Virus record (IMG/VR): IMGVR_UViG_3300042362_000293
Span: 1 to 35,685 of that record
Origin: a virus
Length of the DNA: 35,685 nt
Strand: one strand, 5' to 3'
Shown: one piece after another, positions 1 through 35,685 of the stretch
Position numbering within the stretch: position 1 is the first letter of the stretch
Layout of the letters: every line of letters begins with the position of its first letter
Made by a program: the position numbers and the translations under genes
The notes under the pieces: generated by a model
Databases searched by the model: none
What the model was told of the DNA's origin: nothing
The model's input: the letters and a program-made list of their open reading frames with translations, nothing else

Positions 1-48
1 GTCTATATGTATTCAGACAAAAAATTAAAAAATAATAATAACCAATAA
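1..48 (+). CDS. 3' end of small membrane protein gene
   Basis: These bases encode the last 15 residues and the stop of the 57-residue membrane protein whose complete copy lies at 35365-35538. The sequence is identical to 35491-35538, so this is the wrap-around end of a circular genome and not a separate gene. Confidence 0.8.
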   Translation, partial: VYMYSDKKLKNNNNQ

Positions 49-58
49 AACACATCAC

Positions 59-2056
59 ATGAAAACAATCAATTTAAAAAAATTGGAGTTATTAAACTTC
101 AAAGGAATTAAAAATTTAACGTTAGATTTTAATTCAGATGTTGAAAATACTATTCAAGGAAAAAATGGAATAGGAAAAACGACAATTTTTGATGCTTTTA
201 CTTTTTTACTTTATGGTAAAAATTCCCAAAACGAAAAAGTGTTTGATATTAAAACATTAGATCAAAACAATAATCCAATTCATAAGCTATCACACGAAGT
301 AACAGGTTTATTTGATATTGATGGAGCTGATTTACTTTTGAAAGTAATCTATAAAGAGAAATGGACAAAAAAACGCGGCGCGGAAAGTGATGAATTAACA
401 GGTCATACAACAGAATATTTTATTAATGAAGTACCTGCTACACTTTCAGAATATAAAGCAAAAATTGATAGTATTCTGGAGGAAGAAAGTTTTAAAATGC
501 TTTCAAACACTTTGTATTTTAATCAAACGTTAGACTGGAAAAAAAGACGTTTAGTTCTTTCGGATTTAGCTGGCCAGATAAATGATACAGATGTAATCAA
601 TAGTTTAGATTCAAACAAACAATCTTTACTTTCTGAATTACTGAATAGTGAAAAATCTTTTGAAGAATACAAAAAAGAGTATGCAGCTAAACGCAAAAAA
701 GTAAAAGAAGAATTAGATCAACTTCCTGCGCGTATTGACGAGGTGAAACGTTCTATTCCGCAAGAAAAAGACTGGAATGCTATTCAATCAAAAATTGATA
801 GTGTGCAACAAGATGTTGCAAAGTTTGATTCACTTATTGAAAATGCTTCTAAAGGCACAGATGAACAAATCAAAGCTATCCAACAAATCAAAACGGATAA
901 GTTTCAAAAAGAACAAAAGATTCAGCAATTAATCATTGAACTTAATGCAGCATCAAAACAAAATCAATCTGATTTAAAAGTTAAAGAGCAAGATTTAAAG
1001 CATTCTATTTACTTGCTAAATGATAAGTTATCAAAATCAAATCAAACACTTTCAAATACAAATAACCATATCCGAGAAAATCAAAATCGAATTTTAGAAC
1101 TCGAAAAGCAAAACGAAGATTTAAGAAATAAATTTGCAACCGAAAATAAAAAAGAATTTGATTTTGATTTAGATTCTTGTGTTTGCCCTACTTGTAAGCA
1201 AGGTTTACCAATTACAGAAATCGAAAGTAAAAAATCTGAAATGCTTCAAAATTTTACTAATAACAAAACTGAAATTTTAAATAGAATACGATCAACTGGA
1301 AAAAATAACAATGATATTATTGAAAAATTCAAATTAGAAATAAAAGATTTTGAAACGAATATTACTGTTATTAGCAATGAAATTCAAACTGCAAAAACAC
1401 AAATCGAATCCAAAAACAACGATTTAAAAGCGGTTGAAGATACATTGCTAAGTTTGATTGACGTTGAAATTCCTTTGACAGATGAAATTAAAGCACTTCA
1501 AAAAGAAGTTGAAAGCATTATTATTCCAGAATTAAAAGAAGTTGACACAAGCGAATACAAGCAAGATAAACAAACACTGCTTAATGAAATTAACACTTTG
1601 CAACAAGAATTGTTCGAAAAAAAATCAATTGAAGAAAAAACAGCACGTTTAAAAGAATTGGAAGGTCAATTTTCAAAACTAAGTCAAGAAATTGCGAACT
1701 TTGAAAAATACGAACTAGCAATCGAAAGTTTTAATCATGCAAAAATTGATTTAATTGAAAAACGAGTTAATCAAAATTTTGAATTGGTAACTTTCAAGAT
1801 GTTTGAAGAACAATTGAATGGTGGTACAGCTGAAACTTGTGTTGCTATGGTTAACGGAGTTCCTTTTAATTCATTGAATACAGCAATGAAAATCAATGCA
1901 GGATTAGATACAATTAAAACATTATCTAAATTCTATCAAACAAAAGCACCTATTTTTATTGATAATAGAGAAAGTGTAACAGAAATTGTGAATAATTCAA
2001 ATCAAATCATTAACTTAGTAGTTAATAAGGATTGTGAAATTTTAAAAGTAAATTAG
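59..2056 (+). CDS. SbcC/Rad50-like SMC-family ATPase
   Basis: Predicted DNA-repair ATPase of the RecF/SbcC/Rad50 group, acting on DNA ends in the cytoplasm. Seen: Walker A GKNGIGKTT at residues 34-42, long charged coiled coil from about 190 to 560, and a central hook with CPTC at 376-379, matching the Rad50 zinc hook. A late Walker B-like APIFIDNRESV lies near residue 635. At 665 residues it is shorter than cellular SbcC (about 1000), as is usual for phage versions. The ATG at 59 follows AAAACACATCAC, the same leader as the upstream membrane gene. It is followed 26 nt later by recT, so the two form a recombination operon. No SbcD nuclease partner is seen; the metallo-beta-lactamase gene downstream is a possible nuclease but is interrupted. 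Family is secure; exact role is inferred. Confidence 0.85.
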   Translation: MKTINLKKLELLNFKGIKNLTLDFNSDVENTIQGKNGIGKTTIFDAFTFLLYGKNSQNEKVFDIKTLDQNNNPIHKLSHEVTGLFDIDGADLLLKVIYKEKWTKKRGAESDELTGHTTEYFINEVPATLSEYKAKIDSILEEESFKMLSNTLYFNQTLDWKKRRLVLSDLAGQINDTDVINSLDSNKQSLLSELLNSEKSFEEYKKEYAAKRKKVKEELDQLPARIDEVKRSIPQEKDWNAIQSKIDSVQQDVAKFDSLIENASKGTDEQIKAIQQIKTDKFQKEQKIQQLIIELNAASKQNQSDLKVKEQDLKHSIYLLNDKLSKSNQTLSNTNNHIRENQNRILELEKQNEDLRNKFATENKKEFDFDLDSCVCPTCKQGLPITEIESKKSEMLQNFTNNKTEILNRIRSTGKNNNDIIEKFKLEIKDFETNITVISNEIQTAKTQIESKNNDLKAVEDTLLSLIDVEIPLTDEIKALQKEVESIIIPELKEVDTSEYKQDKQTLLNEINTLQQELFEKKSIEEKTARLKELEGQFSKLSQEIANFEKYELAIESFNHAKIDLIEKRVNQNFELVTFKMFEEQLNGGTAETCVAMVNGVPFNSLNTAMKINAGLDTIKTLSKFYQTKAPIFIDNRESVTEIVNNSNQIINLVVNKDCEILKVN

Positions 2057-2082
2057 TATAAATCAAATAAATAAAAAGTAAA

Positions 2083-2943
2083 ATGAGTGAAAAAAACATC
2101 ACACCCGAAGCAGTAAAAAAGGATATTACTGTTCAAGTTTTAGACAAAATTAATTTGTTTAAAAACTCTGGAGAATTAACACTTCCAAAAGACTATTCAC
2201 CAGAAAACGCATTGAAAAGCGCATACCTTGTTTTGAGTGAGCAAAAAGATAAAGCAGGCAAATCTGTTTTAGAATCATGCACAAAACCAAGTATTGCAAA
2301 TGCGTTATTTTCAATGGTAACTTGGGGTTTATCTCCAATGAAAAGTCAAGTGTATTTTATTCCTTATGGAGATAAGTTACAAATTTCAAAATCATACCTT
2401 GGAAATATTGCAATTGCTAAACGTACGGCAGGAGTAAAAGAAGTAAATGCAGTTTTGGTTTACAAAAACGATTTGTTTAATATCGGAGTAAACCCAAAAA
2501 CAGGAATTTTTGAAGTAATCGAACACTCAACAAGCCTTGAAAATATCAATGATTCTGAAATAATTGGTGGCTATGCAGTTGTGATTTTTAATGATGGAAG
2601 TGTAAAAACTGAAATTATGAATATCAAACAGGTTGAGACTTCTTGGAATCAAGGGTATGCAAAAGGTGGAAGCCCGGCACATAAAAACTTTCGTGGCGAA
2701 ATGGTTAAAAAAACAATCATTAACCGCGCGTTAAAAACAGTAATCGGATCAAGTGATGATTCTGCATTATACGATGAACAAGAAGTAACTTATCCAACAA
2801 CAGAAACAAATGTTGAATTTGAAATCAATACTAAAGCAAATGCAGAGGTTATTGATTTTGAAGAAATACCTACGCCAGTAGAAGAAGTAAAAGAAGAAAA
2901 AATTGTTGACGAACCTAAATCATTTGAAGAAGCAGGATTTTAA
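2083..2943 (+). CDS. recT: RecT-family single-strand annealing protein
   Basis: Single-strand DNA annealing recombinase that pairs complementary strands during phage recombination. Seen: 286 residues, the usual RecT length, with the family core near residues 70-130: a SMVTWGLSPMKSQVYFIPYG stretch corresponds to the conserved segment before the Y-G-xKxQ region, followed by KSYLGNIAIAKR. The C-terminus is acidic (VEEVKEEKIVDE, then FEEAGF) and may contact other replication proteins. It follows the SbcC-like gene and is closed by a strong hairpin terminator ten bases after the stop, so it ends the transcript that starts near 35340. RecT next to SSB-like and metallo-beta-lactamase-fold genes is a common phage module. 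Confidence 0.88.
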   Translation: MSEKNITPEAVKKDITVQVLDKINLFKNSGELTLPKDYSPENALKSAYLVLSEQKDKAGKSVLESCTKPSIANALFSMVTWGLSPMKSQVYFIPYGDKLQISKSYLGNIAIAKRTAGVKEVNAVLVYKNDLFNIGVNPKTGIFEVIEHSTSLENINDSEIIGGYAVVIFNDGSVKTEIMNIKQVETSWNQGYAKGGSPAHKNFRGEMVKKTIINRALKTVIGSSDDSALYDEQEVTYPTTETNVEFEINTKANAEVIDFEEIPTPVEEVKEEKIVDEPKSFEEAGF

Positions 2944-2952
2944 TATTTAATT

Positions 2953-2986
2953 ATGGTAATGACATTCGTGTCGTTACCATTTTTTT
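2953..2986 (+). terminator. Rho-independent terminator after recT
   Basis: A 12-bp stem (2953-2964 with 2969-2980, one G-T pair) with a TTCG tetraloop is followed by six T residues. It lies between recT and the metallo-beta-lactamase gene. A TAGACTTTG element just after it resembles a -7 box with one extra base and may restart transcription. Confidence 0.85.
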
Positions 2987-2998
2987 AGACTTTGTGAA

Positions 2999-3733
2999 AT
3001 GGAATTAATCGTAATAGGAACAGGAAGTAAAGGTAATTGCTATCTGTTAAAATCTTCAAACGAATGCTTAATTATTGAAGCAGGATGTAAATTAATTGAA
3101 GTAAAAAAAGCATTAAATTTTAACATTCAAAATATTCAAGGTATGCTCGTGTCTCACGAGCATCTTTAACTTGACCATTCTAAATACATACACGAATATT
3201 CAAAAATTGGAATGAATATTTTCACGTGCCAATCAGTAACCGAAAAATTCAATTCAATTTACACTCCGATAACAACAATTAAAAAAAACAAAACTTATCA
3301 AATCGGAAGTTTTAAAGTAATGCCTTTTGAAGCAAAACACGATGTTGAATGCTATTCTTTTTTAATCGAACACCAGGAGTGTGGTAAAATTGTTTTTGTA
3401 ACCGATAGTTACTACGTGAAATACAGATTCAACAACGTAAATCATTGGATTATTGAAGCAAACTATTCAAAGAAAATTATTGATAAAAAGATTGAAGAAA
3501 GTGGAATCAATTTGTTTTTAAAAGACAGAATATTAAAATCACACTTAAGTCTTGAAAATTGTATTTCTGCATTGAAATCAAATGATTTAAGTAATACAGA
3601 AAATATAATCTTGATTCACTTGTCAGATTCAAATTCCAATGAAAAGGAGTTTAAACAAGAAATTGAAAAACAAGTGCAACGAAATTGTATAGTTGCAAAT
3701 AACGGAATGAATATAAATCTAAATCAGTTTTAA
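2999..3733 (+). pseudogene. Metallo-beta-lactamase-fold hydrolase, interrupted at its metal motif
   Basis: Read from ATG 2999 the frame gives an MBL-fold protein of the YycJ type (start MELIVIGTGSKGNCYLLKSS) up to SHEHL, then TAA at 3167-3169, then LDHSKYIHEY in the same frame through to 3733. Removing six bases (TAACTT or an equivalent register) restores HEHLDH, the canonical HxHxDH zinc motif. Later family landmarks are present in the same frame: AKHDVECY (about residue 116), VTDS, EANYS, SHLSLEN and HLSDSNS. The 173-residue part from ATG 3212 could be translated alone but would lack the zinc site. Such hydrolases sit beside RecT and SSB genes in many phages and are suspected nucleases. Either a real loss of function, a population variant in the assembly, or an unusual decoding event; the first two are more likely. 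Confidence 0.8.
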
Positions 3734-3735
3734 TT

Positions 3736-3831
3736 ATGACAAAAATTTTAATTGTGGAAATCCACGAACCAAAACCAAAAGACAATTTAAAATCTTTGGT
3801 AAAAGAAATGTTTGAAACCCTGGAGCAATGA
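3736..3831 (+). CDS. Small hypothetical protein, 31 residues
   Basis: ATG two bases after the preceding stop begins MTKILIVEIHEPKPKD and ends at TGA 3829-3831. The stop overlaps another ATG (3828) that opens only a 14-codon frame ending at 3872. Position and spacing fit a translated small gene in the operon, but I recognise no family and the downstream 14-codon frame may be the start of a degraded gene. Confidence 0.4.
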   Translation: MTKILIVEIHEPKPKDNLKSLVKEMFETLEQ

Positions 3832-3886
3832 CAAACAATAAAAAACAATTCAGTTTATCATTACGCACTTAAATATTATTTTGAAA

Positions 3887-4270
3887 ATGACAAATAAATT
3901 AATGAAATTAGAAAGTTTAAATGATTTTGTATCAAAACTTTATAAAAGCGGAATAAAAGGTAAAGAAGAACAAGCTTTAAACCTTATATACACATATAAT
4001 TATTTTCTAAATTTAGAAATAACAGAAGAAATGTTTGGAACAGTATTTCCTGATTTTATAAAGTGTAATCAAAAATATGCGGTAAACAATAACATCGTAA
4101 AATCATTTGATAATTTTGGTAATAATGAATTTTCAATTACGATTTATACGCAATATGGTAAAGATAAAAAATATGCATATGTTACTTCTTATCATTTAAA
4201 AACTATAAATGATTTAGTAGGTAAAATAGATAATTTTAATTCTCATTATTTAAGAACACCAAACTTTTAA
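3887..4270 (+). CDS. Hypothetical protein, 127 residues
   Basis: Cytoplasmic, Lys-, Asn- and Tyr-rich protein starting MTNKLMKLESLNDF. I use ATG 3887; the frame is open six bases further upstream from a TTG, but ATG is preferable. No signal peptide, membrane segment or recognised motif. It sits between the broken metallo-beta-lactamase gene and the SSB-like gene, 13 bases before the latter, so a role in DNA metabolism is only suggested by position. Confidence 0.6.
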   Translation: MTNKLMKLESLNDFVSKLYKSGIKGKEEQALNLIYTYNYFLNLEITEEMFGTVFPDFIKCNQKYAVNNNIVKSFDNFGNNEFSITIYTQYGKDKKYAYVTSYHLKTINDLVGKIDNFNSHYLRTPNF

Positions 4271-4283
4271 AACTAAAAAAAAA

Positions 4284-4622
4284 ATGACAAAAAGTAAATT
4301 ATTGTTAGGGTCAATTAACGCAACAAGATTAATTGATGAACTTAAAAAAGGCAACAAAGCCTTCTACAAATCACAAAATTCAAATGATATTTTTGTGAAT
4401 GTTAAAGTATGGTTAAATGAAGAAAAAGACCAGTTTAAAAACGATGCTTCTATTCAGATAAATCCATCAGCAGAGAATAAAGAAGATGCAAAGTATATCG
4501 GTAATCTAAGATTTTTAGAGAATAAAATCAATGAAAACGATTTGAACAATCTTCCTGATTTAAATAATTTGGATATTCCAAGTAATGATTTTTCAAAAAA
4601 GGAAGATGATACACCTTTTTAA
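4284..4622 (+). CDS. Putative single-stranded DNA-binding protein with SSB-type tail
   Basis: A 112-residue protein with a small beta-rich N-terminal domain (LLGSINATRLIDELKKGNKA, then FVNVKVWLNEE and KYIGNLRF) and an acidic, low-complexity tail ending KKEDDTPF. The last residues DDTPF closely match the bacterial SSB tip (DDIPF) that docks SSB partner proteins. The DNA-binding domain does not obviously match the classical SSB family, so this may be a divergent phage SSB. Its place near RecT and the MBL gene supports this. No terminator follows, but a promoter-like element at 4666 comes before the next gene. Confidence 0.6.
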   Translation: MTKSKLLLGSINATRLIDELKKGNKAFYKSQNSNDIFVNVKVWLNEEKDQFKNDASIQINPSAENKEDAKYIGNLRFLENKINENDLNNLPDLNNLDIPSNDFSKKEDDTPF

Positions 4623-4665
4623 ATAAAATATTAATGTAAAATAGTATTTACAATTAATTTATTTG

Positions 4666-4673
4666 TATATTTG
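4666..4673 (+). promoter_or_regulatory. Promoter -7 box (TATATTTG)
   Basis: TATATTTG fits the Bacteroidota -7 consensus TAnnTTTG and lies 24 bases before the ATG at 4698. The -33 element is weak (TTTA at 4646-4649, 16 bases upstream). It would start a transcript covering the helix-turn-helix gene and the genes after it. Confidence 0.55.
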
Positions 4674-4697
4674 TTTTATAATTAAAAAATGTGAAAT

Positions 4698-4904
4698 ATG
4701 AATTTTGAAAGTAAAATTAAAGCTATCGAAAGTCATCTAATTGAAAAAGGTAGTATTACTTCTTATGAAGCAATAAAACTTTATTGGGCGACTAGATTAA
4801 GCGGAATTATTTTTGTCTTAAAAGAACGTGGAATGAAAATCACATCTGTAAGAGAAAAAGACGAGAAAAAACATTGGATTAGGTATTATTTAAATCAAAA
4901 TTAG
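4698..4904 (+). CDS. Small helix-turn-helix protein (HTH_39-like)
   Basis: 68 residues forming a compact winged helix. The segment GSITSYEAIKLYWATRLSGI (18-37), then IFVLKERGMKI, matches the HTH_39 pattern common in phages, where a first helix pair selects DNA and RL..I..L..RG forms the last helix. It probably binds DNA as a regulator or replication accessory. It is first in the transcript from the 4666 promoter and four bases before the next gene. Confidence 0.65.
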   Translation: MNFESKIKAIESHLIEKGSITSYEAIKLYWATRLSGIIFVLKERGMKITSVREKDEKKHWIRYYLNQN

Positions 4905-4908
4905 GATT

Positions 4909-5262
4909 ATGGAAAAAGAAATTTTTAAAGTTGGAGACAAAGTGTTTCATTTTTTGTATGGTTGGGGTACTATACAAGAAATTCAAGATACTATGATAGA
5001 TATTGATTTTAATGGTCAAAAGGTGTACGCATTTAGTGATAATAATTTACTTTCATTCACAGAATACACCCTACAAGGTTTCTCACAAGAAAGACCAATT
5101 GTACTTCCAGAAGTTGGTGAGTGGTATTTGGTTAGGGATAGTGATAGAGAAACTTGGATGGCAGTACAATTTAAAAAGTATGATAAAACAAAACCATTAC
5201 AATTTATTGATTCAGATAACAACGGGTGGAATCAATTAAAACGAATTAAAATATTAGACTAA
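4909..5262 (+). CDS. Hypothetical protein with SH3/Tudor-like N-terminus
   Basis: 117 residues. The N-terminus FKVGDKVFHFLYGWGTI resembles the small beta-barrel found in CarD/UvrD-type C-terminal domains (VGDxVxHxxYGxGTV), which bind proteins or nucleic acid. The C-terminal half (WYLVRDSDRETWMAVQF) is another beta-rich unit seen in many phage proteins of unknown function. Its TAA shares one base with the ATG of the RlpA-like gene (TAATG), which suggests coupled translation. Confidence 0.55.
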   Translation: MEKEIFKVGDKVFHFLYGWGTIQEIQDTMIDIDFNGQKVYAFSDNNLLSFTEYTLQGFSQERPIVLPEVGEWYLVRDSDRETWMAVQFKKYDKTKPLQFIDSDNNGWNQLKRIKILD

Positions 5263-5585
5263 TGAAAAAGGTGATATTAATAGGGGCGTTATTCCTAACG
5301 TCCTTTACTTTCAACGCTACTTACTATGGGGAAAACTTCAATGGCAATGTAACTTTCTCTGGTGAAAAGTTTAATATGAATAAAATGACAGCAGCGAGTA
5401 ATCATTTTCCAATAGGTACTAAATTGAAGGTAACAAACAAAGAAAATGGAAAGAGTGTTATTGTTCGAATTAATGACCGCGGAAACATGTCTAAGTACAC
5501 AATTGATTTGTCTAAAGCTGCATTTAAACGAATAGCCGATTTAAAAACAGGAGTAATTGATGTAAAGGTAAAAGTTATAAAATAA
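5262..5585 (+). CDS. RlpA-like double-psi beta-barrel protein, secreted
   Basis: Predicted peptidoglycan lytic transglycosylase of the RlpA family acting in the periplasm. Seen: signal peptide in residues 1-19 (KKVILIGALFLTSFTFNA), then ATYYGENFNG, TFSGEKFNMNKMTAASNHFP (His48), IGTKLKVTNKENGKSV, RINDRG (Asp72) and IDLSKAAF (Asp82). His48 and Asp72 correspond to the pair required in active RlpA enzymes. At 107 residues it is a bare catalytic barrel without the SPOR domain that targets cellular RlpA to the septum. It lies among early DNA genes, far from the lysis cassette, so it may modify the host wall early rather than lyse it. Its stop codon lies inside the first palindrome of the cassette array. 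Confidence 0.8.
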   Translation: MKKVILIGALFLTSFTFNATYYGENFNGNVTFSGEKFNMNKMTAASNHFPIGTKLKVTNKENGKSVIVRINDRGNMSKYTIDLSKAAFKRIADLKTGVIDVKVKVIK

Positions 5586-5709
5586 CGGTTTACGATATAC
5601 GAAGGTGGGGATTAAATAGTAATAACTTAAATAATAGATAAAATGATTGAAAACGTAGAAAACTCAAATGAAGCACAGAAACCCGAATTGGGTATATCTG
5701 TTGTTAGCG
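5583..5709 (+). repeat. attC-like palindrome 1
   Basis: Imperfect long palindrome opening with TAAC (5583-5586, overlapping the upstream stop codon) and closing with GTTAGCG (5703-5709). Inner arms pair: GATATAC (5594-5600) with GTATATC (5692-5698) and GGG (5608-5610) with CCC (5682-5684). The roughly 70-nt loop contains the ATG (5643) of the following ORF. Outer TAAC/GTTA ends, a bulged stem and a long unpaired centre are features of integron attC sites. Confidence 0.6.
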
Positions 5710-5867
5710 ATTCGTTGCCTTCTTTAGATGATGCAACAAAAGTCGCTGTTAGAATTTCAGAAGAAGCAATTACACCACCACTTGATGCAAAAGAACAAGC
5801 ACTGTTCATCGGTGGTTTTCAAGAGTGTATGAAGTGGTTGAATGTGGTTTTCGGCAATGACCGCTAA
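5643..5867 (+). CDS. Cassette ORF 1, hypothetical, 74 residues
   Basis: No recognised family. The first 21 codons (MIENVENSNEAQKPELGISV) are encoded by the loop and right arm of palindrome 1; the remainder, VAVRISEEAITPPLDAKEQ then FIGGFQECMKWLNVVFG, looks like a small folded domain. The TAA stop is inside CGCTAAC (5862-5868), the start of the next palindrome. The cassette body opens with GTTAGCG...TTGCC (5703-5719) and closes with GGCAATGACCGCTAAC (5853-5868), which are inverted copies. Base composition is visibly more GC-rich than the phage genes on either side. Start could be later, but no in-frame ATG is well placed. Confidence 0.5.
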   Translation: MIENVENSNEAQKPELGISVVSDSLPSLDDATKVAVRISEEAITPPLDAKEQALFIGGFQECMKWLNVVFGNDR

Positions 5868-5995
5868 CGTCCGAGTGCTTTGCGTTCGGGCGGGATTTTG
5901 AAAACGAATTTGTCAAATTAACACTGAATTTTATATGAAAAACGAAACATCATTAAACCACTGCACCCCGCCTGACGCAAAACACTTGTTGGCGG
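5861..5995 (+). repeat. attC-like palindrome 2
   Basis: The clearest palindrome: CCGCTAAC (5861-5868) pairs with GTTGGCGG (5988-5995), AGTGCTTTGCGT (5874-5885) with ACGCAAAACACT (5975-5986, 11 of 12), and GGCGGG (5889-5894) with CCCGCC (5967-5972). A GTCCG bulge on the left arm faces a single T on the right. The loop of about 70 nt contains the ATG at 5935. Total 135 bp, within the size range of known attC sites. Confidence 0.7.
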
Positions 5996-6180
5996 CAGTG
6001 TTTCGTCCGAAGAATGGACATGAACTTTTACAGGCGTTGAAAGAAAATAAGAAATGCGAGATTGTAGATACTCACGCATTCTTAGCAGCCAAAGCACTTG
6101 AAGATAACCAATGTGGATTTTGCTTTTCTTTCAAGCTGTCAAAATGGAATAAAGGATGGGCAGGTTTTGAGCGGTCTTAA
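5935..6180 (+). CDS. Cassette ORF 2, hypothetical, 81 residues
   Basis: No recognised family. The first 22 codons (MKNETSLNHCTPPDAKHLLA) come from the loop and right arm of palindrome 2, so this N-terminus may be a passenger of the recombination site. The rest includes NGHELLQALKENKKCEIVDT and a Trp/Phe-rich end (FSFKLSKWNKGWAGFERS). The TAA overlaps AACATTGCCGCCAAC (6179-6193), which is the inverted copy (14 of 15) of GTTGGCGGCAGTGTT at 5988-6002. Coding status is plausible but unproven. Confidence 0.45.
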   Translation: MKNETSLNHCTPPDAKHLLAAVFRPKNGHELLQALKENKKCEIVDTHAFLAAKALEDNQCGFCFSFKLSKWNKGWAGFERS

Positions 6181-6381
6181 CATTGCCGCCAACGTTTCTC
6201 ATGTTGGCTTAGTGCGAAATATTAACGAATAAATATTGTTTTATGGAATTTGATGAAAAAAGTTTAAGAAAAGGAATACAATTTGGTTTAGGTTCACAAG
6301 GTATTTGGACACCAGAATTAGAGGATGTAATGTTTGAAGAAATAAAAAACCAAGCATTGAGCCAACATGATGCTATAACTC
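6179..6381 (+). repeat. attC-like palindrome 3 (long loop)
   Basis: Opens with AACATTGCCGCCAAC (6179-6193). A 17-bp stem pairs 6199-6215 (TCATGTTGGCTTAGTGC) with 6354-6370 (GCATTGAGCCAACATGA), including two G-T pairs, around a 138-nt loop. It closes near TATAACTC (6374-6381), which recurs inverted as GAGTTATA at 6473-6480. The loop and right arm contain the start of cassette ORF 3. The outer ends pair less well than in palindrome 2. Confidence 0.5.
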
Positions 6382-6474
6382 CGTTTTTTTTGTGACAGTA
6401 AAGACTGCAATGAAAGCAAAGGAGAATTATGCAATGGATTTTGTGTAGGAATAGCAGACGAACCAAAAAAATGA
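6243..6474 (+). pseudogene. Cassette ORF 3, frameshifted at a T8 run
   Basis: From ATG 6243 the frame gives 50 residues (MEFDEKSLRKGIQFGLGSQG then IWTPELEDVMFEEIKNQ...) and stops at 6393-6395, just after eight T residues (6384-6391). Dropping one T joins it to an open frame ending at TGA 6472-6474 that encodes CDSKDCNESKGELCNGFCVG and IADEPKK, with four cysteines. The combined product would be 76 residues and would stop at GAGTTATAAC, the next cassette boundary, exactly as the other cassette ORFs do. This supports one original gene with an indel, a homopolymer artefact, or slippage at the T run. Function unknown; the Cys pattern could bind metal. Confidence 0.6.
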
Positions 6475-6543
6475 GTTATAACGGCTACAGCTATATGTCA
6501 GGTTTTGTTTTTCACAAAACTTGCATATAGGTGGTGTTAGCAG
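6473..6543 (+). repeat. attC-like palindrome 4 (compact)
   Basis: Compact palindrome: TAAC (6479-6482) with GTTA (6536-6539), CTATATG (6491-6497) with CATATAG (6524-6530), and TTTTGT (6503-6508) with ACAAAA (6514-6519), with a 5-nt loop and mismatched bulges between. Its 3' end GTTAGCAG is the start of the RNA-ligase cassette. Size and bulged stem are very close to a short attC. Confidence 0.7.
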
Positions 6544-6585
6544 ATGGCACGGTTTAATTAGTAGAAATTTTAAATTGAAATACAA

Positions 6586-7149
6586 ATGAAAAAAATCAGC
6601 ACATTATTTAAAAAAAACCCACAAGATTTGGGAAGAGTAATTAACGAAGTAAACCCTGAAAATGAATGGGTTTTTACCGATGGAATACCAACAAGAAAGT
6701 ATGATGGCACTGCAACCGCTATAATTGATGGCGAAATTTACAAACGTTATGATGTAAAGAAAGGAAGGCAAGTTCCTGATGGTGCAATACCTTGTCAAGA
6801 AGCCGATTTAATTACTGGTCATCATCCACATTGGTTAAAATGTAGCCACGATAAAAACGAAGATAAATATTTTTTTGAAGGATTTAATTCACTTGCTGAA
6901 CTTGGCAAAGTCGAAGATGGTACTTATGAATTGATTGGTGAAAAAGTGCAAGGCAATCCAGAAAAAATAGAAGGATATCACTTGGTAAAGCACGGAGCAA
7001 AAGTTTTACAAGGGTTGATTAGCCCAATGACTTTTGAAAACTTAAAAGAATACTTGGAGAAAGTAGATATTGAGGGGATTGTATTTCATCATAAGTCTGA
7101 TGGTCGTATGTGTAAATTACGAAAATCTGATTTTGGAATACGCAGGTAG
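6586..7149 (+). CDS. RNA ligase, DUF5565/RLIG1-like
   Basis: Covalent nucleotidyltransferase predicted to seal RNA ends with ATP. Seen: motif I KYDG with the AMP-accepting Lys38, motif III region YELIGEKVQGNP (114-125), motif IV EGIVFHH (163-169) and motif V CKLRKSDFG (176-184). The opening MKKISTLF and the motif spacing match the DUF5565 family, which includes human RLIG1; 187 residues is a minimal catalytic core. It is the largest gene in the cassette array. The body lies between GTTAGCAGATGGCAC (6536-6550) and GTGCTTTCTGCTAAC (7149-7163), inverted copies at 13 of 15 positions. RNA repair could counter host nucleases that cut tRNA; that role is inference. Confidence 0.85.
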   Translation: MKKISTLFKKNPQDLGRVINEVNPENEWVFTDGIPTRKYDGTATAIIDGEIYKRYDVKKGRQVPDGAIPCQEADLITGHHPHWLKCSHDKNEDKYFFEGFNSLAELGKVEDGTYELIGEKVQGNPEKIEGYHLVKHGAKVLQGLISPMTFENLKEYLEKVDIEGIVFHHKSDGRMCKLRKSDFGIRR

Positions 7150-7191
7150 TGCTTTCTGCTAACTAATGGCTAATCGCCATATGTCGCATAT
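7149..7191 (+). repeat. Terminal attC-like element, degenerate
   Basis: CTGCTAAC (7156-7163) is the reverse complement of the cassette start GTTAGCAG (6536-6543). After it come two small hairpins, ATGGC/GCCAT (7166-7180) and ATATG/CATAT (7179-7191). I do not find a closing GTTRRRY-type core, so this last site looks truncated or diverged; the stretch to 7231 holds nothing else I can identify. Confidence 0.45.
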
Positions 7192-7231
7192 ACAACAAAT
7201 AAACAAGTAAAAAACGAAACAAAAAAACAAT

Positions 7232-7678
7232 ATGAATAACTGGTTTGAAGTAAAGGTAAAATATACCAAACAATTAGAAAACGGATCGTTTAAAAGAGTA
7301 ACAGAGCCTTATTTATTAGCTGCAATAACGTTTACTGATGCGGAAAGTAGAATCTATGAAGAATTAGGTAATATCATTCGCGGTGAATTTCACGTAACAT
7401 CCATAAAGCCTATGAATTTTCACGATATTTTTCAATATGAAGATTCTGAAACGTGGTATAAAGTGAAAATATCATTCCAGGATGTTGATTTAGACACAGA
7501 AAAAAAGAAAAAATTAACAAACTTATTTTTGGTAAACGCAACATCGGTAAAGGAAGCATACGAAAGAACTCAAGAAAGTTTATCAACTTTAATGGTAGAT
7601 TTTGACGTGTTAAACATTGCAGTTTCACCAATAATTGATATTTTTACATATCAAGAAAGCATCACAAATGAAAATTAA
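7232..7678 (+). CDS. DUF4494-like protein
   Basis: 148 residues beginning MNNWFEVKVKYTKQLENGSF, followed by KRVTEPYLLAAITFTDAESR. This pattern (W-[FY]-EVK-[IV]-[KR]-Y, then VTE-PYL, then F-T-x-AE-x-R) is that of DUF4494, widespread in Bacteroidota and their phages, function unknown. A second similar half (ETWYKVKISFQD...) suggests an internal duplication of the beta-alpha unit. Its stop overlaps the next small ORF. Confidence 0.7.
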   Translation: MNNWFEVKVKYTKQLENGSFKRVTEPYLLAAITFTDAESRIYEELGNIIRGEFHVTSIKPMNFHDIFQYEDSETWYKVKISFQDVDLDTEKKKKLTNLFLVNATSVKEAYERTQESLSTLMVDFDVLNIAVSPIIDIFTYQESITNEN

Positions 7679-7757
7679 TATTATATTTGAAATTCCTTAT
7701 CCTAATAATTCAATCGGTTGTGATGTGCCTTTGAATTTTCTATATCCAGTAGATTAA
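7668..7757 (+). CDS. Small ORF, 29 residues
   Basis: ATG 7668 overlaps the end of the DUF4494-like gene and encodes MKINIIFEIPYPNNSIGCDV and PLNFLYPVD. The last codons form the left arm of the terminator at 7744. The overlap suggests coupling, but the length makes it uncertain. Confidence 0.3.
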   Translation: MKINIIFEIPYPNNSIGCDVPLNFLYPVD

Positions 7758-7774
7758 TTTCTACTGGATTTTTT
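7744..7774 (+). terminator. Rho-independent terminator
   Basis: ATCCAGTAGA (7744-7753) pairs with TCTACTGGAT (7760-7769) around a 6-nt loop and is followed by a T run to 7774. It ends the transcript with the DUF4494-like gene, only seven bases before the next ATG. Confidence 0.85.
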
Positions 7775-7780
7775 AATTTT

Positions 7781-8086
7781 ATGACTATGATACACAAAGA
7801 AGATATTTTAAACTGGGCTGAGCCAAAAGGATTGTTAAAGTATGAAAATCGTTTTAAGCAATACACGAAATTACAAGAAGAAAGTAATGAACTTTTAATT
7901 GCACTATGTGATAACAATAAAGAAGAAATTCGTGACGCAATTGGTGATTGCGTGGTTGTTCTTACAATTTTAGCTAACCAAGTAGAAATGGATATTGAAG
8001 ATTGTATTTAATACGCTTACAATCAAATAAAAAATAGGCGTGGAAAAACTATTAACGGAAATTTTGTAAAAGAAAGTGATTTGTAA
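7781..8086 (+). pseudogene. MazG-like nucleotide pyrophosphohydrolase with in-frame TAA
   Basis: The first 76 residues are a MazG-like all-alpha NTP pyrophosphohydrolase core: KLQEESNELLIAL supplies the E-E-x-x-E metal site and EEIRDAIGDCVVVLTILANQ the E-x-x-D. At 8009-8011 a TAA stops translation after EDCI. The same frame continues YAYNQIKNRRGKTINGNFVK and ESDL to TAA 8084-8086, which is the normal C-terminal end of the family (YNxIKxRKGKxVNGxFVKE). A single change in the TAA codon, for example from GAA or CAA, would account for it. The metal site is before the stop, so a truncated but partly active product is possible. It would hydrolyse dNTP or ppGpp-like nucleotides. Confidence 0.75.
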
Positions 8087-8087
8087 G

Positions 8088-8240
8088 ATGAAAAACAATA
8101 AACACCAATTAAATAGAATGTTTTGGGATTATTCACACCCAAAATTATGGCGAAAAACTCTTAGATTAAGAAAAAGAAAATATAAAAATGTTAGATTAAA
8201 AGGAATTCATATTTTCACAGTTAACAACGAATATGATTAG
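8088..8240 (+). CDS. Small basic protein, 50 residues
   Basis: ATG two bases after the full MazG frame ends; MKNNKHQLNRMFWDYSHPKL then WRKTLRLRKRKYKNVRLKG. The Arg/Lys-rich middle could bind nucleic acid. It ends two bases before the terminase small subunit, so it is probably translated with it. No family recognised. Confidence 0.5.
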   Translation: MKNNKHQLNRMFWDYSHPKLWRKTLRLRKRKYKNVRLKGIHIFTVNNEYD

Positions 8241-8242
8241 TT

Positions 8243-8686
8243 ATGGCGCGTCAAAAGAAAACATACGATAAATTTAAACAAGTAATTAAACTAATTGAAA
8301 ATGAAGGAATTAGTTTAAGAAAAGCTTGCGAACGTGTGAAAATGGGGAGAGATGTGTTTGATAGCATATGTGATGAGGATGAAAAATATCAAAACCAATA
8401 TGCGCGCGCGCGAGAAAAAAGGGCAGATATGATATTTGAAGAAATTTTACAAATTGCAGATTCACAAGGTGAGGATATGGGGATAAATCCAATAACAGGT
8501 GAAGAACAAATAAATCATAATGTAATTCAAAGAAATAAACTTCAAATTGATGCACGTAAATGGATGTTAGGGAAAATGCAACCAAAAAAGTATGGTGATA
8601 AATTAGATGTTACAACCGATGGAGATAAATTACAAAACACTCAAAGTAATATAATTGTAAACATAGTTCCACCAACGGAAGATTAA
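8243..8686 (+). CDS. terS: Terminase small subunit
   Basis: DNA-recognition subunit of the packaging motor. 147 residues: an N-terminal helix-turn-helix (FKQVIKLIENEGISLRKACE, then MGRDVFDSICDEDEKYQNQY, residues 11-50), helical oligomerisation part with ARAREKRADMIFEEILQIAD, and NKLQIDARKWMLGKMQPKKY before a flexible tail. This is the common small-terminase layout. It is six bases before terL, with all neighbours in packaging. Confidence 0.85.
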   Translation: MARQKKTYDKFKQVIKLIENEGISLRKACERVKMGRDVFDSICDEDEKYQNQYARAREKRADMIFEEILQIADSQGEDMGINPITGEEQINHNVIQRNKLQIDARKWMLGKMQPKKYGDKLDVTTDGDKLQNTQSNIIVNIVPPTED

Positions 8687-8692
8687 AATTAA

Positions 8693-10081
8693 ATGAATGC
8701 TACTATCGTTTTTCAAAAAAATTGGAATGCTATCCATGAAAAAAATGAAGATGGTAGTAATAAGTATAGGTATATAATTAATATGGGAAGTTCAAGAAGT
8801 AGTAAAACTATTTCTTTGATTCAACTTTACGATTTATACGCTAGAAAATACAAAAATAAACGTTTAACCTGCTGGAGAGATACAAAAACTGATGCAAAAA
8901 AAACAATTCTTTCTGATGCTTTAAAATTCATGAAAGCTAATAATCTGTACAAGATTAATCAAGATTTCAACAAAACAGAATCAATTTTTACATATTATAC
9001 TGATTCAACTTTTGAGATTCATGGTACCGATGATGAAGAAACAGTACATGGTCTTACACAAGATTGTACATGGTTAAATGAACCTTATAAAATTTCACGT
9101 GATACATTCGACCAATTAGATCAACGTACTTCAGATTTTGTTTTTATTGATTACAACCCAAAAAAAGGTCATTGGGTAGAAGATGTGGCAAAAGACAAAC
9201 GTGCAATAATAATTCACTCAACTTTTAAAGATAATCCTTTTTGTCCACCAGAACAACGAAATAAAATTTTATCTTATCAACCTATACAAGCCTGCGAAAT
9301 AGTTAAAAACGGATTGATAAATGAAAATGATTTATTAGCTTATAACTTCAAAGAAAACAAACTGAAGTTTACAGAAAAGCAAATAAATGAAGCTATTCGA
9401 TGTATGGAAAACGAAAACAAGAATAGTGCTAGTTTATTTAAATGGCAAGTTTATGGACTTGGTAAAAAAGCTGAAAAACCTAATCGAATTTTTAATTTTA
9501 AAGAAATATCAGATAACGAATATCATAATTTAAACTTACCCACTTATTATGCTTGCGACTGGGGAGCTGTTGATCCATGGGCGATTATTGAAGCGAAGTA
9601 TTACGATGGAAATTTATATTTGCATGAATTAAATTATTTATCCGAAAATCAATGGCGCGAACGTATCAACTCAAATGAAAGAAATTTAATTGATGCATAC
9701 AATAGGGAAGATGGCGTGGAAAATGAAGGTATTGTTTCTTGGTTGTTTGAGAAATTAAATATACCGAAAAATAGACCGATTATATGTGATACAAATAGAC
9801 CCGTTAAGATTGCACTTTTACGTCGCAGAGATTATGAGGTTTATCTTGCTGAAAAACCAAAAGGAAGTATTTTAGACGGTATAGACTTGCTTAATAACTT
9901 AAATGTATTTTACACATCAAGTAGTGAAAATATAGCGTACGAACAAGAAAATTATTCACGTAAAGTAGATAGATACGGAGTAATTTTAGAAGAGCCTGAA
10001 GATATTAACAATCACCTTTTAGACGGAACACGTTATATTGCTACATATTTACAAAGCAATGGCATTTTACTTAAATTATAA
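8693..10081 (+). CDS. terL: Terminase large subunit
   Basis: ATPase and nuclease that drives DNA into the prohead. Seen: Walker A-like GSSRSSKT (residues 32-39), Walker B with catalytic Glu in CTWLNEP (about 126-132), FIDYNP and HSTFKDNPF coupling segment, then the RNase H-like nuclease: ACDWG (first Asp), ICDTNRP and HLLDGTRY. 462 residues is normal. It overlaps the convergent portal gene by 11 bases at the 3' end; no terminator is visible at this junction, so transcripts could run into each other. Confidence 0.93.
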   Translation: MNATIVFQKNWNAIHEKNEDGSNKYRYIINMGSSRSSKTISLIQLYDLYARKYKNKRLTCWRDTKTDAKKTILSDALKFMKANNLYKINQDFNKTESIFTYYTDSTFEIHGTDDEETVHGLTQDCTWLNEPYKISRDTFDQLDQRTSDFVFIDYNPKKGHWVEDVAKDKRAIIIHSTFKDNPFCPPEQRNKILSYQPIQACEIVKNGLINENDLLAYNFKENKLKFTEKQINEAIRCMENENKNSASLFKWQVYGLGKKAEKPNRIFNFKEISDNEYHNLNLPTYYACDWGAVDPWAIIEAKYYDGNLYLHELNYLSENQWRERINSNERNLIDAYNREDGVENEGIVSWLFEKLNIPKNRPIICDTNRPVKIALLRRRDYEVYLAEKPKGSILDGIDLLNNLNVFYTSSSENIAYEQENYSRKVDRYGVILEEPEDINNHLLDGTRYIATYLQSNGILLKL

Positions 10082-11288
10082 TTCCTGTAATACTTGTGAT
10101 TTGCTCGTCTGTAAAACCTGCATCTTTCAAAGTTTTTACAGAATTACTTTTAAGATTTATTATTCGTGCCTTTTCCTGTTCGTTTTCTTGTAATACAGGT
10201 ATATGTGAATAATCCAATTCTAACCATTCATTTTTTCCATCTAAACCTAATAATTTAGTGTGATTCATTGCAATTTCTTCTGCTTCTGGAATGATTGTAG
10301 TTTGATAAGTTTGTTTTAATGCTTGTTTTTGATTTTCGAACGTAGCGCCTTTTGTAGAAGCAAATAAATCACGCGCTATTCCATACTGGTCACATAATTG
10401 GCAAAAATCGTTTTCATCTTCTTCAAATAACATTAAATCTTTTGTAGGAAAACCCATTGCTTGCCATTTCAAATTGTTATCAGAAATAATCACCTGTGAT
10501 TGTCCATCTCCTAATCCATAATCTCTTTGAAATTCTTTTTCAACTCTTTTACGTTCATCTTTTGGTAGTCCTTTGTTACCTACTGCATCTTTTGTATCAT
10601 TGGATAAAATACCAATCGCACCACGTTTTTCAATTAAGATATTACGCGTTTTCATTGCAGCGCGCAAATTAGATAAAGGCAAGTAGATTGATTTTAGTGG
10701 TGTTTCTCCTTGTAATGGATTTTTAGAATTTACTATGTAAGTATGATCGATTTCATCAATTGATAAAATGTCATTAGTTGATAACATTTTATATTCCTTG
10801 ATTATATTTTTTAATTTACTTTGCTTATACCATTTTCCAAGTGTTTGTATTTGAATATCAAAAGAAGGTAAAATTTGTAAAGATGCAGGAATACTTTTTG
10901 AATATGGTCTCAAAACATATTTATAAACATTCCCGTAAATGCTCATGTTTTCATTAATTAATCTTAAGTAGTCATTACCTTTATAAAGCACATTTGGATT
11001 TTCAAGAAGATTTACAAGCTCTGAATTTTCTTGTAATACTTTTTCACCTCTTATAATTTTGTAATGTTTCCATTGTCCGGAAGCAATTAAATCACCTTTT
11101 CTTTTTACTACACTCTGTAAATGTGGTGTCGTTGAATAAACATTATAAGCATCTATATTCTCAGGGTCTAGAATTTCTCCTTTACCACCATTTATTAAAA
11201 TGTTTACACCATAAAAAAAAGGTGTTTTATCATAATTTCTTAAGCTTCCAAAAAAACTTCTTACATCTCTTAATGAAATAAACTTCAT
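10071..11288 (-). CDS. Portal protein, HK97 type, on opposite strand
   Basis: Dodecameric portal through which DNA enters the head. 405 residues with family landmarks: YNVYSTTPHLQSVVKRKGDL (N-terminal wing), LLENPNVLYKGNDYLRLINE, IYGNVYKYV, stem region LSNLRAAMKTRNILIEKRGA, and C-terminal FCQLCDQYGIARDLFASTKG, then ATFENQKQALKQTYQ. This is the only gene here on the minus strand, placed exactly where the portal belongs, between TerL and the protease. It must have its own promoter, for which TAATTTTG at 11308-11315 is a candidate. The coding sequence looks intact. Such a solitary inversion of a head gene is unusual. Confidence 0.9.
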   Translation of the reverse strand: MKFISLRDVRSFFGSLRNYDKTPFFYGVNILINGGKGEILDPENIDAYNVYSTTPHLQSVVKRKGDLIASGQWKHYKIIRGEKVLQENSELVNLLENPNVLYKGNDYLRLINENMSIYGNVYKYVLRPYSKSIPASLQILPSFDIQIQTLGKWYKQSKLKNIIKEYKMLSTNDILSIDEIDHTYIVNSKNPLQGETPLKSIYLPLSNLRAAMKTRNILIEKRGAIGILSNDTKDAVGNKGLPKDERKRVEKEFQRDYGLGDGQSQVIISDNNLKWQAMGFPTKDLMLFEEDENDFCQLCDQYGIARDLFASTKGATFENQKQALKQTYQTTIIPEAEEIAMNHTKLLGLDGKNEWLELDYSHIPVLQENEQEKARIINLKSNSVKTLKDAGFTDEQITSITGIII

Positions 11289-11307
11289 AATTATTTATTT
11301 TTTTTAT

Positions 11308-11315
11308 CAAAATTA
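11308..11315 (-). promoter_or_regulatory. Candidate portal promoter -7 box
   Basis: On the minus strand TAATTTTG fits TAnnTTTG and lies 19 bases before the portal ATG (11288). I see no good TTTG at -33. The intergenic stretch 11289-11364 is very AT-rich and must also carry the start for the forward head operon; TTTGTTTAATTT at 11331 and TAAATTTT near 11352 are a weak forward candidate. Confidence 0.4.
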
Positions 11316-11364
11316 ATCAATTCAATAAACTTTGTTTAATTTTACATTTAATAAATTTTATGTC

Positions 11365-11433
11365 ATGGATATAAAGAAGATTAAAAAAGATAAAATTAAG
11401 ATTGTTAAATCAAACCAAATCGTTAAAAAATGA
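11365..11433 (+). CDS. Possible 22-residue leader peptide
   Basis: ATG 11365 encodes a very Lys-rich peptide (MDIKKIKKDKIKIVKSNQIV) that ends with TGA overlapping the ATG of the protease gene (ATGA at 11430). The overlap suggests translational coupling. Too short to be confident. Confidence 0.35.
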   Translation: MDIKKIKKDKIKIVKSNQIVKK

Positions 11434-12242
11434 CATTTGAAGAGGTATTTAAAAACAAAGAGTTGATTATTGCACAAAAAAAGAACGCAATAAAACATTG
11501 TGATGTTATTTTTAGTGCAATAGATTTTACAAACAATCATAAAAATAATGCTGAAAAATTAGATTCAAGTACAGTTGAAGAGCCGAATCAAGATGTTTTG
11601 CAAGCCAAATTAATTATCAACACTACAAATGTTATTGATAGTCATAGAGATTGTCATATTCCAAACCTTTGGGCTAAATCTTTACAAGAAACTAAAATTT
11701 TGTATTTGTTACAAGAACATGAAATGGAATTTGATAAAGTAATTGCAGATTCAGTAAAAGATGAACTTAAAGCATATACAGAAAACATTCCATGGAAAAA
11801 ACTTAATTATTCATACGAGGGAAAAACACAAGCTTTAATTTTTGATACTCAAATAAAAAAAGAGGTAAACCCTTTTATGTTTGAAATGTATAAAAAAGGA
11901 AGGGTGTATAACCATTCGGTTGGCATGAGATATGTTAAAATTTATTTGTGTGCTGATCGTAATGAAGCAGAATATGCTCAGGAAAAAGAAAACTGGAATA
12001 AATATTACCCTTTAGTAGCTAATAAGGATGTAGCTGATGAAAAAGGTTATTTTTGGGCTGTTACAGAAGCAAAAGTGATTGAGGGAAGTGCAGTTATTAA
12101 AGGTAGTAATGAATACACTCCTGTTATGGAAATTGAATTTGAAAAAGAAGCCGTTAATAACACTTCTAATCAAAATACACCCGAGCCGTCAAATGACACT
12201 CAAAAAGAAAAAAAACAATTTTTTACTAATCTATTAAACTAA
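11430..12242 (+). CDS. HK97-type prohead protease
   Basis: Serine protease (U35-like) that cleaves the capsid delta domain during head maturation. 270 residues with DVLQAKLIINTTNVIDSHRD at the N-terminus, LLQEHEMEFDKVIA (candidate catalytic His), VYNHSVGMRYV (HSVG matches the Ser-containing motif of the family) and EGSAVIKGSN. The C-terminal PEPSNDTQKEKKQ tail is flexible. It lies just before the capsid gene, five bases away, as usual. Confidence 0.8.
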   Translation: MTFEEVFKNKELIIAQKKNAIKHCDVIFSAIDFTNNHKNNAEKLDSSTVEEPNQDVLQAKLIINTTNVIDSHRDCHIPNLWAKSLQETKILYLLQEHEMEFDKVIADSVKDELKAYTENIPWKKLNYSYEGKTQALIFDTQIKKEVNPFMFEMYKKGRVYNHSVGMRYVKIYLCADRNEAEYAQEKENWNKYYPLVANKDVADEKGYFWAVTEAKVIEGSAVIKGSNEYTPVMEIEFEKEAVNNTSNQNTPEPSNDTQKEKKQFFTNLLN

Positions 12243-12247
12243 AAAAA

Positions 12248-13522
12248 ATGAACAAGTTTCAAGAATTTTTGGCAAAAAAAGGAATCTCAAATGAAGATTT
12301 CACAACAAAGACTGCTGAAGAAATGGCAGGTCTTTACAATGAATTTAATTCTGAGTTAGCAAAATCAATTGAAGAATTGACAGAAGCAAGTGCAACAAAA
12401 GAAGATATTCAAAAAGCAATTGACGAATTGAGAACTTCTCAATTAGAGCAAATGAAAAATTTGAATGAAGCATTGAAAGAAATGGGATTAGCTATTAAGG
12501 CTAATACAGAAGGAGAATCTTTTAAAAAGGGTGAATCTTTAGCTGATGTATTAAAAGCTAATAAAGATTCAATTGCTAAATTAAAAGACAATCGCGATGC
12601 TCCATGGGTAAAAATGACTGTAAAAGCAGTTGGTACTATGTTAGAATCTAGCAATGTATCAGGTGGAAATGTACCAGTTGAGCAAAGATTACCAGGACTA
12701 AATACAATAGCATCAAGACGTGTCCGTTTGATGGATTTAGTATCAAGAGGTACAGCAACTTCTAATATTATTTCTTGGGTTTATCAAGCAAATAAAGAAG
12801 GTGCAGCAGGAGGAACAGCAGAAGGAGCAACTAAAAATCAAATTGATTTCGATTTAATAGTTGCATCACAAGCGGTTGTTAAACGTACTGCTTTCATCAA
12901 AGTTTCAACTGAAATGTTAGACGACATCGATTTTATCGAAGCTGAAATTAACAATGAATTGTTACGTGAACTAAACAAAGATGTTGAGTTAACTGCTTAT
13001 TCAGGAAATGGTATTGCGCCTGCAATGAATGGTGTTACTACAGTTGCAAGTTTATTTTCTGCAGGAGATTTCGCAAACGCAATTGATAACGCAAATGAAG
13101 CTGATGTATTAGTTGTTGCAATTAATCAAATCGCAATTGCTGAACAACCAGAGCCAACTGCAATTTTAATGCATCCAAGTGATGTTGCTAAATTATTAGT
13201 GATTAAAGTTAGCGCAACTGATAGACGTTATGTTGATCGTTTACAAATGATAGCAGGTCAATTGTCATTAGATGGCATTCCGATTGTAAAAACAACTTTG
13301 GTTACAGCAGGAACTTATTTAGTTGGTGTTTTCAATATGGCTACTTTGTATGATAAAGGGTCTATTTCTTTTGAAATGGGATTGGATAGTAATGATTTCA
13401 CTAAAAACCTTCGTACTATCATTGCTGAATATCGTGGTGCTATGGTTGTTAAAAACAACAACAGAACTGCATTTGTAAAAGGTACTTTTTCAACTGATAA
13501 AGCTGCTTTAGAAACTGCTTAA
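12248..13522 (+). CDS. Major capsid protein, HK97 fold
   Basis: 424 residues. Residues 1-110 are helical coiled coil (EELTEASATKEDIQKAIDEL...), the delta/scaffolding domain to be removed by the protease. The HK97 core begins near 135: GGNVPVEQRLPGLNTIASRR, VRLMDLVSRG, TSNIISWVYQAN, then VVKRTAFIKVSTEMLDDIDF (spine helix region), ELTAYSGNG, PTAILMHPSDVAKL, YLVGVFNMATLYDKGSISFE and YRGAMVVKNNN. A hairpin terminator follows directly, which would limit read-through of a highly expressed gene. Confidence 0.93.
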   Translation: MNKFQEFLAKKGISNEDFTTKTAEEMAGLYNEFNSELAKSIEELTEASATKEDIQKAIDELRTSQLEQMKNLNEALKEMGLAIKANTEGESFKKGESLADVLKANKDSIAKLKDNRDAPWVKMTVKAVGTMLESSNVSGGNVPVEQRLPGLNTIASRRVRLMDLVSRGTATSNIISWVYQANKEGAAGGTAEGATKNQIDFDLIVASQAVVKRTAFIKVSTEMLDDIDFIEAEINNELLRELNKDVELTAYSGNGIAPAMNGVTTVASLFSAGDFANAIDNANEADVLVVAINQIAIAEQPEPTAILMHPSDVAKLLVIKVSATDRRYVDRLQMIAGQLSLDGIPIVKTTLVTAGTYLVGVFNMATLYDKGSISFEMGLDSNDFTKNLRTIIAEYRGAMVVKNNNRTAFVKGTFSTDKAALETA

Positions 13523-13529
13523 TTTAATT

Positions 13530-13556
13530 AAAGGGGGTTAAACTCCCCCTTTTTAA
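13530..13556 (+). terminator. Terminator after capsid gene
   Basis: AAAGGGGG (13530-13537) pairs with CCCCCTTT (13545-13552) around a 7-nt loop, followed by T residues. Some read-through must occur, since no clear promoter precedes the next gene 12 bases later. Confidence 0.85.
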
Positions 13557-13567
13557 TATTTTTTTAT

Positions 13568-13753
13568 ATGGCTACAGCAAAGAAAAAAGAAGTTGAAATA
13601 AATCAACAAAAAGAAGTTGAATTTTTTGAAGGTGTAAAAAAATTTCAATCAAATGGAGTTTCTAAACATTTAGAAAAAGATTCTATTTTTGAATTGAACT
13701 TTGAAATGGCTTCACTTTTAGTTGGTAAAGGCTACGGACAAATAATAGATTAA
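13568..13753 (+). CDS. Small head-region protein, 61 residues
   Basis: MATAKKKEVEINQQKEVEFF, then a compact end LNFEMASLLVGKGYGQIID. Lys/Glu-rich, no membrane segment. Its place between capsid and adaptor genes suggests a head accessory or decoration role, but no family is recognised. Confidence 0.6.
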   Translation: MATAKKKEVEINQQKEVEFFEGVKKFQSNGVSKHLEKDSIFELNFEMASLLVGKGYGQIID

Positions 13754-13757
13754 TACA

Positions 13758-14258
13758 ATGAGTATCTTATTAAATACAGATTTTACAGGAAAATATCATA
13801 TTGCATTGACTAAGTTCAATGATAATGATATTGATGCTTATATTGAAAAATATGAAAAGAAGTATTTAATGAAATTACTTGGTGTTGAATTATACAATTT
13901 ATTTATTGATGAGTTAGATTTAAACAATCCTCCAGTAAATCCTATTTACAAAGTTATTTTCGATCCTTTGAGTTTTGATGATGGTTGTGATATTGTTGTT
14001 AGCAATGGAATGAAAGAAATGCTAAAAGGTTTTATTTATTTTCATTGGGTTTTTGATGAACAACAACAGCAAACTCCAATAGGCACAACAAAACAAAGTT
14101 CTGAAAATAGTCAAGTTTTAAACATTACTGGTTTATCAGTAACGCGTTTTAATGAAGGTGTTGAAACTTATAAAGCTATACAAAGATATATTGAACTCAA
14201 TCAAAGTGATTATATTGCTTTTAATGGACAGTATTTAGGCTACGAATACATTTTATAA
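13758..14258 (+). CDS. Head-tail adaptor (DUF6712-like)
   Basis: 166 residues, mainly helical: YIEKYEKKYLMKLLGVELYN, LFIDELDL, MKEMLKGFIYFHWVFDEQQQ, YKAIQRYIELNQ. The pattern Y-ExxYLxxLLGxELY followed by a helix FxYFxW is that of adaptor proteins annotated as DUF6712 in Bacteroidota phages, similar in role to HK97 gp6. The TAATG overlap couples it to the following gene. Confidence 0.65.
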   Translation: MSILLNTDFTGKYHIALTKFNDNDIDAYIEKYEKKYLMKLLGVELYNLFIDELDLNNPPVNPIYKVIFDPLSFDDGCDIVVSNGMKEMLKGFIYFHWVFDEQQQQTPIGTTKQSSENSQVLNITGLSVTRFNEGVETYKAIQRYIELNQSDYIAFNGQYLGYEYIL

Positions 14259-14962
14259 TGAGAGATATTTACGATTTAGTACAAGACGAAATATTTAATA
14301 AAATCAATATTAATATTGAAGTTATTAATGCTAGTATATTGACTAATGGTGTTCAAATAGTGTCTTTTTGTTCAAATAAATGGCTTCGAGTGGGGCAATT
14401 TTTAACTGATTCAAACAATAAGCAATGGAAAATAATTCTAATCGATTCTAACGGAAATGTATCAATAAAAAAACCACAAGGCGCAACAGATGTTAAAAGC
14501 TTGGATGTTTTAAAGGTTATATCACCAAAATTTTTGTTTGGAACTCATATAAGTGCAAACAATGAATATACTTTAAAACAAAGAAAAACAAATGATTTAT
14601 TGCCTTTAATTTGGTTAGTTGAAAACATTAGGGAAAAGGAGTATGGTAGAGATTCAAGCATAGAAAGAGATTCAAATTTAAGATTCTTTTTTTTGGATGA
14701 TATTGATCCAAAAAATCAGCTTAATGAAGATTTTAGAAAAAATGCAGTAACTCCAATGTTAGCTTTAAAAGATGAATTTTTAAATGTAATTCAAAATAAT
14801 TCAATATTTGTGCCTTACACTAGCGTTGATATTAGAACTATCACACGTTTTGGAAATGAAAAAGAAAGCGGTGCTTTTGAGAATATTTTAAACGACAATC
14901 TTTCTGGAGTTGAATTAAATATTACTTTAAATGTTTACCGAAATAATAAATGTAATTGTTAA
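14258..14962 (+). CDS. Putative neck/head-closure protein, 234 residues
   Basis: Beta-rich N-terminal part (VQIVSFCSNKWLRVGQFLTD, KQWKIILIDSNGNVSIKKP) and a helical middle (LLPLIWLVENIREKEYGR). It ends in a Cys-containing NKCNC. Position after the adaptor and before the tail tube fits a stopper or tail-terminator protein; I do not recognise the sequence. Confidence 0.55.
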   Translation: MRDIYDLVQDEIFNKININIEVINASILTNGVQIVSFCSNKWLRVGQFLTDSNNKQWKIILIDSNGNVSIKKPQGATDVKSLDVLKVISPKFLFGTHISANNEYTLKQRKTNDLLPLIWLVENIREKEYGRDSSIERDSNLRFFFLDDIDPKNQLNEDFRKNAVTPMLALKDEFLNVIQNNSIFVPYTSVDIRTITRFGNEKESGAFENILNDNLSGVELNITLNVYRNNKCNC

Positions 14963-14983
14963 AAATTTAAAAAATAAAAAATT

Positions 14984-15892
14984 ATGTCATTAGGTTGTAA
15001 ATGTGATTTAGGTTTATCAAATACTGGTATGCCAAATTGTATCACTATTCAAAGTGTTACTTCAAAATTAATATTAGTACCTTTATTTAATAATTCAGGA
15101 AGTAAGAACTATCTTGGTCAAGGTTTCACGATTGATGAAAACACAATAACTGGTTTGTTAAACGCATCAGATGCTTCTCAAAGATGGTTTCCATTAGGAA
15201 CATTTGAAAACGTTACAATGGAAAAAGCTGAATCTTCTTTTGAGGAAGCACCTTCAGGTAAAAAAGTTTTCATTAAACAAGGAAAACGTTCTTTTGCAGG
15301 TGAACTTTGGTCTGCAACACCTACATTGTTAGGTAAAATTCAAGATAACAGATGTGTTGAGTTTGGTGTTTATATTGTTGATGTAAACGGAAACTTAATA
15401 GGTTCTTATGATAAAGAATACTCAAGATTATATCCAATTCCAGTGGATAACCAATCATTTGATGCTCGTTTGATGTATGCAACAGACACAACCGTTCAAA
15501 AAATAATGGTAGCATTTGACTTTGATAGATTATTTGATGAATCTACATTGTGGATGATAACTCCTGCTGATGCTGATAATTATAACTTTAACAACGTAGA
15601 AGGTTTGTTAGATGTTAATTTAACAAAAGTTTCAGCTACTCAAACTGCTGCCGTTCTTAAAGCTAATTTAGATTATGGAACTGGTAAAGAAGGAATCGGA
15701 GTTAAAGGTTTGGTTCAGGCTGATTTTAAACTGCAAATTGTTTCAACTGGTAACTTTATAACTTTAAGTTCAGTATCATCAGTTGACAACCAATATACAT
15801 TAACTTTCCCTTCTCAAACTGCAGGTGCGTTAGTAAATATTTCAGTTGCTAAAACTGGTTATATTGGATTAATAACTACTACATTGAACTAA
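14984..15892 (+). CDS. Putative tail tube protein with C-terminal Ig-like domain
   Basis: 302 residues. N-terminus has four cysteines (MSLGCKCDLGLSNTGMPNC). The core is beta-rich with GTFENVTMEKAESSFEEAPS and KVFIKQGKRSFAGELWSATP, resembling tail tube subunits. The last about 90 residues (VNLTKVSATQTAAVLKANLD to VNISVAKTGYIGLITTTLN) look like an Ig-like or fibronectin-like domain of the type often fused to tube proteins. It is closed by a strong terminator, as expected for an abundant product. Confidence 0.7.
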   Translation: MSLGCKCDLGLSNTGMPNCITIQSVTSKLILVPLFNNSGSKNYLGQGFTIDENTITGLLNASDASQRWFPLGTFENVTMEKAESSFEEAPSGKKVFIKQGKRSFAGELWSATPTLLGKIQDNRCVEFGVYIVDVNGNLIGSYDKEYSRLYPIPVDNQSFDARLMYATDTTVQKIMVAFDFDRLFDESTLWMITPADADNYNFNNVEGLLDVNLTKVSATQTAAVLKANLDYGTGKEGIGVKGLVQADFKLQIVSTGNFITLSSVSSVDNQYTLTFPSQTAGALVNISVAKTGYIGLITTTLN

Positions 15893-15917
15893 TCAATAGT
15901 AATAGTTATAATATTAG

Positions 15918-15944
15918 GGGAGATAGAAATATCTCCCTTTTTTT
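15918..15944 (+). terminator. Terminator after tail tube gene
   Basis: GGGAGATA (15918-15925) pairs with TATCTCCC (15930-15937) around a GAAA loop, followed by seven T residues. A promoter box follows at once. Confidence 0.9.
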
Positions 15945-15945
15945 A

Positions 15946-15953
15946 TACCTTTG
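15946..15953 (+). promoter_or_regulatory. Promoter -7 box (TACCTTTG), possible leaderless start
   Basis: TACCTTTG fits TAnnTTTG and lies only four bases before the ATG at 15958, so transcription would begin at or next to the start codon. A TTG/TTTG -33 element would overlap the terminator hairpin and is not evident. Confidence 0.45.
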
Positions 15954-15957
15954 TTTT

Positions 15958-16407
15958 ATGGTGAATTTCTTAGATACTGATTTGGGTAAAATAGCATTTA
16001 AAGCTAAAGCTTTAAATGATGCTAAAGCTTGGTATAGTGCATTAGATGAAGAAAGTAAATCATTTATTTTAGAATTAATAAAAAACGAACAATTATTAAA
16101 AGGTATTGATGCAAAAGGTAATACTATAGGAATTTATTCATATTGGACCGAAATAATAAGTGAAGGTAGAAAACAAGAAGGAGACCCATTTACATTGTAT
16201 GATACTGGAGCTTTTTATAATTCTTTAAGAATTATCATATCCGGATTATCATTTATAGTTGAAGGAAATGGACAAAAAGATGATAAAAACCTATTTACAG
16301 CTTATGGAGATGATATAGTAGGTTTAACTAATGAAAATTTAGAGAAATTAGCACAAGAATTATTACCCAAATACATAAACTATGTTAAAGAAATACTACA
16401 CGTTTGA
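15958..16407 (+). CDS. Tail completion or minor tail protein, 149 residues
   Basis: MVNFLDTDLGKIAFKAKALN, then FTLYDTGAFYNSLRIIISGL and DKNLFTAYGDDIVGLTNENL. The DTGxFYxSL and GDxIxGLTxE pattern occurs in small tail-region proteins of Bacteroidota phages, and DTG-x-SL is reminiscent of HK97 gp10-type proteins. It overlaps the next gene by 26 bases. Confidence 0.55.
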   Translation: MVNFLDTDLGKIAFKAKALNDAKAWYSALDEESKSFILELIKNEQLLKGIDAKGNTIGIYSYWTEIISEGRKQEGDPFTLYDTGAFYNSLRIIISGLSFIVEGNGQKDDKNLFTAYGDDIVGLTNENLEKLAQELLPKYINYVKEILHV

Positions 16408-16837
16408 TGATATTCCACTTTATAACTGGATAAAATGCACTCAAGGAAATTTTGAGTATGTTTTATTGGTCCAGAAAGAAATTGATTTAAAGGAGTGCGA
16501 ACAACAATTTAATTCAATTTTTGATGAATATATTAAAAATAATGGTTTGTCAAAAACATACATTAAACTTTTAGAATTAGTAAAAAAGAAAGCATTACTA
16601 GAAGTTGATTTTGTAATCACACAAGATGAATTTTTATTAACCAAAATCGAAGTTTGTAAGGCAGATATCGAATCAATGAAAAAAAGCCAAGAAAGGGGGA
16701 TTAGCATTCAAGAAACTTTGGTTATTTTATCAAAATACATGGGATATAGGTTAGATTGGAAAGTAATCACAAAAAATGAATATGATATGATTTTACAACA
16801 ATATTCAAATAACAATAAACCGCAACAAAATGGCTAA
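16382..16837 (+). CDS. Putative tail assembly chaperone, 151 residues
   Basis: Located directly before the tape measure gene, the usual place of the tail assembly chaperone. It is helical (EIDLKECEQQFNSIFDEYIK, ADIESMKKSQERGISIQETL, VILSKYMGYRLDW), and its end overlaps the tape measure start by eight bases. Assignment rests on position, size and helical content; no motif is diagnostic and no frameshift site is evident. Confidence 0.5.
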   Translation: MLKKYYTFDDIPLYNWIKCTQGNFEYVLLVQKEIDLKECEQQFNSIFDEYIKNNGLSKTYIKLLELVKKKALLEVDFVITQDEFLLTKIEVCKADIESMKKSQERGISIQETLVILSKYMGYRLDWKVITKNEYDMILQQYSNNNKPQQNG

Positions 16838-19703
16838 ACAAGTTAAATCGGTTGATGTAATCGAACAAAATATATTCGCGAACACTATTAAAAGTGCTGA
16901 TGATTTAATTAGTAAGTTGACCGCATTAAACACGGAGTTTAAAGTTGTTGCAGAAACTACCAAAGAAGTAATTAAAGCAGGCAAATTTGATAGTGTTAAA
17001 AGTTTAAACGACTTTAACAAAGCCACTGAAAACGCTACCAAATTACTTCAGAAACAACTCCAGGTTCAAAATGAGTTAAACAAAGCATCAAAATTAAAAG
17101 CTGAGATTGAAGATAAACAAGCAGCAACAACGCTTAAAAATGAAAAAATTGAAAGCGAAAGATTAAAACGTACCATTCAGCAAACAAAAGAAACTGAAAG
17201 ATTAACAAAAGCAACCGAACGAGAAACACAAAAACAGACAGCGTTATCTTCTGCTTATGGTAGAGTTAATAAAATGCTTAATGGTTTACGATCGGAGTAT
17301 CGAGATTTAGCAATTAGAAAAGAATTAGGTGCGAAATTAACCGAGAAAGAAGAGTTTAGATATACCAATTTAGAGAAACGTATTCAAACTTTTGATAAAG
17401 CATTAAAGAGTGTTGATGCTTCAATGGGTATGCATCAACGTAATGTAGGTAATTATAAAAGTGGGTTTGATGGATTAGGAATGTCCATAAATCAATTGAC
17501 GCGTGAAATGCCTGCATTTAGTAACTCTTTACAAACAGGTTTTATGGCTATCTCGAATAACTTACCTATGTTATTTGATGAATTGCAAAAAATTAAAAAG
17601 GCAAATGTAGAATTAGCAGCAACAGGGCAACCAACAACAAGTGTATTTAAACAATTAGCAAGTTCAATTTTTAGTTTTCAAACCTTATTGAGTGTAGGTG
17701 TTACCTTACTTACAATTTATGGAGCTAAAATAATTGACTGGGTAAGTAATGCTTTAAATCCTGCTAATAAAGAATTAGAAAAATTAAACGAAAGACAGAA
17801 GAAACAACGTGAATATGTAGGTCAAGAAAGTGCCGAATATATAGGGTTGATTATGGCATTAAAACAGACAAATGCTCAAAGTAAAGAGCGTGCAAAATTG
17901 ATAAAAGAAATAAATGATAAATTCAATGTCCACATAAAAAATATGAAGGATGAAAAGGAATTTCAAAAACAAATTAATAATGAAGTAAAAGATTATATTG
18001 AATATAAAAAATCTGAATATAGAATCAAGGCTAATGAAGAATTAATTGCATTAAACCTGGCAAAGCAAGCGAAACTAACAAAGGAGTTAAATGATTTGCA
18101 AAAACAATCAAAAGATAGTAGAGATGAACAATTGCAAGCGGAATTAAGATATAGAGTCAGAGTAAAACAATTACAGGACCAAGGAGTAAGAGATTTTAAT
18201 TTATCACAAGTAGCCGATCAAGTTGGTTACGGAAAATTTTTAGAATTAGATAGGCAAATCAATTCTGTGAAACGCGAATTAGAAGAAGCAAATAAAAGAT
18301 TAAATTCTTATGGTTTTGCAATTGGTAAAGCAAAACAATGGACAGATAAATACAATGATTCAAAAGAAACTGAAAGAGATACGCAAAAACAAATAAATGA
18401 ATACGCTACTAAATATTTTGAGATTCTCGCTAAAATTACTGCATTAGAAGAACAACGAAAAGTTGGAAAACAACAATCTGAATTAGATAAAGAAGTTCAA
18501 AAACAATTAAAAAACATTCAAACTACTGGAGATGGTGAAATTGCCGAAACGTATAGGATTTTAACAGAGCAAAACAGATTAAGACAAGAAGCTAGACAAA
18601 CGGATTATGAAGCAAGCAAAAAGGCACGAGAAGAAGATTATAATCGTAAAATACGTGAAATAAATAAAGATTTAAAAACACTTAAAAAAGCGGGTAAAGA
18701 AGATACAGATGCCTACAAACAATTGCAGGAAAATAAGAAAGCAATCAAAAAAGAATTTGATGCGCAAAACAAACTTTTATCTTTAGAAAATGAAGATGCA
18801 ATGAAAAAGATTACAGAAGATAGTTTAAAAGAATTGGAAGCAATTAATAAAACGTATTATGATGCTATTTCTAAATATAGAGAACAAGAAGATGAAGATG
18901 AAAAATTAAAAGCAGAAAAAAAATTACAACAACAAAAAGACATTTTTAAGCAATTGGATGAATTAGCAAAATTTTCAGCAGATTATTTTATCAAACAATC
19001 AGAGCGGAAAATATCAATGATAGATAAGCAAATTGATGCTATGCAAAAACAAAATGATTATATGCAACAATTAGCTGCTAATGGCAATATAACAGCTCAA
19101 CAATCTTTAGCTTATAACAATAAATTAATTATTGATGCAAATAAAGAAAAAGCAAAAGAACTTAAGAAACAAGAAAGAATAAAGATAGCAATGACTGTTT
19201 TTGATGCTTATAATTCTAATCTGCAAAATAAAGAGGTTGGAGGTAAAAACGCTTTAGTAAAAACGATTACAGACGTATCATTGCTAACCGCTTTTGTTAA
19301 CTCGCTTCCTTCATTTATGGATGGTACAGAAGATACTGGAAAAAATGGGAAAGGAATTGATGGAAAAGGTGGATTTCATGCTATTTTACATCCTAATGAA
19401 CGTGTAATTCCAAAAGAATTAAATAGTAAAATGGGTGGAATTTCAAACTTTGAATTATCTACAATAGCGGAGGATTATTTACGTGGAAATATCATTAATA
19501 AATATGATACAGCTATAAATACTAATTGGAATGCAAATTTATTAGTTAGTGAAATTCGCGATCTAAAAAACATTATTCAAAATAAACCAGAAACTAATAT
19601 TGAAATGGGTGAAATTGTTGGTGGAGTAATGAAAATTGTTGAATCTACAAGAGTAAACAATACAACGATAAGAAATATTCATAGATTTAATAAGAAAATA
19701 TGA
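16830..19703 (+). CDS. Tail tape measure protein
   Basis: 957 residues that set tail length and later help DNA entry. Long coiled-coil stretches (residues 60-200 and 440-760, rich in K, E and Q), a hydrophobic segment FQTLLSVGVTLLTIYGAKII near 285-305, then NPANKELEKLNERQKKQREY. Near the end GKGIDGKGGFHAILHPNERV (about 845-865) is the glycine-rich segment with IPKEL typical of tape measure C-termini. By the common rule of about 0.15 nm per residue the tail would be near 140 nm (estimate). Confidence 0.9.
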   Translation: MAKQVKSVDVIEQNIFANTIKSADDLISKLTALNTEFKVVAETTKEVIKAGKFDSVKSLNDFNKATENATKLLQKQLQVQNELNKASKLKAEIEDKQAATTLKNEKIESERLKRTIQQTKETERLTKATERETQKQTALSSAYGRVNKMLNGLRSEYRDLAIRKELGAKLTEKEEFRYTNLEKRIQTFDKALKSVDASMGMHQRNVGNYKSGFDGLGMSINQLTREMPAFSNSLQTGFMAISNNLPMLFDELQKIKKANVELAATGQPTTSVFKQLASSIFSFQTLLSVGVTLLTIYGAKIIDWVSNALNPANKELEKLNERQKKQREYVGQESAEYIGLIMALKQTNAQSKERAKLIKEINDKFNVHIKNMKDEKEFQKQINNEVKDYIEYKKSEYRIKANEELIALNLAKQAKLTKELNDLQKQSKDSRDEQLQAELRYRVRVKQLQDQGVRDFNLSQVADQVGYGKFLELDRQINSVKRELEEANKRLNSYGFAIGKAKQWTDKYNDSKETERDTQKQINEYATKYFEILAKITALEEQRKVGKQQSELDKEVQKQLKNIQTTGDGEIAETYRILTEQNRLRQEARQTDYEASKKAREEDYNRKIREINKDLKTLKKAGKEDTDAYKQLQENKKAIKKEFDAQNKLLSLENEDAMKKITEDSLKELEAINKTYYDAISKYREQEDEDEKLKAEKKLQQQKDIFKQLDELAKFSADYFIKQSERKISMIDKQIDAMQKQNDYMQQLAANGNITAQQSLAYNNKLIIDANKEKAKELKKQERIKIAMTVFDAYNSNLQNKEVGGKNALVKTITDVSLLTAFVNSLPSFMDGTEDTGKNGKGIDGKGGFHAILHPNERVIPKELNSKMGGISNFELSTIAEDYLRGNIINKYDTAINTNWNANLLVSEIRDLKNIIQNKPETNIEMGEIVGGVMKIVESTRVNNTTIRNIHRFNKKI

Positions 19704-21373
19704 AGCACTTTTTAAAAGGAAAAGAAGTTACACCGAGAAACTTAGAAGATATAGGAATCTCGGTGGACTTCTCTAAAGATGTTCAGCAGGAAGCTTTAAA
19801 CATAGATAATGTAATTATACCGATGCAAGGTAAAAGTATTGTTATGGAGCATTTAAACACAATTGGTTTATCTGAAGGAATACCATATGAAATTCAATTT
19901 GGCAATAAAAAGCTACCTTATTACGTAGATTTATTAGATAATTTAAAGATAAGAACTAATGAAGTAGAATTGAAAATAAAACAAAGATATGCACATGATA
20001 ACTTTATTGAAAATGCAAATGGTTTAACTTTTGATTATTTAAATAGTATTAAAGCATTAAGAACTTATGATTTAAAATATAGAATTATTCAATCTGAACC
20101 TTTATTTAAATCATTAGTAATTGCTACTACAATTTATGCAGTTTCTAGGAGTATTCAAGACCAAATAAGAGAATTAGCTAAAACTTCAAAAGAATTTGCT
20201 TCGGTAGTTGCATATGGTTTATCTGCAGCAGGAAAAATTATAGAAGCTGGAATACAATTAGGTATTCAGATAGCTTATTTAGGTGTTTTAGTTTATCAAG
20301 TCAAAAAACTTGCTGCTGATTTACGCGAATTAATGTTTCCAAAAACTAGAATATACAAAGCTTGTAAAGTAATCGACTTACTAAAAGATGGATGTTCACA
20401 TTTAGGATATACTTTTAAATCTACAATTTTAGAAGGTGAGTATAAAAATTTAGCGGTTGTATCAATAGCTCAAAATAGAGCTAAAAAGGGAATTTTAGAT
20501 TATTTAGAATCTGAATTAAATTTTGCTTTTAACACAGGTTATCCTACAGCAAATGACACTACACCAACATTAGGTGTTTTAATTAAAGCGATGCAAACTA
20601 TGTTCAATGCAAAAATAAAAGTAAGAAATGGTATTGTAGAATTAGAAAGGTGGGATTATTGGGTTGATCAAGCACAAGGAAGCATAAGAGTAGCCTTACC
20701 GGTGCAAACAGATGCTTCAGATGAATACGAAATAGATACAGGTAGAATTTTTAAAAGATACTTAATCCAATATCAAACAGATTATTCCGATTTAACAACA
20801 TTAGATAATTACGCTGATACAGTTAGTGAATATTCATCGGAAAGAAAGCAAGTTATAAATCAAGATTTAAATGTATTAAAAGGTTTAACCGATGCAAATA
20901 TTCCATTTGCAAAAGCAAAAAGAAAAACATTTATCAATTGGATAGAAACACAATTTATTAACTGTCTTAAAGTAATTGATAATGCTTTCGGTTCTAATTA
21001 TGCTAATCAACAATCTCCATTTGGAATAATGGAAGTAACAAATCAATATTTTGCTATAACTAAATTAGTATTGATTGATGGTGGTGGCAAAATGTTTTCT
21101 AATGAAAAAATGGCACCTACTTATTTATGGGATAAATTTCATTCTGTGAATGATCCAAATTTATATTCATGGATAATTAGAAGAAAAGTTCCAACTGCTA
21201 TGACTGAGAATGAGTTTTTGCAATTATTAGACAATAATTACGCTCAAATAAACGGAACTCAATGTGAGATTATTAATCTAGAATTTTTGCCAATGCAAAA
21301 CAAAGCTTTTATTGACTATAAACAAAAAACTAAACTATATAAGCAGAATGTATTTATTCAAAAAATTTATTGA
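19700..21373 (+). CDS. Tail-tip protein, 557 residues
   Basis: Starts MKHFLKGKEVTPRNLEDIGI and overlaps the tape measure stop by four bases. Two hydrophobic or alanine-rich helices (residues 135-160 and 175-200, e.g. IIEAGIQLGIQIAYLGVLVY) interrupt beta-rich parts such as YYVDLLDNLKIRTNEVELKI. Proteins in this location form the distal tail or hub in siphoviruses, and this style (VDFSKD, later IEFLPMQNK) is common in Bacteroidota phages. Specific role inferred from position. Confidence 0.6.
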   Translation: MKHFLKGKEVTPRNLEDIGISVDFSKDVQQEALNIDNVIIPMQGKSIVMEHLNTIGLSEGIPYEIQFGNKKLPYYVDLLDNLKIRTNEVELKIKQRYAHDNFIENANGLTFDYLNSIKALRTYDLKYRIIQSEPLFKSLVIATTIYAVSRSIQDQIRELAKTSKEFASVVAYGLSAAGKIIEAGIQLGIQIAYLGVLVYQVKKLAADLRELMFPKTRIYKACKVIDLLKDGCSHLGYTFKSTILEGEYKNLAVVSIAQNRAKKGILDYLESELNFAFNTGYPTANDTTPTLGVLIKAMQTMFNAKIKVRNGIVELERWDYWVDQAQGSIRVALPVQTDASDEYEIDTGRIFKRYLIQYQTDYSDLTTLDNYADTVSEYSSERKQVINQDLNVLKGLTDANIPFAKAKRKTFINWIETQFINCLKVIDNAFGSNYANQQSPFGIMEVTNQYFAITKLVLIDGGGKMFSNEKMAPTYLWDKFHSVNDPNLYSWIIRRKVPTAMTENEFLQLLDNNYAQINGTQCEIINLEFLPMQNKAFIDYKQKTKLYKQNVFIQKIY

Positions 21374-21385
21374 TAATTTTACGAT

Positions 21386-21580
21386 ATGAATCCTTTTGAA
21401 CAATTTATTGAAAATCTAATTGGAGAAACTGAAAAAGCAATTTTAAGTTTATCAAATATTGAAGGTGATGAAAAAGGAAAATCTTTATTATTAGAAGTTC
21501 AAAATGCTTTAAAATCAAATGATATTGATAAACTAAATGAAATCATAAAAGAAAATGGCGATAAACTTAGTACAAAGTAG
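21386..21580 (+). CDS. Small tail-region protein, 64 residues
   Basis: Acidic helical protein (MNPFEQFIENLIGETEKAIL, then LSLSNIEGDEKGKSLLLEVQ). It overlaps the next gene by 26 bases, suggesting coupled expression. No family recognised. Confidence 0.55.
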   Translation: MNPFEQFIENLIGETEKAILSLSNIEGDEKGKSLLLEVQNALKSNDIDKLNEIIKENGDKLSTK

Positions 21581-23879
21581 CTTTGAGGATATTTACGGAA
21601 ATGTAACAAGCCAATTTAAAGCAAATGCAGGTGATAAAATAAAAGTAAAGCATTTGTACGAAATGGAAATAGGTTTTGTATCTACAAATACAAATGCTAT
21701 TGAAATAAATAAATTATTATCACAAGTATCTCGCACAAGTGGTTCTTTTTTAGATGATGGTTTTTATGCAGGGCAAACCTATAATATGTATGAAATTAAT
21801 GAAAACAATAATATTCATGCTTCGTATTCAGGTACTATAACTTCTGTTTCAGATAGTTTTTTTACTGCTACAAACTTGCCTAATATAAACGATTACAATA
21901 GTATTGCTACTGGACATATTATTGTAATTTTAGCTTTGGACACTTTTAAATCAATTGAATTTGCTTTTAATTTTGTTGACAATGAAAGCCCAACACCAAG
22001 TTTAGGTTCAGTCATTGATGGTGAAACAAGTAAATTTTCAGCAATAAACATAGATGCTTTAGCAGTAAATTCATCTTTACCATTAGTTCAAAATGGTAAA
22101 AAATCAGGTCAATTTTCTGTAACAAACGCAATAATAAAAAGAGTAGCCGACACTACTAACCCATATACTGCATTTACTTCAACAAGAAGAAATTATGAGG
22201 TGTCATTTGAACTTATAATGCCTTCAATGTTTAGTGAAAATAGCTTTATTGGACAAAATTGTTTAAAGTATTATTCGCTTGCTCAGTTTAAAGTAATTCC
22301 TACTGCTTATTTTGCATCTACAAAGGTTGAATACAATACAACTGCTAATACTGGTTTATGGAACGAAGGTTTTAACACAGAACAAGCAAATAGCCCTACT
22401 AATACTACAATAAGTCAGATATTTTTTAACACTTCAAACACATTAAATTTTATTGTTACTTGTCCTACTTCTCTTGGTATTACACAATTAGAATTAGGTG
22501 CAATGTACTATACGATTGATGAAGATTACAACAAGAACAAAGATGAATCTCAAAATGAGTTGTTACCATTTGTAAAAACTGGTTTAATTGGAGTTTCAAA
22601 CATAGGAGATGATTGGACTGCTTCTGCATACCCTTTTAATATTACTTTAAGTAATTTTTCATTTAACGATGCAGGTGGAACAAGAACATTTTCTATTGAG
22701 ATTATTTTAAACCCATTATACCCTAATCCTGCAAATTTTGGAAAATTTATTGAGGAAAGAGGTGAGTTAGAAAGAAAATTTTTGTTGTGGTGTAAAGTTG
22801 GAAATACTAACAGATTAATCTTTAGTAACAATTTAGAGTTTGAACAACCAGTAGGTTTACCAATTAATATTTTAAGTTCAAATTTTATAAATCATGATAA
22901 CAATATAGATTATAAGCAAATCACAAATTTAAACACTTCAGGTAATGATGATTTTAATTTAGAAGATGATATTGCTTATATTGCTGAATTTGCTTTGTTT
23001 TCAACGGAAGTAAATACTTCTATTTCTGCTAAAGTTGTTGTTAAAAATTTAGATGATGATTCAGAATTTGTATTAGACAAAGTGAGTTTTGATTTAACAA
23101 ATGTTGATTTGCAATATTTTATTAATCAAACTATTCCAGTATCAAATAATTTACCTGATTCATCTAATAAAAAAGAAGCGTTTTTGATTGTTAGAAGTGC
23201 TTTGTCAGAAGATGAAATGGAAGTAAGGTTGTATTACCCATTCTTAATTGATTGGAGATATTGGGAAGAAATAATTTCAACACACCCATTTTTTGTTTCT
23301 CAAAATCTAAACAATTCTAATTGGTTAAACTACAATGATTTACCATTTAAAATCTATGTAAAGATTGAGAAATTAAGAGATGGTGTTGTTGATTATTATT
23401 ATGAAGCTTTAAATTTCTTAGATTACGATGATTGGAATGGAACATCTACAATAGAATTGTTTGATACTACTGAAACAACTCAATATAATACATTGCCTGA
23501 AAGTCAAACAATACTAATTAAGGCTACACACGTATTTCCATCTAATTATTCAGGTTTTCCGTGGGGTATGATAACCATTGAGCCAAAAGAAAGTTCACCA
23601 AGATATATTTTATCAACTGAAATTGATAGAACTCAACCTGAAAACCCTTTGATTGGTATATCTAATTTTAAAAGATGTGATATAGAATTTGCTTCAGCTA
23701 ACACAATAATTCTAAGGTGTTATGTTAATACAAATTTATTGAGTGCAAGTAATTTTTGTATAACTTCGAAAATTAGTGAAGATGGACAGGATAATAATCA
23801 TCCGGAACAAAATAAAATAACTGAAGACAATCAGGATAAAATAACTGAAGATGCGTTAAACTATAAAATAATAGAATAA
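21555..23879 (+). CDS. Large tail protein, probable baseplate component, 774 residues
   Basis: Beta-rich throughout, with no coiled coil: MAINLVQSSFEDIYGNVTSQ, many Asn/Ser/Thr-rich strands, and an acidic end with an imperfect repeat (KISEDGQDN, KITEDNQDK, KITEDALN). Position between tail-tip and fibre genes suggests a baseplate or fibre-attachment protein; its acidic repeats may dock the fibre. The start ATG at 21555 lies inside the previous gene; no alternative is obviously better. Confidence 0.6.
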   Translation: MAINLVQSSFEDIYGNVTSQFKANAGDKIKVKHLYEMEIGFVSTNTNAIEINKLLSQVSRTSGSFLDDGFYAGQTYNMYEINENNNIHASYSGTITSVSDSFFTATNLPNINDYNSIATGHIIVILALDTFKSIEFAFNFVDNESPTPSLGSVIDGETSKFSAINIDALAVNSSLPLVQNGKKSGQFSVTNAIIKRVADTTNPYTAFTSTRRNYEVSFELIMPSMFSENSFIGQNCLKYYSLAQFKVIPTAYFASTKVEYNTTANTGLWNEGFNTEQANSPTNTTISQIFFNTSNTLNFIVTCPTSLGITQLELGAMYYTIDEDYNKNKDESQNELLPFVKTGLIGVSNIGDDWTASAYPFNITLSNFSFNDAGGTRTFSIEIILNPLYPNPANFGKFIEERGELERKFLLWCKVGNTNRLIFSNNLEFEQPVGLPINILSSNFINHDNNIDYKQITNLNTSGNDDFNLEDDIAYIAEFALFSTEVNTSISAKVVVKNLDDDSEFVLDKVSFDLTNVDLQYFINQTIPVSNNLPDSSNKKEAFLIVRSALSEDEMEVRLYYPFLIDWRYWEEIISTHPFFVSQNLNNSNWLNYNDLPFKIYVKIEKLRDGVVDYYYEALNFLDYDDWNGTSTIELFDTTETTQYNTLPESQTILIKATHVFPSNYSGFPWGMITIEPKESSPRYILSTEIDRTQPENPLIGISNFKRCDIEFASANTIILRCYVNTNLLSASNFCITSKISEDGQDNNHPEQNKITEDNQDKITEDALNYKIIE

Positions 23880-23880
23880 A

Positions 23881-25584
23881 ATGGGGCAAAAAGTAACACA
23901 GTATCCAAACAATGTGAGCATAAATCCTGACGATTTATCGCTTTTAGATTTAAGTGAAAAAACAGGATTATCTACATATCAAAGTAGAAAATGGACTTTA
24001 ATAGCGTTTAAAACATGGGTAAATTCATGGGTTGTTGCTACATCAGTAGCTTGGAATAATATAACAGGTAAACCTAATGTAGTTGATACCACAGGAGGTA
24101 CAGTTAATTATATTTCTAAGTTTACAGATGAAAATACAATTGGTGATTCACTTATTCAAGATGATGGTATTAGTATTGGTATTAACGCACCGATTATACC
24201 ACAATATACTCTTACTCTTGAAGCAGGTTCATCACACACAGGTGGTGCTATTTTTATACACACAGCAGTAAATGGTTCTATAGCTATTACTGGAGCAAAT
24301 GAATCTTCGGGTTCTTTGGAAAATGTTGGTGTTTATGGTAATGCAAGAGGTTCTTCATTTTTAAATACATCAGGTAGATTCGAATCAAATCAAATTTCAC
24401 TTGGCTCAAATATTGGTGTTTACGCAAGAGCTGTTCAATCAGCACTTTCTATAGGTTTATTTGCTAAAGCAGAAGGGGGAGTAGCTTATGCTGTACAATT
24501 ACAAGATGGTTCTGAAGGCATAGGTAAATTTCTTAAATCTATGACTTCGGATGGAAAATCTAAGTGGGCTAATATTTTAACTTCAGATATTACGGAAGAT
24601 ACTAAATTGTTTTTTACTGAAGCAAGAGTAAGACAATCAATTTTAACAGGACTATCAGTAACAGGAAGTACAATATTATCAACTGATAGCATTTTAGTCG
24701 CACTTGGTAAATTACAAAATCAGTTAAATACGGTTTCAACCGCTATGATTTATCAAGGAACTTGGGATGCAAATACAAATACACCAACACTTGCATCAGG
24801 GACAGGTACAAAAGGATTTGTATATCGTGTTAATGTATCAGGTTCTACTAATATTGATGGAATAACAGATTGGAAAGCTGGCGATTTTATTGTATTTAAT
24901 GGTACAACATGGGATAAATGGGACGCTACAGATGCGGTTACTTCAGTAAATGGATATACAGGTGTTGTTACACTTGGAAAAACAGACGTTGGGCTTTCAA
25001 ATGTTGTAAATACTGATACAACAACGACTTCAAATATTTCTGATAGTGTAGACAAAAGATTTGTTACAGATGCTGAAAAAACTAAATTAAGCAATACAAG
25101 TGGTACTAACTCAGGAGATGAAACTGCATCAACTATAGGTACTTTAATTAATGGCTCTTCTACTGCTACTCCAAATGATACAGATTTAGTCGCAACTGCT
25201 CAAAGTAGTCTATTAAAAAAGATTACATGGGCAAATATTAAAGCTTTCTTAAAGAGTTATTTTGATACTCTTTATGCACCTACAAATATTGTTTTTAATA
25301 GACAAACAGCATCTTACACGTTAGCAGCAAGTGATGTAAATAAAATGGTAGAAATGAACGTAGCAACACCAAATACTATAACAATAAATAGCGGTGTATT
25401 TACTTCAGGAAATCAAATTTTAGTTTCTCAATACGGAGCTGGTCAAGTGACATTTGTAGCAGGTGCTGAAGTTACTTTAAGAAGTCCAAGTGGAAAATTA
25501 AAGTTGACTGGTCAATATTCGTTAGCTACAATTATAGCAATTTCAGCAACGGAGTTTTATATTAGTGGTGATTTAACAGCGTAA
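23881..25584 (+). CDS. Tail fibre protein
   Basis: 567 residues. N-terminal MGQKVTQYPNNVSINPDDLS then WNNITGKP, a fibre anchor pattern common in Bacteroidota phages. The middle is repetitive beta (GVYGNARGSS, GVYARAVQSA, GLFAKAEGG). The later part has the fibre motif GYTGVVTLGKTDVGLSNVVN and KRFVTDAEKTKLSNT, and it ends with a beta-solenoid-like NTITINSGVFTSGNQILVSQ region. It overlaps nothing and begins one base after the previous stop. Confidence 0.8.
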   Translation: MGQKVTQYPNNVSINPDDLSLLDLSEKTGLSTYQSRKWTLIAFKTWVNSWVVATSVAWNNITGKPNVVDTTGGTVNYISKFTDENTIGDSLIQDDGISIGINAPIIPQYTLTLEAGSSHTGGAIFIHTAVNGSIAITGANESSGSLENVGVYGNARGSSFLNTSGRFESNQISLGSNIGVYARAVQSALSIGLFAKAEGGVAYAVQLQDGSEGIGKFLKSMTSDGKSKWANILTSDITEDTKLFFTEARVRQSILTGLSVTGSTILSTDSILVALGKLQNQLNTVSTAMIYQGTWDANTNTPTLASGTGTKGFVYRVNVSGSTNIDGITDWKAGDFIVFNGTTWDKWDATDAVTSVNGYTGVVTLGKTDVGLSNVVNTDTTTTSNISDSVDKRFVTDAEKTKLSNTSGTNSGDETASTIGTLINGSSTATPNDTDLVATAQSSLLKKITWANIKAFLKSYFDTLYAPTNIVFNRQTASYTLAASDVNKMVEMNVATPNTITINSGVFTSGNQILVSQYGAGQVTFVAGAEVTLRSPSGKLKLTGQYSLATIIAISATEFYISGDLTA

Positions 25585-25587
25585 ATT

Positions 25588-26430
25588 ATGATAATATCAA
25601 CTCACGGAATATTAGCGAATAGTAGCATTGCTTTTATAGGTTTATTAGATAAATATCCTAATGCAGTTGCAGGTTATTCATTAAGAAAATTAAGAGCTGC
25701 GTATACTGGTAGTGCAATCAGAGTTAGAAGGTCTTCTGATAATACATCTCAAGATATTGGATTCGATGCAAATGGTAACTTAGATACTGCAAGTATGTTA
25801 TCATTTGTTGGTGCTGCAAATGGATTTGTATCAATATGGTATGACCAAAGTGGAAATGGTTATAACTTAACCCAAGCAACATCTGCTATTCAACCAAGAA
25901 TAGTAAATGCTGGTGTTATAGATATATTGAATGGTAAAGCTGGTCTATATAACAGTAGTTCATCAGTAACATCACCTAACAGAATGTCGGCTAATTTTGG
26001 AACTACGTTATCGCAACCAAACACTATGTTTATTTTAGGAAGTAGTAATTTTGTTAATGGTGGTGGTACTATAATAGATGGTATAGTGAATGGAAGTAGA
26101 AATAGTTTAGCGGCTTTGGATGCTACAAAATTATATATATTCGCTGGTTCTCTTGTACAATTAAATTACGTAGCTAACTCAAACACGCAAAGATTATTAT
26201 ACGGTAAATTTAGCACAACTTCCTCAGCAATCGCTGTTAATAATGGAACGGCTGCTACAGGAAATGTTGGGGTTCAACCATTAACTGGTATTATTATAAA
26301 CGCGGCATATACAAACGCTGTTGGTAGTACATTGAATTACCAACAAGAGATTATTATCTGGAACGCTGATAAAACAACCGATAGAACAGGTATATCAAAT
26401 AACATAAACTCATACTACTCAATCTACTAA
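25588..26430 (+). CDS. ConA-like lectin/AbfB-like receptor-binding protein
   Basis: 280 residues matching the concanavalin-like domain seen in AbfB-type arabinofuranosidases and in many phage tail proteins: AVAGYSLRKLRAAYTGSAIR (ending VRRSSD), DIGFDANGNLDTASMLSFVG, SIWYDQSGNGYNLTQATSAI, and the late NYQQEIIIWNADKT. This domain probably binds cell-surface glycans. It sits immediately after the fibre and so is a host-range determinant. Confidence 0.75.
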   Translation: MIISTHGILANSSIAFIGLLDKYPNAVAGYSLRKLRAAYTGSAIRVRRSSDNTSQDIGFDANGNLDTASMLSFVGAANGFVSIWYDQSGNGYNLTQATSAIQPRIVNAGVIDILNGKAGLYNSSSSVTSPNRMSANFGTTLSQPNTMFILGSSNFVNGGGTIIDGIVNGSRNSLAALDATKLYIFAGSLVQLNYVANSNTQRLLYGKFSTTSSAIAVNNGTAATGNVGVQPLTGIIINAAYTNAVGSTLNYQQEIIIWNADKTTDRTGISNNINSYYSIY

Positions 26431-26432
26431 AC

Positions 26433-26651
26433 ATGCAAGGATATAAATACACAACAGAACAAGATGCAATTGATGCAAGAAGTCAAGCTGCAACTTACAT
26501 GGGTTTACCAAACCCAACAATGGATACCTTATATTGGGTAAACTATAACTACTCAGAATTAGACAACTTCTACTATATTCAATATGTAGAAAATTTAGAA
26601 CAAGTCTTAGGTGAACCAATTGAATTCGAATTAACTTTAACTGAAATATAA
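26433..26651 (+). CDS. Small tail-region protein, 72 residues
   Basis: MQGYKYTTEQDAIDARSQAA, then a Tyr-rich segment YWVNYNYSELDNFYYIQYVE and an acidic end. Follows the lectin-like gene by two bases. May be an accessory to the fibre; no family recognised, although small proteins of this style accompany phage fibres. Confidence 0.6.
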   Translation: MQGYKYTTEQDAIDARSQAATYMGLPNPTMDTLYWVNYNYSELDNFYYIQYVENLEQVLGEPIEFELTLTEI

Positions 26652-26707
26652 TGAACGAATTAAAAAACATTTTAGAGCAACTCAGAAAAGCTAAAACATT
26701 TTTATAA
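26651..26707 (+). CDS. Tiny ORF, 18 residues
   Basis: TAATG overlap with the preceding gene, encoding MNELKNILEQLRKAKTFL, a single amphipathic helix. It ends two bases before the next gene. It may exist mainly to couple translation. Confidence 0.3.
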   Translation: MNELKNILEQLRKAKTFL

Positions 26708-26709
26708 TT

Positions 26710-27582
26710 ATGTCATCTTTTTTATACAATAGAACTAAAAAATGCTTTAGATTAAGCAAAAAGAGAAATAGAGAAACTATTCCACCTGAAGTATATCCAA
26801 CTAAAGAATGTTGTAACCCTATGCTTGTTTTAGCTAAAATTGGTGAAAATGAAACATGGAAAAACGACATTACTTCAGCTTGGTATAAAACATCAGGAGA
26901 TTTAAATGATTTAGTTGATTTTGAATTATACAAAAAAGGAGATGTTCTTGCGAGTTATCAACCAAGCAAAGATATTTTTCTTTTAGATAATGCTTATTAT
27001 GTAACTATAAATTGGCAAGATGTTTTAGCACTTGATGGTATTGGTTGTTATTACATAAAAATCAATTATTTTATAGATGGTCAATCAGGTTCAATGATCT
27101 GGGGTGAATATAATTTAAAAGAGTATTCAATTGATAATTCAAAAGGAACTATTAGAGTTAAAGTAAATCTTAATCAATATTATTCAATTGAAGATTTAAA
27201 TTTTAAAGGAACAAATATTGTCGATTGTTTAAGATTTGGTGGCTTTTTCGGGAATATGAACCCAAATTTTAAAATCGACAATCTTATTTACGAAAATAGA
27301 AAATTTGAGAACGTACAAAGAGAAAGAATTGCTACATATACAATGCTTACAGACCCAATAATGTATAACATTTCAGATTTACTTTTAAATGTTTATTTAT
27401 TGGCTGAAAATAACATTTACCTATCAGATTACAACTCTTTCAATCATTCATGGTTTTTAAAAGACAAAGAATTGATAGTTGAAAAATCACCTGAAGTAGA
27501 GTATATGGAGTTTTCAAGATTGTCATCAATAAAATGTGAGTTTACTGATAAAACACGTAATAGTTTAGCCAAGTATGTATAA
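26710..27582 (+). CDS. Structural protein of unknown role, 290 residues
   Basis: No membrane segment. MSSFLYNRTKKCFRLSKKRN at the start, a Cys pair (KECCNP), and beta-rich body (GTIRVKVNLNQYYSIEDLNF, LLLNVYLLAENNIYLSDYNS). Last gene before the lysis promoter, so probably the last of the tail/fibre operon. Confidence 0.5.
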   Translation: MSSFLYNRTKKCFRLSKKRNRETIPPEVYPTKECCNPMLVLAKIGENETWKNDITSAWYKTSGDLNDLVDFELYKKGDVLASYQPSKDIFLLDNAYYVTINWQDVLALDGIGCYYIKINYFIDGQSGSMIWGEYNLKEYSIDNSKGTIRVKVNLNQYYSIEDLNFKGTNIVDCLRFGGFFGNMNPNFKIDNLIYENRKFENVQRERIATYTMLTDPIMYNISDLLLNVYLLAENNIYLSDYNSFNHSWFLKDKELIVEKSPEVEYMEFSRLSSIKCEFTDKTRNSLAKYV

Positions 27583-27586
27583 TTTG

Positions 27587-27594
27587 TATATTTG
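27587..27594 (+). promoter_or_regulatory. Lysis operon promoter (-7 TATATTTG)
   Basis: TATATTTG fits the consensus, with TTTA at 27564-27567, 19 bases upstream, as a -33 candidate. It precedes the holin ATG by 33 bases and would allow timed lysis expression. Confidence 0.6.
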
Positions 27595-27627
27595 TTTAAG
27601 TATAAGGTAAAACAAATAAAAAAAACT

Positions 27628-28026
27628 ATGGAAAAATACTTATTTTCGTGCTTAAAATATTTTATTGTAGGGATTATGGCATTTTTAGCTCCTATTTATT
27701 ACGCTTTAATTTTTGTTTGTGTTTTAGTAATCACAGATACTATAACAGGAGTTATGAAAGCTGGAAAAGAAAAAGTATTAGATATAAAATCAAAAAAGTT
27801 TTTTGCCTTTGTTCCGAAAGCATCTATATATCTTTTATTTGTAATATTAGCCCAATTTGGAACACTTGTATTAGATAAATCAATTCCCTTTATAAAACTT
27901 GCTGTTTTTGGTGTTAGTTGGATAGAAATAAAATCAATTGATGAAAATTTTAGATCTATTTGGGGCTTTTCATTTTTAGACAAAGTTTTAGAATCAGTTA
28001 AATACATATCAAATTTAAGAAAATGA
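27628..28026 (+). CDS. Holin (phage_holin_4-like)
   Basis: Inner-membrane protein of 132 residues. I use ATG 27628 (MEKYLFSCLKYFIVGIMAFL); the frame is open further upstream only into the promoter. Hydrophobic segments at about 10-45 and 65-100. ITDTITGVMKAGKEKVLDIK and SIDENFRSIWG are the signature pieces of the large holin family. It overlaps the next membrane gene by four bases (ATGA). Confidence 0.75.
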   Translation: MEKYLFSCLKYFIVGIMAFLAPIYYALIFVCVLVITDTITGVMKAGKEKVLDIKSKKFFAFVPKASIYLLFVILAQFGTLVLDKSIPFIKLAVFGVSWIEIKSIDENFRSIWGFSFLDKVLESVKYISNLRK

Positions 28027-28247
28027 AAGAATTAAAAAATAGATGGAAATCTGAAAGCCCAGAATTTTGGGAAAAAATAGGTAGAATTGGTGTTGGTATA
28101 GGCGTAGTTGGTGGAATTTTAGTAAGTGGTACAATTGCTTTACCTGCTACATTAGTTACAATCGGTGGTTATATGGTTGCTGTTGGTTCTGTAACTAAAG
28201 TTTTATCTAAATTGACTGTAAAAGATGCTAACAATGAAAGTTTCTGA
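28023..28247 (+). CDS. Small membrane protein of the lysis cluster
   Basis: 74 residues with two glycine-rich hydrophobic segments (IGRIGVGIGVVGGILVSGTI and ALPATLVTIGGYMVAVGSV). Between holin and amidase, overlapping both, so it may be a second holin, antiholin or spanin-like factor. I see no lipobox, so a lipoprotein spanin is unlikely. Confidence 0.6.
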   Translation: MKELKNRWKSESPEFWEKIGRIGVGIGVVGGILVSGTIALPATLVTIGGYMVAVGSVTKVLSKLTVKDANNESF

Positions 28248-28881
28248 TTTAAAAATTGTAAGAACTGGATTTTCATTAAAGCAATATTTTCAAGAAGAAC
28301 ATCCTAAAAAACAAATTTACCTACATCATACAGCAGGCAATAGCAATGCTTTGCAAGTTTTTAAAGATTGGGAATCTAATTCAGTTCAAATAGGAACTTT
28401 TGTTGCAATTGCAGGTAATGGTCAAATTGTGCAGGGTTTTAGCTCTAAACATTGGGCTTATCATTTAGGAATCAAAAGTGAAATATTTTCACGTAATAAT
28501 TTACCTTATATTCTTTTAGATAAAATTTCAATAGGTATTGAAATATGTAACTGGGGATATCTTACAGAAAGAAATGGTAAATTTTATAATTATGTAGATA
28601 AAGAAATTCCATTAAATGAAGTAACTATTTTAGACGTGCCATATAAAGGGTATGTTGCTTGGCATAAATATACAGATGCACAAATTGAAAGTGTTCGCAA
28701 ATTGTTAATTTATTTAAGCGAAACTTATAAAATAGATATAAAGTATAAAGAAGATATTTGGAGCGTTACAAAACGAGCTTTAAGCGGTGAAAATGGTTTA
28801 TTTACTCACAATTCAGTTAGAAAAGACAAAACAGATGTTTATCCATGCCCTAAATTAATTCAAATGCTTGAATCATTATGA
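28225..28881 (+). CDS. N-acetylmuramoyl-L-alanine amidase (endolysin)
   Basis: Zn-dependent Amidase_2 endolysin that cuts the amide bond between MurNAc and L-Ala. Seen: LHHTAGN (His34-His35 region), HWAYHLG, IGIEICNWG, and THNSVRKDKTDVYPCP, which supplies the second His ligand and the Cys that replaces Asp, as in T7 lysozyme. 218 residues, no signal peptide, so release depends on the holin. The ATG at 28234 (MKVSDLK) is an alternative start. Confidence 0.88.
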   Translation: MLTMKVSDLKIVRTGFSLKQYFQEEHPKKQIYLHHTAGNSNALQVFKDWESNSVQIGTFVAIAGNGQIVQGFSSKHWAYHLGIKSEIFSRNNLPYILLDKISIGIEICNWGYLTERNGKFYNYVDKEIPLNEVTILDVPYKGYVAWHKYTDAQIESVRKLLIYLSETYKIDIKYKEDIWSVTKRALSGENGLFTHNSVRKDKTDVYPCPKLIQMLESL

Positions 28882-29072
28882 CTTTATTACAACTAGAAAT
28901 TGAATTAAATAAAATCACAAACTTTAAATGTTTAAATTTTGGAGTTTGGAAAATTTCTGATCCGATTAAATTTATTAATGGTCATATTCAGTATTTAAAA
29001 TCTAATTCTGGTAATAAATTATATTTTCCTTATTATAATAGATTGTTAGAGTTTTACGAAGCGAATAAATAA
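28878..29072 (+). CDS. Small hypothetical protein, 64 residues
   Basis: Overlaps the amidase by four bases (ATGA), so it is co-translated. MTLLQLEIELNKITNFKCLN, with an aromatic-rich end (LYFPYYNRLLEFYEANK). Last gene of the lysis operon; function unknown. Confidence 0.55.
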   Translation: MTLLQLEIELNKITNFKCLNFGVWKISDPIKFINGHIQYLKSNSGNKLYFPYYNRLLEFYEANK

Positions 29073-29100
29073 AAATAGTAGGTATATCACATTACTAATT

Positions 29101-29133
29101 AATAGCACTTTAGAAATAATGTGCTATTTTTTT
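29101..29133 (+). terminator. Terminator ending the late operon
   Basis: AATAGCAC (29101-29108) pairs with GTGCTATT (29121-29128) around a 12-nt loop, followed by T residues to 29133. Confidence 0.85.
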
Positions 29134-29177
29134 ATAAAATAATTAACGTGTAATGTTATTTTATATTAATATTTATT

Positions 29178-29185
29178 TATATTTG
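29178..29185 (+). promoter_or_regulatory. Early operon promoter (-7 TATATTTG)
   Basis: TATATTTG lies 26 bases before ATG 29211 and right after the late terminator. No good -33 TTTG is seen. It would drive the chain of overlapping small genes from 29211. Confidence 0.6.
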
Positions 29186-29210
29186 TAAAAGAAATTTAAA
29201 ACTAAACATC

Positions 29211-29435
29211 ATGGAATTTAAAGGAACTAAAGAAAAAGCAAAAGAATTAAGAGATAAATACCTAAATGTAAGGTGGGATATCGGAACAGGTTATGCCAAA
29301 CAATGTGCATTAATTGCAGTTGATGAAATAATTGAAGAATTAAAATTTCTGAAAGATACAGAAGATTGTAATGAAGATGTATTCGATGGTTATCATTATT
29401 GGCAAGAAGTAAAAAACGAAATTGAAAAATTATGA
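29211..29435 (+). CDS. Small early protein, 74 residues
   Basis: Helical, MEFKGTKEKAKELRDKYLNV then QCALIAVDEIIEELKFLKD. The sequence style AKQCALIAVDEII is common in small phage early proteins of Bacteroidota, function unknown. Overlaps the next gene by ATGA. Confidence 0.6.
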   Translation: MEFKGTKEKAKELRDKYLNVRWDIGTGYAKQCALIAVDEIIEELKFLKDTEDCNEDVFDGYHYWQEVKNEIEKL

Positions 29436-29689
29436 GTTTAAAAGGTAAATTAAAATTAGCATTAGTATTCATAACAATTATGGGTGCTTCATTCATACCA
29501 AGTTGTTTCCCTGAGTTTTTTGGTGATTGGGTTTGTAAAGGTGGAGAAAAATGCAGACATCTTAGTTGTAGCTACAATACACCACCAACTCTACATTACG
29601 GATTTAGGCATTGGATATTTATTTTAATGGGAATAATTTTTACCATTATATCATTATTTGAAATTTCAGGAAAAGAAAATGAATTATGA
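29432..29689 (+). CDS. Two-pass membrane protein with cysteine-rich loop
   Basis: 85 residues: membrane segment 1 at about 8-26 (LALVFITIMGASFIPSCFP), a loop with Cys in VCKGGEKCRHLSCSYN, and segment 2 at about 61-80 (WIFILMGIIFTIISLFEI). Early expression of a small inner-membrane protein with a possibly periplasmic Cys loop could serve superinfection exclusion, but that is a guess. ATGA overlaps on both sides. Confidence 0.6.
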   Translation: MSLKGKLKLALVFITIMGASFIPSCFPEFFGDWVCKGGEKCRHLSCSYNTPPTLHYGFRHWIFILMGIIFTIISLFEISGKENEL

Positions 29690-30093
29690 AAGCAAGTGAA
29701 TTAAGAATAGGGAATTATGTTATGATTAAAAATGAATTACTTCCTAATTATAAAAATCAACCACTTATTGTAACAAGTATTCAACAAAGAAATGATAGAG
29801 ATTTTCCAAATAGTAAATCTGTTATTTCTTGTTATGTAGATAAATATAATAGTGTTAGCCAATTTGATGAATTTATTAGACCAATACCACTAACAGAAGA
29901 TATTGTTATTGATTTAGGTTTAAATGCAGTAGAATTAGAAAATGGCGAATGGTTTTATCAAAATAGTAAATTCCGTTTAAATAAAAATTATGCAGGTTTT
30001 TATTATAGTAAAAATCTTAATATAAAATACGTACACCAGCTTCAAAATCTATACTTCGCTTTAACTGGTGAAGAATTAACAATTAAAGAATAA
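29686..30093 (+). CDS. Conserved Bacteroidota phage protein, 135 residues
   Basis: MKASELRIGNYVMIKNELLP, then PIPLTEDIVIDLGL and YVHQLQNLYFALTGEELTIK. This layout (ELRIGN-V start, PIPLTE, VHQLQNLYFALTGEEL end) is very common in Bacteroidota phages and prophages. No function known. Confidence 0.75.
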   Translation: MKASELRIGNYVMIKNELLPNYKNQPLIVTSIQQRNDRDFPNSKSVISCYVDKYNSVSQFDEFIRPIPLTEDIVIDLGLNAVELENGEWFYQNSKFRLNKNYAGFYYSKNLNIKYVHQLQNLYFALTGEELTIKE

Positions 30094-30095
30094 CT

Positions 30096-30353
30096 ATGAA
30101 AAACTATTTTAACGTAAAAATTCCAGTCAATAAGGAATTTATGCAAATGAGAAGGATAGCAATTAAAAAACTATCAAAAGAAGGAAAAACAAACAAAGAA
30201 ATTGGAGATATAATAGGAATTTCACCAATAAACGTTTGTAACAACAAAAAAAGAGAAATTGATCCTGAAATTGAATTAAAGTTCAATGAAATGGTAAAAA
30301 GAAAATTATACCCTATAAAGGTAAAATCAAAGGTTAAATGGATTAATATTTAA
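30096..30353 (+). CDS. Small helix-turn-helix protein
   Basis: 85 residues. RRIAIKKLSKEGKTNKEIGD followed by IIGISPINVCNNKK forms a typical helix-turn-helix (KTNKEIGDIIGIS), flanked by Lys-rich ends. Probably a DNA-binding regulator of the early operon. Two bases after the preceding stop. Confidence 0.65.
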   Translation: MKNYFNVKIPVNKEFMQMRRIAIKKLSKEGKTNKEIGDIIGISPINVCNNKKREIDPEIELKFNEMVKRKLYPIKVKSKVKWINI

Positions 30354-30364
30354 TAATTAGAAAA

Positions 30365-30775
30365 ATGAATAAGTTAACATCACAAGAAGAAAATCTATTG
30401 GATAAAATAGGTGAAATTAGAAATGCTGAAACTTTCTGGAAAATTTGCCCATATACAGTAGACGAATTAAATGCAAAAAATAGAAATCGAAAATTAGCTG
30501 TTTGGAGACAGATTGGAATGGTTTGGTATAGATTATCAGGTAAATCTTTAGAAAGTGCAGGAAAAGTATTTGAGCGCGACCATGCAACCGTTCTTTATTC
30601 GATTAAAATAGTAAGTAATGCTTTTGACGGTTATTACCCTGAAATGCTTGATAAAATCAAAATTTTAATTGATATTGATAAAACAAATTTTAGTTCTAAA
30701 GTATATAATTTGGAACCTATTTTTGAATGTGAATCTTTACTTACAATGCAAAATTTAATCTCTAACAAGCTATGA
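30365..30775 (+). CDS. DnaA domain IV-like DNA-binding protein
   Basis: 136 residues; the central part NRNRKLAVWRQIGMVWYRLS followed by GKSLESAGKVFERDHATVLY matches DnaA domain IV, whose signature is R-DHxTV. The ATPase domain is absent, so it can recognise DnaA boxes but not open DNA alone. It may act as a phage origin factor, a regulator, or a competitor of host DnaA. It is preceded by a helix-turn-helix gene and overlaps the next gene by ATGA. Confidence 0.75.
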   Translation: MNKLTSQEENLLDKIGEIRNAETFWKICPYTVDELNAKNRNRKLAVWRQIGMVWYRLSGKSLESAGKVFERDHATVLYSIKIVSNAFDGYYPEMLDKIKILIDIDKTNFSSKVYNLEPIFECESLLTMQNLISNKL

Positions 30776-30957
30776 AAATTGATAAAATAAACAACACTGT
30801 AATGGTTGAATTAAGAAATTCAAATCAAAATCCTAAAATCATAAATTCAATTAAATTTTTTGATCGTTTTAACGTTGATTTATACAACAAGATTAAAAAA
30901 TTACATAATGAATTTTCTCCTGGTCAAAACACGCTTGTTTTACATAAAAAAAGATAG
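30772..30957 (+). CDS. Small hypothetical protein, 61 residues
   Basis: MKIDKINNTVMVELRNSNQN, then IKFFDRFNVDLYNKIKKLHN. Basic and soluble. No family recognised; coupled to the DnaA-like gene by overlap. Confidence 0.5.
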   Translation: MKIDKINNTVMVELRNSNQNPKIINSIKFFDRFNVDLYNKIKKLHNEFSPGQNTLVLHKKR

Positions 30958-30958
30958 T

Positions 30959-31192
30959 ATGAAAATAAAGAAATGTCATACTTGTAAACGTAAATTACCT
31001 TTGTTTTTATATAAAGTAAATACAGCTATTTATCAACGTGAATCAGATTTAGGTGTTTGTATTAATTGTAGGTTTTGTGGCTATAAATTAGCTTTAAAAC
31101 AAGAAGGATGGATGCAACGTATAAACGGAAAGTTTATGTTTGTTAAAGCCGATAAAATTGATATTTTTATTAAATATTGGTTAAAAAAATGA
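30959..31192 (+). CDS. Zinc-ribbon protein, 77 residues
   Basis: MKIKKCHTCKRKLPLFLYKV, then LGVCINCRFCGYKLALKQEG. CxxC at 6-9 and CxxCxxC at about 35-41 give a treble-clef or ribbon that probably binds Zn and nucleic acid or protein. I choose ATG 30959; a longer open frame upstream overlaps the preceding gene and is unlikely. Ends in ATGA overlap. Confidence 0.6.
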   Translation: MKIKKCHTCKRKLPLFLYKVNTAIYQRESDLGVCINCRFCGYKLALKQEGWMQRINGKFMFVKADKIDIFIKYWLKK

Positions 31193-31326
31193 CAGAAAGA
31201 GACCCGAATTTAGAAGACAATATTAAATTATTGATTTGTGTTTTAATAACTTTTTGTAGCCTTGGAATTTTAGCATTTTCAATAATAATCATTATAATTT
31301 ATGATTTATGGATAAGGATGAATTAA
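31189..31326 (+). CDS. Small single-pass membrane protein, 45 residues
   Basis: MTERDPNLEDNIKLLICVLI begins an acidic N-terminus followed by a long hydrophobic segment (about residues 14-38, with IIIIII). Overlaps genes on both sides in the early operon. Function unknown. Confidence 0.55.
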   Translation: MTERDPNLEDNIKLLICVLITFCSLGILAFSIIIIIIYDLWIRMN

Positions 31327-31634
31327 AAAAGAAATATCAAAAATATAGCATCGATTCTTTAAGAGAAGCATTAAAAAAAGTAAGTAAAAAATCAAAAGAA
31401 GCTTTTGTAATTAATTACATTATTGATTTAAGGCAAAATAAAGCAATTGAATACTATTCACGCGAAAGTAAATTACAACTCGAAAGAGAAAGACAAAAGG
31501 AGTTAGATAAGAAAAAGATTTATTTTGGTCATAAAAACGAATCTTACTTTACTGAAGATGAAATGTTAGAAGGCTTAAAATGTAGTTATTCTGATTTAAG
31601 TAAAAGTGAAAAAAGAATTTATAATTTAAAATGA
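31308..31634 (+). CDS. Hypothetical charged helical protein, 108 residues
   Basis: MDKDELKKKYQKYSIDSLRE, then LQLERERQKELDKKKIYFGH and FTEDEMLEGLKCSYSDLSKS. Coiled-coil-like and Lys/Glu-rich. Overlaps the preceding membrane gene by 19 bases and the next by ATGA. Confidence 0.55.
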   Translation: MDKDELKKKYQKYSIDSLREALKKVSKKSKEAFVINYIIDLRQNKAIEYYSRESKLQLERERQKELDKKKIYFGHKNESYFTEDEMLEGLKCSYSDLSKSEKRIYNLK

Positions 31635-31780
31635 AAGTATTTATTCCTAAATATAATAATTGGTTTACCATACTTGAAAGAAACGGTAATTTTGCAAAAA
31701 TTGACTTTTACGGAAAAAAAATAGTATTTAATATTTTGGGGTATGAAATACAAGAATTTAAACAACAAACATTATTTTAA
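31631..31780 (+). CDS. 49-residue protein ending in clamp-binding-like motif
   Basis: MKVFIPKYNNWFTILERNGN, then KIDFYGKKIVFNILG and a C-terminal EFKQQTLF. The last five residues QQTLF fit the bacterial sliding-clamp (DnaN) binding motif Q-x-[SDT]-[LM]-F. A small folded body with an exposed C-terminal motif would suit a protein that docks on the host clamp. Evidence is the motif and position only. Confidence 0.5.
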   Translation: MKVFIPKYNNWFTILERNGNFAKIDFYGKKIVFNILGYEIQEFKQQTLF

Positions 31781-31799
31781 TAAATAATAAATAAACAAA

Positions 31800-32252
31800 A
31801 TGAAAAAAATTATTATAACAATAGCATCAGTATTGATAACAGGCTTATCAATTGCTCAATGGAACAAAACAATAGTTAAAAATGGTTTTGATGATCCATA
31901 TAAAATATGCTATACAAACACAGATAATAATGCTGTTTTAAAACTTGAAAACACAGATATATCAATATCTTTTTATTTACAAGGAACTTATTATTGTGAA
32001 GATGAACCAATAGTAGATATTTTATTTTTAGTAAATAATAAATGGATTAAATATAAAATTGAAGCAACAAAAAGTAGAGACAATAAAGTTTTATTTTTTA
32101 CTGATAATATAGAAGAAGAAAATTATTTTATTGATTTTTTAAATGCTACTTCTGTAAAAATTAGAGTTAATGAAACTTATTGTAATACAGATATTTATCA
32201 ATTCAATATGTATGGAAGTACATCAGCGTTTAAATTTATTAAAAACAAATAA
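31800..32252 (+). CDS. Secreted protein, 150 residues
   Basis: Signal peptide MKKIIITIASVLITGLSIAQ with cleavage near residue 19. Mature part is beta-rich (AVLKLENTDISISFYLQGTY, YYCEDEPIVDILFLV) with three cysteines that could form disulfides. An exported early phage product could alter the cell surface; no family recognised. Last gene before the small-RNA region. Confidence 0.6.
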   Translation: MKKIIITIASVLITGLSIAQWNKTIVKNGFDDPYKICYTNTDNNAVLKLENTDISISFYLQGTYYCEDEPIVDILFLVNNKWIKYKIEATKSRDNKVLFFTDNIEEENYFIDFLNATSVKIRVNETYCNTDIYQFNMYGSTSAFKFIKNK

Positions 32253-32279
32253 AATTTGATTTATTATTAGATTTTTTTA

Positions 32280-32287
32280 TATATTTG
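32280..32287 (+). promoter_or_regulatory. Promoter for candidate small RNA
   Basis: TATATTTG at 32280-32287 with TTTG at 32255-32258 (21-base spacer) is a good Bacteroidota promoter. No usable ORF lies between it and the next promoter at 32443. Confidence 0.6.
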
Positions 32288-32291
32288 TTTA

Positions 32292-32395
32292 GTAGTTCAT
32301 TTCCACAATAGAACTTAAAGAAATTAAAGCCCTATTAATTAGTAGCGAGGTGAGAGCCGTGAAAATTGATAGGGCTTTTGCTTTTTATTTGTTTT
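32292..32395 (+). ncRNA. Candidate small RNA or regulatory leader
   Basis: Predicted transcript from the 32280 promoter. It holds a 15-bp stem, AAAGCCCTATTAATT (32326-32340) with AATTGATAGGGCTTT (32364-32378, one G-T), a 23-nt purine-rich loop that includes GAGGTGAGAGCC, and T-rich runs after the stem (32376-32396) that can act as terminator. A separate promoter follows for the next gene, so this would be a free RNA of about 100 nt. It could instead be only a terminator with an unusually large loop for the 31800 gene. No known RNA family recognised. Confidence 0.45.
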
Positions 32396-32419
32396 TATAA
32401 ATTATAAATAACAACTGTT

Positions 32420-32450
32420 TTTGTTTTATAAACTTTTTATTATAACTTTG
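32420..32450 (+). promoter_or_regulatory. Promoter of KilA-N-like gene
   Basis: TTTG (32420-32423), 19-base spacer, TAACTTTG (32443-32450): a near-perfect Bacteroidota promoter 20 bases before ATG 32471. It would drive the replication genes that follow. Confidence 0.75.
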
Positions 32451-32470
32451 TGCGTATAATTTTATAAGAT

Positions 32471-33151
32471 ATGAAACAAAACGTAATTTTAAGTAGTTCG
32501 GATAGGGAGTTATTCGGAATTACAATTAGACAAAACACTAAAGAATCTTTTTTAAGTATTAGTGATTTACAGAAGGCTTATGAAAAGGCACGTTGGATGT
32601 ATGGGTGGAGTGATAAACGTATAAATGATATACTTTCTTCAATAGACACTAAAGAAAGAATCTTTTTTTTATTAAAAGAACGTGAATTGATAAAAGCGGA
32701 AATTTCCGTTTTTATGGAAATGGTAAAAAATGAAGGATTAACAAAAGTTTTAAAAGGTTTAGGTCTATACAAAACAACTGGTAGGGGTATAAATAAAACT
32801 GTAATGTCAGACCCTTATATTTGGGTATTATTAGCCATGGAATTAAATCCTATGTTATATGCAAAAGTGATTATTTGGTTAACTGATAGCCTTATTTTTG
32901 ATAGGATTGAAGCTGGAAGCGAATATTTACCTATGAATTCTAAAATAAAAGAAATAGTTAACAAACCAGATTATTCTAAATATGCTAAATTAATTAATAT
33001 TAAAGTTTTTGGTGAACATAAAACAGGTATGCGTAACCTTGCTTCATCAAAAGAATTAAGAAGTATTGCAGACGTTGAAAAAACTATTATTACAGCTATT
33101 GATAATAAATGGATAAAAAATGAGAATGATCTATTAAAATTTTTGTCATGA
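32471..33151 (+). CDS. KilA-N-like DNA-binding protein
   Basis: 226 residues. N-terminal FGITIRQNTKESFLSISDLQ, then KTTGRGINKTVMSDPYIWVL and LAMELNPMLYAKVIIWLTDS. The D-P-Y-x-W-x-LLAMELNP then V-I-W-L-x-D-x-L pattern is that of KilA-N domains found in phage regulators. The C-terminus is helical (VEKTIITAIDNKWIKNENDL). First gene of the replication operon, with a strong promoter, so it may control early expression. Overlaps the next gene by ATGA. Confidence 0.6.
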   Translation: MKQNVILSSSDRELFGITIRQNTKESFLSISDLQKAYEKARWMYGWSDKRINDILSSIDTKERIFFLLKERELIKAEISVFMEMVKNEGLTKVLKGLGLYKTTGRGINKTVMSDPYIWVLLAMELNPMLYAKVIIWLTDSLIFDRIEAGSEYLPMNSKIKEIVNKPDYSKYAKLINIKVFGEHKTGMRNLASSKELRSIADVEKTIITAIDNKWIKNENDLLKFLS

Positions 33152-34026
33152 GTGGCTGGATAAAGTTAGATAGAAATGTTGTAAAACATTGGATATTTAA
33201 AGACGAATGGAAGTTTAAGTGTTGGATTGACTTACTTGTATCAGCAAATTATTCTGAAAATAAAATTGAAATAAAAGGTGCTTTATTAACTTGTAAAAGA
33301 GGTGAATTACTTTATAGTTTAGACTCTCTTTCCATACGATGGAATAGTAATAAATCAAAGGTTAGACGTTTTTTAAAGTTGCTCGAAAGTGATTCAATGA
33401 TTAAACTAAAATCGGAACAGGTAACGACACGGATAACTATTTGTAATTATGATAGTTATCAAAGTGAACGAAACGAAGATGAAACGCAAACGACACACAA
33501 ACGAAACGAAGATGAAACGCAAACGACACCAATAAAAGAATATAAAGAACATAAAGAAGAAAAAAAAGATAAAAAATTAAATAAACAATTAATTATTTCT
33601 TCTACTCCGAAAAATGAATTTTCGGAATCTGTAAATAATTTTTATAATTATGTTTTAAAATATTTTGAAGAAAAGTTCATTCCAAAAACAGATAAGCAAA
33701 TTTCATCATGGAAAGAATGTATCGATAAATTAATTAGAATTGATGGATACGATTTAAAACACATTCATGAAATCATTAAAACTTTTCGAGAAGATAATTT
33801 CTGGAAAACAAATTTTAATTCATTACCAAAACTTAGAGAAAAAAATAATACTGGTGAAAAATACATTGATGTATTTTCTGTGAAACTTAAAAACAAAAAT
33901 CAAAATGGAAAACAATCTACATTTGGCGAAACTAGAGACGAAATCAACGATCGAGCTAAACGAGAAATTTCAACGAGCATTATTAACACGCTTAACGGTG
34001 AACTCCGTGAGCAGTATGGACATTAA
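33148..34026 (+). CDS. Replication initiator (phage O-like), 292 residues
   Basis: N-terminal winged helix MSGWIKLDRNVVKHWIFKDE, ELLYSLDSLSIRWNSNKSKV and RRFLKLLESDSMIKLK, as in lambda-O-type and other phage initiators. A linker with two near-identical 11-residue repeats (RNEDETQTT twice, positions about 108-128) follows, then a helical C-terminal domain (FYNYVLKYFEEKFIPKT, ending LNGELREQYGH). The DNA coding the linker is a 33-nt tandem repeat that could be the origin, as in lambda O. It overlaps the next gene by 11 bases. No helicase or loader is recognised in the window, so host DnaB may be recruited. Confidence 0.7.
   Translation: MSGWIKLDRNVVKHWIFKDEWKFKCWIDLLVSANYSENKIEIKGALLTCKRGELLYSLDSLSIRWNSNKSKVRRFLKLLESDSMIKLKSEQVTTRITICNYDSYQSERNEDETQTTHKRNEDETQTTPIKEYKEHKEEKKDKKLNKQLIISSTPKNEFSESVNNFYNYVLKYFEEKFIPKTDKQISSWKECIDKLIRIDGYDLKHIHEIIKTFREDNFWKTNFNSLPKLREKNNTGEKYIDVFSVKLKNKNQNGKQSTFGETRDEINDRAKREISTSIINTLNGELREQYGH
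33468..33529 (+). repeat. Iteron-like tandem repeat, 33-nt period
   Basis: A 29-base unit at 33468-33496 recurs exactly at 33501-33529 (period 33). Inside the unit AACG is repeated: ACGAAACGAAG and GAAACGCAAACGACAC. It is in frame (11 codons) within the initiator gene. Candidate origin iterons. Confidence 0.6.
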
Positions 34027-34660
34027 AAGAAATGAATTTCCTGCAATATCAACAAATCAAAATCACGAACAAACAGTTGAAAGATTAACTTTGATTTTGG
34101 TAGATAGTATTGATGTTTACATGGGGATTAGAGGGGATAAAGTATCAAAACCATTGATTATTAAATCAATTAAAGAAATTTTATCAAAATACGATTCTCT
34201 TTCATTCCAAGATATCGAATATTCATTTGAAAGATTTAACTACCCTGAAAAGTTCAATCAATCAACTTTGACAATAAATGAAGTTTTAGAACCGATTAAA
34301 CAGTATTTTCATTTAAAAAATAAAATAAAAGCCGAAAAAATCAAAATGCAGGCTGAAATTAACGAACGTAACGAGCAAAAACTTAAAAGTGATATATTCT
34401 ATCAAGAATCAAAAAAAACCTATCTTAAATCGCTTGAAAATAAAAAATGGCTTGGTGATATGTTTCAAGCGAAAGTTTTGCTAAATCATTTTACTAAATA
34501 TTTTAGCGAAGAAACAAGAAACGAATACAAAAAAAAGGCAAAAATTGAAGAAGTTAGAATTTTAGAAAGTGGAAAATTAGATGCTTATCTGTATTCTTTT
34601 GAAAGAATTTTGGCAAACATGGTAATTATTGATTGTGTTAAAAATGGTTATAGGTTATGA
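34016..34660 (+). CDS. Hypothetical replication-region protein, 214 residues
   Basis: Start chosen at ATG 34016 (MDIKRNEFPAIST), overlapping the initiator by 11 bases; an upstream frame would overlap by 122 bases. Content: EQTVERLTLILVDSIDVYMG, FERFNYPEKFNQSTLTINEV, and a long charged helix (KNKIKAEKIKMQAEINERNE). No Walker motif, so not a DnaC-type loader with ATPase. Helical, possibly an initiator partner. Confidence 0.55.
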   Translation: MDIKRNEFPAISTNQNHEQTVERLTLILVDSIDVYMGIRGDKVSKPLIIKSIKEILSKYDSLSFQDIEYSFERFNYPEKFNQSTLTINEVLEPIKQYFHLKNKIKAEKIKMQAEINERNEQKLKSDIFYQESKKTYLKSLENKKWLGDMFQAKVLLNHFTKYFSEETRNEYKKKAKIEEVRILESGKLDAYLYSFERILANMVIIDCVKNGYRL

Positions 34661-34980
34661 TACACTTACCAATTAAAGCTTTATCTGTAAACTCTGGATT
34701 CAAAGGCAAGCGCTACAAGACTGCTGAATACAAAAAGTATGAAAGAAATGTATTGCTTATGCTTCCTAAAATGCAAGTTGGAAAAGCACCATACAAACTT
34801 TACATAGAATTTGGTTTGTCCTCCAAATTACAAGATTTAGACAATGGAATAAAATTTTTGCAAGATTGTCTAGTAAAAAAATACGATTTTGATGATCGAG
34901 ATATTTACGAATTGCACGCAAAGAAAATAATAACTAAAAAAGGTGAAGAATTTATAAAATTTAAATTAAGTGAAATATGA
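34657..34980 (+). CDS. rusA: RusA Holliday junction resolvase
   Basis: Endonuclease that resolves recombination junctions, complementing RecT and the SbcC-like ATPase. 107 residues with the RusA core: DLDNGIKFLQD with Asp60, Asp62 and Lys66 aligned with the catalytic residues of E. coli RusA, then FDDRDI (78-83) with the later acidic residue. N-terminal KALSVNSGFKGKRYKT is the family's strand and basic region. ATGA overlap with the preceding gene. Confidence 0.88.
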   Translation: MIHLPIKALSVNSGFKGKRYKTAEYKKYERNVLLMLPKMQVGKAPYKLYIEFGLSSKLQDLDNGIKFLQDCLVKKYDFDDRDIYELHAKKIITKKGEEFIKFKLSEI

Positions 34981-35102
34981 AAAAAATTAAATATCCAATG
35001 AATTTTGAAGATTGGAAAAAATTAAAATCAACAAAAGAAGCTATCAAAATTTTAATGAAAGACTGGAATAATCGTAATCAAACAAAATTAGATTTAAAAT
35101 GA
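34977..35102 (+). CDS. Small basic protein, 41 residues
   Basis: ATG 34977 overlaps the rusA stop. Sequence starts MKKIKYPMNFEDWKKLKSTK and its TGA overlaps the ATG of the next gene (ATGA). Overlaps on both sides support translation. Function unknown. Confidence 0.5.
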   Translation: MKKIKYPMNFEDWKKLKSTKEAIKILMKDWNNRNQTKLDLK

Positions 35103-35293
35103 ACTTACTATTTGAAATCGAACCACTCCCATCTGGTCCACAAATTGGATGGGTATTTTACGACAAAATGAATTTAGCGCAAAAATCTAGGTTTATGAAA
35201 GAAATAAAAAATAAATACTTTTTTAACGATTTTTTATACAAGAAATTCAATGATTTTGAACACTTTGTAAATGAAGCTAAAAAAATAAATTAA
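35099..35293 (+). CDS. Small hypothetical protein, 64 residues
   Basis: MNLLFEIEPLPSGPQIGWVF, then KYFFNDFLYKKFNDFEHFVN. Soluble, aromatic-rich. Last of the replication operon before a new promoter. Confidence 0.55.
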   Translation: MNLLFEIEPLPSGPQIGWVFYDKMNLAQKSRFMKEIKNKYFFNDFLYKKFNDFEHFVNEAKKIN

Positions 35294-35333
35294 AAAATAT
35301 AATTAATGATTATTATTATTTAAAGATAATAGT

Positions 35334-35341
35334 TATATTTG
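35334..35341 (+). promoter_or_regulatory. Promoter of the membrane-protein/SbcC/RecT transcript
   Basis: TATATTTG lies 23 bases before ATG 35365; no clear -33 box. Because the genome is circular, the transcript continues into 59-2943. Confidence 0.55.
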
Positions 35342-35364
35342 TAGAAATTTAAAAAACACATCAC

Positions 35365-35538
35365 ATGAAAATCATTTACAGTATTAGCTTAGTAATGATA
35401 GGATTTATCTTATTAAGCGTGTTCTTTGTAGAAATTGAAGAAACATCTTCAAAAATTTATTTACTTACAAATTTTATTTGTTGGGGTATTGTCTATATGT
35501 ATTCAGACAAAAAATTAAAAAATAATAATAACCAATAA
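35365..35538 (+). CDS. Small two-pass membrane protein, 57 residues
   Basis: MKIIYSISLVMIGFILLSVF is membrane segment 1, then a short acidic loop (EIEETSS), then segment 2 (about 31-46, YLLTNFICWGIVYMY), and a Lys/Asn tail. The leader AAAACACATCAC before its ATG is also found before the SbcC-like gene at 59 and 35549. It is 10 bases before that gene. Function unknown; could be an exclusion or holin-like factor. Confidence 0.6.
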   Translation: MKIIYSISLVMIGFILLSVFFVEIEETSSKIYLLTNFICWGIVYMYSDKKLKNNNNQ

Positions 35539-35685
35539 AACACATCACATGAAAACAATCAATTTAAAAAAATTGGAGTTATTAAACTTCAAAGGAATTA
35601 AAAATTTAACCTTAGATTTTAATTCAGATGTTGAAAACACTATCCAAGGCAAAAACGGAATAGGAAAAACAACAATTTTTGATGC
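35491..35685 (+). repeat. Terminal overlap with window start (circular closure)
   Basis: 35491-35685 repeats 1-195. Positions 1-120 match exactly. Six differences follow, at 121, 148, 154, 160, 166 and 181 of the first copy, each in the third base of a codon of the SbcC-like gene and all silent. So the genome closes at about 35,490 bp, with two closely related variants at the join. Confidence 0.85.
35549..35685 (+). CDS. Start of SbcC/Rad50-like ATPase (second copy of the end overlap)
   Basis: Partial copy of the gene at 59-2056, running off the window end after the Walker A motif (GKNGIGKTT) and IFDA. Protein sequence is identical to the first copy over 45 residues in spite of six base differences. 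Confidence 0.85.
   Translation, partial: MKTINLKKLELLNFKGIKNLTLDFNSDVENTIQGKNGIGKTTIFD

Follow-up and report, generated by a model that had tools for sequence, protein, structure and literature searches.

A stop codon within the zinc-binding motif of a phage metallo-beta-lactamase-fold gene is probably part of a programmed translational bypass site

The window, by which we mean the whole 35,685-nt stretch of the IMG/VR viral record IMGVR_UViG_3300042362_000293, carries a phage metallo-beta-lactamase (MBL)-fold hydrolase gene with an in-frame stop inside it (Table 1). Upstream of this gene lie an SbcC-like gene and then recT, its usual neighbours, and its intact sister gene in L006 matches PHROG 392 and has a good predicted structure (pLDDT 93). 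The metal ligands are invariant across alignments (H112, D134 and H205 in alignment A1), and the spacing of the HxHxDH motif was constant in all 159 intact loci examined. In Lachnospiraceae genomes, matches were mostly to a host MBL that is found in nearly every genome and is without stops. Elsewhere in the window, the portal protein gene, on the minus strand, immediately follows the large terminase gene of the plus strand, an orientation unusual among packaging genes; these adjoin a small RNA ligase gene. In L054, where the MBL gene is intact, the recT gene upstream of it carries TAG in frame (about 2594-2596) at a position that is Tyr in all compared relatives, and its frame stays open for 134 codons past this TAG; readthrough, reassignment and a nonsense mutation are alternative explanations.

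Table 1. Features of the window discussed in the text
Feature	Position	Strand	Basis or remark
RecT single-strand annealing protein gene, usual upstream neighbour of the MBL gene	2083..2943	+	Annotation of the window
Phage MBL-fold hydrolase gene, PHROG 392 type, in-frame stop inside	2999..3733	+	PHROG match via intact sister L006
5' reading frame, 56 codons, SHEHL at end	2999..3166	+	Pfam Lactamase_B match to 56 residues
RNA hairpin, perfect 9-bp stem (3143-3151 with 3155-3163), UCU loop (3152-3154)	3143..3163	+	Base abuts take-off codon
Replaced patch, 60-75% identical to L006	3148..3277	+	Starts at hairpin and insert
Putative take-off codon CTT (Leu)	3164..3166	+	Matched-codon pattern
Stop codon TAA within HxHxDH	3167..3169	+	Read from sequence
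Putative landing codon CTT (Leu)	3170..3172	+	Comparison with L006
Resumed frame from DHSK, bearing remaining metal ligands and motifs	3173..3733	+	dN/dS versus L005; alignments
Small RNA ligase gene	6586..7149		PHROG 14301, Pfam RLIG1
Portal protein gene	10071..11288	-	Pfam Phage_portal, E 1e-24

Translated, the MBL gene reads MELIVIGTGSKGNCY...GMLVSHEHL*LDHSKYI...VTDSYY...SHLSLEN...HLSDSN...NQF*, and the codons across the site are SHEH-CTT-TAA-CTT-GAC-CAT. The protein of L006 is 92% identical to that of the window, and its gene has CAT-CTG-GAC-CAC at the site, exactly 6 nt fewer, the extra nucleotides of the window being equivalent to 3167-3172. An earlier note on this DNA, made from the sequence alone, had described a TAA that interrupts the HxHxDH of an MBL-fold gene and a six-base excess at the same place; the stop is real and flanked by CTT codons, the excess is borne out by L006, and comparison with homologues shows HxHxDH retained at the site. 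A base-calling slip or chance can be excluded, since the independent contig L005 has the identical CTT TAA CTT and analogous inserts occur in two cultured Cellulophaga phages (phi18:3 and phi46:3) and in a sequenced isolate, Lachnotalea glycerini DSM 28816.

When a catalytic motif contains a stop, function has usually been lost, and recent inactivation was one explanation offered in the earlier note, together with a mixed-population artefact. Yet the insert of L005 is identical to that of the window although the protein is only 82% identical, and between the two genes dN/dS is 0.074 after the stop (at a dS of 1.32) and 0.166 before it, while other close stop-bearing pairs gave downstream values of 0.08-0.23. 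Further in-frame stops were found in none of 182 homologues between residues -45 and +130. In the best-sampled pairs, the codons from the stop to the first possible start change mainly synonymously (synonymous to other changes of 4:1 in window/L005, 5:0 in L010/L015, 6:1 in L010/L017 and 4:1 in L354/L020). Retention of the stop in the diverged L005 and purifying selection on the downstream frame thus indicate that it is not a lesion. Both explanations were abandoned because the stop is old and recurrent, because the frame beyond it is under purifying selection, and in view of the hop-site architecture described below. With recurrence in cultured phages and an isolate as well, a recent inactivation, pseudogene or assembly error is hardly credible.

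Scanning IMG/VR and bacterial genomes for the DNA pattern, with homologue searches in addition, revealed stop-bearing inserts of 5-7 nt at the same HxHxDH site in about 18 architectures (Table 2), a lower bound because the DNA scans demanded HxH, DH and a Lys codon, so that conservation of those residues is also partly by construction. The carriers are phages of Bacteroidota and Bacillota, cultured ones included, and a tree of 178 phage homologue proteins places the stop-bearing genes in 11 separate clades, with intact genes between them. In 12 of the 18 architectures both codons beside the stop encode one residue (Leu, Gln, Gly or His), against a background of about 6% (31/510) for in-frame stops elsewhere in these loci that lie between neighbouring long open stretches, and in another five the landing codon agrees with the take-off codon only at positions 2 and 3. 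Genes of the Gly class have GGT as take-off codon in eight cases out of eight, versus 20% of intact genes. L207, L208 and L211 have a 7-nt insert that fits the hop scheme poorly. Two other same-residue stops were rejected as hops, that of L147 being a conserved gene end and that of L054 the Tyr-to-TAG change in recT. The lack of TAG in the 6-nt scan had suggested avoidance of UAG (RF2-only sensing), an idea rejected because TAG is present in the 5-nt lineages and in L215.

Table 2. Stop-bearing inserts at the HxHxDH site
Take-off codon, stop region, landing codon	Carriers	Insert length	Landing codon
CTT TAA CTT	Window, L005	6 nt	Same residue
CAA TGA CAG	Cellulophaga phages phi18:3 and phi46:3, cultured; two genes in GenBank annotation	6 nt	Same residue
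CAG TGA CAA	L010 group	6 nt	Same residue
CTT TGA CTA	L014	6 nt	Same residue
CTT TGA CTT	L021	6 nt	Same residue
GGT TAA GGT	L011; Lachnotalea glycerini DSM 28816 (L024)	6 nt	Same residue
GGT TAA GGA	L020	6 nt	Same residue
CAT TAG CAC	L215	6 nt	Same residue
GGT TA GGC	L190; L191 and L213; L354	5 nt	Same residue
GGT TA GGA	L197	5 nt	Same residue
GGT TAA AGT	L009		Matches positions 2 and 3 only
GGT TG AGC	L313		Matches positions 2 and 3 only
CAT TGA GAC	L199		Matches positions 2 and 3 only
CAC TGA GAT	L203		Matches positions 2 and 3 only
TCT TA GCC	L231, more distant MBL subfamily		Matches positions 2 and 3 only

We propose, with a probability of about 0.8, that the TAA belongs to a site of programmed translational bypassing, or stop hop, that restores the zinc motif. 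The sequences show how the site is built, that it recurs, that selection acts downstream of the stop and that the hairpin is conserved; from them we infer the hop, its efficiency and its cause. A ribosome with peptidyl-tRNA-Leu on CUU (3164) would have its A site over the stop, the anticodon would detach, the mRNA would slide by 6 nt and the tRNA would re-pair with the matched CUU (3170), nine nucleotides thereby giving one Leu before decoding restarts at GAC-CAT. The hopped product of the window would keep the exact HxHxDH ligands, and terminating ribosomes would leave an inactive 56-residue fragment. For every insert except the 7-nt one, a tRNA that landed on the matched or two-of-three codon would produce HxHxDH exactly.

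Since 6-nt inserts leave an open frame beyond the stop, readthrough, with an amino acid inserted at TAA, TGA or TAG, deserves consideration. It would, however, yield HxHx-Z-xDH, two residues longer than the motif whose spacing is constant in the 159 intact loci, it would put the 5-nt inserts out of frame, and all three stops are used, all of which makes it very improbable. L354 (GGT-TA-GGC, with TAG, 5 nt) and L020 (GGT-TAA-GGA, 6 nt) are sisters on the tree whose inserts differ in length by 1 nt, and each has a Gly codon correctly placed ahead of GAT-CAT; re-pairing of the same tRNA explains both, which readthrough cannot. Code reassignment or a suppressor tRNA was rejected, as the window has no tRNA and no other in-frame interruption of this kind, and a prfB-like +1 shift was rejected because it leads into the wrong frame.

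The flanking codons also bear on the idea that RNA or DNA processing (slippage deletion, a mixed population or excision of the insert from the transcript) re-establishes the frame. In the window, CTT...CTT is a 3-bp direct repeat, and the motif would reappear if exactly 6 nt were lost. Across the carriers, however, the flanking codons are in many cases different codons for one residue (CAG/CAA, CTT/CTA, GGT/GGA), the pattern that selection acting through the tRNA would give, and the 5-nt inserts have almost no repeat. We know of no phage system that restores frames by such processing, and consider it quite improbable. Termination followed by reinitiation, giving two polypeptides that assemble as a split MBL enzyme, would agree with the start codons found 5-17 codons downstream in most cases and with the annotation of phi18:3 as two CDS. 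Yet from any standard start codon the second fragment would be without DHxK and its metal ligands, the first possible start lies 46 codons on in L014 and 31 in L009, the stretch ahead of the start evolves mainly by synonymous changes, and neither the matched codons nor the hairpin would have a role; we therefore regard reinitiation as unlikely.

The hairpin of the window, ATGCTCGTG-TCT-CACGAGCAT, ends on the base that touches the take-off codon. Its 9/9 stem is common to the window, L005, the L010 group, L014 and L021, five stop-bearing genes that count as two or three independent cases since the last three belong to one clade, and varies among them by an A-U to G-C double change at the base (one covarying pair) and one G-U. 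None of 149 intact homologues has a 9/9 stem, the best reaching 8 pairs; among the latter is L006, which just upstream of the insert differs from the window only by two synonymous, stem-weakening changes. Folding right behind the take-off codon, the 9-bp hairpin would probably drive the forward slide, much like the 5' stem-loop of T4 gene 60. A longer hairpin occupies the same place in phi18:3, and stop-less relatives of that phage also have one. Genes of the Gly and His classes lack the window-type hairpin and form other ones, in part dictated by coding; in the Gly class, the partner of CAUGGUU is the GACCAU side, in the region of the stop and landing codon (-7.6 kcal/mol in L011), and this pairing too is partly a consequence of coding. 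The upstream Ser codon is TCT in seven of eight stop-bearing genes, compared with 10.5% (p=1e-6). TCT forms the hairpin loop in the window class and is enriched in the Gly and His classes too; a fixed-distance RNA role for it was rejected, and a loop role covers the window class but not the Gly and His enrichment. Matched codons, 5- and 6-nt versions and the abutting hairpin together lend strong support to a further suggestion of the earlier note, namely that the site is a bypassed gap.

Why such inserts should exist is a separate question, and here we favour, at about even odds, immunity to homing endonucleases: the insert would protect conserved active-site DNA from HNH homing endonucleases that insert just upstream of the MBL gene. 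We favour it because HNH homing endonucleases stand directly upstream in several stop-bearing lineages and because short replaced patches begin at the insert. In six stop-bearing lineages the end of an HNH open reading frame coincides with the MBL start or lies no more than a few bases away; this frame is of the NUMOD4-HNH_3 type in L190, L191, L203, L215 and L231 and of the PHROG 374 type in L313. It is absent in the window and most stop-bearing lineages; 5 of 23 stop-bearing tree rows have an adjacent HNH gene, versus 4 of 151 intact rows (p=0.002, the rows not being independent). L213 shares its insert with L191, and the MBL genes of the two are nearly identical, but L213 has no endonuclease. 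Over 5 kb, identity between the window and L006 is about 96% outside a patch of about 130 nt; phi18:3 and phi19:3 show 100% identity just ahead of the insert and past it diverge strongly for no more than about 60-90 nt. Such patches resemble conversion tracts with an anchor at the site, the kind of trace that endonuclease cuts would leave. The TCT enrichment may reflect the target sequence of an endonuclease, and a regulatory role, in low, termination-sensitive expression of the enzyme, is possible. With confidence and doubt in equal measure, we would describe a recurrent 'mini-byp' class, in which stop inserts of 5-7 nt arise repeatedly at one active-site codon cluster, are selected as a block to homing endonucleases that target the zinc motif, and are tolerated through hairpin-aided stop-hopping.

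HNH genes also lie directly upstream of stop-less MBL genes in L056, L076, L110, L116 and L311; their motif DNA differs from TCTCAYGARCAY, possibly a natural resistance. At the L191 locus, a second endonuclease-like gene, related to the HNH type beside the L313 MBL gene, lies near RecT-type genes, between 3188 and 2270 bases upstream of the stop site. Among close relatives (L010, L012, L013, L015, L017 and window 3173-3300), the 40-50 residues immediately following HxHxDH vary strongly or form mosaics, as though this segment were frequently swapped.

That short natural bypass sites should exist, with a stop between matched codons, has long been an expectation of the recoding field, and a 2016 expert review had no known case of natural in-frame stop hopping (PMC5009743). 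Our search of the later journal literature, mostly outside subscription journals, found no natural stop hops, so that the MBL sites are apparently the first natural family of what had been seen only in artificial constructs. They offer about a dozen natural experiments that differ in tRNAs, stops, hop lengths and hairpins, some of them in culturable phages and prophages. A conflict with endonucleases at an immutable active-site sequence would provide a concrete and testable reason for such sites to evolve; if our reading is true, natural stop hops are seen here for the first time, and recoding is driven by a genetic conflict that keeps recurring. They also warn that annotation pipelines split or discard working genes.

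Among known systems, the anti-Pycsar nuclease Apyc1, an enzyme that cleaves cCMP and cUMP, has an MBL fold and HxHxDH (PMC9117128). It is detectable by profile search (7u2s, 7u2r), but the match to the MBL family here is weak and no better than that of other MBL enzymes, and the hydrolase function of the family here is a predicted one. The programmed +1 frameshift site of prfB (RF2) reads CUU UGA C, which is also present at the MBL site of L014 and L021; a +1 shift would, however, leave the MBL frame, and the MBL sites include Gln, Gly and His versions, UAA and UAG. The byps of Magnusiomyces capitatus mitochondria are longer blocks. There, short inserts are tolerated through ribosome bypassing, and landing sometimes relies on two-of-three pairing (PMC5009743), as in some MBL sites. 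Byps differ in involving mitochondrial ribosomes and 81 sites in most genes, with no single active-site motif. Synthetic stop hops with matched flanking codons work in E. coli, where nine nucleotides give one amino acid (PMC5009743); these are artificial constructs, whereas the MBL sites are natural and recurrent at one site. T4 gene 60 has a 50-nt bypass with the HNH homing endonuclease mobA just upstream (PMC5009743, PMC3014915, PMC2988022), and its gap has been suggested to be a protection from a homing nuclease (PMC5009743, PMC3014915). It differs from the MBL sites in the gene concerned, in the length of the gap (50 nt versus 5-6 nt, with the frame mostly kept here), in being unique to T4 rather than recurrent in many phages, and in its nascent-peptide signal, 25-30 residues upstream, none being known for the MBL sites. 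In both, a stop comes right after the take-off codon, the landing codon matches the take-off codon, a 5' stem-loop is present and the site lies early in the gene (codon 46 in T4, 56 here). An HNH gene upstream, as in T4, is seen in six stop-bearing lineages but not in the window or most others. The MBL site thus seems to work like programmed bypassing, of which it would be a putative member.
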